From contig CAMYJO010000035.1 of the NCBI GenBank assembly GCA_947258755.1, forward strand, positions 15,072 to 49,295: a stretch of DNA of 34,224 bases, written 5' to 3'. The notes under the pieces are model-generated. The model was not told the DNA's origin. It was given only the letters and a program-made list of their open reading frames with translations, and searched no databases. Below, one piece after another: positions 1 through 34,224 of this stretch. Source of the stretch: an uncultured Gammaproteobacteria bacterium (GTDB taxonomy: Bacteria > Pseudomonadota > Gammaproteobacteria > JAADHQ01). Every line of letters begins with the position of its first letter. Position 1 is the stretch's first letter. A program made the position numbers and the translations under genes.

Positions 1-333
1 TTTTTTAGGTATTTTCAGTTGTGAGATAAATACGCGTTTTTCCGGTTTTCCCTTTTGCATAACTAATCTATATTTTATCGTGTTAATTTCACCCAGTTTT
101 TTGTTTTCGGGGGAGAATATTTCGATCTTGTTAATATTTTTGTACTGGTATGTTGAAAACAATGACATGAAAAAGAGTTCTCGATTAGGCCAATTGCACA
201 CATGTATGTCGAAGAAACCTACTTTGGTATAGTGTGGGTCCGCTTCAGGGGCCGGAATGATATCATTCGCACTAAGAAGGGAGACATGAAAGCTCATTAA
301 AAAAATAAGAGTAATTATTGTTAAATACCGCAT
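1..333 (-). CDS. Putative exported protein, C-terminus beyond window edge
   Basis: An open frame of 111 codons reads from ATG at 333 to the window edge without a stop, so the protein is truncated by the window. An AGGAA ribosome-binding site lies about eight bases upstream of the ATG. The first 23 residues (start MRYLTIITLIFLMSF) form a hydrophobic Sec-type signal peptide ending near LLSAN, so the protein is probably periplasmic or surface-associated. The mature part contains VCNWPNRELFF and then alternates short hydrophobic strands with charged residues, which suggests a beta-rich fold. I do not recognise the family and assign no function. It is on the same strand as the reductase at 567-1589 but 233 bases downstream of it, so cotranscription is possible but not shown. 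Confidence 0.6.
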   Translation of the reverse strand, partial: MRYLTIITLIFLMSFHVSLLSANDIIPAPEADPHYTKVGFFDIHVCNWPNRELFFMSLFSTYQYKNINKIEIFSPENKKLGEINTIKYRLVMQKGKPEKRVFISQLKIPKK

Positions 334-470
334 ACTATAATTCCTGAAGCTTATTTCTTCATCCTATATTAATAAAAAATTAGAGATTTTTGTGATCAAA
401 AATTCGTGCCATTATTATTTTTATATGGACATAGTGACCATATTCTTGGCTAGCATAACATAGTATTTAT

Positions 471-650
471 ATGGAGTTCTTACTTTTTGTAGCGTTTTGG
501 CTATCAGTAGCAATGGCGATTAATGCTGTGTTTTCTGCAAACTATATTATCTATGGAAAATCACCTTCAATAGCGCTTCATCGAATCAATAGTCATTTGT
601 TCGCTGGGAACCCCGGCTGCGGTAAAGACCTCCTGCATATCAGAAAATAA
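471..650 (+). CDS. Possible 59-aa small membrane protein (doubtful)
   Basis: A short open frame starts at ATG 471 (MEFLLFVAFWLSVAMAINAV) and stops at TAA 648-650. Its first 30 or so residues would form one transmembrane helix. No Shine-Dalgarno sequence is visible, and the last 84 bases run antisense to the 3' end of the reductase gene, so the C-terminal half may be only a shadow. It lies in an otherwise empty gap between two minus-strand genes. I include it because the hydrophobic part sits in non-overlapping DNA, but it could easily be chance. Confidence 0.2.
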   Translation: MEFLLFVAFWLSVAMAINAVFSANYIIYGKSPSIALHRINSHLFAGNPGCGKDLLHIRK

Positions 651-1589
651 CCATGCCGGGCCATTGATATAGATATCATACTCTTGTAGCTGCGGATGTT
701 CAGTCACGATCATCTCGGCGGTTTTTTTTAATCCGTCCTGTAGGCGATCGATATCCACGCTTTTATTATTCTGGTACTGGATATCGAGTGGTATGTAGTG
801 AAAATTATCCAGCGCATCTACCCAGCTTCGACAGTAATTGCCTTGATAGTGTGAACTGTATTCGTCCACCAGCCAGTAGAGGAATGTCGGCTGGGTTTTA
901 TCCAGGGCAATGGCATGCTCGATCAGGCTCTTGATCGGTGCCATGCCGGTATCAAAGGCGATAAAGATAATAGGCCGGGTCGAGGCTTCATTGAGGAGGA
1001 AATCGCCATAGGGGCCGGAGACGTTTACTTTTTGACGGGTCTTGAGGTGTTTGAATGCATATTCAGAAAATTCATCACCCGGTACCTCGCGCACATGGAA
1101 TTGCAGGTACATACCATTGCAGGGGCAACTGGCAATGGATTTATTTCTGGGGGCCAGTCCATCAATCGACAGGCAGACATGCTGACCGGCGAGGAATTGC
1201 AGGGTCTGACTCCTGGGGGTGCGTAACTGCAATATGCGGATATCATCGGCGACCGCATCAATTTTGTGCACAATCGTATCGATGGATTGCTCCGCTATCT
1301 GGTTGGAGGCATTGGCCTCGGTCGCCTCGATCACCAGGTCGGTGCTCGGCTTGGCCCGACACAGCAGGATACGTTGTTGGGCCTTTTCATGTTCCTTGAA
1401 GACATGGTCATGTGGCAGGATCTCGCCCAGTTCACCGGAGAGCAGGCGTGCACTGCATTTACCGCAACTGCCATTATTACAATTGTAATTGAATGAAATC
1501 CCGTGTCGCAGCGCCGACTCCAGCAGTGTCTCGGTCGGTTCCGCCGTGAATGTACGGCCGCTGGGCTGGATGGTGATGGTCACTGACAT
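567..1589 (-). CDS. [2Fe-2S] ferredoxin / FNR-type flavin reductase fusion
   Basis: This 340-residue protein joins a plant-type ferredoxin domain to a ferredoxin-NADP reductase-like module. Residues 1-90 carry the cluster ligands C37, C42, C45 (NCNNGSCGKC) and C77 (ILLCRA). Residues from about 105 to 200 are the FAD-binding barrel, and about 205 to 335 the NAD(P)-binding domain with FDTGMAPIKSLIEH and INGPAWLF. Such proteins pass electrons from NAD(P)H through flavin to the iron-sulfur centre and on to an oxygenase or reductase. The usual FAD motif RxYS reads RNKS here, so the stacking tyrosine is replaced by lysine. The gene is divergent from the nitrate reductase at 1823, so it could supply that enzyme with electrons; this is inference. 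No clear Shine-Dalgarno precedes ATG 1589. The domain calls are sure, the physiological partner is not. Confidence 0.85.
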   Translation of the reverse strand: MSVTITIQPSGRTFTAEPTETLLESALRHGISFNYNCNNGSCGKCSARLLSGELGEILPHDHVFKEHEKAQQRILLCRAKPSTDLVIEATEANASNQIAEQSIDTIVHKIDAVADDIRILQLRTPRSQTLQFLAGQHVCLSIDGLAPRNKSIASCPCNGMYLQFHVREVPGDEFSEYAFKHLKTRQKVNVSGPYGDFLLNEASTRPIIFIAFDTGMAPIKSLIEHAIALDKTQPTFLYWLVDEYSSHYQGNYCRSWVDALDNFHYIPLDIQYQNNKSVDIDRLQDGLKKTAEMIVTEHPQLQEYDIYINGPAWLFSDMQEVFTAAGVPSEQMTIDSMKRY

Positions 1590-1822
1590 GGGGATAGGCC
1601 GCCTTATTAATTATTATCGTTGTCCTGGTAATCATAGACGATATTTGCCATTAGTGTCGGCCGCTCAATCGCTAGCCTGCCCCAGTTTATGCACACAAAT
1701 AATGCATCATTATGAACACGAATACCTGAGAGGAAAATGGTTATTTTAATCACAGATTATTAAAAACATGATGGCGTGATTTGTGTATAATAAATGCAAC
1801 CTTGTCATCATGAATCAGTTAA
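1590..1822. promoter_or_regulatory. Divergent control region of reductase and nitrate reductase genes
   Basis: This 233-base gap separates two divergent start codons and must carry both promoters. A good -10 hexamer, TATAAT, occurs at 1786-1791 facing the nitrate reductase gene, but no convincing -35 box lies 16-18 bases upstream, as would suit an activator-dependent promoter. TGGCGTGATTTGTG at 1772-1785 only loosely resembles a sigma-54 element: the GC of the -12 box is absent. The reductase promoter is not recognisable. Confidence 0.3.
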
Positions 1823-4477
1823 ATGCCGGATAAATCAATCAATACAACCTGTCCCTACTGCGGCGTGGGCTGTGGCGTGCGCGTCACACTGGACGAGCAG
1901 GGCGGTATCAGCGTCAGCGGGGACCCCGAGCACCCGTCCAACTACGGGCGCCTGTGCTCCAAGGGCGCTGCTCTCGGCGACACACTGAGCATGGATGACA
2001 GACTGCTTTACCCGGAGGTCCTGGGCACAACCACAGCCTGGGATGATGCATTGAATTTTGTCAGTGACCAACTACAGTCCATTATTAATGAGCATGGCGC
2101 CGACAGTGTCGCCTTCTATGTGTCTGGGCAATTGTTGACCGAAGATTATTATGTCGCCAACAAGTTGATGAAAGGCTATATCGGCAGCGCCAATATCGAT
2201 ACCAACTCACGCCTGTGTATGTCTTCGGTTGTGGCCGCACAAAAGCGTGCCTTCGGTACCGATACGGTACCCGGTTGTTACGAAGACCTGGAACGCGCCA
2301 AACTGATCGTCATCACCGGCTCGAATACGGCCTGGTGTCATCCGGTGTTGTACCAACGCATCGTCAAGGCAAAGAAAGACAACCCCGATTTGATGATCGT
2401 GGTCATCGATCCGCGCAGGACCTCGACTGCTGATATTGCCGACATCTTCCTGCCGCTGAAACCGACCACCGATGCGATCCTGTTCAATGGCCTGTTGCAT
2501 TATCTTGCCGACAACGGCGAACAGAATAGCCTGTTTACCAGTCATTGTACCGAAGGGCTGGACGATGCCCTGAATGCTGCAGCGAGCGCGGACATTGCCA
2601 GCGTCGCCGCACATTGTGAACTGGACGCGAGTGATGTCGAAGCCTTTTACCGTTTGTTCGCACGCACCGAACGCGTCGTCAGCGTATTTTCTCAGGGCAT
2701 TAATCAAACTTCGAGTGGCACCGACAAGGTCAACAGCATCATCAACTGTCATCTGCTCACCGGCAGGATAGGGCGCCCGGGTATGGGCCCGTTTTCACTG
2801 ACCGGTCAACCGAATGCCATGGGTGGACGTGAGGTAGGCGGCCTTGCCAATCAGCTGGCCGCACACATGGACATCGCCAACCCCGAACATCGCGCGACCG
2901 TACAAACCTTCTGGCAATCACCGCATATCCCGGACCAGGATGGCCTGAAGGCGGTCGAGCTGTTTAAGGCCATCAAGGCCGGGCAAGTCAAGGCGGTCTG
3001 GATCATGGCGACCAACCCGGCCGTCAGCATGCCCGATAACCAACAGGTGCGTGAGGCCCTGTCCGAATGCGAGCTGGTCATCGTTTCGGACTGTGTTCGC
3101 AATACCGATACCAGTCAGTATGCCCATGTATTATTACCGGCGCAGACCTGGGGTGAAAAGGACGGCACCGTCACCAGCTCCGAGCGCCGTATCTCTCGAC
3201 AACGTTCGTTATTACCGTTTCCCGGCGAATCCAAACCCGACTGGTGGATTATCGCCGAAGTCGCCAAACGCATGGGACATGCAGAGGCCTTTGACTATAG
3301 CGAGGCCGCCGATATATTCATCGAGTTTGCACGCCTGTCCGGTTATAACAACAACGGCCAACGCGACTTCGATATCAGCGCCTATGCCGATCTGAGCTAC
3401 GAACAATACGATAACCTGCAACCGACCCAATGGCCGATCACGAGCGCACAACCACAAGGCACTGCACGCCTGTTTGCCGATGGCCGTTTTTTTAAGCCGG
3501 GTGGCAAGGCACAGTTTGTTACCATCACTCCACGCCCGGCCGCCGTGCCAACCGATGATCAATACCCGTTGGTACTGAACAGTGGACGCGTGCGCGATCA
3601 CTGGCATACATTGACCCGCACCGGACATTCATCACGGCTATCTGCGCATATCAGTGAACCATTTGTCGAGGTACATCCACAGGACGCCACACAGTTCGGA
3701 CTAACAGCTTCTGCACTGGCCAGGGTCAGTAGTCGCTGGGGGGAGGTCATTGTGCGTGTTAATGTCAGTGATCATCAACGTCCTGGTTCAGTGTTCATAC
3801 CGATGCACTGGAACGATCAGTTTACCAGCCGTGCCTGTGTCGATAGCCTGATTAATGATGCCACCGACCCTTACTCCGGACAACCCGAGTTCAAACACAC
3901 ACCAGTCAGCATCGAGGTCTATGAACCCGAATGGTATGGCTTCATCTTGTCGCGCCGGCGATTGGCGCTAAAAAATGTCACCTACTGGGCCAGCTCGAAA
4001 GGTAATGACTACTGGAAATACGAAATCGCCGGTAGCGAATTACCGCAGGATTGGGCCAGTTGTGCCCGCAGCCTGTTATGTTCGGCCGAGCAGGATGTCG
4101 GTTGGGTCGAGTATTTCGATAACGCCTTCAAACGCTACCGTGCCGCGCGTATTGTCAATGGCCGCCTGGAGAGTTGTTTATTTATTGGTCCGGATATTAA
4201 CCTGCCAGCGCGCGACTACCTGGCGGATATTTTCGTCAAGGAAGAACTATCAGATAAGGACCGCGCCAGCTTGTTAACCGGAAAGCCGCCGGGCGATGTC
4301 GAAGACCGTGGCAAGATCGTTTGTGCGTGTTTTAATGTAGGCTTGAATGAGATCACCAAAGCGATCAAGGAGCAGCAACTGGTAACGGCAGAAGCGATCG
4401 GTAAAGTACTAAAGGCGGGCACGAACTGTGGCTCATGTGTACCTGAATTGAAAGCGATCCTGAAGGGCAGCAGTTAA
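1823..4477 (+). CDS. nasA: Assimilatory nitrate reductase catalytic subunit with C-terminal BFD-like domain
   Basis: This 884-residue molybdoenzyme reduces nitrate to nitrite in the cytoplasm for nitrogen assimilation. The N-terminal [4Fe-4S] ligands are C10, C13, C17 (CPYCGVGC) and C45 (GRLCSKG). C133 in NSRLCMSS is the expected molybdenum ligand. Family hallmarks include NTAWCHPVLYQRI and TGRIGRPGMGPFSLTGQPNA, followed by a molydopterin-dinucleotide-binding domain near 560-690. The last 53 residues form a BFD-like [2Fe-2S] domain with C834, C836, C869 and C872 (CACF...NCGSC), as in the NasA proteins of many proteobacteria that receive electrons from a separate reductase. No signal peptide or Tat motif is present, which argues against a periplasmic Nap enzyme. 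Start ATG 1823 leaves the cluster domain intact. The divergent ferredoxin reductase is a candidate donor. No nitrite reductase or transporter is in the window. Confidence 0.93.
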   Translation: MPDKSINTTCPYCGVGCGVRVTLDEQGGISVSGDPEHPSNYGRLCSKGAALGDTLSMDDRLLYPEVLGTTTAWDDALNFVSDQLQSIINEHGADSVAFYVSGQLLTEDYYVANKLMKGYIGSANIDTNSRLCMSSVVAAQKRAFGTDTVPGCYEDLERAKLIVITGSNTAWCHPVLYQRIVKAKKDNPDLMIVVIDPRRTSTADIADIFLPLKPTTDAILFNGLLHYLADNGEQNSLFTSHCTEGLDDALNAAASADIASVAAHCELDASDVEAFYRLFARTERVVSVFSQGINQTSSGTDKVNSIINCHLLTGRIGRPGMGPFSLTGQPNAMGGREVGGLANQLAAHMDIANPEHRATVQTFWQSPHIPDQDGLKAVELFKAIKAGQVKAVWIMATNPAVSMPDNQQVREALSECELVIVSDCVRNTDTSQYAHVLLPAQTWGEKDGTVTSSERRISRQRSLLPFPGESKPDWWIIAEVAKRMGHAEAFDYSEAADIFIEFARLSGYNNNGQRDFDISAYADLSYEQYDNLQPTQWPITSAQPQGTARLFADGRFFKPGGKAQFVTITPRPAAVPTDDQYPLVLNSGRVRDHWHTLTRTGHSSRLSAHISEPFVEVHPQDATQFGLTASALARVSSRWGEVIVRVNVSDHQRPGSVFIPMHWNDQFTSRACVDSLINDATDPYSGQPEFKHTPVSIEVYEPEWYGFILSRRRLALKNVTYWASSKGNDYWKYEIAGSELPQDWASCARSLLCSAEQDVGWVEYFDNAFKRYRAARIVNGRLESCLFIGPDINLPARDYLADIFVKEELSDKDRASLLTGKPPGDVEDRGKIVCACFNVGLNEITKAIKEQQLVTAEAIGKVLKAGTNCGSCVPELKAILKGSS

Positions 4478-4646
4478 CCCAATCAGTAAAATTTCTATAC
4501 CGAAAAAAATAATACCCGTGTAATCCTATGCGTGAATTAACCACTAGCACAGGATGTTAGCCGTGAGCTGGATATTATTTCAAGCAGTAGTGCTTTATGT
4601 TGGGGTACTGAAATAGCCTTGCCAGAGTTACAAAGTAAGTCAGTAA

Positions 4647-5633
4647 CTATTCAGGACATCCCACTATTTTACATGATCCCTTATTCGCAGCCGGCATCGC
4701 TTTTATTTCCAGCAAGCTTTTCTGAATATTAAGATCATTGGGTGCAATTTTATTCGCACAGTGAATGGCCTTGATCGCTTCTTTTGTGCAGTTTTTGGCT
4801 GCCAGCGCATAAGCCAGGTTATTCCATGCACTTGCATTCAGCGCCCTGATTTCCAGTTCACGATTAAATGCAGTAGTGGCTTGTGTATAATTTCCTGCTG
4901 CATATTCTGCATTACCCAACGCCATTAACACGATAGAATCTCCAGGCCATTTTTTTGCGCCTTGTCTAAAAGCGGTTAATGCACTTGCTGTAAATCCAGA
5001 TTGTTGTAATTCACTACTGGCTTGTGTGTAGTTGAGTGGCGTCGCAGTTAATGGGATTTGCCCGGGGGATACAAAAATATAAGCCCAATGGCCAGCTCTC
5101 TGCCAGGTGCGCTCAAAAGTCGAAAAGCTGATTTTGTAATGACTAATAGTGCCAGTTCGTAATATGAGCTCAGACCGGTTCAGATCATAACCAATGACAA
5201 CGGCATAGTGCCATTGCGGCCACAACTCCAGTGATAAATTCTGAAAAACAAGCACAGGATTGCCAGCATTAATTTCTTTTAGTAGTGTGCCAAGATCAGG
5301 GTTTATTTTATAGCTGAGTAAACCATGACTGCGTGCAGTCGCTATCATTTCGATCTGTAAGCTACCTTTACGTTCGGGTAAATAGACCCTTCTAGTCAAG
5401 TCATCGATATTGACTGAAATACCCTGATAATCTAAAACAGTGGCTAATGCTGCCGGTCCACATTGGTATTTTGTTTGTGGAAAGAATGGAACATTATTCA
5501 GCACTACCCGAGGTTGGATCTGTGCTGGAGGATGCCGAGTCAGCTCCAGGGTTTGTGGCGTGCTGGCACAAGCGGAGAGTAAAGCCAATGTAAAAATACC
5601 AACTAAAAATTTGGCATTTTTACACACAAACAT
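4647..5633 (-). CDS. PA2778-like C39-family cysteine peptidase / TPR lipoprotein
   Basis: The frame can start at TTG 5642, but ATG 5633 (MFVCKNAKFLVGIF) is preferred and gives 328 residues. A lipoprotein signal peptide ends in the lipobox LLSACAS, so the protein should be anchored by its lipidated cysteine. Residues of roughly 40-190 form a papain-like C39 domain: QCGPAAL holds the putative nucleophile cysteine and QWHYAVVIGYD the histidine. About 200-310 are TPR-type helices (ALTAFRQGAKKWP, ALGNAEYAAGNYTQATTAF, AWNNLAYALAAKN). This arrangement is that of the PA2778 family of Pseudomonas and relatives, whose substrate I do not know. It lies 14 bases after the stop of the PA2779-like gene, so the two are an operon. 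Classic C39 peptidases process bacteriocin leaders, but no ABC exporter or double-glycine peptide is found here. Confidence 0.85.
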   Translation of the reverse strand: MFVCKNAKFLVGIFTLALLSACASTPQTLELTRHPPAQIQPRVVLNNVPFFPQTKYQCGPAALATVLDYQGISVNIDDLTRRVYLPERKGSLQIEMIATARSHGLLSYKINPDLGTLLKEINAGNPVLVFQNLSLELWPQWHYAVVIGYDLNRSELILRTGTISHYKISFSTFERTWQRAGHWAYIFVSPGQIPLTATPLNYTQASSELQQSGFTASALTAFRQGAKKWPGDSIVLMALGNAEYAAGNYTQATTAFNRELEIRALNASAWNNLAYALAAKNCTKEAIKAIHCANKIAPNDLNIQKSLLEIKAMPAANKGSCKIVGCPE

Positions 5634-5647
5634 TACTGGCAATAAAT

Positions 5648-6046
5648 TTATTTATTGATACTTTTTACAAAGGGAAATACATCGGTAGCTCCCAGCATGT
5701 CGGTGATGACCAGTACAATAAAGACAGTTAAGATAACACCCAACACATCACTGCCAGCCGGTAACTCATCAAGACGATGATTCAGCTCGGCGAGCTCAGC
5801 CTCATTCATTTGACCAACGCGCACTTTCGCAGCGACCGGATCTACGCCCATGGCGTGCAATTGCGCTTGAATATCCTCACGATCGAGCATGCTGGTTATT
5901 TGATTAACAGACACATCATGTTGAGCTTGCTTTAGTAGTGCCTCGCTGCTGACCATAGCCGCCTGGAGAGGCGCAAACTGCATAGAAAGCAGGGTGAAAA
6001 TAGACAGATAGCTAATCCATTTTGTTATATGCCTGGATAATTTCAT
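5648..6046 (-). CDS. PA2779-like small membrane protein
   Basis: The frame is open from 6163, but ATG 6046 (MKLSRHITKWISYLS) is preferred because a GAGG ribosome-binding site lies seven bases upstream and because it begins a proper signal peptide or membrane anchor. The 132-residue product has a hydrophobic N-terminus (LSIFTLLSMQFAPLQAA), a charged middle with DREDIQAQLHAMGVDPVAAK and a C-terminal transmembrane helix (SDVLGVILTVFIVLVITDML). The spacing and sequence match the PA2779 family, found next to PA2778-type peptidases. It is the first gene of the two-gene operon. Its role is unknown; pairing suggests it is a partner or membrane scaffold of the C39/TPR lipoprotein. Confidence 0.8.
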   Translation of the reverse strand: MKLSRHITKWISYLSIFTLLSMQFAPLQAAMVSSEALLKQAQHDVSVNQITSMLDREDIQAQLHAMGVDPVAAKVRVGQMNEAELAELNHRLDELPAGSDVLGVILTVFIVLVITDMLGATDVFPFVKSINK

Positions 6047-6229
6047 TAGCATTGCCTCAATAGTTGGAATAGCCTGAATTATTTCGTTTTTTACCAGTGA
6101 AAGCAACAGAAATAGCGGCAATAGTTCATGTTTTAACATGATAGCAAGGCCGCATCTACTCACTACTCAATAGCCGGGACATGCCATGCATTAGAATATT
6201 AATAGGCGCTCTTCTTAAAAGTTCTAGAT

Positions 6230-6396
6230 TGTCATTGCGAGCTTTGGCCAGGACGGCCTTATGTCGCGAAGGCCACGGAAGGCCGAGAGCGACGCAGCGC
6301 GGCAATCTTTATAAACTTGCAATGAGACAAGCAGGGAAGAGTAGCTAAAAATACAAACAGATCGCCACGGCACAAACAACGTGCCTCGCGATGACA
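6230..6396. repeat. Interspersed inverted-repeat element
   Basis: A 167-base non-coding element begins with TGTCATTGCGAG (6230-6241) and ends with CTCGCGATGACA (6385-6396), an inverted match with one mismatch. Internally it has GCGCGGCAATCT and GATCGCCACGG, which pair imperfectly, and a central segment rich in GGCC/GGCCTT palindromes. Elements with these TGTCATTGCGAG ends are scattered through many bacterial genomes as non-autonomous repeats. It fills the gap between the PA2779-like gene and the 61-aa gene. Confidence 0.7.
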
Positions 6397-6434
6397 GGGT
6401 TATGCGAGGGCTATCAGCTACAGGGTTAGTATTA

Positions 6435-6620
6435 CTACCTGACCATCATAATCAACAAAATAACAAAGCCAACCACCGCGCCCAATGCAATAATGGCTGT
6501 CTGCCAATCCTTCTTACTACCTTTTGGCCCGTTCTTCATCCAGTGTCTGGTCACAGGCCACAGCTTCCATAGCATAAAAGCCAAAATGGCGGCGGTACCG
6601 ACTTTCATCCAGATATCCAT
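6435..6620 (-). CDS. 61-aa two-helix membrane protein of unknown function
   Basis: The gene starts at ATG 6620 (MDIWMKVGTAAILAFML) with a strong GAGGAAAAC ribosome-binding site five bases upstream, which makes it a real gene despite its size. The product has an N-terminal transmembrane helix, a basic loop with GPKGSKKDWQ, and a second helix (AIIALGAVVGFVILLIMM). I expect an inner-membrane protein with the basic loop in the cytoplasm. It follows the YccA-type gene on the same strand but beyond a strong terminator, so it probably depends on read-through or its own promoter. No function can be assigned. Confidence 0.75.
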   Translation of the reverse strand: MDIWMKVGTAAILAFMLWKLWPVTRHWMKNGPKGSKKDWQTAIIALGAVVGFVILLIMMVR

Positions 6621-6641
6621 AAGTTTTCCTCAGGCAATAAA

Positions 6642-6672
6642 AAAGCAAGCCACGGTAACCGTGGCTTGCTTT
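6642..6672 (-). terminator. Rho-independent terminator of the YccA-family gene
   Basis: A perfect 15-bp inverted repeat (AAAGCAAGCCACGGT at 6642-6656 and its complement at 6658-6672) has a one-base centre, so in RNA the inner pairs open into a small loop. Read on the minus strand it follows the stop codon at 6684 and ends in a run of Ts. The plus-strand reading is flanked by less of a T-tract. Confidence 0.85.
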
Positions 6673-6683
6673 AGGGTCAGTGC

Positions 6684-7361
6684 TTAATCGTCACCGCCAG
6701 CAAATACACTCAGCAAGTGCAGCAGGTGAACGAAAATGTTGTGTATGTTTAGATACAGTCCCACCGTCGCACGGATGTAGTTGGTTTCACCACCATTAAT
6801 GATACGGCTGGTATCAAACAGGATAAGACCACTCATGACCAGGATAACACCACTGGAAACGGCCAGAGACAGGGCAGGGATGTTCAGGAAGATGTTCAGC
6901 AGTGCTGCACCGAATACAACCATCAGGCCGACAAACAGGAAGCCACCCATGAAGCTGAAGTCTTTCTTGGTTGTCAGCGCGTAGCCCGACAGACCGAGGA
7001 AGATAACACCAGTACCACCGAGTGCTGTCATGACGATATTGCTACCGCCCGGAATGGCCAGGTAGTAGGCCAGCATAGGCCCGATACTCAGCCCCATCAG
7101 TCCGGTAAACGCGAACACAACAGCGATTCCGCCAACCGAGTTCTCAAACTTAGGTAATACAAACCAGACCAGCACAATGGCTGCGATCATTGAAACCAGC
7201 GCCATGCCCTGCGAGATACCCACAGCCATAGACACAGCAGCCATCACCGCACTGAAGATCAGTGACATCGACAGCAGAATATAGGTATTACGCAAGACTT
7301 TGTTGGTAGCAAGTGCAGATTCGCGACCTGTTACTACTAGGGTTAAATCACCAGAATTCAA
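6684..7361 (-). CDS. yccA: Bax inhibitor-1 / YccA family membrane protein
   Basis: The 225-residue product is a seven-helix inner-membrane protein of the BI-1 (TMBIM) family. Visible family features are the N-terminal NKVLRNTYILLS, the loop GLMGLSIGPML, the signature FDTSRIINGGETNYIRATV, and the C-terminal YLNIHNIFVHLLHLL followed by FAGGDD. In Escherichia coli YccA interacts with the FtsH protease and protects the translocon; other members act as pH-dependent calcium leak channels. Length agrees with the family (about 220). The likely start is TTG 7361, because no ATG lies nearby upstream in frame; AAGGG sits only one base before it, which is awkward, and an ATT start three codons earlier is the alternative. 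A strong terminator follows. Confidence 0.92.
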   Translation of the reverse strand: MNSGDLTLVVTGRESALATNKVLRNTYILLSMSLIFSAVMAAVSMAVGISQGMALVSMIAAIVLVWFVLPKFENSVGGIAVVFAFTGLMGLSIGPMLAYYLAIPGGSNIVMTALGGTGVIFLGLSGYALTTKKDFSFMGGFLFVGLMVVFGAALLNIFLNIPALSLAVSSGVILVMSGLILFDTSRIINGGETNYIRATVGLYLNIHNIFVHLLHLLSVFAGGDD

Positions 7362-7486
7362 GCCCTTAATTTAAATTTTGCTACTGGTAATTAACAAATA
7401 TTCTGGTATCCTATCCGCTTCGTTTTCAGGGGATCTACGCACTGAAATCGAGCATACAGAGAGTAGACAGGCGCAGCAGAAAATAG

Positions 7487-7515
7487 TTGCACTAATATCT
7501 CTAACCGTATGATAT
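7487..7515 (+). promoter_or_regulatory. Candidate promoter of tRNA-Ser
   Basis: TTGCAC at 7487-7492 could be the -35 box, with TGATAT at 7510-7515 (17-base spacer) or TATGAT at 7508-7513 (15-base spacer) as the -10. The predicted RNA start near 7521 lies about 14 bases before the mature tRNA. It is a weak consensus, supported mainly by position. Confidence 0.35.
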
Positions 7516-7534
7516 TAAAGAGTAATAGTTTTCT

Positions 7535-7625
7535 GGAGGGCTGGCAGAGCGGTTGAATGCACTGGTCTTGAAAACCAGCGTGGGTTTGTAGCCCACCGTG
7601 AGTTCGAATCTCACGCCCTCCGCCA
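7535..7625 (+). tRNA. tRNA-Ser (UGA)
   Basis: The cloverleaf is complete: acceptor stem GGAGGGC/GCCCTCC, anticodon arm CTGGT-CTTGAAA-ACCAG with anticodon TGA, a long variable arm (CGTGGGTTTGTAGCCCACC) typical of class II serine tRNAs, and T-arm GTGAG-TTCGAAT-CTCAC. The discriminator base is G and the CCA end is encoded. It reads UCA and other UCN serine codons. Confidence 0.97.
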
Positions 7626-7633
7626 AACAAAGT

Positions 7634-7664
7634 AAAGGCCTTCCAATTTGGAAGGCCTTTTTTA
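7634..7664 (+). terminator. Rho-independent terminator of tRNA-Ser
   Basis: A 12-bp stem (AAAGGCCTTCCA paired with TGGAAGGCCTTT) with a three-base loop ATT is followed by Ts to 7663. It begins nine bases after the tRNA CCA end. Confidence 0.9.
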
Positions 7665-8071
7665 TTATGGGGGCTTGAAGTTGGGGTCGTTCCCGCACGT
7701 CCTGTGCTCCTCCACGATATAAGCACATCCTTGTGCAAAGACTCACGGTTATATAGGGTCGGTGACAAATAGTAATACGAGTGATTATCAATTTTCATCG
7801 ACTCCTACAATAACCCCTTTTTTTAGTGTGCAAAAGGGCCGCGAAGCTTTGATTAAATCTCACGCTCTTTTTCTTACGTTTATCTATATAGGCTAACTAA
7901 TTTATTTTTATGGTGTTTTTTTCGTTCCGAAGGGATGGAAGAACTAGCTAAATATGTGAAGTTTGGTGTAATGATGCCGTTATATAAGTATTAGTTATTT
8001 GCATAGCGACCTGATCAAAATAAATACCATGAATTATTTAATGATGCCCTTCTAGTGATGAGCGAAATATT
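7665..8071. other. Intergenic region before the diguanylate cyclase
   Basis: No gene is supported in these 407 bases. The left part is mixed sequence without repeats that I can detect. From about 7800 it becomes strongly AT-rich with T-tracts, as expected of a promoter region for the following signalling gene. No clear -10/-35 pair stands out. Confidence 0.4.
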
Positions 8072-9388
8072 TTGCAACAGACGACTTTAACAACGCCATT
8101 TTTCAGTTTTGGAATTCGCCAAAAACTGTCTTTGATTTTGCTCGTTGTTTTATTGACTGCATTGACGGTGAGTGGGTGGATGGCATTAGAGCAAGAAAAA
8201 GTGAATACCTTGCAAGAGATCAATCAACGAGGATCTGACATCAGTCGATTTGTCGCTAAATCGCTCAGCTATAGTGTGGTGGGGTATGACTACCATACGA
8301 TTCAGTTACTGGTTGATGAAATAACACTGTCAGAAGATATCAGTTATGCCAGGGTAACCAATCAAAAGGGAAGCCTGATGGCCGAGTCAGGAGTGAAGGA
8401 GACAGATTTTGCATCTACCCAGGTATTGTTCACCGAGGATATAAAGCTGAATTCCGAGGTTGTAGGAAAACTGGAGCTAGGTCTGAGTACGGCTAAAACC
8501 ATTAAAAACCTGGAAGAGAAAAAATACACTGTCTTGCAGCGTGAAGTGTTAATCGTTTTCCTGATTGCCTTGGGAGAATTACTTGCATTGTCTTTTTTTA
8601 TTATTCGCCCTGTACGGATGATGTCGAAAACATTGGTTGCAGGAGTTGATGAAAATGGTCACATAGTCAATAAAATCCCTATTGTATCACGAGATGAATT
8701 TGGTCAGTTGGCTGAAAGCTTTAATATTTTGAGCGATCGTTTGAATGATGTAAATTTAAAGTTGCAATCGAAAATTGAGTTGGCAGACAAGCAGCTTGTA
8801 GCAACTAATCAGCAATTACGTATTCAGTCTGAAGAGTTGAAAGTGATCAATGATAATTTCAAAAAATTATCTAACACTGACGATTTAACGGGCTTGTGTA
8901 ATCGTCGGCATTTTGAAGAACTAATGTACAATGAATTGGAAACAGCACGTCGGCATGGTGATTCTAATAGCGTGATTATTTTCGATATTGATTATTTCAA
9001 GAATGTCAACGATACCTATGGCCATCCCTGTGGAGATAGTGTTTTGCGTGATGTCTCAACACTGTTAAAGGAACGCATGCGTAAGACTGATTTCCTTTGT
9101 CGTCTCGGAGGCGAGGAATTTGTTGTTTTGTGCAAGCGAGCAGAAAAAGAGTCAGCGATGAAGATTGCAGAAGATATGCGTAAAACCGTTGAAGGTACCC
9201 AGTTCACATTTGCTGAGAGTGTGATCAATATTACTATCAGCCTCGGCGTGGCAACCATGGGCCCAGATGATAAATTCAATGATCCGGATTTAGCTTACCG
9301 GCAGGCGGATCAGGCGGTGTATTTCAGCAAGAAGAATGGTCGGAATTGCAGTACTCATTTTAATGATATAAAAAGCGACATAAGATAA
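8072..9388 (+). CDS. Membrane diguanylate cyclase with periplasmic sensor, HAMP and GGDEF
   Basis: The 438-residue protein makes cyclic di-GMP from two GTP. Helix 1 spans about 17-36, then a periplasmic sensor region of about 120 residues resembling CHASE8 domains (SDISRFVAKSLSYSVVGYD), helix 2 about 159-178, HAMP 179-228, a coiled coil to about 266, and GGDEF 268-430. The active-site motif GGEEF is at 346-350 and the product-inhibition I-site RKTD at 337-340, correctly five residues before it, so the enzyme should be active and feedback-regulated. The start is TTG 8072: a stop codon at 8042 closes the frame upstream and the next ATG falls after helix 1. It precedes the PhnD-like gene by 11 bases, suggesting an operon in which the binding protein tunes the sensor. 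Confidence 0.9.
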   Translation: MQQTTLTTPFFSFGIRQKLSLILLVVLLTALTVSGWMALEQEKVNTLQEINQRGSDISRFVAKSLSYSVVGYDYHTIQLLVDEITLSEDISYARVTNQKGSLMAESGVKETDFASTQVLFTEDIKLNSEVVGKLELGLSTAKTIKNLEEKKYTVLQREVLIVFLIALGELLALSFFIIRPVRMMSKTLVAGVDENGHIVNKIPIVSRDEFGQLAESFNILSDRLNDVNLKLQSKIELADKQLVATNQQLRIQSEELKVINDNFKKLSNTDDLTGLCNRRHFEELMYNELETARRHGDSNSVIIFDIDYFKNVNDTYGHPCGDSVLRDVSTLLKERMRKTDFLCRLGGEEFVVLCKRAEKESAMKIAEDMRKTVEGTQFTFAESVINITISLGVATMGPDDKFNDPDLAYRQADQAVYFSKKNGRNCSTHFNDIKSDIR

Positions 9389-9399
9389 AGGAGTTGTAA

Positions 9400-10257
9400 A
9401 TGTTTAAGTCCAGTGAGTTGGTTGTGAAAAATACGCTAATGTTTATGCTGGCGTTTATTTTACTATCGTCGTTCATATGTTCGGCAAGAGCAGATAATGA
9501 GCTTGAGTTTGGTTCGGTTGCGATGGATATACCGGCTGTTATGCATGAACGTTTGAGTCCGTTAACGCGTTACCTAAGTCAGTCGCTGAATCGTAAGGTC
9601 AGTTTAAAGTTGTCTCCTAATATGGGAGGCGCTATAAAAGAAGTAGCCACTGGAAAAGTGGATATCGCGTATCTGACGCCGGTTGCCTACCTCAAGGCAC
9701 ATGAGCAAGGCGACGCCAGGTTGGTCGCTAAAACGGTCACCAAAGGCAAGGCATCATTCCAGCTGATGATTGTGGTGAAGGAAGATAGCCCTATCCAGGA
9801 CGTCAGTGATCTTGTCGGTAAAAGCTTTGCGTTTGGTGATAAGCGCGCCTTGTTGCAGCGGGCGACTGTCGTTGACGCCGGCGTGACTCTTGATCAGTTT
9901 TCTGAATATCGATTTCTTGGGCACTATGACAATATAGCTCGCGCAGTAGCTAATGGTGATTTTGCAGCAGGCATCCTTAAGGATACGATGGCATTTAAAT
10001 GGCAATTTAAAGGCCTGCGGATACTCCATCAATCGCCAGCTCTGCCACCCTATAACATTGCTGTAGCTAAACATGTCGATGATAAAACCGTGAATGATTT
10101 ACGACGTCTATTCCTGTCACTGGATAAAAAAAATCCGGAGCATCTTAAAATTATCAAGGCACTGGATAAGAAATATGATGGTTTCGCTGCGACTGACGAC
10201 ACGGAATATGATGTCGTTCGTAAAATGATCAAGCCTTTTGTTGTAAAAAATAAATAA
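9400..10257 (+). CDS. PhnD-like periplasmic substrate-binding protein
   Basis: The 285-residue product has a signal peptide (1-31, ending SARA) and a type 2 periplasmic-binding fold of the phosphonate/phosphite PhnD family: ELEFGSVAMD, RYLSQSLNRKVSLK, GKVDIAYLTPVAYLKA, DLVGKSFAFGD and NGDFAAGILKD. AAGGAG lies seven bases before ATG 9400. No ABC permease or ATPase is nearby; the only partner is the diguanylate cyclase immediately upstream. Such orphan PhnD-like proteins often serve as ligand sensors for membrane signalling proteins, so I infer that role here. The ligand cannot be read from the sequence. The last codons and the stop lie in the sequence AATAAATAA, which also flanks two other copies of a repeat in this window (15299 and 16101), so the original C-terminus may have been altered by the adjoining element. 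Confidence 0.85.
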   Translation: MFKSSELVVKNTLMFMLAFILLSSFICSARADNELEFGSVAMDIPAVMHERLSPLTRYLSQSLNRKVSLKLSPNMGGAIKEVATGKVDIAYLTPVAYLKAHEQGDARLVAKTVTKGKASFQLMIVVKEDSPIQDVSDLVGKSFAFGDKRALLQRATVVDAGVTLDQFSEYRFLGHYDNIARAVANGDFAAGILKDTMAFKWQFKGLRILHQSPALPPYNIAVAKHVDDKTVNDLRRLFLSLDKKNPEHLKIIKALDKKYDGFAATDDTEYDVVRKMIKPFVVKNK

Positions 10258-10538
10258 GACACCCATCTTTAAAAGATGAAAATATTGCATCCATTTGATG
10301 ACGAATATCAGATAATAGCGATCTAATGTATTTAAGACGACTGATTTCTACTCTCGAATAACTATTTGCAAGCTTTCTAAACAAAGAAGCAAAAATGCCC
10401 AGCCTTGATCCTCAGTCTATGCTGATTTTTCGGTATTGAGAGCATGAAAGACTTTTATTTAAGGAAAATACAACGCGCAGCTTTTTAGCCCAGGCATGCG
10501 CTGATAGCCCAATAGCTCAAATTCTAGGATGGGTGTCT
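10258..10538. mobile_element. Internally deleted RAYT-derived element, copy A
   Basis: The segment starts with GACACCCATCTTT directly after the PhnD-like stop codon and ends with the inverted half AGGATGGGTGTC (10527-10538). It carries, on the minus strand at 10459-10515, the last 18 codons and stop of a REP-associated tyrosine transposase (LLGYQRMPGLKSCALYFP). About 260 bases (10252-10516) match the stretch 15302-15569, where the same C-terminus occurs. Most of the transposase is missing, so this is a non-autonomous remnant. Confidence 0.7.
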
Positions 10539-10885
10539 AAATTAGTCTGCTCTCCGCGACTATAGCGTTGAGAGAACAGGTTGCCAGTGAATGGCTGATG
10601 CCAATGATAAATGACTTCATCCATGTCTCAATGGGCTGCTTTATCTTGGTCAATATACAACACCATATAGTAATGATTGGACATTACAGCAAAGGCACAG
10701 ACATCAAGCGCAAAGATCTGTCCGAGTTCCAGTAACTTGTCCTCAATCCATTGGCGCCGGTGTTCATAGTCCTGACCGGTTGTATGATTTGTGCCACAGA
10801 GAAAGGCACGACGGACACAACGAGAGATGCAGTGGTAGTAGGGCGTGGCTTCAAGTGAAACCTGGCTGAAGCGAGGCTTGGGCGT
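10517..10885 (-). pseudogene. RAYT (Y1-type, REP-associated) transposase N-terminal fragment
   Basis: Reading from 10885, 123 codons stay in one frame and match the N-terminal half of REP-associated tyrosine transposases: PRFSQVSLEATPYYHCISRC-like residues, CVRRAFLCG, DKLLELGQIFALDVCAFAVM and SNHYYMVLYID. Decay is plain. The start is ACG instead of ATG behind a good AAGGAG box, the HUH motif HYH reads HYY, and a TGA at the position of a conserved tryptophan interrupts KAAH-*-DMDEVI. The frame then ends after YSRGEQTNLDTHPRI in the terminus of copy A. The catalytic tyrosine region is absent. It cannot be functional. Confidence 0.75.
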
Positions 10886-10931
10886 GGTTAACTCCTTATA
10901 ACCGTTGAGAATCGTCCTTATTTAATAGTAT

Positions 10932-11049
10932 TAATAATGGTATTGATATGGGGGTTTGTCAATATTAATATGGGTGTTCATATAGTCTTTTAATAATGGA
11001 ATTGATATGGGGGTTTGTCAATATTATGATGAATGTCCATATAGTCTTC
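10932..11049. repeat. Tandem 59-bp direct repeat upstream of the receiver/MBL gene
   Basis: Two adjacent 59-base units (10932-10990 and 10991-11049) start with TAATAATGG and share TTGATATGGGGGTTTGTC; they differ at about seven positions. Each unit also contains ATATGGGTGTTC or the diverged ATGAATGTCC, resembling the RAYT end GATGGGTGTC. The array ends 67 bases before the start codon at 11117. It may be the outer end of the RAYT element or a duplicated regulator site. Confidence 0.8.
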
Positions 11050-11116
11050 TGGGGAGTAAAGAATATCGAGCAAACAAGTCATTTTACCATCTGCATAAAT
11101 AGCATCATTCACAATT

Positions 11117-12346
11117 ATGACTGAGCCACTTTCGATTTTTATAGTAGATGATGACCCGGCTGTTACAGAGCTTGTGACAATGTTGCTGGTCGATGCTGGT
11201 CATGATGTGCAGAGCAGTTATTCCAGTCGCGATGCGCTTTCCTTGATCCAGGCGGCAGTGCCTGATGTTGTATTGCTGGACATAATGATGCCGGGTATGG
11301 ATGGTCAGGAATTGTGTGCGCGGCTTCGTGCATGCCCGCAGCTGAGTAAGATGTGTATCATTATGTTGTCATCCAAATCCTATGAATGGGATCGTAGTCG
11401 AGCGTTTAAGTCCGGTGCCAATGGTTATATGCAGAAGCCGGTGAATGCCGGGACCTTTGTTGAGGATTTGCAGAAAATCTTCAATAGGCAGGTTACGCTT
11501 ACATTCTGGGGTGCGCGCGGCACACTACCTAGGCCTGAACCCGATTGTATGCGTTATGGCGGTAATACAGTTTGCGTAACGCTGTCCTTACCGCAAGACC
11601 GCTTGTTTATTTTCGATGCAGGTACCGGGATACGCAGCCTGTCCGATGAATTGCTGAAAGAAAATAAGAAAAGCCTTATGGCAAAGATCTTTATATCCCA
11701 CTCGCACTGGGATCATATAAATGCGCTGCCTTTCTTCGTGCCTTTATATATGCAGGGGAATGAGTTCGAGATATGCGGGCCCGCGCAGGGAAGCCTGACC
11801 ATGCGCGAAGTCATTGCGGCGCAGATGGATGATGTTTATTTTCCGGTGACAATGAAGCAGTTCGCCGCGCGGGTATATTTCAGGGATCTGGTCGAGGGTG
11901 TCTATGATATGGATGGTGTTGAGGTGCGCACCATGTTACTGAACCACCCCGGTTATTGTTTGGGATATCGCATCAATTATGATGGTCGATCAATTTGCTA
12001 TATCACCGATCAGGAACTCCATCCCGATACATCACCGTCCTATAACAGCCGTTACCGCGCTATGCTGGAAGACTTTATCCGAGGGGCTGATGCACTAATC
12101 ATTGATAGCACCTATTTCGATGATGAGTATACTGAGCATGAAGACTGGGGGCATTCCAGTGTCAGTGAGGTGGTGCATACGGCACATCGCGCAAATGTTA
12201 GGCGTCTTTTTCTCTATCATCATGACCCTAGCCAGAATGATGACGATGTCGATAAAAAATTGAATCAGGCGCGCGCACTACTCGATGCGCTTGGTTCGAA
12301 GACTATCTGCCTGGCACCACAAGAGCGCGAATCTGTTGTGTTATGA
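11117..12346 (+). CDS. Response regulator receiver / metallo-beta-lactamase fold hydrolase
   Basis: The 409-residue protein fuses a CheY-like receiver (1-125) to a metallo-hydrolase (about 126-400). Receiver residues are intact: acidic D11-D13, phospho-acceptor D55 (VVLLDIMMPG), S85 and K107 (QKP). The hydrolase begins WGARGTLPRPEPDCMRYGGN and has the metal motif HSHWDH (195-200), with H277 (NHPGY), D298 (ITDQE) and H346 (DWGHSS) as further ligands. This metallo-domain resembles phosphodiesterase/RNase Z-like enzymes, so a phosphodiester substrate such as a cyclic nucleotide is plausible but unproven. No histidine kinase is in the window, so the phosphate donor is unknown. It sits between the diguanylate cyclase operon and the partner-switching genes. 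Confidence 0.88.
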   Translation: MTEPLSIFIVDDDPAVTELVTMLLVDAGHDVQSSYSSRDALSLIQAAVPDVVLLDIMMPGMDGQELCARLRACPQLSKMCIIMLSSKSYEWDRSRAFKSGANGYMQKPVNAGTFVEDLQKIFNRQVTLTFWGARGTLPRPEPDCMRYGGNTVCVTLSLPQDRLFIFDAGTGIRSLSDELLKENKKSLMAKIFISHSHWDHINALPFFVPLYMQGNEFEICGPAQGSLTMREVIAAQMDDVYFPVTMKQFAARVYFRDLVEGVYDMDGVEVRTMLLNHPGYCLGYRINYDGRSICYITDQELHPDTSPSYNSRYRAMLEDFIRGADALIIDSTYFDDEYTEHEDWGHSSVSEVVHTAHRANVRRLFLYHHDPSQNDDDVDKKLNQARALLDALGSKTICLAPQERESVVL

Positions 12347-12366
12347 GATATTGCGATACATAATAT

Positions 12367-12492
12367 TTAATATCGTACGAAGTAGTAATCTTGCCGACGT
12401 ATAATTTTAGGTAGAAAAGCATATAAAACAAAGAGGACACCTATCATAATGTACATCAGAATGCCCATCATAGTGAATACGACTAAATACAT
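12367..12492 (-). CDS. Possible 41-aa single-helix membrane protein
   Basis: An open frame on the minus strand from ATG 12492 to TAA 12367 encodes a protein beginning MYLVVFTMMGILMYIM, continuing with a long hydrophobic helix and ending in a basic, tyrosine-rich tail (PKIIRRQDYYFVRY). That is the pattern of a small inner-membrane protein with a cytoplasmic tail. No ribosome-binding site is evident before any of its methionines and the DNA is AT-rich, where chance hydrophobic frames are common. It would be convergent with the receiver/MBL gene. Confidence 0.3.
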   Translation of the reverse strand: MYLVVFTMMGILMYIMIGVLFVLYAFLPKIIRRQDYYFVRY

Positions 12493-12991
12493 AAAAACAT
12501 TGGGTTAATTATTGTCCTGTTGTTTATATGTTAGGCGTTAGCTAATTAAGATAATGTGCAGTTAATTTGTCGAGAGACCTAAGTCTCAGATTAAAAAAGT
12601 CCATTAAACTGAGGCAGGTTCAATCTGACCTCAATTATTTCTGTTTTACAATAAACCGGCCTGCAAGTCGGTTTATCATGGCGGGAACCGATAATCCTGA
12701 TATTCTCCATTACTTTCATAGAGATATATTTCGGACCGACTATTTTCACATGCATTTTTCAGGAAAAAGCGAGAAAAACATGATGGATTTTCTGCCAAAC
12801 CATGGCAACCTGAACTACTGCACCGCAGCAGTAACAGAAAAAAAACATGAAAATATTTCTGACTCTGTCTATTATTAACGAGTATAAAATAACAAGAACC
12901 AACGGGGTCAAGCGTCATTTTTCCAGCCACGTCTACGGCTTTTAACGAATAATGGTCGCCATTGGTCCTCTATTTTTACAAGATAGGTGAA
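12493..12991. other. Intergenic region without a supported gene
   Basis: Nothing convincing is encoded here. A hairpin is formed by ATAAACCG and CGGTTTAT around 12652-12678, without a T-tract, and a bulged inverted repeat (TGAGG...CCTCA) lies near 12611-12634. Long frames on both strands lack a ribosome-binding site and have unstructured compositions. Confidence 0.4.
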
Positions 12992-13111
12992 ATGATTAAA
13001 CGGATAAGCATTTTGTTTGTTGTTCCACTGGTAGTGTTAACCATATTCTACCCCAGCTGGCCCAGTGTATTCTGGAAGATATTCCTCGATTATATCCATG
13101 CCAACCAATAA
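12992..13111 (+). CDS. 39-aa small hydrophobic protein upstream of the phosphatase gene
   Basis: ATG 12992 is preceded by ATAGGTGAA, a usable Shine-Dalgarno, and the frame ends at TAA 13109-13111, 19 bases before the GTG start of the cNMP-binding phosphatase. The product begins MIKRISILFVVPLVVLTIFY and has one transmembrane helix followed by an aromatic segment (SWPSVFWKIFLDYIH). Its position suggests cotranscription with the partner-switching genes, perhaps as a membrane anchor or leader peptide. I do not recognise it. Confidence 0.55.
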   Translation: MIKRISILFVVPLVVLTIFYPSWPSVFWKIFLDYIHANQ

Positions 13112-13130
13112 ATAATGTCAACTTAACCCG

Positions 13131-14408
13131 GTGCAGAAAAGCGATCAAAAAACAGACCCGGAACAATACTATGAACTGCTCAGGAAAAGCAGGTTCATGG
13201 AAAACGCTCCTGAGCAGTTGATTCGCCAGGCGGCTACCATTGGTATCGAGATATCACTACCCTCTGGTCAAACGCTTTTTCACAAGGGTGATTTCGGCGA
13301 CTCGATGTATGTCATCCTCAATGGCCGAATTCGCGTTCACGACGGGGACTTGTCACTCAACATACTGTCACCCGGCCATGTCATAGGTGAAATTGCATCC
13401 CTGGGATCGCTTAAAAGAACTGCATCAATCACTGCCGAGGACGATGCCACCCTGTTTGAAATCAACTGCAAAACCCTTTTCTCCACCCTGGCAAATGAGG
13501 AAGGCTTTACCAAATCAATTGTATCTATGCTTTGTAGTCGTGAGAAAAGCATGGCCACCAAGGTCACCGACAGGTCCATGCGAGTTCGTACACTGGAAAG
13601 GGAGCTGGAAATCGGCCGTGAAATACAGTCACACTTTCTGCCTGATACACTACCCGTCATTCCGGACTGGAACCTGTCTGCCTATTTTCATGCCGCGCAT
13701 GAAGTTGCCGGGGATTTTTATGACGCATTTGAAATAAAGTCTATTAACCGCATAGGACTGGTGGTTGGCGATGTCTGCGACAAGGGTGTAGGTGCGGCCC
13801 TGTTTATGACTTTATTCAGAAGCCTGATCAGGGCCACTGCGCTTTCAATGGATTTCAATAACTGGTCGACTGCCCCGGATGCATCATATGGTCGCAGGCG
13901 TGAAAACCAAGTCCCACGAAACAGGGTAGATGAATGTCTACTTGACAGTATCCAGAGCACGAACAATTACATCGCCCAGACCCATGGCGGCACCAGCATG
14001 TTTGCATCGGTATTTTTTGCAATAATCGATCCGTATACCGGAAACCTGAGCTATATCAATGCCGGTCACGAGGAACCCGTTATTTTCGGCAAACAGCAAA
14101 TCAAACAACGACTGGAAACAACTGGACCCGTTGTCGGTATTTTCCCGGGTGCCAGGCATGAAATAGCCTCAACCAAACTTGATCATGGAGACAGTCTACT
14201 GATATTTACTGATGGCATCACAGAAGCCGTTTCAGAAAGTGGTGAACAGTACTCTGAATCACGCCTGATGGATACACTGGCAAGTTACTGCGGCACTGCC
14301 GACAGCTTGTTAGACAACATAATACAATCACTGAACAATTTCACAAAAGGAGCCAGGCAGTTCGATGACAATACTATTTTAGCAATCCATAGAAACCTTA
14401 CACATTAA
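13131..14408 (+). CDS. Cyclic nucleotide-binding / PP2C (SpoIIE-type) serine phosphatase
   Basis: The 425-residue cytoplasmic protein begins at GTG 13131. Residues 22-125 are a CNB domain whose phosphate-binding cassette (GEIASLGSLKRTAS, 86-99) keeps the glutamate and the arginine (R96) that bind the cyclic phosphate, so real cAMP or cGMP binding is plausible. A linker helix (RTLERELEIGREIQSHFLP) leads into the SpoIIE phosphatase domain, about 180-420, with metal-binding D195 (GDFYD), D214 and D217 (GDVCDKG), D361 (FTDG) and D412/D413 (FDDN). Enzymes of this type dephosphorylate STAS antagonists to trigger partner switching. The STAS gene follows 33 bases later and the kinase gene after that, so the three form one module. 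The domain fusion implies that a cyclic nucleotide controls the switch. Confidence 0.93.
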   Translation: MQKSDQKTDPEQYYELLRKSRFMENAPEQLIRQAATIGIEISLPSGQTLFHKGDFGDSMYVILNGRIRVHDGDLSLNILSPGHVIGEIASLGSLKRTASITAEDDATLFEINCKTLFSTLANEEGFTKSIVSMLCSREKSMATKVTDRSMRVRTLERELEIGREIQSHFLPDTLPVIPDWNLSAYFHAAHEVAGDFYDAFEIKSINRIGLVVGDVCDKGVGAALFMTLFRSLIRATALSMDFNNWSTAPDASYGRRRENQVPRNRVDECLLDSIQSTNNYIAQTHGGTSMFASVFFAIIDPYTGNLSYINAGHEEPVIFGKQQIKQRLETTGPVVGIFPGARHEIASTKLDHGDSLLIFTDGITEAVSESGEQYSESRLMDTLASYCGTADSLLDNIIQSLNNFTKGARQFDDNTILAIHRNLTH

Positions 14409-14441
14409 TCCTGATGTTAAATATGAAGCAAGGATAATATT

Positions 14442-14807
14442 ATGAGCGATACACTACACATAGCAATCTCAAATGAAGCAGCATCTGTCACGGTTTTGCA
14501 ACTGACCGGTCCTCTTGATGCCAACACGCAAAAAGATCTGGAAGAAAAAGCTAACGAAGTTATCGACGGCGGTGCAAAGCACATTGTTCTGGAAATGAGT
14601 AAGGTGTCATACATGGGTAGTGCGGGCTTGAGGGCCATTCACGCTATCACAAAAAAACTGGGTGACGATAGCGATAATGCAATCAAGTCTGATGACCTGA
14701 AAATAGCCAGCCCATCAGATGAAGTCAGAAAAATATTCAAGACTCTTGGTTTTGACACCTACATCGACATACTGGACGATCTGGATAGTGCGATTGCATC
14801 TTTTTGA
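14442..14807 (+). CDS. STAS-domain anti-sigma factor antagonist (RsbV/SpoIIAA-like)
   Basis: This 121-residue protein is a single STAS domain. The conserved motif at the start of helix 2 reads VSYMGSAGLRAI, and S60 stands where antagonists are phosphorylated by their cognate kinase. The unphosphorylated form would bind the HATPase protein and release its target. The C-terminal half ends with KTLGFDTYIDILDDLDSAIASF-like residues typical of the fold. An AAGGA box (14430-14434) lies seven bases before ATG 14442. It lies between its presumed phosphatase (13131) and kinase (14838) genes. Confidence 0.92.
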   Translation: MSDTLHIAISNEAASVTVLQLTGPLDANTQKDLEEKANEVIDGGAKHIVLEMSKVSYMGSAGLRAIHAITKKLGDDSDNAIKSDDLKIASPSDEVRKIFKTLGFDTYIDILDDLDSAIASF

Positions 14808-14837
14808 TGCACATGCCTGTCGGCAGTTACACAACAC

Positions 14838-15251
14838 ATGTTGTTAAAAGTCAGGGCAGGACTGTCTGAGCTGGAAAAAATAAGGGAATTCGTAGCAAGT
14901 GCAGCAAACACTATGGCTGTCGATGAAAAACTTGTTGGTGACCTGAAGTTGGTCGTGGATGAAGCGGCCACCAATATCATCAACCATGGCTATCAGGGCA
15001 AACCCGGTGACATAGAAATTGAAATGAGGGCCAGTGGGGCCGACCTGATCATTACATTGCGCGACCACGCCCCTGTTTTTGATCCGACCTCACACCAGGT
15101 GCCTCTCCCCAAATCACCCGCCGAGGAAGAAAAACCCGGCGGCTTTGGTTTGCACCTGATCCGGAACATTGCTGATGAGATGAAACACAGGGTTTCAATC
15201 GATGGAGGCAATGAACTTTCGCTGATAAAATATAATGCGATAACACTTTAG
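14838..15251 (+). CDS. HATPase_c anti-sigma factor-type serine kinase (RsbW-like)
   Basis: The 137-residue protein is a lone GHKL ATPase of the RsbW/SpoIIAB group. The N box is LKLVVDEAATNIINHGY (E42, N46), the G1-like box RDHAPVFDP (D76) and the G2 box PGGFGLHLI (102-109). Such proteins phosphorylate a STAS antagonist and sequester a sigma factor or another effector. The G1 box lacks its usual glycine (DHAP rather than DxG), an oddity that may affect nucleotide binding. Start ATG 14838 is 30 bases after the STAS stop; no strong Shine-Dalgarno is seen. No sigma factor gene follows, so the effector is unknown. Confidence 0.9.
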   Translation: MLLKVRAGLSELEKIREFVASAANTMAVDEKLVGDLKLVVDEAATNIINHGYQGKPGDIEIEMRASGADLIITLRDHAPVFDPTSHQVPLPKSPAEEEKPGGFGLHLIRNIADEMKHRVSIDGGNELSLIKYNAITL

Positions 15252-15301
15252 TTTTACTCATTCGATCTCAATACCGTACAGTAGAATCAAGAATAAGGAA
15301 T

Positions 15302-15852
15302 AAATAAGACACCCATCTTAAAAAGATGAAAATATAGCATCCAGCTACTACGAAAATCAGCTCATGAGCTACCTATTGTATTTAAGACGTCTGATTTCTA
15401 CTATCGAATGACTATTTGCATACTTTTTATTCAAATATCCAATAATGGCCTAACCGTGAACCTCAGCCTATGCTGATTCGTTAATTTTCAGAACATGGAA
15501 AGCTTTTATTTAAGGAAAATACAACGCGCAACTATTAAGCCCAGGCATGCGCTGATAACCCAATAGGTCACAAGCCTGCTCCAGCTTGTAGACAGGGCCA
15601 ACTAACTCCTTGAAGGGTGATTCAAATTTCCTGGATAAATATAGCCAGTGTTGCGGTTCTATATTGAGTCGTTCGAGGGTGCCCTTGGGCATGTCTTGTC
15701 TAGGGTCACCCACAAAAGGCATCAATGCCGCGACTTGTTGCCGTATGGCGTTAGGGCTATTGGATTGCTGTGCCTGATGGATGCGTTGTTGAATGCTGGT
15801 GTAGTCGGATTGCTCCGGTGTAGTGGCCATGGCTGCTCGAATGGGATTCAAT
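15302..15852 (-). pseudogene. RAYT transposase C-terminal fragment with its element end, copy B
   Basis: The segment begins with the same AATAAATAAGACACCCATCTT end as copy A and matches it over about 260 bases. The coding part, minus strand 15852-15510, encodes the C-terminal 114 residues of a REP-associated transposase: LNPIRAAMATTPEQSDYTSI, then KGTLERLNIEPQHWLYLSRK and LLGYQRMPGLNSCALYFP. Similarity stops abruptly upstream of LNPIRA at about 15853, so the HUH and catalytic regions are missing. It is a 5'-truncated, dead copy. It separates the partner-switching genes from the GAF phosphatase. Confidence 0.75.
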
Positions 15853-15872
15853 ATTTCGATGGAAGCATCTAA

Positions 15873-16085
15873 GAAAGTACGATAGATAACTGGTATGAAC
15901 TTGATATTGAGCCAGCTGCCGAGCCAGAAAACTGGAGTGGGGCACTTGATATTGGTGATCGTGATGACCTGGGTACAGAAATTACAGATACCTCAGGACA
16001 AGACTGGAACGAGCCACTAACAGAAATTCAACGTAGACGTCGCGGCCTAGAACAACCGGAAACTCCGGATGAATCAGAAGACTGA
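15873..16085 (+). pseudogene. C-terminal remnant of an unidentified gene
   Basis: Seventy codons stay open to TGA 16083-16085 without an in-frame ATG, beginning after a TAA at 15870. The translation is acidic and well ordered: NWYELDIEPAAEPENWSG, ALDIGDRDDLGTEITDTSG, DWNEPLTEIQRRRRG, and an acidic tail PETPDESED. The composition looks like real coding sequence, not noise. The 5' part has apparently been lost where the truncated RAYT begins. I do not recognise the family. Confidence 0.45.
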
Positions 16086-16100
16086 TAATTAAAAAGGATG

Positions 16101-16139
16101 AATAAATAAGATACCCATTTTAATAATAAGATGGGTGTC
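16101..16139. repeat. Solo RAYT-associated REP-like palindrome, copy C
   Basis: AATAAATAAG is followed by GATACCCAT (16110-16118) and, after a short AT-rich centre, by its inverted partner ATGGGTGTC (16131-16139). The left flank and arm match the left ends of copies A and B. The palindrome is intact here and carries no transposase. All three copies lie just after a stop codon on the plus strand (0, 57 and 24 bases). Confidence 0.7.
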
Positions 16140-16195
16140 CAGGTAATTTGCTAATCAAGCTTAACCAGGATAACCATGTTGCTGGCATCATCTGC

Positions 16196-16351
16196 TCAGA
16201 GTGAACCTATCCACTCTCTCTTGCTCACGGAATCACCGCACTGATCCTCCGGGTCGAAGGCCCGCAATGATTGCAGAGTGAATACCTTGCGTCCAGACAA
16301 CGGCACGATGGTGATGCGATAGGTAAAGGAGTGCCCCAGTAGTTGATTCAT
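16196..16351 (-). pseudogene. Possible IS91-type transposase fragment
   Basis: A 51-codon frame from ATG 16351 encodes GHSFTYRITIVPLSGRKVF followed by TLQSLRAFDPEDQ and stops at 16196. The pattern RYRI...GRKVFTLQ recalls the C-terminal part of IS91-family (Y2) transposases, but only about 40 residues agree and the remainder is lost. It is a remnant at best; the assignment is from memory of the family and is uncertain. Confidence 0.35.
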
Positions 16352-16838
16352 TCGAACCATCTACAGCAACAGACCCATAACAAAGCCAGATTCGGCGGGC
16401 TTTGTTATCACTAAGGCCCTACGGAGCATAGTCGAATGCAAGCAACATTTGCACAGGCAACAGCAAACCGTTCACTGGCTCCACTTGTCGCCCTGACTTG
16501 CTCAGAGTGATAAGCTGCTCCGAACCACAGCATGTCGTACGCAATATCCTCATTCGATTTACCCTTCCTGTTAACTTACAACGCAAGATGATCGTATCCT
16601 TACCAGTGGTCGTTGATTGTCAGTCTGTCAGGTACAGCGGTGATTGAATAGCTGGAACACCCGCTATCGGGCAAGTATCTATCCTCTTTCAGGAATACTA
16701 ATTTCCTTACTCCGCACGAGCGATGTCCGGCCGTCCCTGCGAATATATCATTTTAAAACCATCAAACATTGCTGGATTTACCATTCACCGACAGGTGCTG
16801 TTACAATATATGCATAAACAACAGGGTACAAAACCGAT
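16352..16838. other. Intergenic region upstream of the GAF phosphatase
   Basis: No gene is supported. A hairpin at 16377-16408 pairs ATAACAAAGCC with GGCTTTGTTAT around a ten-base loop; it resembles a terminator stem but lacks a T-run. A possible -10 box TACAAT (16802-16807) stands 31 bases before the start codon at 16839, with only a poor -35 (TTTACC/TTACCA) upstream. The rest looks like decayed inserted sequence. Confidence 0.35.
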
Positions 16839-18113
16839 ATGACGGCGCATGAACTGACAACCGATAATGACAAGTCCTGTGAACAACTCGAGCTGTTGAC
16901 CAAGGTATTGCAGGAATTTTCAACCTCACTGGATATCGATATTACGTTGCAGCATGTCACCAACCTGGTTAAACAGTACCTCGATGCAGAAGGCGTATCA
17001 CTATTCCTGTTGGAGAATGACGACAAGGAACTGGTGTGCCGGGTATGTGCATCGATCCCCGATATCAGTGGCGTCCGCCTCGGTGCCGAAGAGGGCATTG
17101 TTGGGCGTGCCTTGCGTGAAAAAAAGACCCAGATCGTTCGTGATGTCAACAAGGACCCCGATTTCTACAAGGGTGTGGATGAACGCAGTGGCATCAAGAC
17201 ACGATCAATCCTGTGTGCACCATTGATGCTGAAAGACCAGCGCATCGGTGCACTGGAGGCAATCAATAAAAATTCTGATGACGGCCTGTTCGAAGAAGCT
17301 GATCGCAACCTGCTGACGATTCTGGCCAATACCTCGGCGATGGCCATTCATAACTCGCGCATGGCAGAGGAACTGGTATTCCAGGAGCGCACACGCAGGG
17401 AGCTGGAGCTGGCAAGGGAAATCCAGGCTGCCTTGCTGCCTGATCACTGTGAGGACTATCCGGTATACGGAATCAACATGCCGGCGCGCATGGTCTCTGG
17501 TGACTTTTATGACCACTTCGAACTGGATGATGGACGAATCTGTTTCGGGCTGGGTGATGTATCCGGCAAGGGGATCAATGCATCATTACTGATGGCCAAG
17601 ACGGCTTCGATTTTCAGGTGCCTCGGTAAACGCATCCAGTCGCCATCCGAGCTGCTGTCCATACTCAACAACGAACTGCATGCTAATGCCACGCGCGGCA
17701 TGTTTGTAACCATGGTGTCCGGTATTTACGACCCGGTCGGGCAAACGCTGACGATGGTCAACGCCGGGCACCATCCGCCACTGCTGCGCAAGGCCAATGG
17801 CGAGATCGAGGCATATGAGATCGCATCACCGCCACTGGGCATCCTGCCGGATATCAGTTTCGAGGAATACCCGATTTCGATCGATAGCGGCGACCTGTAC
17901 CTGTTTACCGATGGCTTGACCGAGTGTTGGCTCCAACGCGGACAGCAGCTCGGTGTCGATGGCGTCATCGACATGATTATGCGCTTCTCCGATATCAAGG
18001 CCACCGACCGCCTGCAGGCCATCGTGCAAAGTGTCACGCGCTGGAAACGCGAACAAACTGGCTACCTCTTTGACGATATCACCATGATGCTGATCTCAGC
18101 CAGCAAAAGATAA
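16839..18113 (+). CDS. GAF-domain PP2C (SpoIIE-type) serine phosphatase
   Basis: The 424-residue cytoplasmic protein has a GAF sensor domain (about 16-165; VSLFLLENDDKELVCRVCAS, GIVGRALREKKTQIVRD, SILCAPLM), a helical linker (RTRRELELAREIQAALLPD) and a SpoIIE phosphatase domain (about 195-422). Metal-binding aspartates lie in GDFYD (211-215), GDVSGKG (229-235), FTDG (346-349) and FDDIT (411-415), so it should be active. A GAF ligand or redox signal would control dephosphorylation of a STAS protein. The nearest candidate substrate is the STAS protein at 14442. It is separated from that module by 1.6 kb of element debris. It ends 54 bases from the convergent GFA gene. Confidence 0.93.
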   Translation: MTAHELTTDNDKSCEQLELLTKVLQEFSTSLDIDITLQHVTNLVKQYLDAEGVSLFLLENDDKELVCRVCASIPDISGVRLGAEEGIVGRALREKKTQIVRDVNKDPDFYKGVDERSGIKTRSILCAPLMLKDQRIGALEAINKNSDDGLFEEADRNLLTILANTSAMAIHNSRMAEELVFQERTRRELELAREIQAALLPDHCEDYPVYGINMPARMVSGDFYDHFELDDGRICFGLGDVSGKGINASLLMAKTASIFRCLGKRIQSPSELLSILNNELHANATRGMFVTMVSGIYDPVGQTLTMVNAGHHPPLLRKANGEIEAYEIASPPLGILPDISFEEYPISIDSGDLYLFTDGLTECWLQRGQQLGVDGVIDMIMRFSDIKATDRLQAIVQSVTRWKREQTGYLFDDITMMLISASKR

Positions 18114-18167
18114 GATGGAGTTATGGTGAAATGTCTGAATTCGCAACCCAAAGAACACATGCATCAA

Positions 18168-18623
18168 TTATTCAGTTATTTGTTCTCCAGTTCCTCCGGC
18201 TTCTGCTGGAAGATCTTTAAATTTGGGTAATCCATCTTTCATGGGATGTACTGATTCCTGATAATGTACATGGAAACCCGGCCTAAAAATAAAGTCCTTG
18301 ATTACAGCGGATGGTACATCGACCAAGCCCATTGTTGGATGTTCCGTATAAAGGTGACCACCACATTTTTTACACCATACACGATTACTTACGATAGCTT
18401 GATTATCTGAGAGTGGGTTACCGGTAAAACCGTCTATATTCTCTTTACCTTTTATAATCTGGAGGTTTTCAGGTTTCCATAAGGTAAATCCACTAACAGG
18501 ACCTGCAGACCATTGCCGACAAGAGTCACAATGACAATAAGCCATTACTTCGGGATTTCCAATCAAGGTAAATTCAACCTCTCCGCAAAAACAATGAGCT
18601 TTATATTGAGAATTGCTATTCAT
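18168..18623 (-). CDS. GFA/CENP-V family zinc protein
   Basis: The 151-residue product belongs to the glutathione-dependent formaldehyde-activating enzyme (GFA) family. The zinc-binding cysteines are all present: C11 and C13 (HCFCGEVEF), C30, C32 and C35 (YCHCDSCRQ), and C84 and C87 (CKKCGGH). Although an upstream ATG at 18650 is in frame, ATG 18623 is chosen because AAGGAG lies seven bases before it. Most GFA members have no proven substrate, and formaldehyde activation should not be assumed. It follows the nitrilase gene by 30 bases and is probably cotranscribed, perhaps handling a product or thiol adduct of the same pathway. Confidence 0.88.
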   Translation of the reverse strand: MNSNSQYKAHCFCGEVEFTLIGNPEVMAYCHCDSCRQWSAGPVSGFTLWKPENLQIIKGKENIDGFTGNPLSDNQAIVSNRVWCKKCGGHLYTEHPTMGLVDVPSAVIKDFIFRPGFHVHYQESVHPMKDGLPKFKDLPAEAGGTGEQITE

Positions 18624-18653
18624 GCTTATCTCCTTATGTTTTGTGTTCATCCA

Positions 18654-19592
18654 CTATTTTTCAAATACTGCCGGTGATTGTGCTTTAGTATTAACATGTA
18701 ATTGAAAAATATCTGGACGTGAATAGTGGCCAACGACATCAAAGGCTCTTTTGGCAATGGCGACTTTTTCCAGGTCTATGTCGTGGTACAAAATACCGGC
18801 TTGTTTATTCATGGGGCCGGCGACAATTTCACCTCCCGGTGCAATAACGACTGAATCACCCGGGTTTATCCATTCATCCTCATCGGGATATAAAGTTTCT
18901 TTTTCCGGAAAATCTTCAGGAATATCGCTGCCTCTCATGAGATTGCCGCAGCCCACAACCCAGCAGCAGCCTTCGCGCGCAATGTGCTGCAAACTACCCA
19001 GCCAGTTATCGCCACTATCATACGTCGGTGCAATATAGATCTCGACACCTTGTGCATACATGGCATAGCGCGCCAGCGGCATGTTATTTTCCCAACACAA
19101 TAGGGCGCCGATACGACCCACCGGACTATTAACGACTTTTAACCCTGTCGCATCACCAAATCCCCACACCATGCGTTCAGGATTGGTTGGCATAAGCTTG
19201 CGATGCTTATTTAAAAGTGCGCCATCCGGACCAATTGTTACGACAGTGTTATATAGTGTTGCCTGGCTAAGTGCTCCATCACGTTCTTCAATACCGCAAA
19301 CGATAGTGACGTTGTGTTTTTTAGCGGCTGCATATAATGGCGCCAGATCATTGGCATCGACATTAACGGCATTATCCAGCAGGCGATGATGCAAGGCTTC
19401 GGACGTGTTCCAGTCAGCGCCTGGTCGGAGTCGCCATACCCAGGCGGGATAACCGGGGATAAATGCTTCGGTAAAAACCACCATTTGAGCGCCATTACTT
19501 GCGGCCTCATCAACCATGGCAACGGCAGATTCGATGGTTTTTACCTTATCCAGAAATACCGGTGCTTTCTGCACGATGCCTATTTTTTTCAT
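18654..19592 (-). CDS. Nitrilase-family carbon-nitrogen hydrolase
   Basis: ATG 19592 (MKKIGIVQKAPVFLDK), with GGAG eight bases upstream, gives 312 residues; the frame extends further upstream only into a hydrophobic artefact. The catalytic triad is E42 (FTEAFIPGYPAW), K132 (KHRKLMPT) and C166 (LLCWENNMPLARY). The WENxMPLAR context is that of true nitrilases, which hydrolyse nitriles to carboxylic acids and ammonia, as opposed to ureidases or amidases. Length fits the family (300-370). The gene is divergent from a LysR regulator and forms an operon with the GFA gene. The substrate type (aliphatic or aromatic) cannot be told. Released ammonia would fit the nitrogen-scavenging theme of the window. 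Confidence 0.92.
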   Translation of the reverse strand: MKKIGIVQKAPVFLDKVKTIESAVAMVDEAASNGAQMVVFTEAFIPGYPAWVWRLRPGADWNTSEALHHRLLDNAVNVDANDLAPLYAAAKKHNVTIVCGIEERDGALSQATLYNTVVTIGPDGALLNKHRKLMPTNPERMVWGFGDATGLKVVNSPVGRIGALLCWENNMPLARYAMYAQGVEIYIAPTYDSGDNWLGSLQHIAREGCCWVVGCGNLMRGSDIPEDFPEKETLYPDEDEWINPGDSVVIAPGGEIVAGPMNKQAGILYHDIDLEKVAIAKRAFDVVGHYSRPDIFQLHVNTKAQSPAVFEK

Positions 19593-19684
19593 GTCTGTGC
19601 TCCGTTTAATGTTGTTATTTAGCTTGAATTTAAGTGTAGACTGATTATTTTTACTTACAATTAGCAAAAAAAAGAAACATAATA

Positions 19685-19696
19685 TGCATAAATGCA
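19685..19696. promoter_or_regulatory. Candidate LysR operator between nitrilase and regulator
   Basis: A perfect 12-base palindrome, TGCATAAATGCA, lies 15 bases before the LysR start codon in the divergent control region (19593-19711). LysR proteins bind interrupted palindromes around T-N11-A and usually repress their own gene from such sites. A second, near-perfect palindrome CTTGAATTTAAG is at 19623-19634, closer to the nitrilase. Both are sequence-only candidates. Confidence 0.35.
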
Positions 19697-19711
19697 CAAA
19701 AAGGTGCTGGT

Positions 19712-20593
19712 ATGAACTGGGATGATCTAAGATTCTTTCTGGCCGTGGCCCGCAGCGGCTCGATTAGTGGTGCTGCGAAACAGCTGGGTGTTCAGCACTC
19801 AACCATCTCCCGACGTATGAGGCAATTCGAGCTGGATCTGGGTGCGCGTTTGATCGAACGAAAGAAAAGGGGCTATGAACTCACCCAGGCAGGTGAACAC
19901 GTCAAGGAAGCGGCGACGAATATTGAACGCGAAATACTTGGAGTGGATGGTTCACTAACAGGAAAAGATTCTCACCTGATCGGACCATTACGTGTCACTG
20001 CCATTAACAATATGGCCTCATCGATTTTAATGCCCATGTTTGCTGACTTCAGCAATCAGCATCCACTGGTAAAACTGCATATTGTCGTTTCCAATCTGGA
20101 TGCCAGTCTTGCCCAGCGTGATGCGGATGTTGCCATACGGCTGACTAACACACCGCCTGATACCTTGATCGGTAAGCGGATTGTTACCGTTGCATCAACG
20201 ATCTATGGCAGCCGTCCATATCTTGAAAAACTCCAACAAGAAAATAGGGAGCCTAAATGGATCGGAGTGGATTGTTGCGGGTTCCATAAAACCTGGACAA
20301 AACAGGCATGTGGTGAACAACCACATAACTTTATTAGCGATGATACCTTATTAACACTTGCGGCAATAAAAGAAGACCTGGGGGTTTCCATACTTCCTTG
20401 TTTCATGGGTGATGCCGATCCAGCACTGGAACGCTATTGCGAACCGGATCCAGCTTTCAACTTGGGGCTCTGGGTTTTACTGCATCCGGATTTAAAGCGT
20501 ACTGCGAGAGTACTGACCTTTCGTGATCACATGACAGATGCAATCAATGAAAAAAAAGATTTGTTTGAAGGCAAGTGCCTACCACCCCAGTAA
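19712..20593 (+). CDS. LysR-family transcriptional regulator
   Basis: The 293-residue product has an N-terminal winged helix (MNWDDLRFFLAVARSGSISG, then AAKQLGVQHSTISRRMRQFE) and a periplasmic-binding-type effector domain from about residue 90. AAGGTG lies six bases before ATG 19712. The form of the helix-turn-helix, with MNWDDLRFFLAVARSGS, is that of the subgroup that often controls adjacent metabolic genes. By the usual divergent arrangement it should regulate the nitrilase-GFA operon, with a nitrile or its product as a possible inducer; this is inference. The gene ends 22 bases from the convergent glutaminase gene. Confidence 0.92.
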   Translation: MNWDDLRFFLAVARSGSISGAAKQLGVQHSTISRRMRQFELDLGARLIERKKRGYELTQAGEHVKEAATNIEREILGVDGSLTGKDSHLIGPLRVTAINNMASSILMPMFADFSNQHPLVKLHIVVSNLDASLAQRDADVAIRLTNTPPDTLIGKRIVTVASTIYGSRPYLEKLQQENREPKWIGVDCCGFHKTWTKQACGEQPHNFISDDTLLTLAAIKEDLGVSILPCFMGDADPALERYCEPDPAFNLGLWVLLHPDLKRTARVLTFRDHMTDAINEKKDLFEGKCLPPQ

Positions 20594-20615
20594 TTAAAAT
20601 TTCGATATTGAGTCG

Positions 20616-22466
20616 CTAAAAGGTCAGGAAACCGATTTCCTGGTCTGCCATTCGCAATTTCTTTGATAGGTCCAACGCAATAGCGGACAGTAATTTCAGC
20701 TGCAAGACCTGTATATCGCGCTCATCTTTATGTTCTGCAAATTTTTCATAGTCCAGCATCAGGCACTTGCTGTCGGTGATCGCAACGACGTCGGCAGAGC
20801 GTTTTCTTTGTTCGAGCATGGCCTGTTCACCGAATGAACCGCCGGCGCAGATCGTCGCGATATGCTGATGACGATCATGGTTCAGCGGCAGATAAATGCC
20901 GATTTCGCCAGCGATGAGAAAATACAGGCTGCTGTCCTGATCGCCGGCATGACAGACATATTCGCCTGCTGGAAAACTGCGTTCAACTAGGAAGGTAGTG
21001 AGTTGGCCCAGTTCATCAGGTGTCAGGCTTTCACATAAGGGTTGTTTTTCCAGTGGCACCGGTTCAGTCAGGAACGGTGAGATTCCGGCATCCTCAAGCA
21101 AGATATTCTCATAATGGACCAGTGCCTGCTCCAGATCATCGATCGCAAATAATTGTTTGACCTTTTCTTTGCCAATGATTTGCTTGATATATTTTGTCAG
21201 TCCGCTTTTATCTGCCGTACCTGTCAATATCAAGGTTTTGTTCTGTGATTGTAATAACTCATCCAGCCAGATAATCAATTGCGCGGCCGCCTTGTCACAG
21301 GAAGAAGCGCGGCGTAAATCGATAACAATATGCCTGGCGTCCGTGGTATGTGTGCATACGTATGAGGTCAGGATTTCAGAGGTGGTAAACATCAACTCGC
21401 CGCTTGCTTCAATGATGGCGACCTTGTGTCCGTCTCGGGAAAGAACCTCCAGCATCTCTGTATTTCTGGCTTTTTTCGAGCGCATTTGTGTCAGGTTGTA
21501 AGCGGTGCGTATGACATCGACAGAGCTGTAGCGTTCATTGGAAAAAGCATGCAGGTTCAGGTCCTGAGACAAGGCACGACAGACGGCAATACCGCGTGCG
21601 CTGTTACCCTTGGCGTCCAGGCGGGGTGAAAATACCGCAATACCCAGCCTGTCTGGCAGGACCGCGATGATGCCGCCACCAACACCGCTTTTGGCGGGCA
21701 GGCCGATCTGATACAGCCATTCACCGGAACCGTCGTACATCCCACAGGTTGCCATGGCGCTCAGCACCCTCGGTACGTGTTCAGACGACAGGGCCCTGAC
21801 TCCTGTCACCGGGTTGACCCCCTCGTTGGCCAACGTGGCGGCCATATTGGCCAGATCACGACAGGTCACATTGATCGAGCATTGTTGGAAGTAGACATCC
21901 AGGACTTCATCAATGTCCTGGTCCAGTATATTGGCATTGCGCAGCATATGGCCTATGGCGCGATTGCGATGACCGGTCGATTTCTCCGAACGAAAAACAT
22001 CATAGTCGATGATGAGACCATGTCCGGCATATTTGCTATAAACATCGAGAATGCGCTGTATTTTTTCAGCGGGAGTATCACCGCTGACAAGGGCAGACGC
22101 GGCAATCGCACCTGCATTGATCATCGGATTACGAGGTCGCCCCGTCGCATGCTCAAGGCTGATGCGGTTGAATGCCTCGCCCGAAGGCTCAACATTGATT
22201 TTCGAGAATATATCCTCTACACCGTTATCCTCGAGAGCAATGCCATAGGTCAACGGTTTGGAGATGGATTGGATCGTAAATGGCAGGCGTGTGTCACCGG
22301 TCTGATAGACATGACCGTCGACAGTCACAATCGCAATACCGAATGCATCTGCATCGACTTTGGTTAATTCCGGAATGTAGTCGGCAACCTCACCTTCCTG
22401 GAGACTTGCATACGTTTGGTGCAAATCATCAAGGTACTTATGCAAAAATGGTGCATACTCGACCAT
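20616..22466 (-). CDS. glsA: Glutaminase-STAS-cyclic nucleotide-binding domain fusion
   Basis: The 616-residue protein has three parts. Residues 1-310 are a serine-dependent glutaminase that converts glutamine to glutamate and ammonia: S67-x-x-K70 (QSISKPLTYG), N113/N117 (PRNPMINAGA) and GVGGGIIAVLPDRLGIAVFS are in place. About 335-440 is a STAS domain, but where the phospho-acceptor serine is expected (D-S-S-G) the sequence reads CDKAAAQL, so it is probably not phosphorylated. About 470-600 is a CNB domain with its glutamate and arginine kept (FGEQAMLEQRKRSADV), so cyclic-nucleotide binding is plausible. Ordinary bacterial glutaminases are about 310 residues. AAGGA lies nine bases before ATG 22466. 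Two CNB-only genes lie upstream on the same strand. Confidence 0.93.
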   Translation of the reverse strand: MVEYAPFLHKYLDDLHQTYASLQEGEVADYIPELTKVDADAFGIAIVTVDGHVYQTGDTRLPFTIQSISKPLTYGIALEDNGVEDIFSKINVEPSGEAFNRISLEHATGRPRNPMINAGAIAASALVSGDTPAEKIQRILDVYSKYAGHGLIIDYDVFRSEKSTGHRNRAIGHMLRNANILDQDIDEVLDVYFQQCSINVTCRDLANMAATLANEGVNPVTGVRALSSEHVPRVLSAMATCGMYDGSGEWLYQIGLPAKSGVGGGIIAVLPDRLGIAVFSPRLDAKGNSARGIAVCRALSQDLNLHAFSNERYSSVDVIRTAYNLTQMRSKKARNTEMLEVLSRDGHKVAIIEASGELMFTTSEILTSYVCTHTTDARHIVIDLRRASSCDKAAAQLIIWLDELLQSQNKTLILTGTADKSGLTKYIKQIIGKEKVKQLFAIDDLEQALVHYENILLEDAGISPFLTEPVPLEKQPLCESLTPDELGQLTTFLVERSFPAGEYVCHAGDQDSSLYFLIAGEIGIYLPLNHDRHQHIATICAGGSFGEQAMLEQRKRSADVVAITDSKCLMLDYEKFAEHKDERDIQVLQLKLLSAIALDLSKKLRMADQEIGFLTF

Positions 22467-22713
22467 CAGATTGAATCCTTGGAATTGATTAACTGTTTGA
22501 TCTGGATACTGTTATCCATATCACTGTAAAGATATTATCGTTGAAAATGCATTTTATATGCCATGTCCTGTCAGGCATGCACCTGACAACACTACCGTGA
22601 CAGGGTGATGTGTATCCGAATGGTATGGTGAAGGGACGAGCAGGCAGGACAAATAGCGAAACCGGAACAGGACTATCCCTGATGTTTCAGCCCCGATCCG
22701 CTTATACGATTCG

Positions 22714-23286
22714 CTATTCAGGTGTGATGCGGCGCTCGTCGTTTTGTCTTCTATCGATTCCCTGACGCCGGTCATGGCGGCGATACTGCCATAGCATACT
22801 TTCCAGATTTTCAGTCGTGACGTTTTCGAGTTTTGAAAAGATGACGCTTTTCAGAAGCTGGATGATGTTGCGGTAATTGCGTGTCAGTTGCCTGGCAATG
22901 ATATGCTGAAAATGGTGAGCCAGTGTAGACTTGCTATCGTACAGCATGATAAATGCTGACTTGGGTAACGAGGCGGTGGTCACCTCACCATCAGCCACAT
23001 AGGAAACCAGACTTTTTTCTTTCGTGACAAAACTCAATACGCCGAACAGGTCACCCGGATACAGTGTCTCCAGAGTCTGATGTTCATCGGTGTCCAGGTC
23101 CTGGTGATACAGATTGACCTTGCCTTCAATAATCAGATGCATGTCCTTGCCGGTTTTACCCTTGTGGATAAAGACATGCCCATCCGGATGCCGTGTAACG
23201 GCCATCGCTTTTTCAAGCACTTCAAGGTCCTTGCTTGAGATGGCTGAAAAATCAGGTACGGTTTTCAAGTAACTGACAAGGTTCAT
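22714..23286 (-). CDS. CNB-fold protein with degenerate ligand pocket (second gene of pair)
   Basis: ATG 23286 is the start: GGGAGGT lies six bases upstream and the ATG overlaps the upstream stop codon as TAATG, so translation is coupled. The 190-residue product is a cyclic-nucleotide-binding fold (about 12-125, FIHKGKTGKDMHLIIEGKV) with a basic, arginine-rich tail (RRHDRRQGIDRRQNDERR). The phosphate-binding cassette reads FGVLSFVTKEKSLVS, without the canonical glutamate and arginine, so it probably does not bind cAMP or cGMP in the usual manner. No DNA-binding domain is present, so it is not a CRP-type regulator. It may act as a protein-interaction partner. Confidence 0.85.
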   Translation of the reverse strand: MNLVSYLKTVPDFSAISSKDLEVLEKAMAVTRHPDGHVFIHKGKTGKDMHLIIEGKVNLYHQDLDTDEHQTLETLYPGDLFGVLSFVTKEKSLVSYVADGEVTTASLPKSAFIMLYDSKSTLAHHFQHIIARQLTRNYRNIIQLLKSVIFSKLENVTTENLESMLWQYRRHDRRQGIDRRQNDERRITPE

Positions 23287-23840
23287 TAGTGTACCTCCCT
23301 GATTGTATGTAGTTTCTGATAGATTTTCTTGGCCCATTCGACCGGATTGAGGTCATCTTCGGGTGCCGAACCTGGCTGATCAGGCAATAATTTTTCATAT
23401 AACAATGCTTCACCATTCTGGATTCGCGAACCCAGATGTTGGGATATGATATGTAACAGGTGTCCGGTAATATTCGGATAACTTTTATCCAGTTTAAAGA
23501 ATTCATCCCTGGATAACATCAGCAAAATTGCATCTGTATCGGCTATCACCGATGCGCTGGATGTGTCTGCATCCAGCATCGATACTTCACCGGCCAGCTG
23601 ACCGGGTTTTATTGGCCCCAGAGTGATTTTTTCTTCGCCGGCCATTATGTAACTTGTGAGCGTGCCCTTGATGAGCAGGTAGAGCTTGTCATTGGGCTTG
23701 TCGTAATCCAGGATGATGCTCCCATTGTCGACTTGCACTGTCTCCATTGCATCCAGCAGATGATCGATTTCATCCTTGCTCAAACCACGGGTGATGGCTG
23801 GAAACAGTTTTTTCAGATCGCTGATATTAATTTTATCCAT
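23286..23840 (-). CDS. CNB-fold protein with degenerate ligand pocket (first gene of pair)
   Basis: ATG 23840 (MDKINISDLKKLFPAITRGL) has GGAG six bases upstream and gives 184 residues; in-frame sequence further upstream lacks a ribosome-binding site. The CNB fold covers about 20-130 (KLYLLIKGTLTSY, KPGQLAGEVSML). Its cassette GEVSMLDADTSSAS keeps the glutamate (E85) but has serine (S94) where the phosphate-binding arginine should be. The C-terminus (EWAKKIYQKLHTIREVH) is helical. It is cotranscribed and coupled by TAATG to the next CNB gene, and together they precede the glutaminase fusion on the same strand. Ligand and role are unknown. Confidence 0.85.
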   Translation of the reverse strand: MDKINISDLKKLFPAITRGLSKDEIDHLLDAMETVQVDNGSIILDYDKPNDKLYLLIKGTLTSYIMAGEEKITLGPIKPGQLAGEVSMLDADTSSASVIADTDAILLMLSRDEFFKLDKSYPNITGHLLHIISQHLGSRIQNGEALLYEKLLPDQPGSAPEDDLNPVEWAKKIYQKLHTIREVH

Positions 23841-24492
23841 AACAAACTCCGGTCTTGCTTTAGATGATTGCATAATGGGCAAAGGCAAGATATAGGTATT
23901 ATTAAGTATTACTCTATTACTCTTTGTAGTATGCATTGATTTAGTTTTGTTGTAATCAGTTAATACTCCAATAGAACAGGGCTGTTGTCTATAGATGCCA
24001 GTGAAATGTTCTCTCGGTTGATCATCCGCATCGCTGGTGACCAGGCCCATGGATATAATCTAGATTTTATATGAATCTGGATATTTTGCCCGAAAACATG
24101 GCTCAGGTATGTATCAGGATACATTGCCGTTATTCTGGCCTGGATTGATGCTCATGAGTTACTGAATTCATCAATGTAATTATGATCTTAGCCATGTATG
24201 CAAAAGCGGCGTGTAAACTGGACTGTGCTGTAAACCAATCTATATATAAGGTCTGTTATTTTTGGAGAGGCTGGGTCATGTAATCGAAAACTTTATCGCT
24301 ATTTGCTGATGGCAGGTCATCAGGAACAATTTGACAAACCGTGTCAGGCCAATTAGTTTAAGCGATAAAATACAGAGTAGGGATCAGGTCAAGCATGGTT
24401 GCTGTCTTACCTGGTGAGCAAAGACACTTTTACAGAAGTCTGCAACGGATGCCTGCTGTCCTGTAAGAATAAAAATACACAAGGGTGCTATC
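23841..24492. promoter_or_regulatory. Divergent intergenic region between CNB pair and TonB receptor
   Basis: These 652 bases contain no supported gene. A tandem 8-base repeat, TATTACTC twice (23907-23922), lies about 70 bases upstream of the CNB gene start. On the plus strand TTGACA at 24331-24336 is a perfect -35 box with TAGTTT at 24354-24359 as a poor -10 at 17 bases, a possible promoter for the receptor gene. No Fur-box-like 19-base palindrome is evident. Confidence 0.35.
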
Positions 24493-27066
24493 GTGGGGAA
24501 TTCACTCGATCTACTGCCGTTTAGTCAAAAGAGTTTTATCAAACCGTTCATATTGGGTGTTTGTTTGACCCTTACTGCAGATTTCATGTTACCTGGCGCT
24601 GTTTACGCGGAAGATACAGCCAAGCTTGGTACTATCGAGGTAACGGGTTATCGCATCAAACGCACCGATGCGGAAGGTCCTTCGCATGTGTTGCAAATAG
24701 AACGTGATGCGATAGAAAAATCGGGGGCCAATACCTTAACAGAATTACTTTCTAGTATTACTGTGGGTACAGTGGCCACTGAAAGCTTTGCATTGACTGA
24801 TGCACCAGGAGCGTCGGGAATCAATTTAAGGAACCTGGGACTTAACCGTACACTGGTACTGATAAATGGCCGACGCAGTGCTCCGAATGCTGCGGCAACT
24901 AATACTATCGAATCATTCGTCGATCTTAACGGTATACCACTTGTAGCCGTTGAACGTATTGAAATTCTGAAGGACGGAGCTTCAGCTATTTATGGTGCAG
25001 ATGCTGTTGCGGGCGTAGTCAATATCATTTTACGTAAAGATTACGAGGGTGCTTCAGTCACTGTCGGTGCTGGGCAAACATCGGATGGTGATGCTGGTGA
25101 AAACACATTGAGCCTACTTGCTGGTAAGGCTTTTGGTAAAACTAATGTCACCGTTGGTTTTAACTATTTTACACGTGATGGGATGTTGATATCTGACATC
25201 GACGGGGTAAATGCACTCGATGATCCGACTGGATTTCCAGGATCCTATTTCGTTCCCAGTTTGAATGACATAAGTGTAGATCCTGCCTGCGGTGATCCAC
25301 AATACCCCAGTTCTTCAATTCAGCCTTTGGGGCCATTTGCAACTGTCTGTCATTTAAATCTTAATCCATTTACGACTTCGATACCTGAAACTGATAGATA
25401 CAGTATTACATTATTGGCCAATCATGAATTGAATGCTGATACAAGTGCCTTCGCAGAAATAAGCTTTAATAATAGTGAAACAAAGACACAGCTTCCTCCT
25501 ACGCCACTAAATCCGGACAATGGAACATTCTCAAATCCTGTTCCTGATTCTGCATTTAATCCTTTTGGTGAGACAGTCTTTCCGATAATACGTTTTGGCG
25601 AAGTTGGAAACCGTGTTTCAGACGCAGATGCAGATAGTTTGAGACTGGTTTTGGGCATCAAGGGCATTTTAGGTGAGCTCGATTGGGAATCATCAATCCT
25701 TTATTCGAAAAGTACTATTGATGAGGATATTCTAAACTATATTTCCAGAAGCGCCTTACAAGCAGCATTATCCAATTCTACTTTTAATCCATTTGCTGGG
25801 GCTAATAACTCGCAGGCCGTGCTGGATTCTCTCAGGGCTGAAATTTACCGTAAATCTGAAACATCATTAGTAGCAGCAGAATTGTTCGCGACGGGTCCTG
25901 CCGGGGAATGGGAAATGGATGGAGGACCTGTCTATGTTGCCGGAGGTGTGCAACTACGGCATGAGGAGTTGGAAGATGCATTCAATGATGTTGTGCAGTC
26001 TGGTGACGTGTTAGGTTTTGGTGGTCTTACATCTGCAAGCAAGGGTGATCGAGATGTGTTGTCTGCGTTTGTTGAATACTCAATGCCTGCTACTGAAGAC
26101 CTTGAACTGCAGGTAGCCGCACGTCTGGAGAATTATGATACCCATGGTAACACCCTGGATCCAAAACTGGGCTTCAGATACCAGGTCAACGACATGTGGA
26201 TGATCCGCGGATCAACAGGTACTGCTTTCAGGGCACCAAGCCTCGCCGAGAATTATATTGCCGATAATGTAACATTTCAGGGCTTGATTGACACTGAACG
26301 TTGCAATGCCGTAGGGCTTTCTTGTACAGCAAATGATACTCAGATCAATGCTGGAGGTAATCCAGAGCTGGATCCGGAAACCGCAAGTTTCTTCAATCTG
26401 GGTGCAGCAGCTCAGATTACAGATGATTTAAGTATGACGATTGATTATTGGAGAATAAATCATCGTGACATAATTGCCCAAAGAGATGCCCAGCGAATTC
26501 TGGATACTGACGGGCTAAATACAGAATTGGTCGTTCGTGGTGCACCTACAGTTGCGGGAGATCCGGGTCCAATTCAGTTTGTCAATACAGACTATACTAA
26601 TTTTGCCGCGCAAGAAACCAATGGTATTGATTTGGACATCAAATACGATACCGGCAGCTGGTATGCTGGGACATTTGCATCATATTTAATCGAGTTTAAA
26701 AGGAAAACAAACGATATCTTTGAAGGATACGATGGTAAGCGTGTTGGTTTTTATTCATACCCACATCTGAAAACGCAGGCGTATGCAGGGATAAATCAGG
26801 GGGACTGGAGTGGTCAGGTTACTGCTAACTATCGCAGTTCAATAGATCATGACTCTTCGGGTAAGTTAGGTAGTCACTCCACTGTAGACCTTCAGGCTAA
26901 CTATACTGGTTTTAAAGATCTGACTCTGACTGTGGGAGGCGTTAATATCTTTGATAAAAATCCCCCAACGTTTCCTACTAATGGTGTAGATCGTTTTGGC
27001 TATGAATGGGGCACCATCGATCCACGGGGTGCGTTCTGGTATATGCGCTTAAAGTATGATTTCTAG
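24493..27066 (+). CDS. TonB-dependent outer-membrane receptor
   Basis: The 857-residue protein starts at GTG 24493 behind AAGGGTG. A signal peptide covers about 1-40 (ending AVYA). A TonB-box-like segment (LGTIEVTGYRI) follows, then the plug domain to about 180 with LVLINGRRSAPN and VERIEILKDGASAIYGADAV. The remainder is a 22-strand barrel ending FWYMRLKYDF with the terminal phenylalanine needed for outer-membrane assembly. Loop cysteines in DPACGDP...TVCHLN and TERCNAVGLSCTAND are likely disulfides. The substrate is not evident; this long-plug class transports siderophores, cobalamin, peptides or glycans. The gene lies 88 bases before a complete TonB system, which probably energises it. Confidence 0.93.
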   Translation: MGNSLDLLPFSQKSFIKPFILGVCLTLTADFMLPGAVYAEDTAKLGTIEVTGYRIKRTDAEGPSHVLQIERDAIEKSGANTLTELLSSITVGTVATESFALTDAPGASGINLRNLGLNRTLVLINGRRSAPNAAATNTIESFVDLNGIPLVAVERIEILKDGASAIYGADAVAGVVNIILRKDYEGASVTVGAGQTSDGDAGENTLSLLAGKAFGKTNVTVGFNYFTRDGMLISDIDGVNALDDPTGFPGSYFVPSLNDISVDPACGDPQYPSSSIQPLGPFATVCHLNLNPFTTSIPETDRYSITLLANHELNADTSAFAEISFNNSETKTQLPPTPLNPDNGTFSNPVPDSAFNPFGETVFPIIRFGEVGNRVSDADADSLRLVLGIKGILGELDWESSILYSKSTIDEDILNYISRSALQAALSNSTFNPFAGANNSQAVLDSLRAEIYRKSETSLVAAELFATGPAGEWEMDGGPVYVAGGVQLRHEELEDAFNDVVQSGDVLGFGGLTSASKGDRDVLSAFVEYSMPATEDLELQVAARLENYDTHGNTLDPKLGFRYQVNDMWMIRGSTGTAFRAPSLAENYIADNVTFQGLIDTERCNAVGLSCTANDTQINAGGNPELDPETASFFNLGAAAQITDDLSMTIDYWRINHRDIIAQRDAQRILDTDGLNTELVVRGAPTVAGDPGPIQFVNTDYTNFAAQETNGIDLDIKYDTGSWYAGTFASYLIEFKRKTNDIFEGYDGKRVGFYSYPHLKTQAYAGINQGDWSGQVTANYRSSIDHDSSGKLGSHSTVDLQANYTGFKDLTLTVGGVNIFDKNPPTFPTNGVDRFGYEWGTIDPRGAFWYMRLKYDF

Positions 27067-27154
27067 TATTACGGATTGTCAATTAGTTACATACAGGAAT
27101 CTGATCAATGGCTGAATATGTAAATATCAATCTATAAAAGTAAAAAAATATATA

Positions 27155-27967
27155 ATGCAGGTTAATGGGCTCATGATAAAAATCAGCACCAATGCAAAGC
27201 TATACATCCCTGTCATACTGTTGTTCGGCATCTATGCCATGGGTTTAACTAAAGCTCAGGCCGCCGACAACACATTAAAGAAATCAATATCCGTCCAGAG
27301 CAATACCAACAAGGCAGCGGCCAAATCCCAGAAGCGTATCAATCGTATAGCCGATGAAAGCGACAGGCTGTTGGATGAATATCGTTATACACTGAGGAAG
27401 ACAGAAAGCCTGAAAGTCTATAACGATCATATTGAAAAAATTGTTAATGCGCAGAATGTAGAAACCAGTTCAATTAGTGAGCAAATACGCAGGATCGACG
27501 ATACCAATCGTGAAATCATTCCGTTGATGCTGAAAATGCTCGATGCCCTTAACAAGTTTGTCGAGCTGGACATACCTTTCCTGCAGCAAGAACGCCAGCA
27601 ACGTCTGGATACCCTGGCCAGCATGATGGAGCGGGCGGATATTACTACATCGGACAAGTTCAGGCGCATCATGGAGGCCTATCAGATTGAAACGGAATAT
27701 GGGCGCACGATCGAGGCCTATAAAGCACAATTGCGCAATGGTTCTGCTGAGCAAACGGTCGAATTTCTCAGGGTCGGACGTCTGGCGCTGTTTTATCAAA
27801 CGCTGGATGCACGGGAATCGGGTATGTGGAACCAGACATCGAGAAATTGGGAAAAGCTGCCTGATAAATACCGTTCGTCGATCAGGCAAGGGGTTCGCAT
27901 CGCCAGAAAACAGAGCGCACCGGACCTGTTAACCCTGCCTATCAATGCACCTGAGGTCATACAATGA
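27155..27967 (+). CDS. DUF3450 family periplasmic protein
   Basis: The 270-residue frame opens at ATG 27155; ATG 27173 (MIKISTNAKLYIPVILLFG) is an alternative that also keeps the signal peptide, ending about AQA. The mature protein is nearly all alpha-helical with coiled coil (RINRIADESDRLLDEYRYTL, IRRIDDTNREIIPLMLKML, QQERQQRLDTL). This is the DUF3450 family, typically the first gene of ExbB/ExbD/TonB-like clusters in marine gammaproteobacteria. It overlaps the next gene by ATGA, so they are translationally coupled. A periplasmic accessory role in TonB energisation is inferred from context; no biochemical function is known to me. Confidence 0.9.
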   Translation: MQVNGLMIKISTNAKLYIPVILLFGIYAMGLTKAQAADNTLKKSISVQSNTNKAAAKSQKRINRIADESDRLLDEYRYTLRKTESLKVYNDHIEKIVNAQNVETSSISEQIRRIDDTNREIIPLMLKMLDALNKFVELDIPFLQQERQQRLDTLASMMERADITTSDKFRRIMEAYQIETEYGRTIEAYKAQLRNGSAEQTVEFLRVGRLALFYQTLDARESGMWNQTSRNWEKLPDKYRSSIRQGVRIARKQSAPDLLTLPINAPEVIQ

Positions 27968-29319
27968 AAATTCTGACTTCGTTCATACTGTGGCTGGCGC
28001 TGATCAATTTCCCGTTGCTGGCCCATGCAGCTGCTGCCGATATCAACACGCTGGATCAGTTACTGCAACATGTACGCAAGACCAAAACACTGGATACGGC
28101 CGAAAACAGAAAACGCGAAGTACAATTTATCGCGCAGAAGGACCAGCGCAAGCGTCTGCTGGCAGAGGCGCTCAGGGAGTTAAAAACGCAGGAAAAGAAG
28201 GAAAAGACACTAAAAGCGCAATTCGATGCCAATGAAAAGCTGCTGACTCAGGAAGAGGAAAAATTGCACATGAGTCTGGGCTCATTGGGTGAATTGTTCG
28301 GTGTCGTGCGCCAGGTCGCTGCAGATACCCATGCCATTCTTGAACAATCGCTGGTAACAGCACAAAATCCGGGGCGGCAAGCATCACTGAAACCATTGAT
28401 GGCCAGCAAATCGACACCCGATATCAATGAGCTCGAGGAGCTGTGGCTGGCGCTGCAGGATGAGATGACCAATTCAGGCAAGGTGGTCAGCTTCCCGGCC
28501 GAGGTAATCGGGGTTGATGGCCAGGCCTCGAGGCAGCAGGTTACCCGTGTTGGTGTGTTTAATGTTGTGTCCAATGGCAAGTATCTGCGTCATATAACCG
28601 AGACCGGTCAGCTGGTGGAACTGGCACGCCAGCCGGCCAGTCGCTACCTGGATTTGGCTGCCGGTCTGGAATCAGCAAGCCAGGGTGTACATGCAGTGGG
28701 TATCGATCCATCCAGGGGTTCGATCATGTCGCTGCTGGTACAGACGCCTGACCTGGGCGAGCGTGTCCAGCAGGGTAAGCTGATTGGCTATATTATTATC
28801 GCTATCGCTGCTATCGGCTTATTGATCGCGCTAGAACGGATGATCAGGTTACAAATCATCAAACGACGTATCAATGCACAGATGAAAACAACCGAACCAT
28901 CGGCCAGCAATCCACTCGGTCAAATCATGTCAGTCTATCAGAGCAACAGCTCACTGGATGCCAACAGTCTGTCGCGAAAGCTCGATGAGGTGGTTCTGAA
29001 AAACATACCGCCACTGCAACGTGGTATCTCGACGATCAAGATACTGGCAATGATCGCGCCGTTGCTCGGTTTGCTCGGCACAGTAACCGGCATGATCGAA
29101 ACCTTCCAGTCGATTACGTTGTTTGGCACCGGTGACCCGAAACTGATGGCCGGTGGTATTTCGCAGGCATTGGTCACCACGGCACTCGGGCTGGTGGCGG
29201 CCATTCCGCTGATTCTGTCGCACACCTTTGTCAATAGCCGGAGCAGGCATATCATCGATATTCTCGATGAGCAGAGCGCCGGTTTTCTTGCCTTGCAGAC
29301 GGAACAGGGCAAGACCTGA
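27964..29319 (+). CDS. Extended ExbB/TolQ-family proton channel protein (TtpC-like)
   Basis: The 451-residue protein is longer than a normal ExbB (about 230) because of an N-terminal extension: signal peptide 1-23 (ending AHA), then a long coiled coil with KEVQFIAQKDQRKRLLAEAL-type residues to about 115 and a periplasmic domain to about 260. A helix at about 275-292 (GYIIIAIAAIGLLIALE) precedes the MotA/TolQ/ExbB domain, with LAMIAPLLGLLGTVTGMIETF and GGISQALVTTALGLVAAIPL. The arrangement matches TtpC of the Vibrio TonB2 system. The start ATG overlaps the DUF3450 stop and its own stop overlaps the next start (TGATG). Confidence 0.9.
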   Translation: MKILTSFILWLALINFPLLAHAAAADINTLDQLLQHVRKTKTLDTAENRKREVQFIAQKDQRKRLLAEALRELKTQEKKEKTLKAQFDANEKLLTQEEEKLHMSLGSLGELFGVVRQVAADTHAILEQSLVTAQNPGRQASLKPLMASKSTPDINELEELWLALQDEMTNSGKVVSFPAEVIGVDGQASRQQVTRVGVFNVVSNGKYLRHITETGQLVELARQPASRYLDLAAGLESASQGVHAVGIDPSRGSIMSLLVQTPDLGERVQQGKLIGYIIIAIAAIGLLIALERMIRLQIIKRRINAQMKTTEPSASNPLGQIMSVYQSNSSLDANSLSRKLDEVVLKNIPPLQRGISTIKILAMIAPLLGLLGTVTGMIETFQSITLFGTGDPKLMAGGISQALVTTALGLVAAIPLILSHTFVNSRSRHIIDILDEQSAGFLALQTEQGKT

Positions 29320-29840
29320 TGATGTACCTGCTTGAAACACGCGAAGTTTTGGCGGATTTCTTCGAGGCCGGCGGGCCGGTGCTATGGTTTATCCTCGTCG
29401 TCGCGATCTTGTTATGGACATTGATCATCGAGCGCTACTGGTTTGTGTATTTTGTGCATCCGGCGCGGGCCACGCTGCTGAAGCAGCAATGGCATGACAG
29501 AACGGACAGGCAATCATGGTATGCCGAGCGGATCCGTGAGTGTTATATCTCAACTGCCCGGGGCAACCTGCACAGGTCATTACCCATCATCAATACACTG
29601 ATTGGACTGTGTCCGCTACTGGGTCTGTTCGGTACTGTTACCGGCATGATTCACGTGTTCGATGTCATGGCAGTGGCCGGTACTGCCAATGCAAGGGCGA
29701 TGGCATCCGGGGTATCCTATGCCACGATCCCGACCATGGCAGGCATGGTGGTCGCGCTATCGGCGCTGTATTTTCGCATGCATTTGCACAACAAGGTCAA
29801 GCATGAAACGCGCAAGTTAACCGATATACTGGATGTATAA
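29319..29840 (+). CDS. exbB: ExbB-like proton channel protein
   Basis: The 173-residue protein is a short ExbB/TolQ homologue with helices at about 18-38 (PVLWFILVVAILLWTLI), 90-112 (LIGLCPLLGLFGTVTGMIHV) and 130-150 (GVSYATIPTMAGMVVALSAL). It would form the pentameric inner-membrane channel with ExbD that converts proton-motive force into TonB motion. The start is ATG 29319 or the adjacent ATG 29322, overlapping the previous stop. Both a TtpC-like and a compact ExbB occur, as in TonB2-type clusters. Confidence 0.92.
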   Translation: MMYLLETREVLADFFEAGGPVLWFILVVAILLWTLIIERYWFVYFVHPARATLLKQQWHDRTDRQSWYAERIRECYISTARGNLHRSLPIINTLIGLCPLLGLFGTVTGMIHVFDVMAVAGTANARAMASGVSYATIPTMAGMVVALSALYFRMHLHNKVKHETRKLTDILDV

Positions 29841-29855
29841 ACAGGGTCATTATCC

Positions 29856-30263
29856 ATGAGTCGTCGAAGATCTGAACAGGAAGAAGACAGCGAAATCAAC
29901 ATGACACCGATGCTCGACATCGTATTCATCATGCTGATTTTCTTCATTGTCACAACCTCCTTCGTCAAGGAGTCCGGCATCGATGTCAATCGCCCCAGTG
30001 CCAATACCGCCGAGCGCAAGGAACGTGGCAATATCCTGATCGCCATCAACCAGAACAACGAAGTGTGGATGGACCGGCGTAATATCGATATCCGCGCCGT
30101 GCGCGCCAATGTCGAGCGTTTTCGCGCCGAGAATCCCGAAGGTTCGGTAGTGATACAGGCCGACACGGATGCGCGGACAGGTATTCTGATCCAGGTCATG
30201 GACCAGACCCGGCTGGCTGGTGTGACTAATATCTCCATCGCCGCGGATCCAGACGCGCGTTAG
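29856..30263 (+). CDS. exbD: ExbD/TolR-family biopolymer transport protein
   Basis: The 135-residue protein has a charged N-terminus (SRRRSEQEEDSEINMTPM), one transmembrane helix (LDIVFIMLIFFIVTTSF) with the proton-carrying aspartate D21, and a periplasmic ExbD domain (IDVNRPSANTAE, IAINQNNEVWMD, VVIQADTDARTG). It is the partner of ExbB in the proton channel. It lies 15 bases after exbB and nine before tonB. Confidence 0.94.
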   Translation: MSRRRSEQEEDSEINMTPMLDIVFIMLIFFIVTTSFVKESGIDVNRPSANTAERKERGNILIAINQNNEVWMDRRNIDIRAVRANVERFRAENPEGSVVIQADTDARTGILIQVMDQTRLAGVTNISIAADPDAR

Positions 30264-30272
30264 ATCAGGTCA

Positions 30273-30920
30273 ATGCGTTATTCCTTGTCATTATTGTCCG
30301 CCTTGCTGGTTTCAGGATTGCTTTTCCTGTTAATGCATTTCATGGTCTCGGGCGGGCAGGGACGGATAGCCGATACCCGCACTTATTCGGTCGTCGATTT
30401 TGTCAGAGTTAAGGCGGACGAGCGCGTTGACAGTCGCCGCAGAAGCCTGCCAAAGAAAACTACTGTACCCGAGCCTGTGCCAAACAAGCCGCAACGTACA
30501 GCGCGGGTCACATCCAATACACCGGTCAACATGGCGCAGTTGACCATCGAGGCTCCACCAATAGATGGTATCAAGGTGCAAAGCGGCCTGTTCCTCGGCT
30601 CGTTCATCAAACAGGGCCAGGATAGCCAGGATTTGGCCGGTCTACCTGATGGTGATGTTCAGCCACTGTTGAGGATCGCTCCGCAATATCCACGCCGCGC
30701 GGCGATCAAAGGGGTGGAAGGCTGGGTAAAGATTGCTTTTACGATTCAGGGTGACGGTACCGTCAGCGATCCGCAGGTCATCAATGCCAAGCCATCGAGG
30801 ATATTCAATCGCGCAGCATTGACTGCGATCAAGAAATGGAAATTCAGGCCGCGTATGGTCGATGGTAAAGCGGTGCCAAGGAAAGCGGAACAGGTCATCG
30901 AGTTTTCACTGGCGAAATAA
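30273..30920 (+). CDS. tonB: TonB-family energy transducer
   Basis: The 215-residue protein has an N-terminal anchor helix (LLSALLVSGLLFLLMHFMV), a periplasmic linker that is short and poor in proline repeats (TVPEPVPNKPQ), and a C-terminal TonB domain (IAPQYPRRAAIKGVEGWVKI, VSDPQVINAKPSRIFNRAAL, AIKKWKFRPRM). The short linker is typical of TonB2-type proteins, which need extra partners such as TtpC to span the periplasm. It transmits energy to outer-membrane receptors, most likely including the receptor at 24493. Confidence 0.93.
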   Translation: MRYSLSLLSALLVSGLLFLLMHFMVSGGQGRIADTRTYSVVDFVRVKADERVDSRRRSLPKKTTVPEPVPNKPQRTARVTSNTPVNMAQLTIEAPPIDGIKVQSGLFLGSFIKQGQDSQDLAGLPDGDVQPLLRIAPQYPRRAAIKGVEGWVKIAFTIQGDGTVSDPQVINAKPSRIFNRAALTAIKKWKFRPRMVDGKAVPRKAEQVIEFSLAK

Positions 30921-30925
30921 CAGAT

Positions 30926-32152
30926 ATGAACAAGACTATTGAAAACAAATTGATCAAATGGCTGTCGATAGGGCTGCTGTGCAGCTGTTTTGCTCATAGC
31001 GCTGTCGCCGTTGGGCTGTTGACGGAAAGAACCTACAAGAAACTGTCCAGGATTCACGAGCTGATTGGCGATAACAAATACAGGGATGCATTGACCAGGC
31101 TGGATGCGCTGTCAAAGCGAATAAGAAACAACAAGTATGAAATAGCGCTGGTCAACCAGACCTATGGTTACATACACGCCACCAGAGAAAATTATCCAAA
31201 AGCCATTGCCTACTATAAAAAGAGCCTGGACAGCGGCACACTGGACAAGCGCCTGATCAGTGATATCCGCTTCGCCCTGGGACAGCTCTACATCCTCAGT
31301 GGAGAATATCGCCAGGGCATTACGATCCTCGCTCCGATGCTGGATTCCGCTGAGCGCTCAACGGCACAGGTACAGGCGCTGGCCGCCAGTGCCTATGTCG
31401 AATTAAAACAATATAACAAGGCGGCCGGGCTACTCGAGTCAGCTATAGGCAAGTCGGCACGGCCACGCGACAGCTGGCTGCAATTGTTACTGTCCGTGTA
31501 TTACCAGCTGAAACAGTACACAAAAGCGGCCCAGCTGCTGGAAACCCTGGTGGCCCGCTATCCACAAAAGAAACTGTACTGGGATCAGCTGACCAGCGTG
31601 TATTACCGGGCCAAAAAACCGCTTCAGTCACTGGCGACACTCGAGCTGGCCTACACTCGTGGCCTGCTCAAAAACGCTAAGGATCTGAATAACCTGATCA
31701 GTCTGTACCTGCTCAATAATATCCCGCTCAAGGCTGCGCAGGTACTCGAACAGGGGATGGAGCAGGATGTGATCAAGGCCAATGAAAAAAATCTGCTCAA
31801 ACTGGCGGACATCTGGTTAATGGCCAGGGAAGTGGACAAGGCATTGCGGGCCTACCGCAAGGTCTCTGCACTGAGGCCCAATAACGATATTGATTTCAAG
31901 CGCGCCCAGCTGCTGATGGCCGAGCAACGCTGGGGCGATGTCATTCAACTGACCGGGCAAATCATCAAGCGCAAGCCGGGCACGCAACAGCTGGCACGGG
32001 CCTACTGGTTGCAGGGCATGGCGCATTTCGAAGACAGGGATTATCAGCAGGCGCTGGCGGCATTCAGGAAGATCGATTCGACGAGCAAATATGCTGTAGA
32101 ATCAAGACGGTGGATCGAGCAGATCAACACGGTTGTGTCATTGCTGGACTGA
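30926..32152 (+). CDS. Exported tetratricopeptide-repeat protein of the TonB cluster
   Basis: The 408-residue product has a signal peptide (about 1-29, CSCFAHSAVA) and a mature region made of about nine TPR units (for example YGYIHATRENYPKAIAYYKK, ALGQLYILSGEYRQGITIL, QLLLSVYYQLKQYTKAAQLL). It follows tonB by five bases and closes the cluster. In the gammaproteobacterial clusters I know, a TPR gene commonly ends this operon; it may be a periplasmic scaffold that links TonB or TtpC to receptors. No clear terminator follows its stop. Confidence 0.9.
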   Translation: MNKTIENKLIKWLSIGLLCSCFAHSAVAVGLLTERTYKKLSRIHELIGDNKYRDALTRLDALSKRIRNNKYEIALVNQTYGYIHATRENYPKAIAYYKKSLDSGTLDKRLISDIRFALGQLYILSGEYRQGITILAPMLDSAERSTAQVQALAASAYVELKQYNKAAGLLESAIGKSARPRDSWLQLLLSVYYQLKQYTKAAQLLETLVARYPQKKLYWDQLTSVYYRAKKPLQSLATLELAYTRGLLKNAKDLNNLISLYLLNNIPLKAAQVLEQGMEQDVIKANEKNLLKLADIWLMAREVDKALRAYRKVSALRPNNDIDFKRAQLLMAEQRWGDVIQLTGQIIKRKPGTQQLARAYWLQGMAHFEDRDYQQALAAFRKIDSTSKYAVESRRWIEQINTVVSLLD

Positions 32153-32662
32153 CAATTGTGTCCATAACGTGATCTACAGCATGACTCTCCAGGCCATACA
32201 CATCAGCAGCAATAGCTGTGTCAAGATAATTATTCACATAAAAACAGTGACTTATTTCACTAAATTTCGAGGTGATTATATCTTGACACCATCATTTGCA
32301 TGTTCAATACTACAGCTATTACTAAGAACTGATTAACAACAGGGTTGTTGTTGCAGGTAGAAATAAGAAGAAATCAATAAAGTAAAGTTTAACGAATAAA
32401 CTTTCAGAGTTGCACCGAGTATCCGCTGTTTCATGCAACCGCTTGACCCAGGTGACATTCAATGGACTGCATAGCTGTGCATGCAGGTTCAGTACACAGT
32501 CAGTACGCAAATGGATGTTGCACACAATGAAGATTTTGTAACTGGATTAGTGCCTGGATTCGTTTGATTCCGTTTCGGAATCAACATGTCTGTACAGGTA
32601 TTAGTGAATTGTAAAAATTCAAATTAGCTTATGGGGAGCTAATTACTGTTGGGGGTACAATC
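32153..32662. other. Intergenic region upstream of the PKD-repeat protein
   Basis: No gene is supported in these 510 bases. A 9-bp palindromic hairpin, TTGATTCCG-TTT-CGGAATCAA, at 32564-32584 lies about 80 bases before the next start codon and may be a regulator site or leader structure. AT-rich tracts to its left would suit a promoter. No terminator for the TonB operon is obvious. Confidence 0.4.
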
Positions 32663-34224
32663 ATGTCTGCTGACCGTAGTCGTTCAAGGTCGTTTGGTTC
32701 AATCTGTACACGCATAGGCTCATTCGTTTGCCTGATGTGCGCGGCACTCATTACTCCAGTCTACGCACAGGCGGGACTGCAGAATCCCGGATTTGAAGAC
32801 GGACTGGACAATTGGTCAGTCACAGAACCGTTGGCCGGGTCGGTCGTTGCGGTCGGCGACGAAGACGGTTCATCATCACCAACCTATGCTGATATGGGTA
32901 TCACCATCTCACCGTTCAGCGGTGAGCTGATGGCGCGTACTGCAGAGCCGAAGAAGAATTCTGAGAGCCAGGAGCAAGGTACCTATGCAGTCTCGCAGAC
33001 ATTCGTTGCCAATAGTGATTCGGTAAATTTCACGTTCTGGCTGTTGTCATGGGAGCATAGGGGCGATGACAAATTCATGCTCGACCTGTCATCCAATGGC
33101 CAATCCGGTTACGACGTAACTTTTGGTGGGATTGCTACCGGTGGCTCTTTGAAGATCAACAGAAAAGGAAAGGTGTCTACTTCAGGTACGGTAGTGACAA
33201 ATTGTACTACCCCGTGTGAATATGAAATTGACGCCGGCAAACGTGGTAAGTTTGTCAATACCGGCTGGGTCTCTGCCTCAATCAGTGGCTTGACTGTTGG
33301 CCAGACCTACACGATCGAATATGCAGTCATTGCCGATAACAATTCAGCGCATCCTACCTGGGCCTATTTCGATAATGCGAATACCCCGCCTGTTGCGAAA
33401 TTTGATGTTGCTCCCAACCCTGGTGCTGAAGGTGATTTCACTACATTTGTAGATCTGTCCTATGACCTTGATCCTGGAGACCAGATTGTTTCCTGGAAAT
33501 GGAGAATATTGAATGTAGGAGATGAAAGCGACCAAAATACTTTTATAGAAAAACAGAACCTATCCATTCCATTTCCTGATAATGTCACCACTCAAATTGA
33601 ATTAACTGTCACAGATTCTTTTGGTGCAAGCACGACTATAAAATCCGGTCAAATACCTATAGGTCCAGATGAAACCGAGCCTGTTCCAACAGTAACGATT
33701 AACAACATTGCACCATTCGTCAATGCAATCAATCATGAGGTCGTTGCGGGCTCTGATGTTCCTATGAAAGCCCTGTTTGCGGATCCAGGTTTTGAGGATA
33801 CACATACAGCTACATGGCTAGGCAATGGAGATGCATGTAACGTCCTGGGAAGTGATACTAGCTTATTATGTTTAGAAGAAAATGAACCATCATTTGCAAC
33901 CGGCATCATTACCGATGTTCATACTGTAGACAGCGCAGATGAAACTCATACTGTTACTGTAACCGATAAAGATGGAGGGGTTGGTTCAGATACCGCCCAT
34001 CTTAAGATTGTCAATTATTCAGATAATGAGTCGGGTTGGCACGAACCTGGCAGTAATGATATTGCTACCGCACCTGTATTAATAAGCGACTGGTCATATC
34101 TTGGAAAGATTCATAAGACGGATGATATCGATGTATACCAATTAAAACCTGATTTTGACAATAACGGGGTTGCTGATGCCGCAATACCGGCGGGCACCGA
34201 GGTCTTGGTAGAGCTCAGTCAGTT
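32663..34224 (+). CDS. Secreted multi-domain protein with PKD repeats, cut by window edge
   Basis: ATG 32663 follows GGGGGT by six bases and opens a frame of 520 codons that runs off the window. A signal peptide (1-36, ending VYAQA) precedes a jelly-roll-like binding domain that begins LQNPGFEDGLDNWSV and extends to about 235. PKD domain 1 is about 241-330 (PPVAKFDVAPNPG, VDLSYDLDPGDQIVSWKW) and PKD domain 2 about 346-447 (VTVTDKDGGVGSDTAHLKI). From about 452 a pre-peptidase C-terminal-like domain starts (YLGKIHKTDDIDVYQLKP). The layout is that of a large extracellular enzyme or adhesin; a catalytic domain may lie beyond the edge. It is the last gene seen and is separated from the TonB cluster by 0.5 kb. 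Confidence 0.88.
   Translation, partial: MSADRSRSRSFGSICTRIGSFVCLMCAALITPVYAQAGLQNPGFEDGLDNWSVTEPLAGSVVAVGDEDGSSSPTYADMGITISPFSGELMARTAEPKKNSESQEQGTYAVSQTFVANSDSVNFTFWLLSWEHRGDDKFMLDLSSNGQSGYDVTFGGIATGGSLKINRKGKVSTSGTVVTNCTTPCEYEIDAGKRGKFVNTGWVSASISGLTVGQTYTIEYAVIADNNSAHPTWAYFDNANTPPVAKFDVAPNPGAEGDFTTFVDLSYDLDPGDQIVSWKWRILNVGDESDQNTFIEKQNLSIPFPDNVTTQIELTVTDSFGASTTIKSGQIPIGPDETEPVPTVTINNIAPFVNAINHEVVAGSDVPMKALFADPGFEDTHTATWLGNGDACNVLGSDTSLLCLEENEPSFATGIITDVHTVDSADETHTVTVTDKDGGVGSDTAHLKIVNYSDNESGWHEPGSNDIATAPVLISDWSYLGKIHKTDDIDVYQLKPDFDNNGVADAAIPAGTEVLVELSQ

Follow-up and report, generated by a model that had tools for sequence, protein, structure and literature searches.

Several described proteins resemble parts of the glutaminase reported here. 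The closest in overall structure is the salt-tolerant glutaminase Mglu of Micrococcus luteus K-3 (3if5, 3ih8, 3agd), a 456-aa enzyme that likewise carries a STAS-type domain C-terminal to its glutaminase domain but lacks a cyclic nucleotide-binding (CNB) domain. Plain glutaminases, such as YbaS of Escherichia coli (1u60) and YbgJ of Bacillus subtilis (1mki), have the same catalytic domain and active-site residues; they form a separate clade and end near residue 310. The catalytic domain of the human kidney-type glutaminase (GLS/GAC) is ~44% identical to that of our protein, whereas the regulatory parts of the human enzyme are of other kinds and include neither a STAS nor a CNB domain. CRP/CAP and other cAMP receptors show the same CNB fold and Glu/Arg cassette, joined to a DNA-binding domain instead of an enzyme. 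Finally, SulP/SLC26-type transporters with a STAS-CNB C-terminus carry a membrane transport domain in the place that is occupied here by the glutaminase. Proteins of the three-domain type are already listed in databases as plain "glutaminase," and the combination of glutaminase and STAS is covered by an NCBIfam model. Full-text searches, covering few subscription journals, found no paper on the three-domain glutaminase or on its link to cyclases.

Domain architecture and catalytic site

The window, that is, the whole stretch of 34,224 nucleotides analyzed, originates from an uncultured gammaproteobacterium. It encodes the glutaminase-STAS-CNB protein at 20616..22466 (−) as a 616-aa ORF with an ATG start, preceded by an AAGGA ribosome-binding-like stretch; this protein is the single glutaminase of its genome. 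The original prediction had read a fusion of three domains from this ORF, and Pfam recovered all of them, in the order glutaminase, STAS, cNMP_binding. No riboswitch was found upstream of the gene with Rfam, and a promoter and terminator scan gave nothing beyond chance level. The sole Rfam match was a tRNA gene located elsewhere, at 7535-7622 (+), within the ORF 7391-7798 (−); since that ORF has no Pfam match, it is probably not a gene.

A full-chain AlphaFold model built from 42 family members, a check that had been proposed together with the prediction, reached a mean pLDDT of 91, and its glutaminase and STAS parts superposed on the M. luteus enzyme 3if5. The latter also ranked first among the whole-chain structural matches, at VIA Z 47 and 37% identity for model residues 6-423. 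The rmsd over both domains was ~11 Å, which indicates that the glutaminase and the STAS domain are placed differently in the model and in Mglu. When the STAS-CNB cassette was modeled separately, the pLDDT was 94.

The glutaminase domain occupies residues 1-310 (21537..22466, −). The PF04960 match (E=1e-123) spans residues 25-308 with 412 bits against a cut-off of 27, and the score for TIGR03814 (376.6 bits) also exceeds its cut-off of 255.4. NF002134, a 429-position NCBIfam glutaminase model extending over the STAS part, gave 439 bits against a cut-off of 557; the protein is thus related to this family but is a non-member by that rule. The catalytic domain aligned with E. coli YbaS 1u60 at VIA Z 46.5. 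The residues S67, K70, N113, and N117, named beforehand as the catalytic set, were found at precisely those positions and were invariant in 81 sequences. The residues E161, N168, Y192, Y244, and K259-S260-G261-V262 were likewise retained, and E161, N168, Y192, Y244, S260, and V262 were also invariant or almost so in the same sequences. Judging from these residues, the active site is complete, and hydrolysis of glutamine is predicted.

STAS domain and the cassette common to SulP transporters

The STAS core was assigned to residues 348-417 (21216..21425, −) on the basis of Pfam, family profiles, and the model. The PF01740 match of the window protein (E=1.4e-4, 22.0 bits) lies slightly below the gathering score of 22.6; it is nevertheless genuine, because relatives have STAS matches of their own, profiles match the STAS domains of SulP proteins, and the region aligns with Mglu. 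PF01740 was matched individually by 34 of the 42 family members (E<=0.001). A profile made from the STAS region only (A4) matched, first of all, SulP STAS structures (3mgl, E 7e-8; 3oir, E 4e-7), then the C-terminus of Mglu (E 8e-5), and weakly SpoIIAA (E 0.003). In a fold search with the cassette alone, CNB matches only and no STAS structures were listed; the STAS fold therefore rests on the Mglu alignment and the sequence profiles. As judged by the latter, the STAS domain of the glutaminase groups with those of SulP transporters. The original prediction had named structural absence of the STAS and CNB parts as the outcome that would speak against it; the STAS matches of the relatives, together with a CNB match at E=2e-19, show both parts to be present.

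The resemblance to SulP proteins was not limited to the STAS domain. Profile A1, which comprised residues 340-616 of 42 glutaminases, matched over its full length, with E-values down to 1e-68, the C-termini of 720-850-aa proteins from other Proteobacteria. In Pfam, these proteins are SulP transporters with the architecture Sulfate_transp-STAS-cNMP_binding. The window protein itself had no match to PF00916 (Sulfate_transp) in Pfam, and its likeness to SulP proteins is limited to the STAS-CNB half. Between the STAS and CNB domains lies a linker helix (residues 445-459; 21090..21134, −), recognized from conservation and the model, in which Glu453 is invariant in 81/81 glutaminases and 33/33 SulP cassettes. 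In a tree of the cassettes, those of the glutaminases formed a single group, but for one long SulP branch (L177), and this group lay beside the SulP cassettes. The end-to-end A1 matches, the invariant Glu453, and the cassette tree argue that both groups bear one homologous STAS-linker-CNB cassette. In the SulP cassettes, Asp391 was present in 31/33, Thr or Ser occupied column 393, and the Arg of the CNB pocket was found in 33/33, whereas the pocket Glu was replaced by Asp in 14/33. The window's own genome encodes a SulP-STAS-CNB protein of 935 aa with a C-terminal rhodanese domain (locus L122; contig 1, 114993-116147, −), and the same contig holds a 1763-aa ORF with two CNB domains and a rhodanese domain.

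In SpoIIAA, the phosphorylated Ser sits directly after a conserved Asp. In the STAS domain of the glutaminase, D391 is followed by Lys392 (C-D-K) at the Ser position of anti-anti-sigma factors, and the SpoIIAA/RsbV-type arrangement of Ser after Asp is not present. Ser occurs at position 392 in 10/81 members of the glutaminase family and in 1/33 SulP cassettes; its absence is thus the normal state of SulP-like STAS domains. The original prediction was therefore right about the position, but the supposed loss of the phospho-Ser is nothing special to this protein and represents a trait of the family. The contrast that the prediction drew with control by phosphorylation is therefore misleading, although phosphorylation of the STAS domain was rejected as the main mode of control. 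That the STAS domain acts through protein contact, as also predicted, is a guess.

Genomic surroundings of the glutaminase gene

At 5-9 kb from the glutaminase, on the other strand, the window contains a partner-switching set of genes for a CNB-SpoIIE phosphatase, a free STAS protein, and a HATPase kinase (13131-15251, +), followed by a GAF-SpoIIE phosphatase (16839-18113). The free STAS protein (14442-14807) keeps Ser at the phospho-position (MGSAGL), as expected of an anti-anti-sigma factor. A SpoIIE-STAS-HATPase trio also adjoins the glutaminase at L034 (6796-9399, −), and at L045 (3506-5260, −) HATPase, CNB, and SpoIIE read as a single 584-aa ORF near it. These arrangements could mean that the partner-switching proteins regulate the glutaminase through its STAS domain. 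We regard this as very improbable: the domain is SulP-like and has Lys392 in place of a phospho-Ser, the association is seen in the window and in one related betaproteobacterial pair, and SpoIIE was present among 2 of the 69 neighbors scanned. Within the same scan of 69 neighbors, from which some upstream genes were omitted, no family-wide conserved neighbor was detected, none of the neighbor families having more than 4 members. The neighbors of the window gene were not shared by its close relatives L002 and L003.

Directly upstream of the glutaminase gene, two slightly overlapping tandem genes (22714-23337 and 23286-24050, −) encode CNB-only proteins with degenerate-looking pockets, one without Glu and Arg and the other without Arg. 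A GGDEF protein is encoded at 8072-9388 of the window. In two unrelated hosts, genes for CNB-patatin phospholipases adjoin the glutaminase (L017, 6907-8706, +; L081, 2478-5027, −).

CNB domain and its ligand pocket

The CNB core comprises residues 495-578 (20733..20984, −), with a PF00027 (cNMP_binding) score of 69.5 bits against a cut-off of 27.5. Its fold was nearest to cAMP receptor proteins, with VIA Z 19.7 between the cassette model and Thermus CAP (4ev0). In the AlphaFold model, a long C-terminal helix (residues 583-615) follows the core. The phosphate-binding cassette extends from E547 to R556 (20799..20828, −; within FGEQAMLEQRKRS), so that the pocket Glu and Arg that had been expected are both in place. 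Comparison of the family demonstrated that G546 is conserved in 81/81 sequences, E547 in 80/81, and R556 in 73/81. The exceptions at R556 belong to one actinobacterial group (Rhodococcus, Arthrobacter, Streptomyces), whose members (L048-L050, L052, L055, L074, L078, L080) keep the CNB fold with Phe or Gln in place of the pocket Arg. The residue after this Arg is Ser or Thr in most members, and S557 in the window protein; in CAP, which binds cAMP, Ser or Thr likewise follows the pocket Arg. CNB domains with an intact-looking pocket sometimes bind no cyclic nucleotide. Based on pocket conservation, the CNB domain of the window protein is probably a binder of cyclic nucleotides.

Distribution and phylogeny of the fused glutaminases

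A scan of genome contigs yielded 80 retained loci, all spanning the three domains at 38-54% identity. The fusion was present in at least 80 genomes of Gamma-, Beta-, Alpha-, and Deltaproteobacteria, Verrucomicrobia, and Actinobacteria. In 398 genomes from the phylum, plain glutaminases of ~305-340 aa were in the majority, and ~16 ORFs were of fusion length, of which L182 and L183 were full three-domain proteins. The prediction that plain glutaminases end near residue 310 agrees with the sequences examined.

On trees of the catalytic domain, the fused enzymes formed one clade opposite the plain glutaminases (support 100/100). Matches from a plasmid collection added glutaminases that end after the STAS linker, in Embleya (L211) and Acinetobacter (L212). 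Together with the M. luteus enzyme, both nested among the three-domain proteins; the lineage without pocket Arg (support 97/92) contained L212 and the M. luteus enzyme. A clade of three-domain proteins that excludes the CNB-less forms was rejected (AU p 0.009), a value that is indicative since the group had not been named beforehand. A glutaminase-STAS intermediate preceding the gain of the CNB domain was also rejected, the STAS-only enzymes falling inside the three-domain clade. A simple reading of the trees suggests that the fusion came first, followed by decay of the pocket in one lineage and then by loss of the CNB domain, with a separate loss in Embleya. Mglu, which branches within the Arg-less lineage, is thus a derived, CNB-less relative. 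The position of two of the three CNB-less forms inside the Arg-less lineage is as expected if ligand binding maintains the CNB domain elsewhere.

Cyclase genes near the fused glutaminases

The genomic association with cyclases was explored in 23 other host genomes with the fusion, picked before cyclases were examined. Class III cyclases were present in 22 of the 23 hosts, and 8/23 genomes had one within 5 kb of the glutaminase gene against 0.32 expected (Poisson P ~2e-9, a value that overstates independence because the linked loci are partly related). None of 18 genomes with plain glutaminases had an adjacent cyclase (Fisher 0.012 vs fused). Five further genomes with the fusion had no cyclase within 5 kb. 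Across the 80 loci, a cyclase catalytic region was found at 15, in addition to a truncated cyclase gene at L073, and at 13 loci the cyclase was within 1.5 kb of the glutaminase; independent linkage events are fewer than these counts, since members of a clade share the linkage by descent. According to record titles, the linked lineages included Beta- (L034, L042, L056, L059), Gamma- (L069), Alpha- (L058, L061, L071), and Deltaproteobacteria (L025), as well as Actinobacteria/Thermoleophilia (L064, L070). A CHASE2-Guanylate_cyc architecture was seen in 8 of 10 linked cyclases checked. At L034, L045, L069, and L006, the cyclase gene stands ahead of the glutaminase on the same strand with a gap of 79-320 bp, and some of the linked pairs look like one operon. 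In the L069 genome (G217 contig 35, 57-70 kb), a stretch of 13 kb holds the glutaminase-STAS-CNB gene, a gene of the SulP-STAS-CNB type, and two cyclase genes.

The window's own genome has one class I adenylate cyclase, 17 CNB domains, and five matches to class III cyclase domains, including one within a CHASE2-cyclase-like protein encoded on contig 16. No cyclase adjoins the glutaminase gene there, the nearest cyclase domain being a weak match ~22 kb away, and none was found adjacent to the glutaminase in the closest relatives L002 and L003.

The substrate positions of the linked cyclases bear on the nature of the ligand. Those of L058, L061, L071, L006, and L056 have Lys and Thr, as adenylate cyclases do. 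The betaproteobacterial linked cyclases mostly have Arg at both positions instead of the usual Lys and Asp/Thr, which makes the product of some of the linked enzymes unsure. The CNB domain might therefore respond to cGMP, a pyrimidine cNMP, or c-di-GMP; Foldseek also matched a cUMP-binding CNB domain (8jsk) and the c-di-GMP-responsive CLP (3iwz), and the GGDEF gene lies in the window. A response to c-di-GMP has been reported for Clp of Xanthomonas. A ligand other than cAMP nonetheless seems improbable to us in view of the Lys and Thr in the five linked cyclases named above and of the class I adenylate cyclase in the window's genome.

The same data bear on a purely structural role. The STAS-CNB half might be a docking or assembly module that sets the oligomeric state, filament formation, or location at a partner, with the nucleotide of the CNB domain absent or structural. 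STAS domains are typically protein-contact modules, Mglu-type enzymes retain the STAS domain without the CNB domain, Rhodococcus, Arthrobacter, and Streptomyces retain the CNB fold without its Arg, and the C-terminal helix in the model might dimerize. A pocket that is near-invariant outside one clade and the linkage to cyclases would be unexpected for a purely structural part, and we consider this explanation unlikely, though less so than a different ligand.

Proposed control of the glutaminase by cAMP

The original prediction that glutamine breakdown is gated by cyclic nucleotide is supported indirectly by the conservation of the pocket across phyla, by the cyclases near the gene in relatives and elsewhere in the window's genome, and by the one lineage in which the pocket decayed before the CNB domain was lost; the lack of an adjacent cyclase in the window's own genome speaks against it. 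On balance, we think it rather probable that a cyclic nucleotide, with cAMP as the likeliest candidate, controls the glutaminase allosterically through a relay from the CNB domain over the linker and the STAS domain to the catalytic domain. In this scheme, cAMP would be made by a cyclase, which in many relatives is a CHASE2-type receptor cyclase encoded beside the glutaminase, and would be bound by the C-terminal CNB domain through its Glu/Arg phosphate-binding cassette. Movement of the CNB C-helix would then be passed to the linker helix with Glu453, to the STAS domain, and finally to the catalytic domain, which is predicted to convert glutamine to glutamate and ammonia. Release from inhibition by cAMP is slightly favored as the direction of the effect, because CNB-less relatives persist and the one from M. 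luteus is a working enzyme.

A wider and more tentative proposal is that the STAS-linker-CNB unit represents a portable cAMP-response cassette, carried by glutaminases and SulP proteins and wired to CHASE2 cyclases, with the M. luteus glutaminase as a switchless relic. With such a cassette, cAMP would act directly on metabolic and transport proteins without a transcription factor. That the common cassette matches the release of ammonia and glutamate to SulP-mediated transport of anions or bicarbonate is speculation.

To our knowledge, cAMP seldom controls enzymes directly at the post-translational level in bacteria, where its known effectors are a few channels, an acetyltransferase, and transcription factors. 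If the proposed control is true, a glutaminase with a conserved cNMP module, encoded in several lineages beside its own receptor cyclase, would represent a new and clean cAMP effector, for which the actinobacterial members with Phe or Gln in place of the pocket Arg represent natural negative controls. The role of CHASE2 cyclases would then become testable, and the additional domain found in the M. luteus glutaminase, an enzyme in industrial use, would be explained as the remnant of a regulatory cassette.

Follow-up and report, generated by a model that had tools for sequence, protein, structure and literature searches.

Two overlapping genes encode a co-inherited pair of CNB-fold proteins with degenerate pockets in several families of Gammaproteobacteria

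Introduction

CNB domains are usually assumed to be readers of cAMP or cGMP, and in their pocket a glutamate makes the ribose contact and an arginine the phosphate contact. A report on the trypanosomatid PKA regulatory subunit agrees with these roles and describes a protein in which the pocket arginine is replaced, purine nucleosides are bound and cAMP is not needed (PMC10959531). The proteins closest to the two described here, CNB-A and CNB-B, are found among several such systems. Crp/Fnr proteins (CAP, GlxR, MtbCRP) are among the top structural matches and have the same CNB barrel and long C-helix, but they carry an HTH, whereas CNB-A and CNB-B lack it and have lost pocket residues. The stand-alone CNB protein Mfla_1926 (PDB 3gyd), with about 180 residues, resembles the pair proteins in build; it is among the best structural matches of CNB-A and is a sequence-profile match of CNB-B. 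In the regulatory subunits of PKA and PKG two CNB domains act together, whereas here they are split over two genes. The trypanosomatid PKA regulatory subunit, a structural match of CNB-B that through its replaced arginine partly resembles the CNB-A pocket, has two CNBs per chain, and the second glutamate reported for it (PMC10959531) is missing from the bacterial pair, which is not known to have a kinase partner. The tandem-CNB family TIGR03896 (bacteriocin-type transport-associated) is remote, the pair scoring 38.6 and 29.6 where 161 is required. A narrow literature search returned nothing on degenerate CNB proteins that form a pair in bacteria, and no paper on glutaminase-STAS-CNB proteins or on CNB proteins in connection with partner switching.

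Results

The pair was found in a stretch of 34,224 nucleotides, referred to as the window, from contig C35 of the 3.2-Mb assembly of an uncultured gammaproteobacterium (G000) of the same genus as MAG HyVt-415 (G001). A preliminary description of the locus had reported two genes overlapping by TAATG and encoding small CNB-fold proteins devoid of DNA-binding or enzymatic domains. Both statements hold, the former in the open reading frames and the sequence, where GGGAGGT stands 5' of the CNB-B start, and the latter in the Pfam matches and AlphaFold2 models (Table 1).

Table 1. Positions of the CNB pair and of the features discussed with it; positions refer to the window except for the last three rows, which give those of the named loci.
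Feature	Position	Strand	Remark
CNB-SpoIIE phosphatase	13131-14408	+	G047 relative 71% identical, near the pair there
STAS	14442-14807	+	G047 relative 70% identical, near the pair there
HATPase_c_2 (HATPase kinase)	14838-15251	+	G047 relative 54% identical, near the pair there
GAF-SpoIIE phosphatase	16839-18113	+	76% identical to G047 relative
Glutaminase-STAS-CNB fusion	20616-22466	-	247 nt downstream of CNB-B
Gap between CNB-B and glutaminase gene	22467-22713		
Inverted repeat	22569-22588		TGTCAGG-CATGCA-CCTGACA
CNB-B	22714-23286	-	190-aa stand-alone CNB protein; Arg-rich C-terminal tail
CNB-A stop/CNB-B start overlap	23284-23288	-	TAATG, 1 nt shared
CNB-A	23286-23840	-	184-aa stand-alone CNB protein; ATG at 23840; GGAG upstream
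TonB-dependent receptor and following genes	24493-32152		
HEAT-repeat/NTT-like + CNB locus, L024	5564-8686		own genome, contig C14
HEAT-repeat/NTT-like + CNB locus, L018	12179-15303		
HEAT-repeat/NTT-like + CNB locus, L050	5329-7572		

PF00027 was the sole Pfam match of both CNB-A (E 5e-14; 52.4 bits) and CNB-B (E 1e-14; 54.4 bits), the cut-off being 27.5 bits, which places both proteins within the CNB profile; NCBIfam gave weak matches far under the cut-offs. The Pfam matches include no HTH or enzymatic domain and the models contain no HTH, and the C-terminal HTH of a Crp/Fnr transcription factor is thus absent from both proteins. The AlphaFold2 models, computed from input alignments of seven rows, show a CNB barrel followed by a long C-terminal helix in each protein and are confident in the CNB core (mean pLDDT 81 for CNB-A and 79 for CNB-B). 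Solved structures matching the pair were CRP/GlxR, the regulatory CNBs of PKA and PKG and the stand-alone 3gyd. The long helix of CNB-B is amphipathic when compared with shuffled sequences (p 0.01); that of CNB-A shows no amphipathicity beyond shuffles (p 0.47), and a CRP-like coiled-coil dimer is therefore unsupported from the CNB-A side.

Alignment of the pockets confirmed the earlier observation that one cassette has serine in place of the arginine and the other has lost both glutamate and arginine. In the window the CNB-A pocket reads AGEVSMLDADTSSASV, with the glutamate present and serine in the arginine column, and the CNB-B pocket reads FGVLSFVTKEKSLVSY, with valine for glutamate and serine for arginine. 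Neither protein therefore holds the glutamate and arginine together, as a functional cNMP receptor would. In the tree alignment the CNB-A orthologs retain the glutamate in 11 of 11 cases and the arginine in none, while the CNB-B orthologs have leucine or valine instead of the glutamate (0/12), the leucine being found in all 11 relatives of the window CNB-B, and lack the arginine in 11 of 12, the sole carrier being G047. A single arginine stands two residues ahead of the pocket column in the CNB-A of G182, and one residue ahead of it in the six f57 CNB-B proteins aligned; judged by position, these near-column arginines could partly offset the loss. As controls from the same genome, the CNBs of the glutaminase fusion, the CNB-SpoIIE phosphatase, a CNB-C protein, a 158-aa CNB protein and a Crp-like protein all have both residues. 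The arginine is missing also from a 180-aa CNB protein (Glu, His) and a CNB-GGDEF protein (Glu, Thr), so that arginine loss by itself has other examples in this genome; loss of the glutamate is confined to CNB-B among the same-genome CNBs compared.

The distribution of the pair was examined with CNB-A and CNB-B profiles in a class sample of 369 genomes, in which seven genomes carry both genes, one carries CNB-B alone and none CNB-A alone. The CNB-B profile gave eight strong matches of 135-324 bits (G000, G001, G047, G059, G095, G096, G182 and G331), followed by three Crp/Fnr proteins at 69-73 bits, and the CNB-A profile gave seven (216-309 bits; the same set minus G331), the next match scoring 88 bits. 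In the family of G059, CNB-B was present in six of eight genomes, three of them new. A scan of genome-collection contigs with two short peptide patterns gave seven loci, four of which were records already counted; the record counts are accordingly no census. In total, 14 records bear CNB-B (the window, G001, G047, G059, G095, G096, G097, G099, G100, G182, G331 and the contigs of L033, L034 and L037), and the number of distinct sequences is smaller, since L033 is identical to L032 (the same as G097) over the pair. Besides the window, the pair thus occurs in 12 gammaproteobacterial records, with one more holding CNB-B alone, and CNB-A lies directly upstream of CNB-B in 13 of the 14, the exception being G331, which has no CNB-A. 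A phylum sample of 398 genomes added to the window genome only three matches, all in family f207 and scoring about 70 bits, of which two are Crp/Fnr-like chains. The G001 pair, on the 3.8-kb contig C113 (L022, L035), differs little from the locus of G059, a genome of another family. With dS between the two pairs at 0.03-0.05 in spite of the different families, and with the pair absent from G002 and G003 of the genus of G001, this copy probably reflects misbinning or a recent transfer.

The genes overlap at all 11 junctions printed, by 4 nt (ATGA) in seven and by 1 nt (TAATG or TGATG) in four. Pairwise dN/dS, in eight comparisons per gene, was 0.13-0.34 for CNB-A and 0.07-0.36 for CNB-B, the two most distant comparisons being rough (dS > 1); purifying selection thus acts on each of the two genes. 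In the gene tree, CNB-A (99/95) and CNB-B (100/97) form separate clades with similar inner branching; the tree does not support either member being a recent duplicate of the other. The distances within the two clades correlate closely (mirror-tree r 0.98, 12 genomes), which mostly reflects shared descent and is not taken as evidence of contact. We read the overlap, the dN/dS values and the similar trees as co-inheritance of a functional two-gene unit. Furthermore, orthologous pairs from other families show the overlap and the degenerate pockets again, which hence exceed chance; the original observation is right, and the conservation of the pair makes it stronger than first stated.

The glutaminase-STAS-CNB gene had been described as downstream of the pair on the same strand, which is correct, and as forming a three-gene locus with it, for which we found no support. 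In the flanking DNA of the 13 other CNB-B-bearing records no glutaminase was found near the pair or near CNB-B; every flanking ORF was searched by BLAST in 12 of them and the ORFs of the G001 contig were read directly, the flanks varying in length, with little sequence on one side or both in G001, G097, G099 and G100. Full-length fusions were present in five of the 369 genomes (G000, G331, G002, G319 and G018), next to three further glutaminase matches without the extension, and none of the other four fusions had a CNB pair beside it within flanks of at most 1.5 kb (255 bases upstream in G018). Only G331, besides the window genome, holds both CNB-B and the fusion; it has them on separate contigs and carries no CNB-A. 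In the tree the glutaminase CNBs form a clade of their own (100/97) apart from CNB-A and CNB-B, and an origin of the pair by recent duplication of the glutaminase CNB finds no support there. The known glutaminase with STAS extension (NCBIfam NF002134) is matched by residues 8-416 of the window fusion, to which a CNB is added, with a score of 439, under the cut-off of 557; such a glutaminase does not accompany the pair in a conserved way.

The gap between CNB-B and the glutaminase gene showed neither a promoter-like nor a terminator-like site, and co-transcription of the two is thereby neither shown nor excluded. The inverted repeat in this gap, which has no T run, is possibly an operator. The STAS domains of the five aligned fusions have no serine at the column of the 'GSAGL' serine of the stand-alone STAS and may therefore not be phosphorylatable antagonists; the fusion CNB has glutamate and arginine in four of the five.

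In the window, a set of partner-switching genes is separated from the pair by 4.6 to 8.3 kb. In G047, CNB-A, CNB-B and a GAF-SpoIIE gene follow one another on one strand, with 81 nt between the pair and GAF-SpoIIE; a HEAT-repeat membrane protein and a small CNB protein are encoded ahead of the pair, and beyond these, on the opposite strand, lie the HATPase, STAS and CNB-SpoIIE genes. The HEAT-repeat protein of G047 is presumably NTT-like, Pfam recognizing its HEAT part only. SpoIIE, STAS and HATPase genes adjoin the pair in G047 and lie near it in the window; the other records showed none next to it. The pairs of the window and G047 are 31-34% identical and are not sisters in the trees, and their shared neighbours may for that reason be a coincidence or independent arrivals. 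At E <= 1e-40, GAF-SpoIIE was found in six of 18 genomes (G000, G001, G002, G003, G047 and G094); it stands without an adjoining pair in G001, G002 and G003, and the G094 copy is at a contig end. Among the 11 CNB-B-bearing genomes searched, three have it (G000, G001 and G047); being absent from the other eight, it cannot be the general output of the pair.

Other neighbours differ between lineages. An RF-1-domain gene precedes the pair in several genomes of f57, and in L034 an argininosuccinate-lyase-like gene, assigned by reading, lies downstream on the opposite strand. A HEAT-repeat, NTT-like protein followed by a small CNB protein is encoded in the window's own genome as well as in G047, and in G331 the two are fused into one protein about 1 kb from CNB-B. 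Upstream of CNB-A in the window, a TonB-dependent receptor gene, covered by the domain search, stands before genes whose reading suggests an ExbB/ExbD/TonB set and a TPR protein.

Discussion

We propose, as a reading with roughly even prospects, that one cNMP-independent regulatory module, probably a heteromer, has CNB-A and CNB-B as its two dedicated subunits. The two proteins would be made together from the coupled genes and probably assembled with each other. Both keep the CNB fold while having lost residues for ordinary cAMP or cGMP binding, the arginine in CNB-A and the glutamate in CNB-B, and because of this loss the module would most likely act without a cNMP. It might be an adaptor or a regulatory subunit that works through protein-protein contacts; alternatively, CNB-A might bind a different, probably uncharged ligand, with CNB-B as a structural pseudo-receptor. 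Since there is no output domain, the module would have to act in trans on another protein, for which the nearby SpoIIE/STAS/HATPase partner switch would be the best candidate in the window lineage and in G047, a weakly supported assignment.

The ligand option, taken as a reading in its own right, has CNB-A sense a ligand other than a cNMP, for example a nucleoside, with CNB-B as its structural partner, by analogy with the trypanosomatid PKA regulatory subunit. CNB-A has the ribose-side glutamate and a small or polar residue instead of the arginine, as TbPKAR has threonine or asparagine in a CNB reported to bind inosine (PMC10959531), and the trypanosome protein is among the structural matches of CNB-B. 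CNB-A does, however, lack the second glutamate, the source of nucleoside preference in TbPKAR (E311/E435), which would stand two residues after the ribose glutamate; it has S, N, G or A at that place, and we regard such a receptor as a tentative possibility, somewhat improbable as it stands. That the pair regulates the partner switch, for instance by holding or releasing GAF-SpoIIE, is suggested by the one-strand arrangement with its 81-nt gap in G047 and by the 54-76% identical relatives near the pair in the window, but the absence of GAF-SpoIIE from most CNB-B genomes searched, its occurrence elsewhere without an adjoining pair and the sequence divergence between the pairs of the window and G047 make this unlikely. 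It is similarly doubtful that the two proteins share a transcript but have different targets and work apart: CNB-B does stand without CNB-A in G331, close to the NTT-HEAT-CNB-like gene, but CNB-A was never seen without CNB-B in the sample, and their overlap and order are kept across families while the neighbours change.

The preliminary description had also suggested that the two proteins are decoys or regulatory subunits for the CNB of the adjacent glutaminase. The sole link is the adjacency in the window, 247 nt on the same strand, together with the co-occurrence of CNB-B and the fusion in G331; the genes occur independently in all other records examined on either side, as far as their flanks reach, and the glutaminase CNBs are not closely related to the pair. 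We consider this role very unlikely and the adjacency probably accidental, so that of the earlier reading the coupled, co-inherited and pocket-degenerate pair stands, while the glutaminase triad and the decoys do not. Nor is it credible, save at the very margin, that CNB-A and CNB-B are decaying relics of Crp-like regulators. The pocket residues and the output domain are indeed gone, but the frames are intact and the residue pattern is constant across the orthologs compared; purifying selection rules out pseudogene decay.

The subunit reading has a wider form, in which an obligate heteromeric pseudo-receptor serves several gammaproteobacterial lineages as a portable two-part cNMP-independent switch with varied outputs, the SpoIIE-type partner switch included; at present this is rather speculative and unlikely to hold in full. 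The present analysis also corrects the assignment of the pair to the glutaminase gene. Conserved over several families, with fixed and different pocket losses in each partner, the pair is a clean case in which to look for other roles of CNB domains. It poses for the bacterial CNB fold the alternatives of another ligand or a pure protein-interaction module, and as a defined pair it makes the question of role directly testable. If the wider form of the reading is true, the fold of a cAMP receptor would have come to serve as a protein switch in two parts that needs no cyclic nucleotide.
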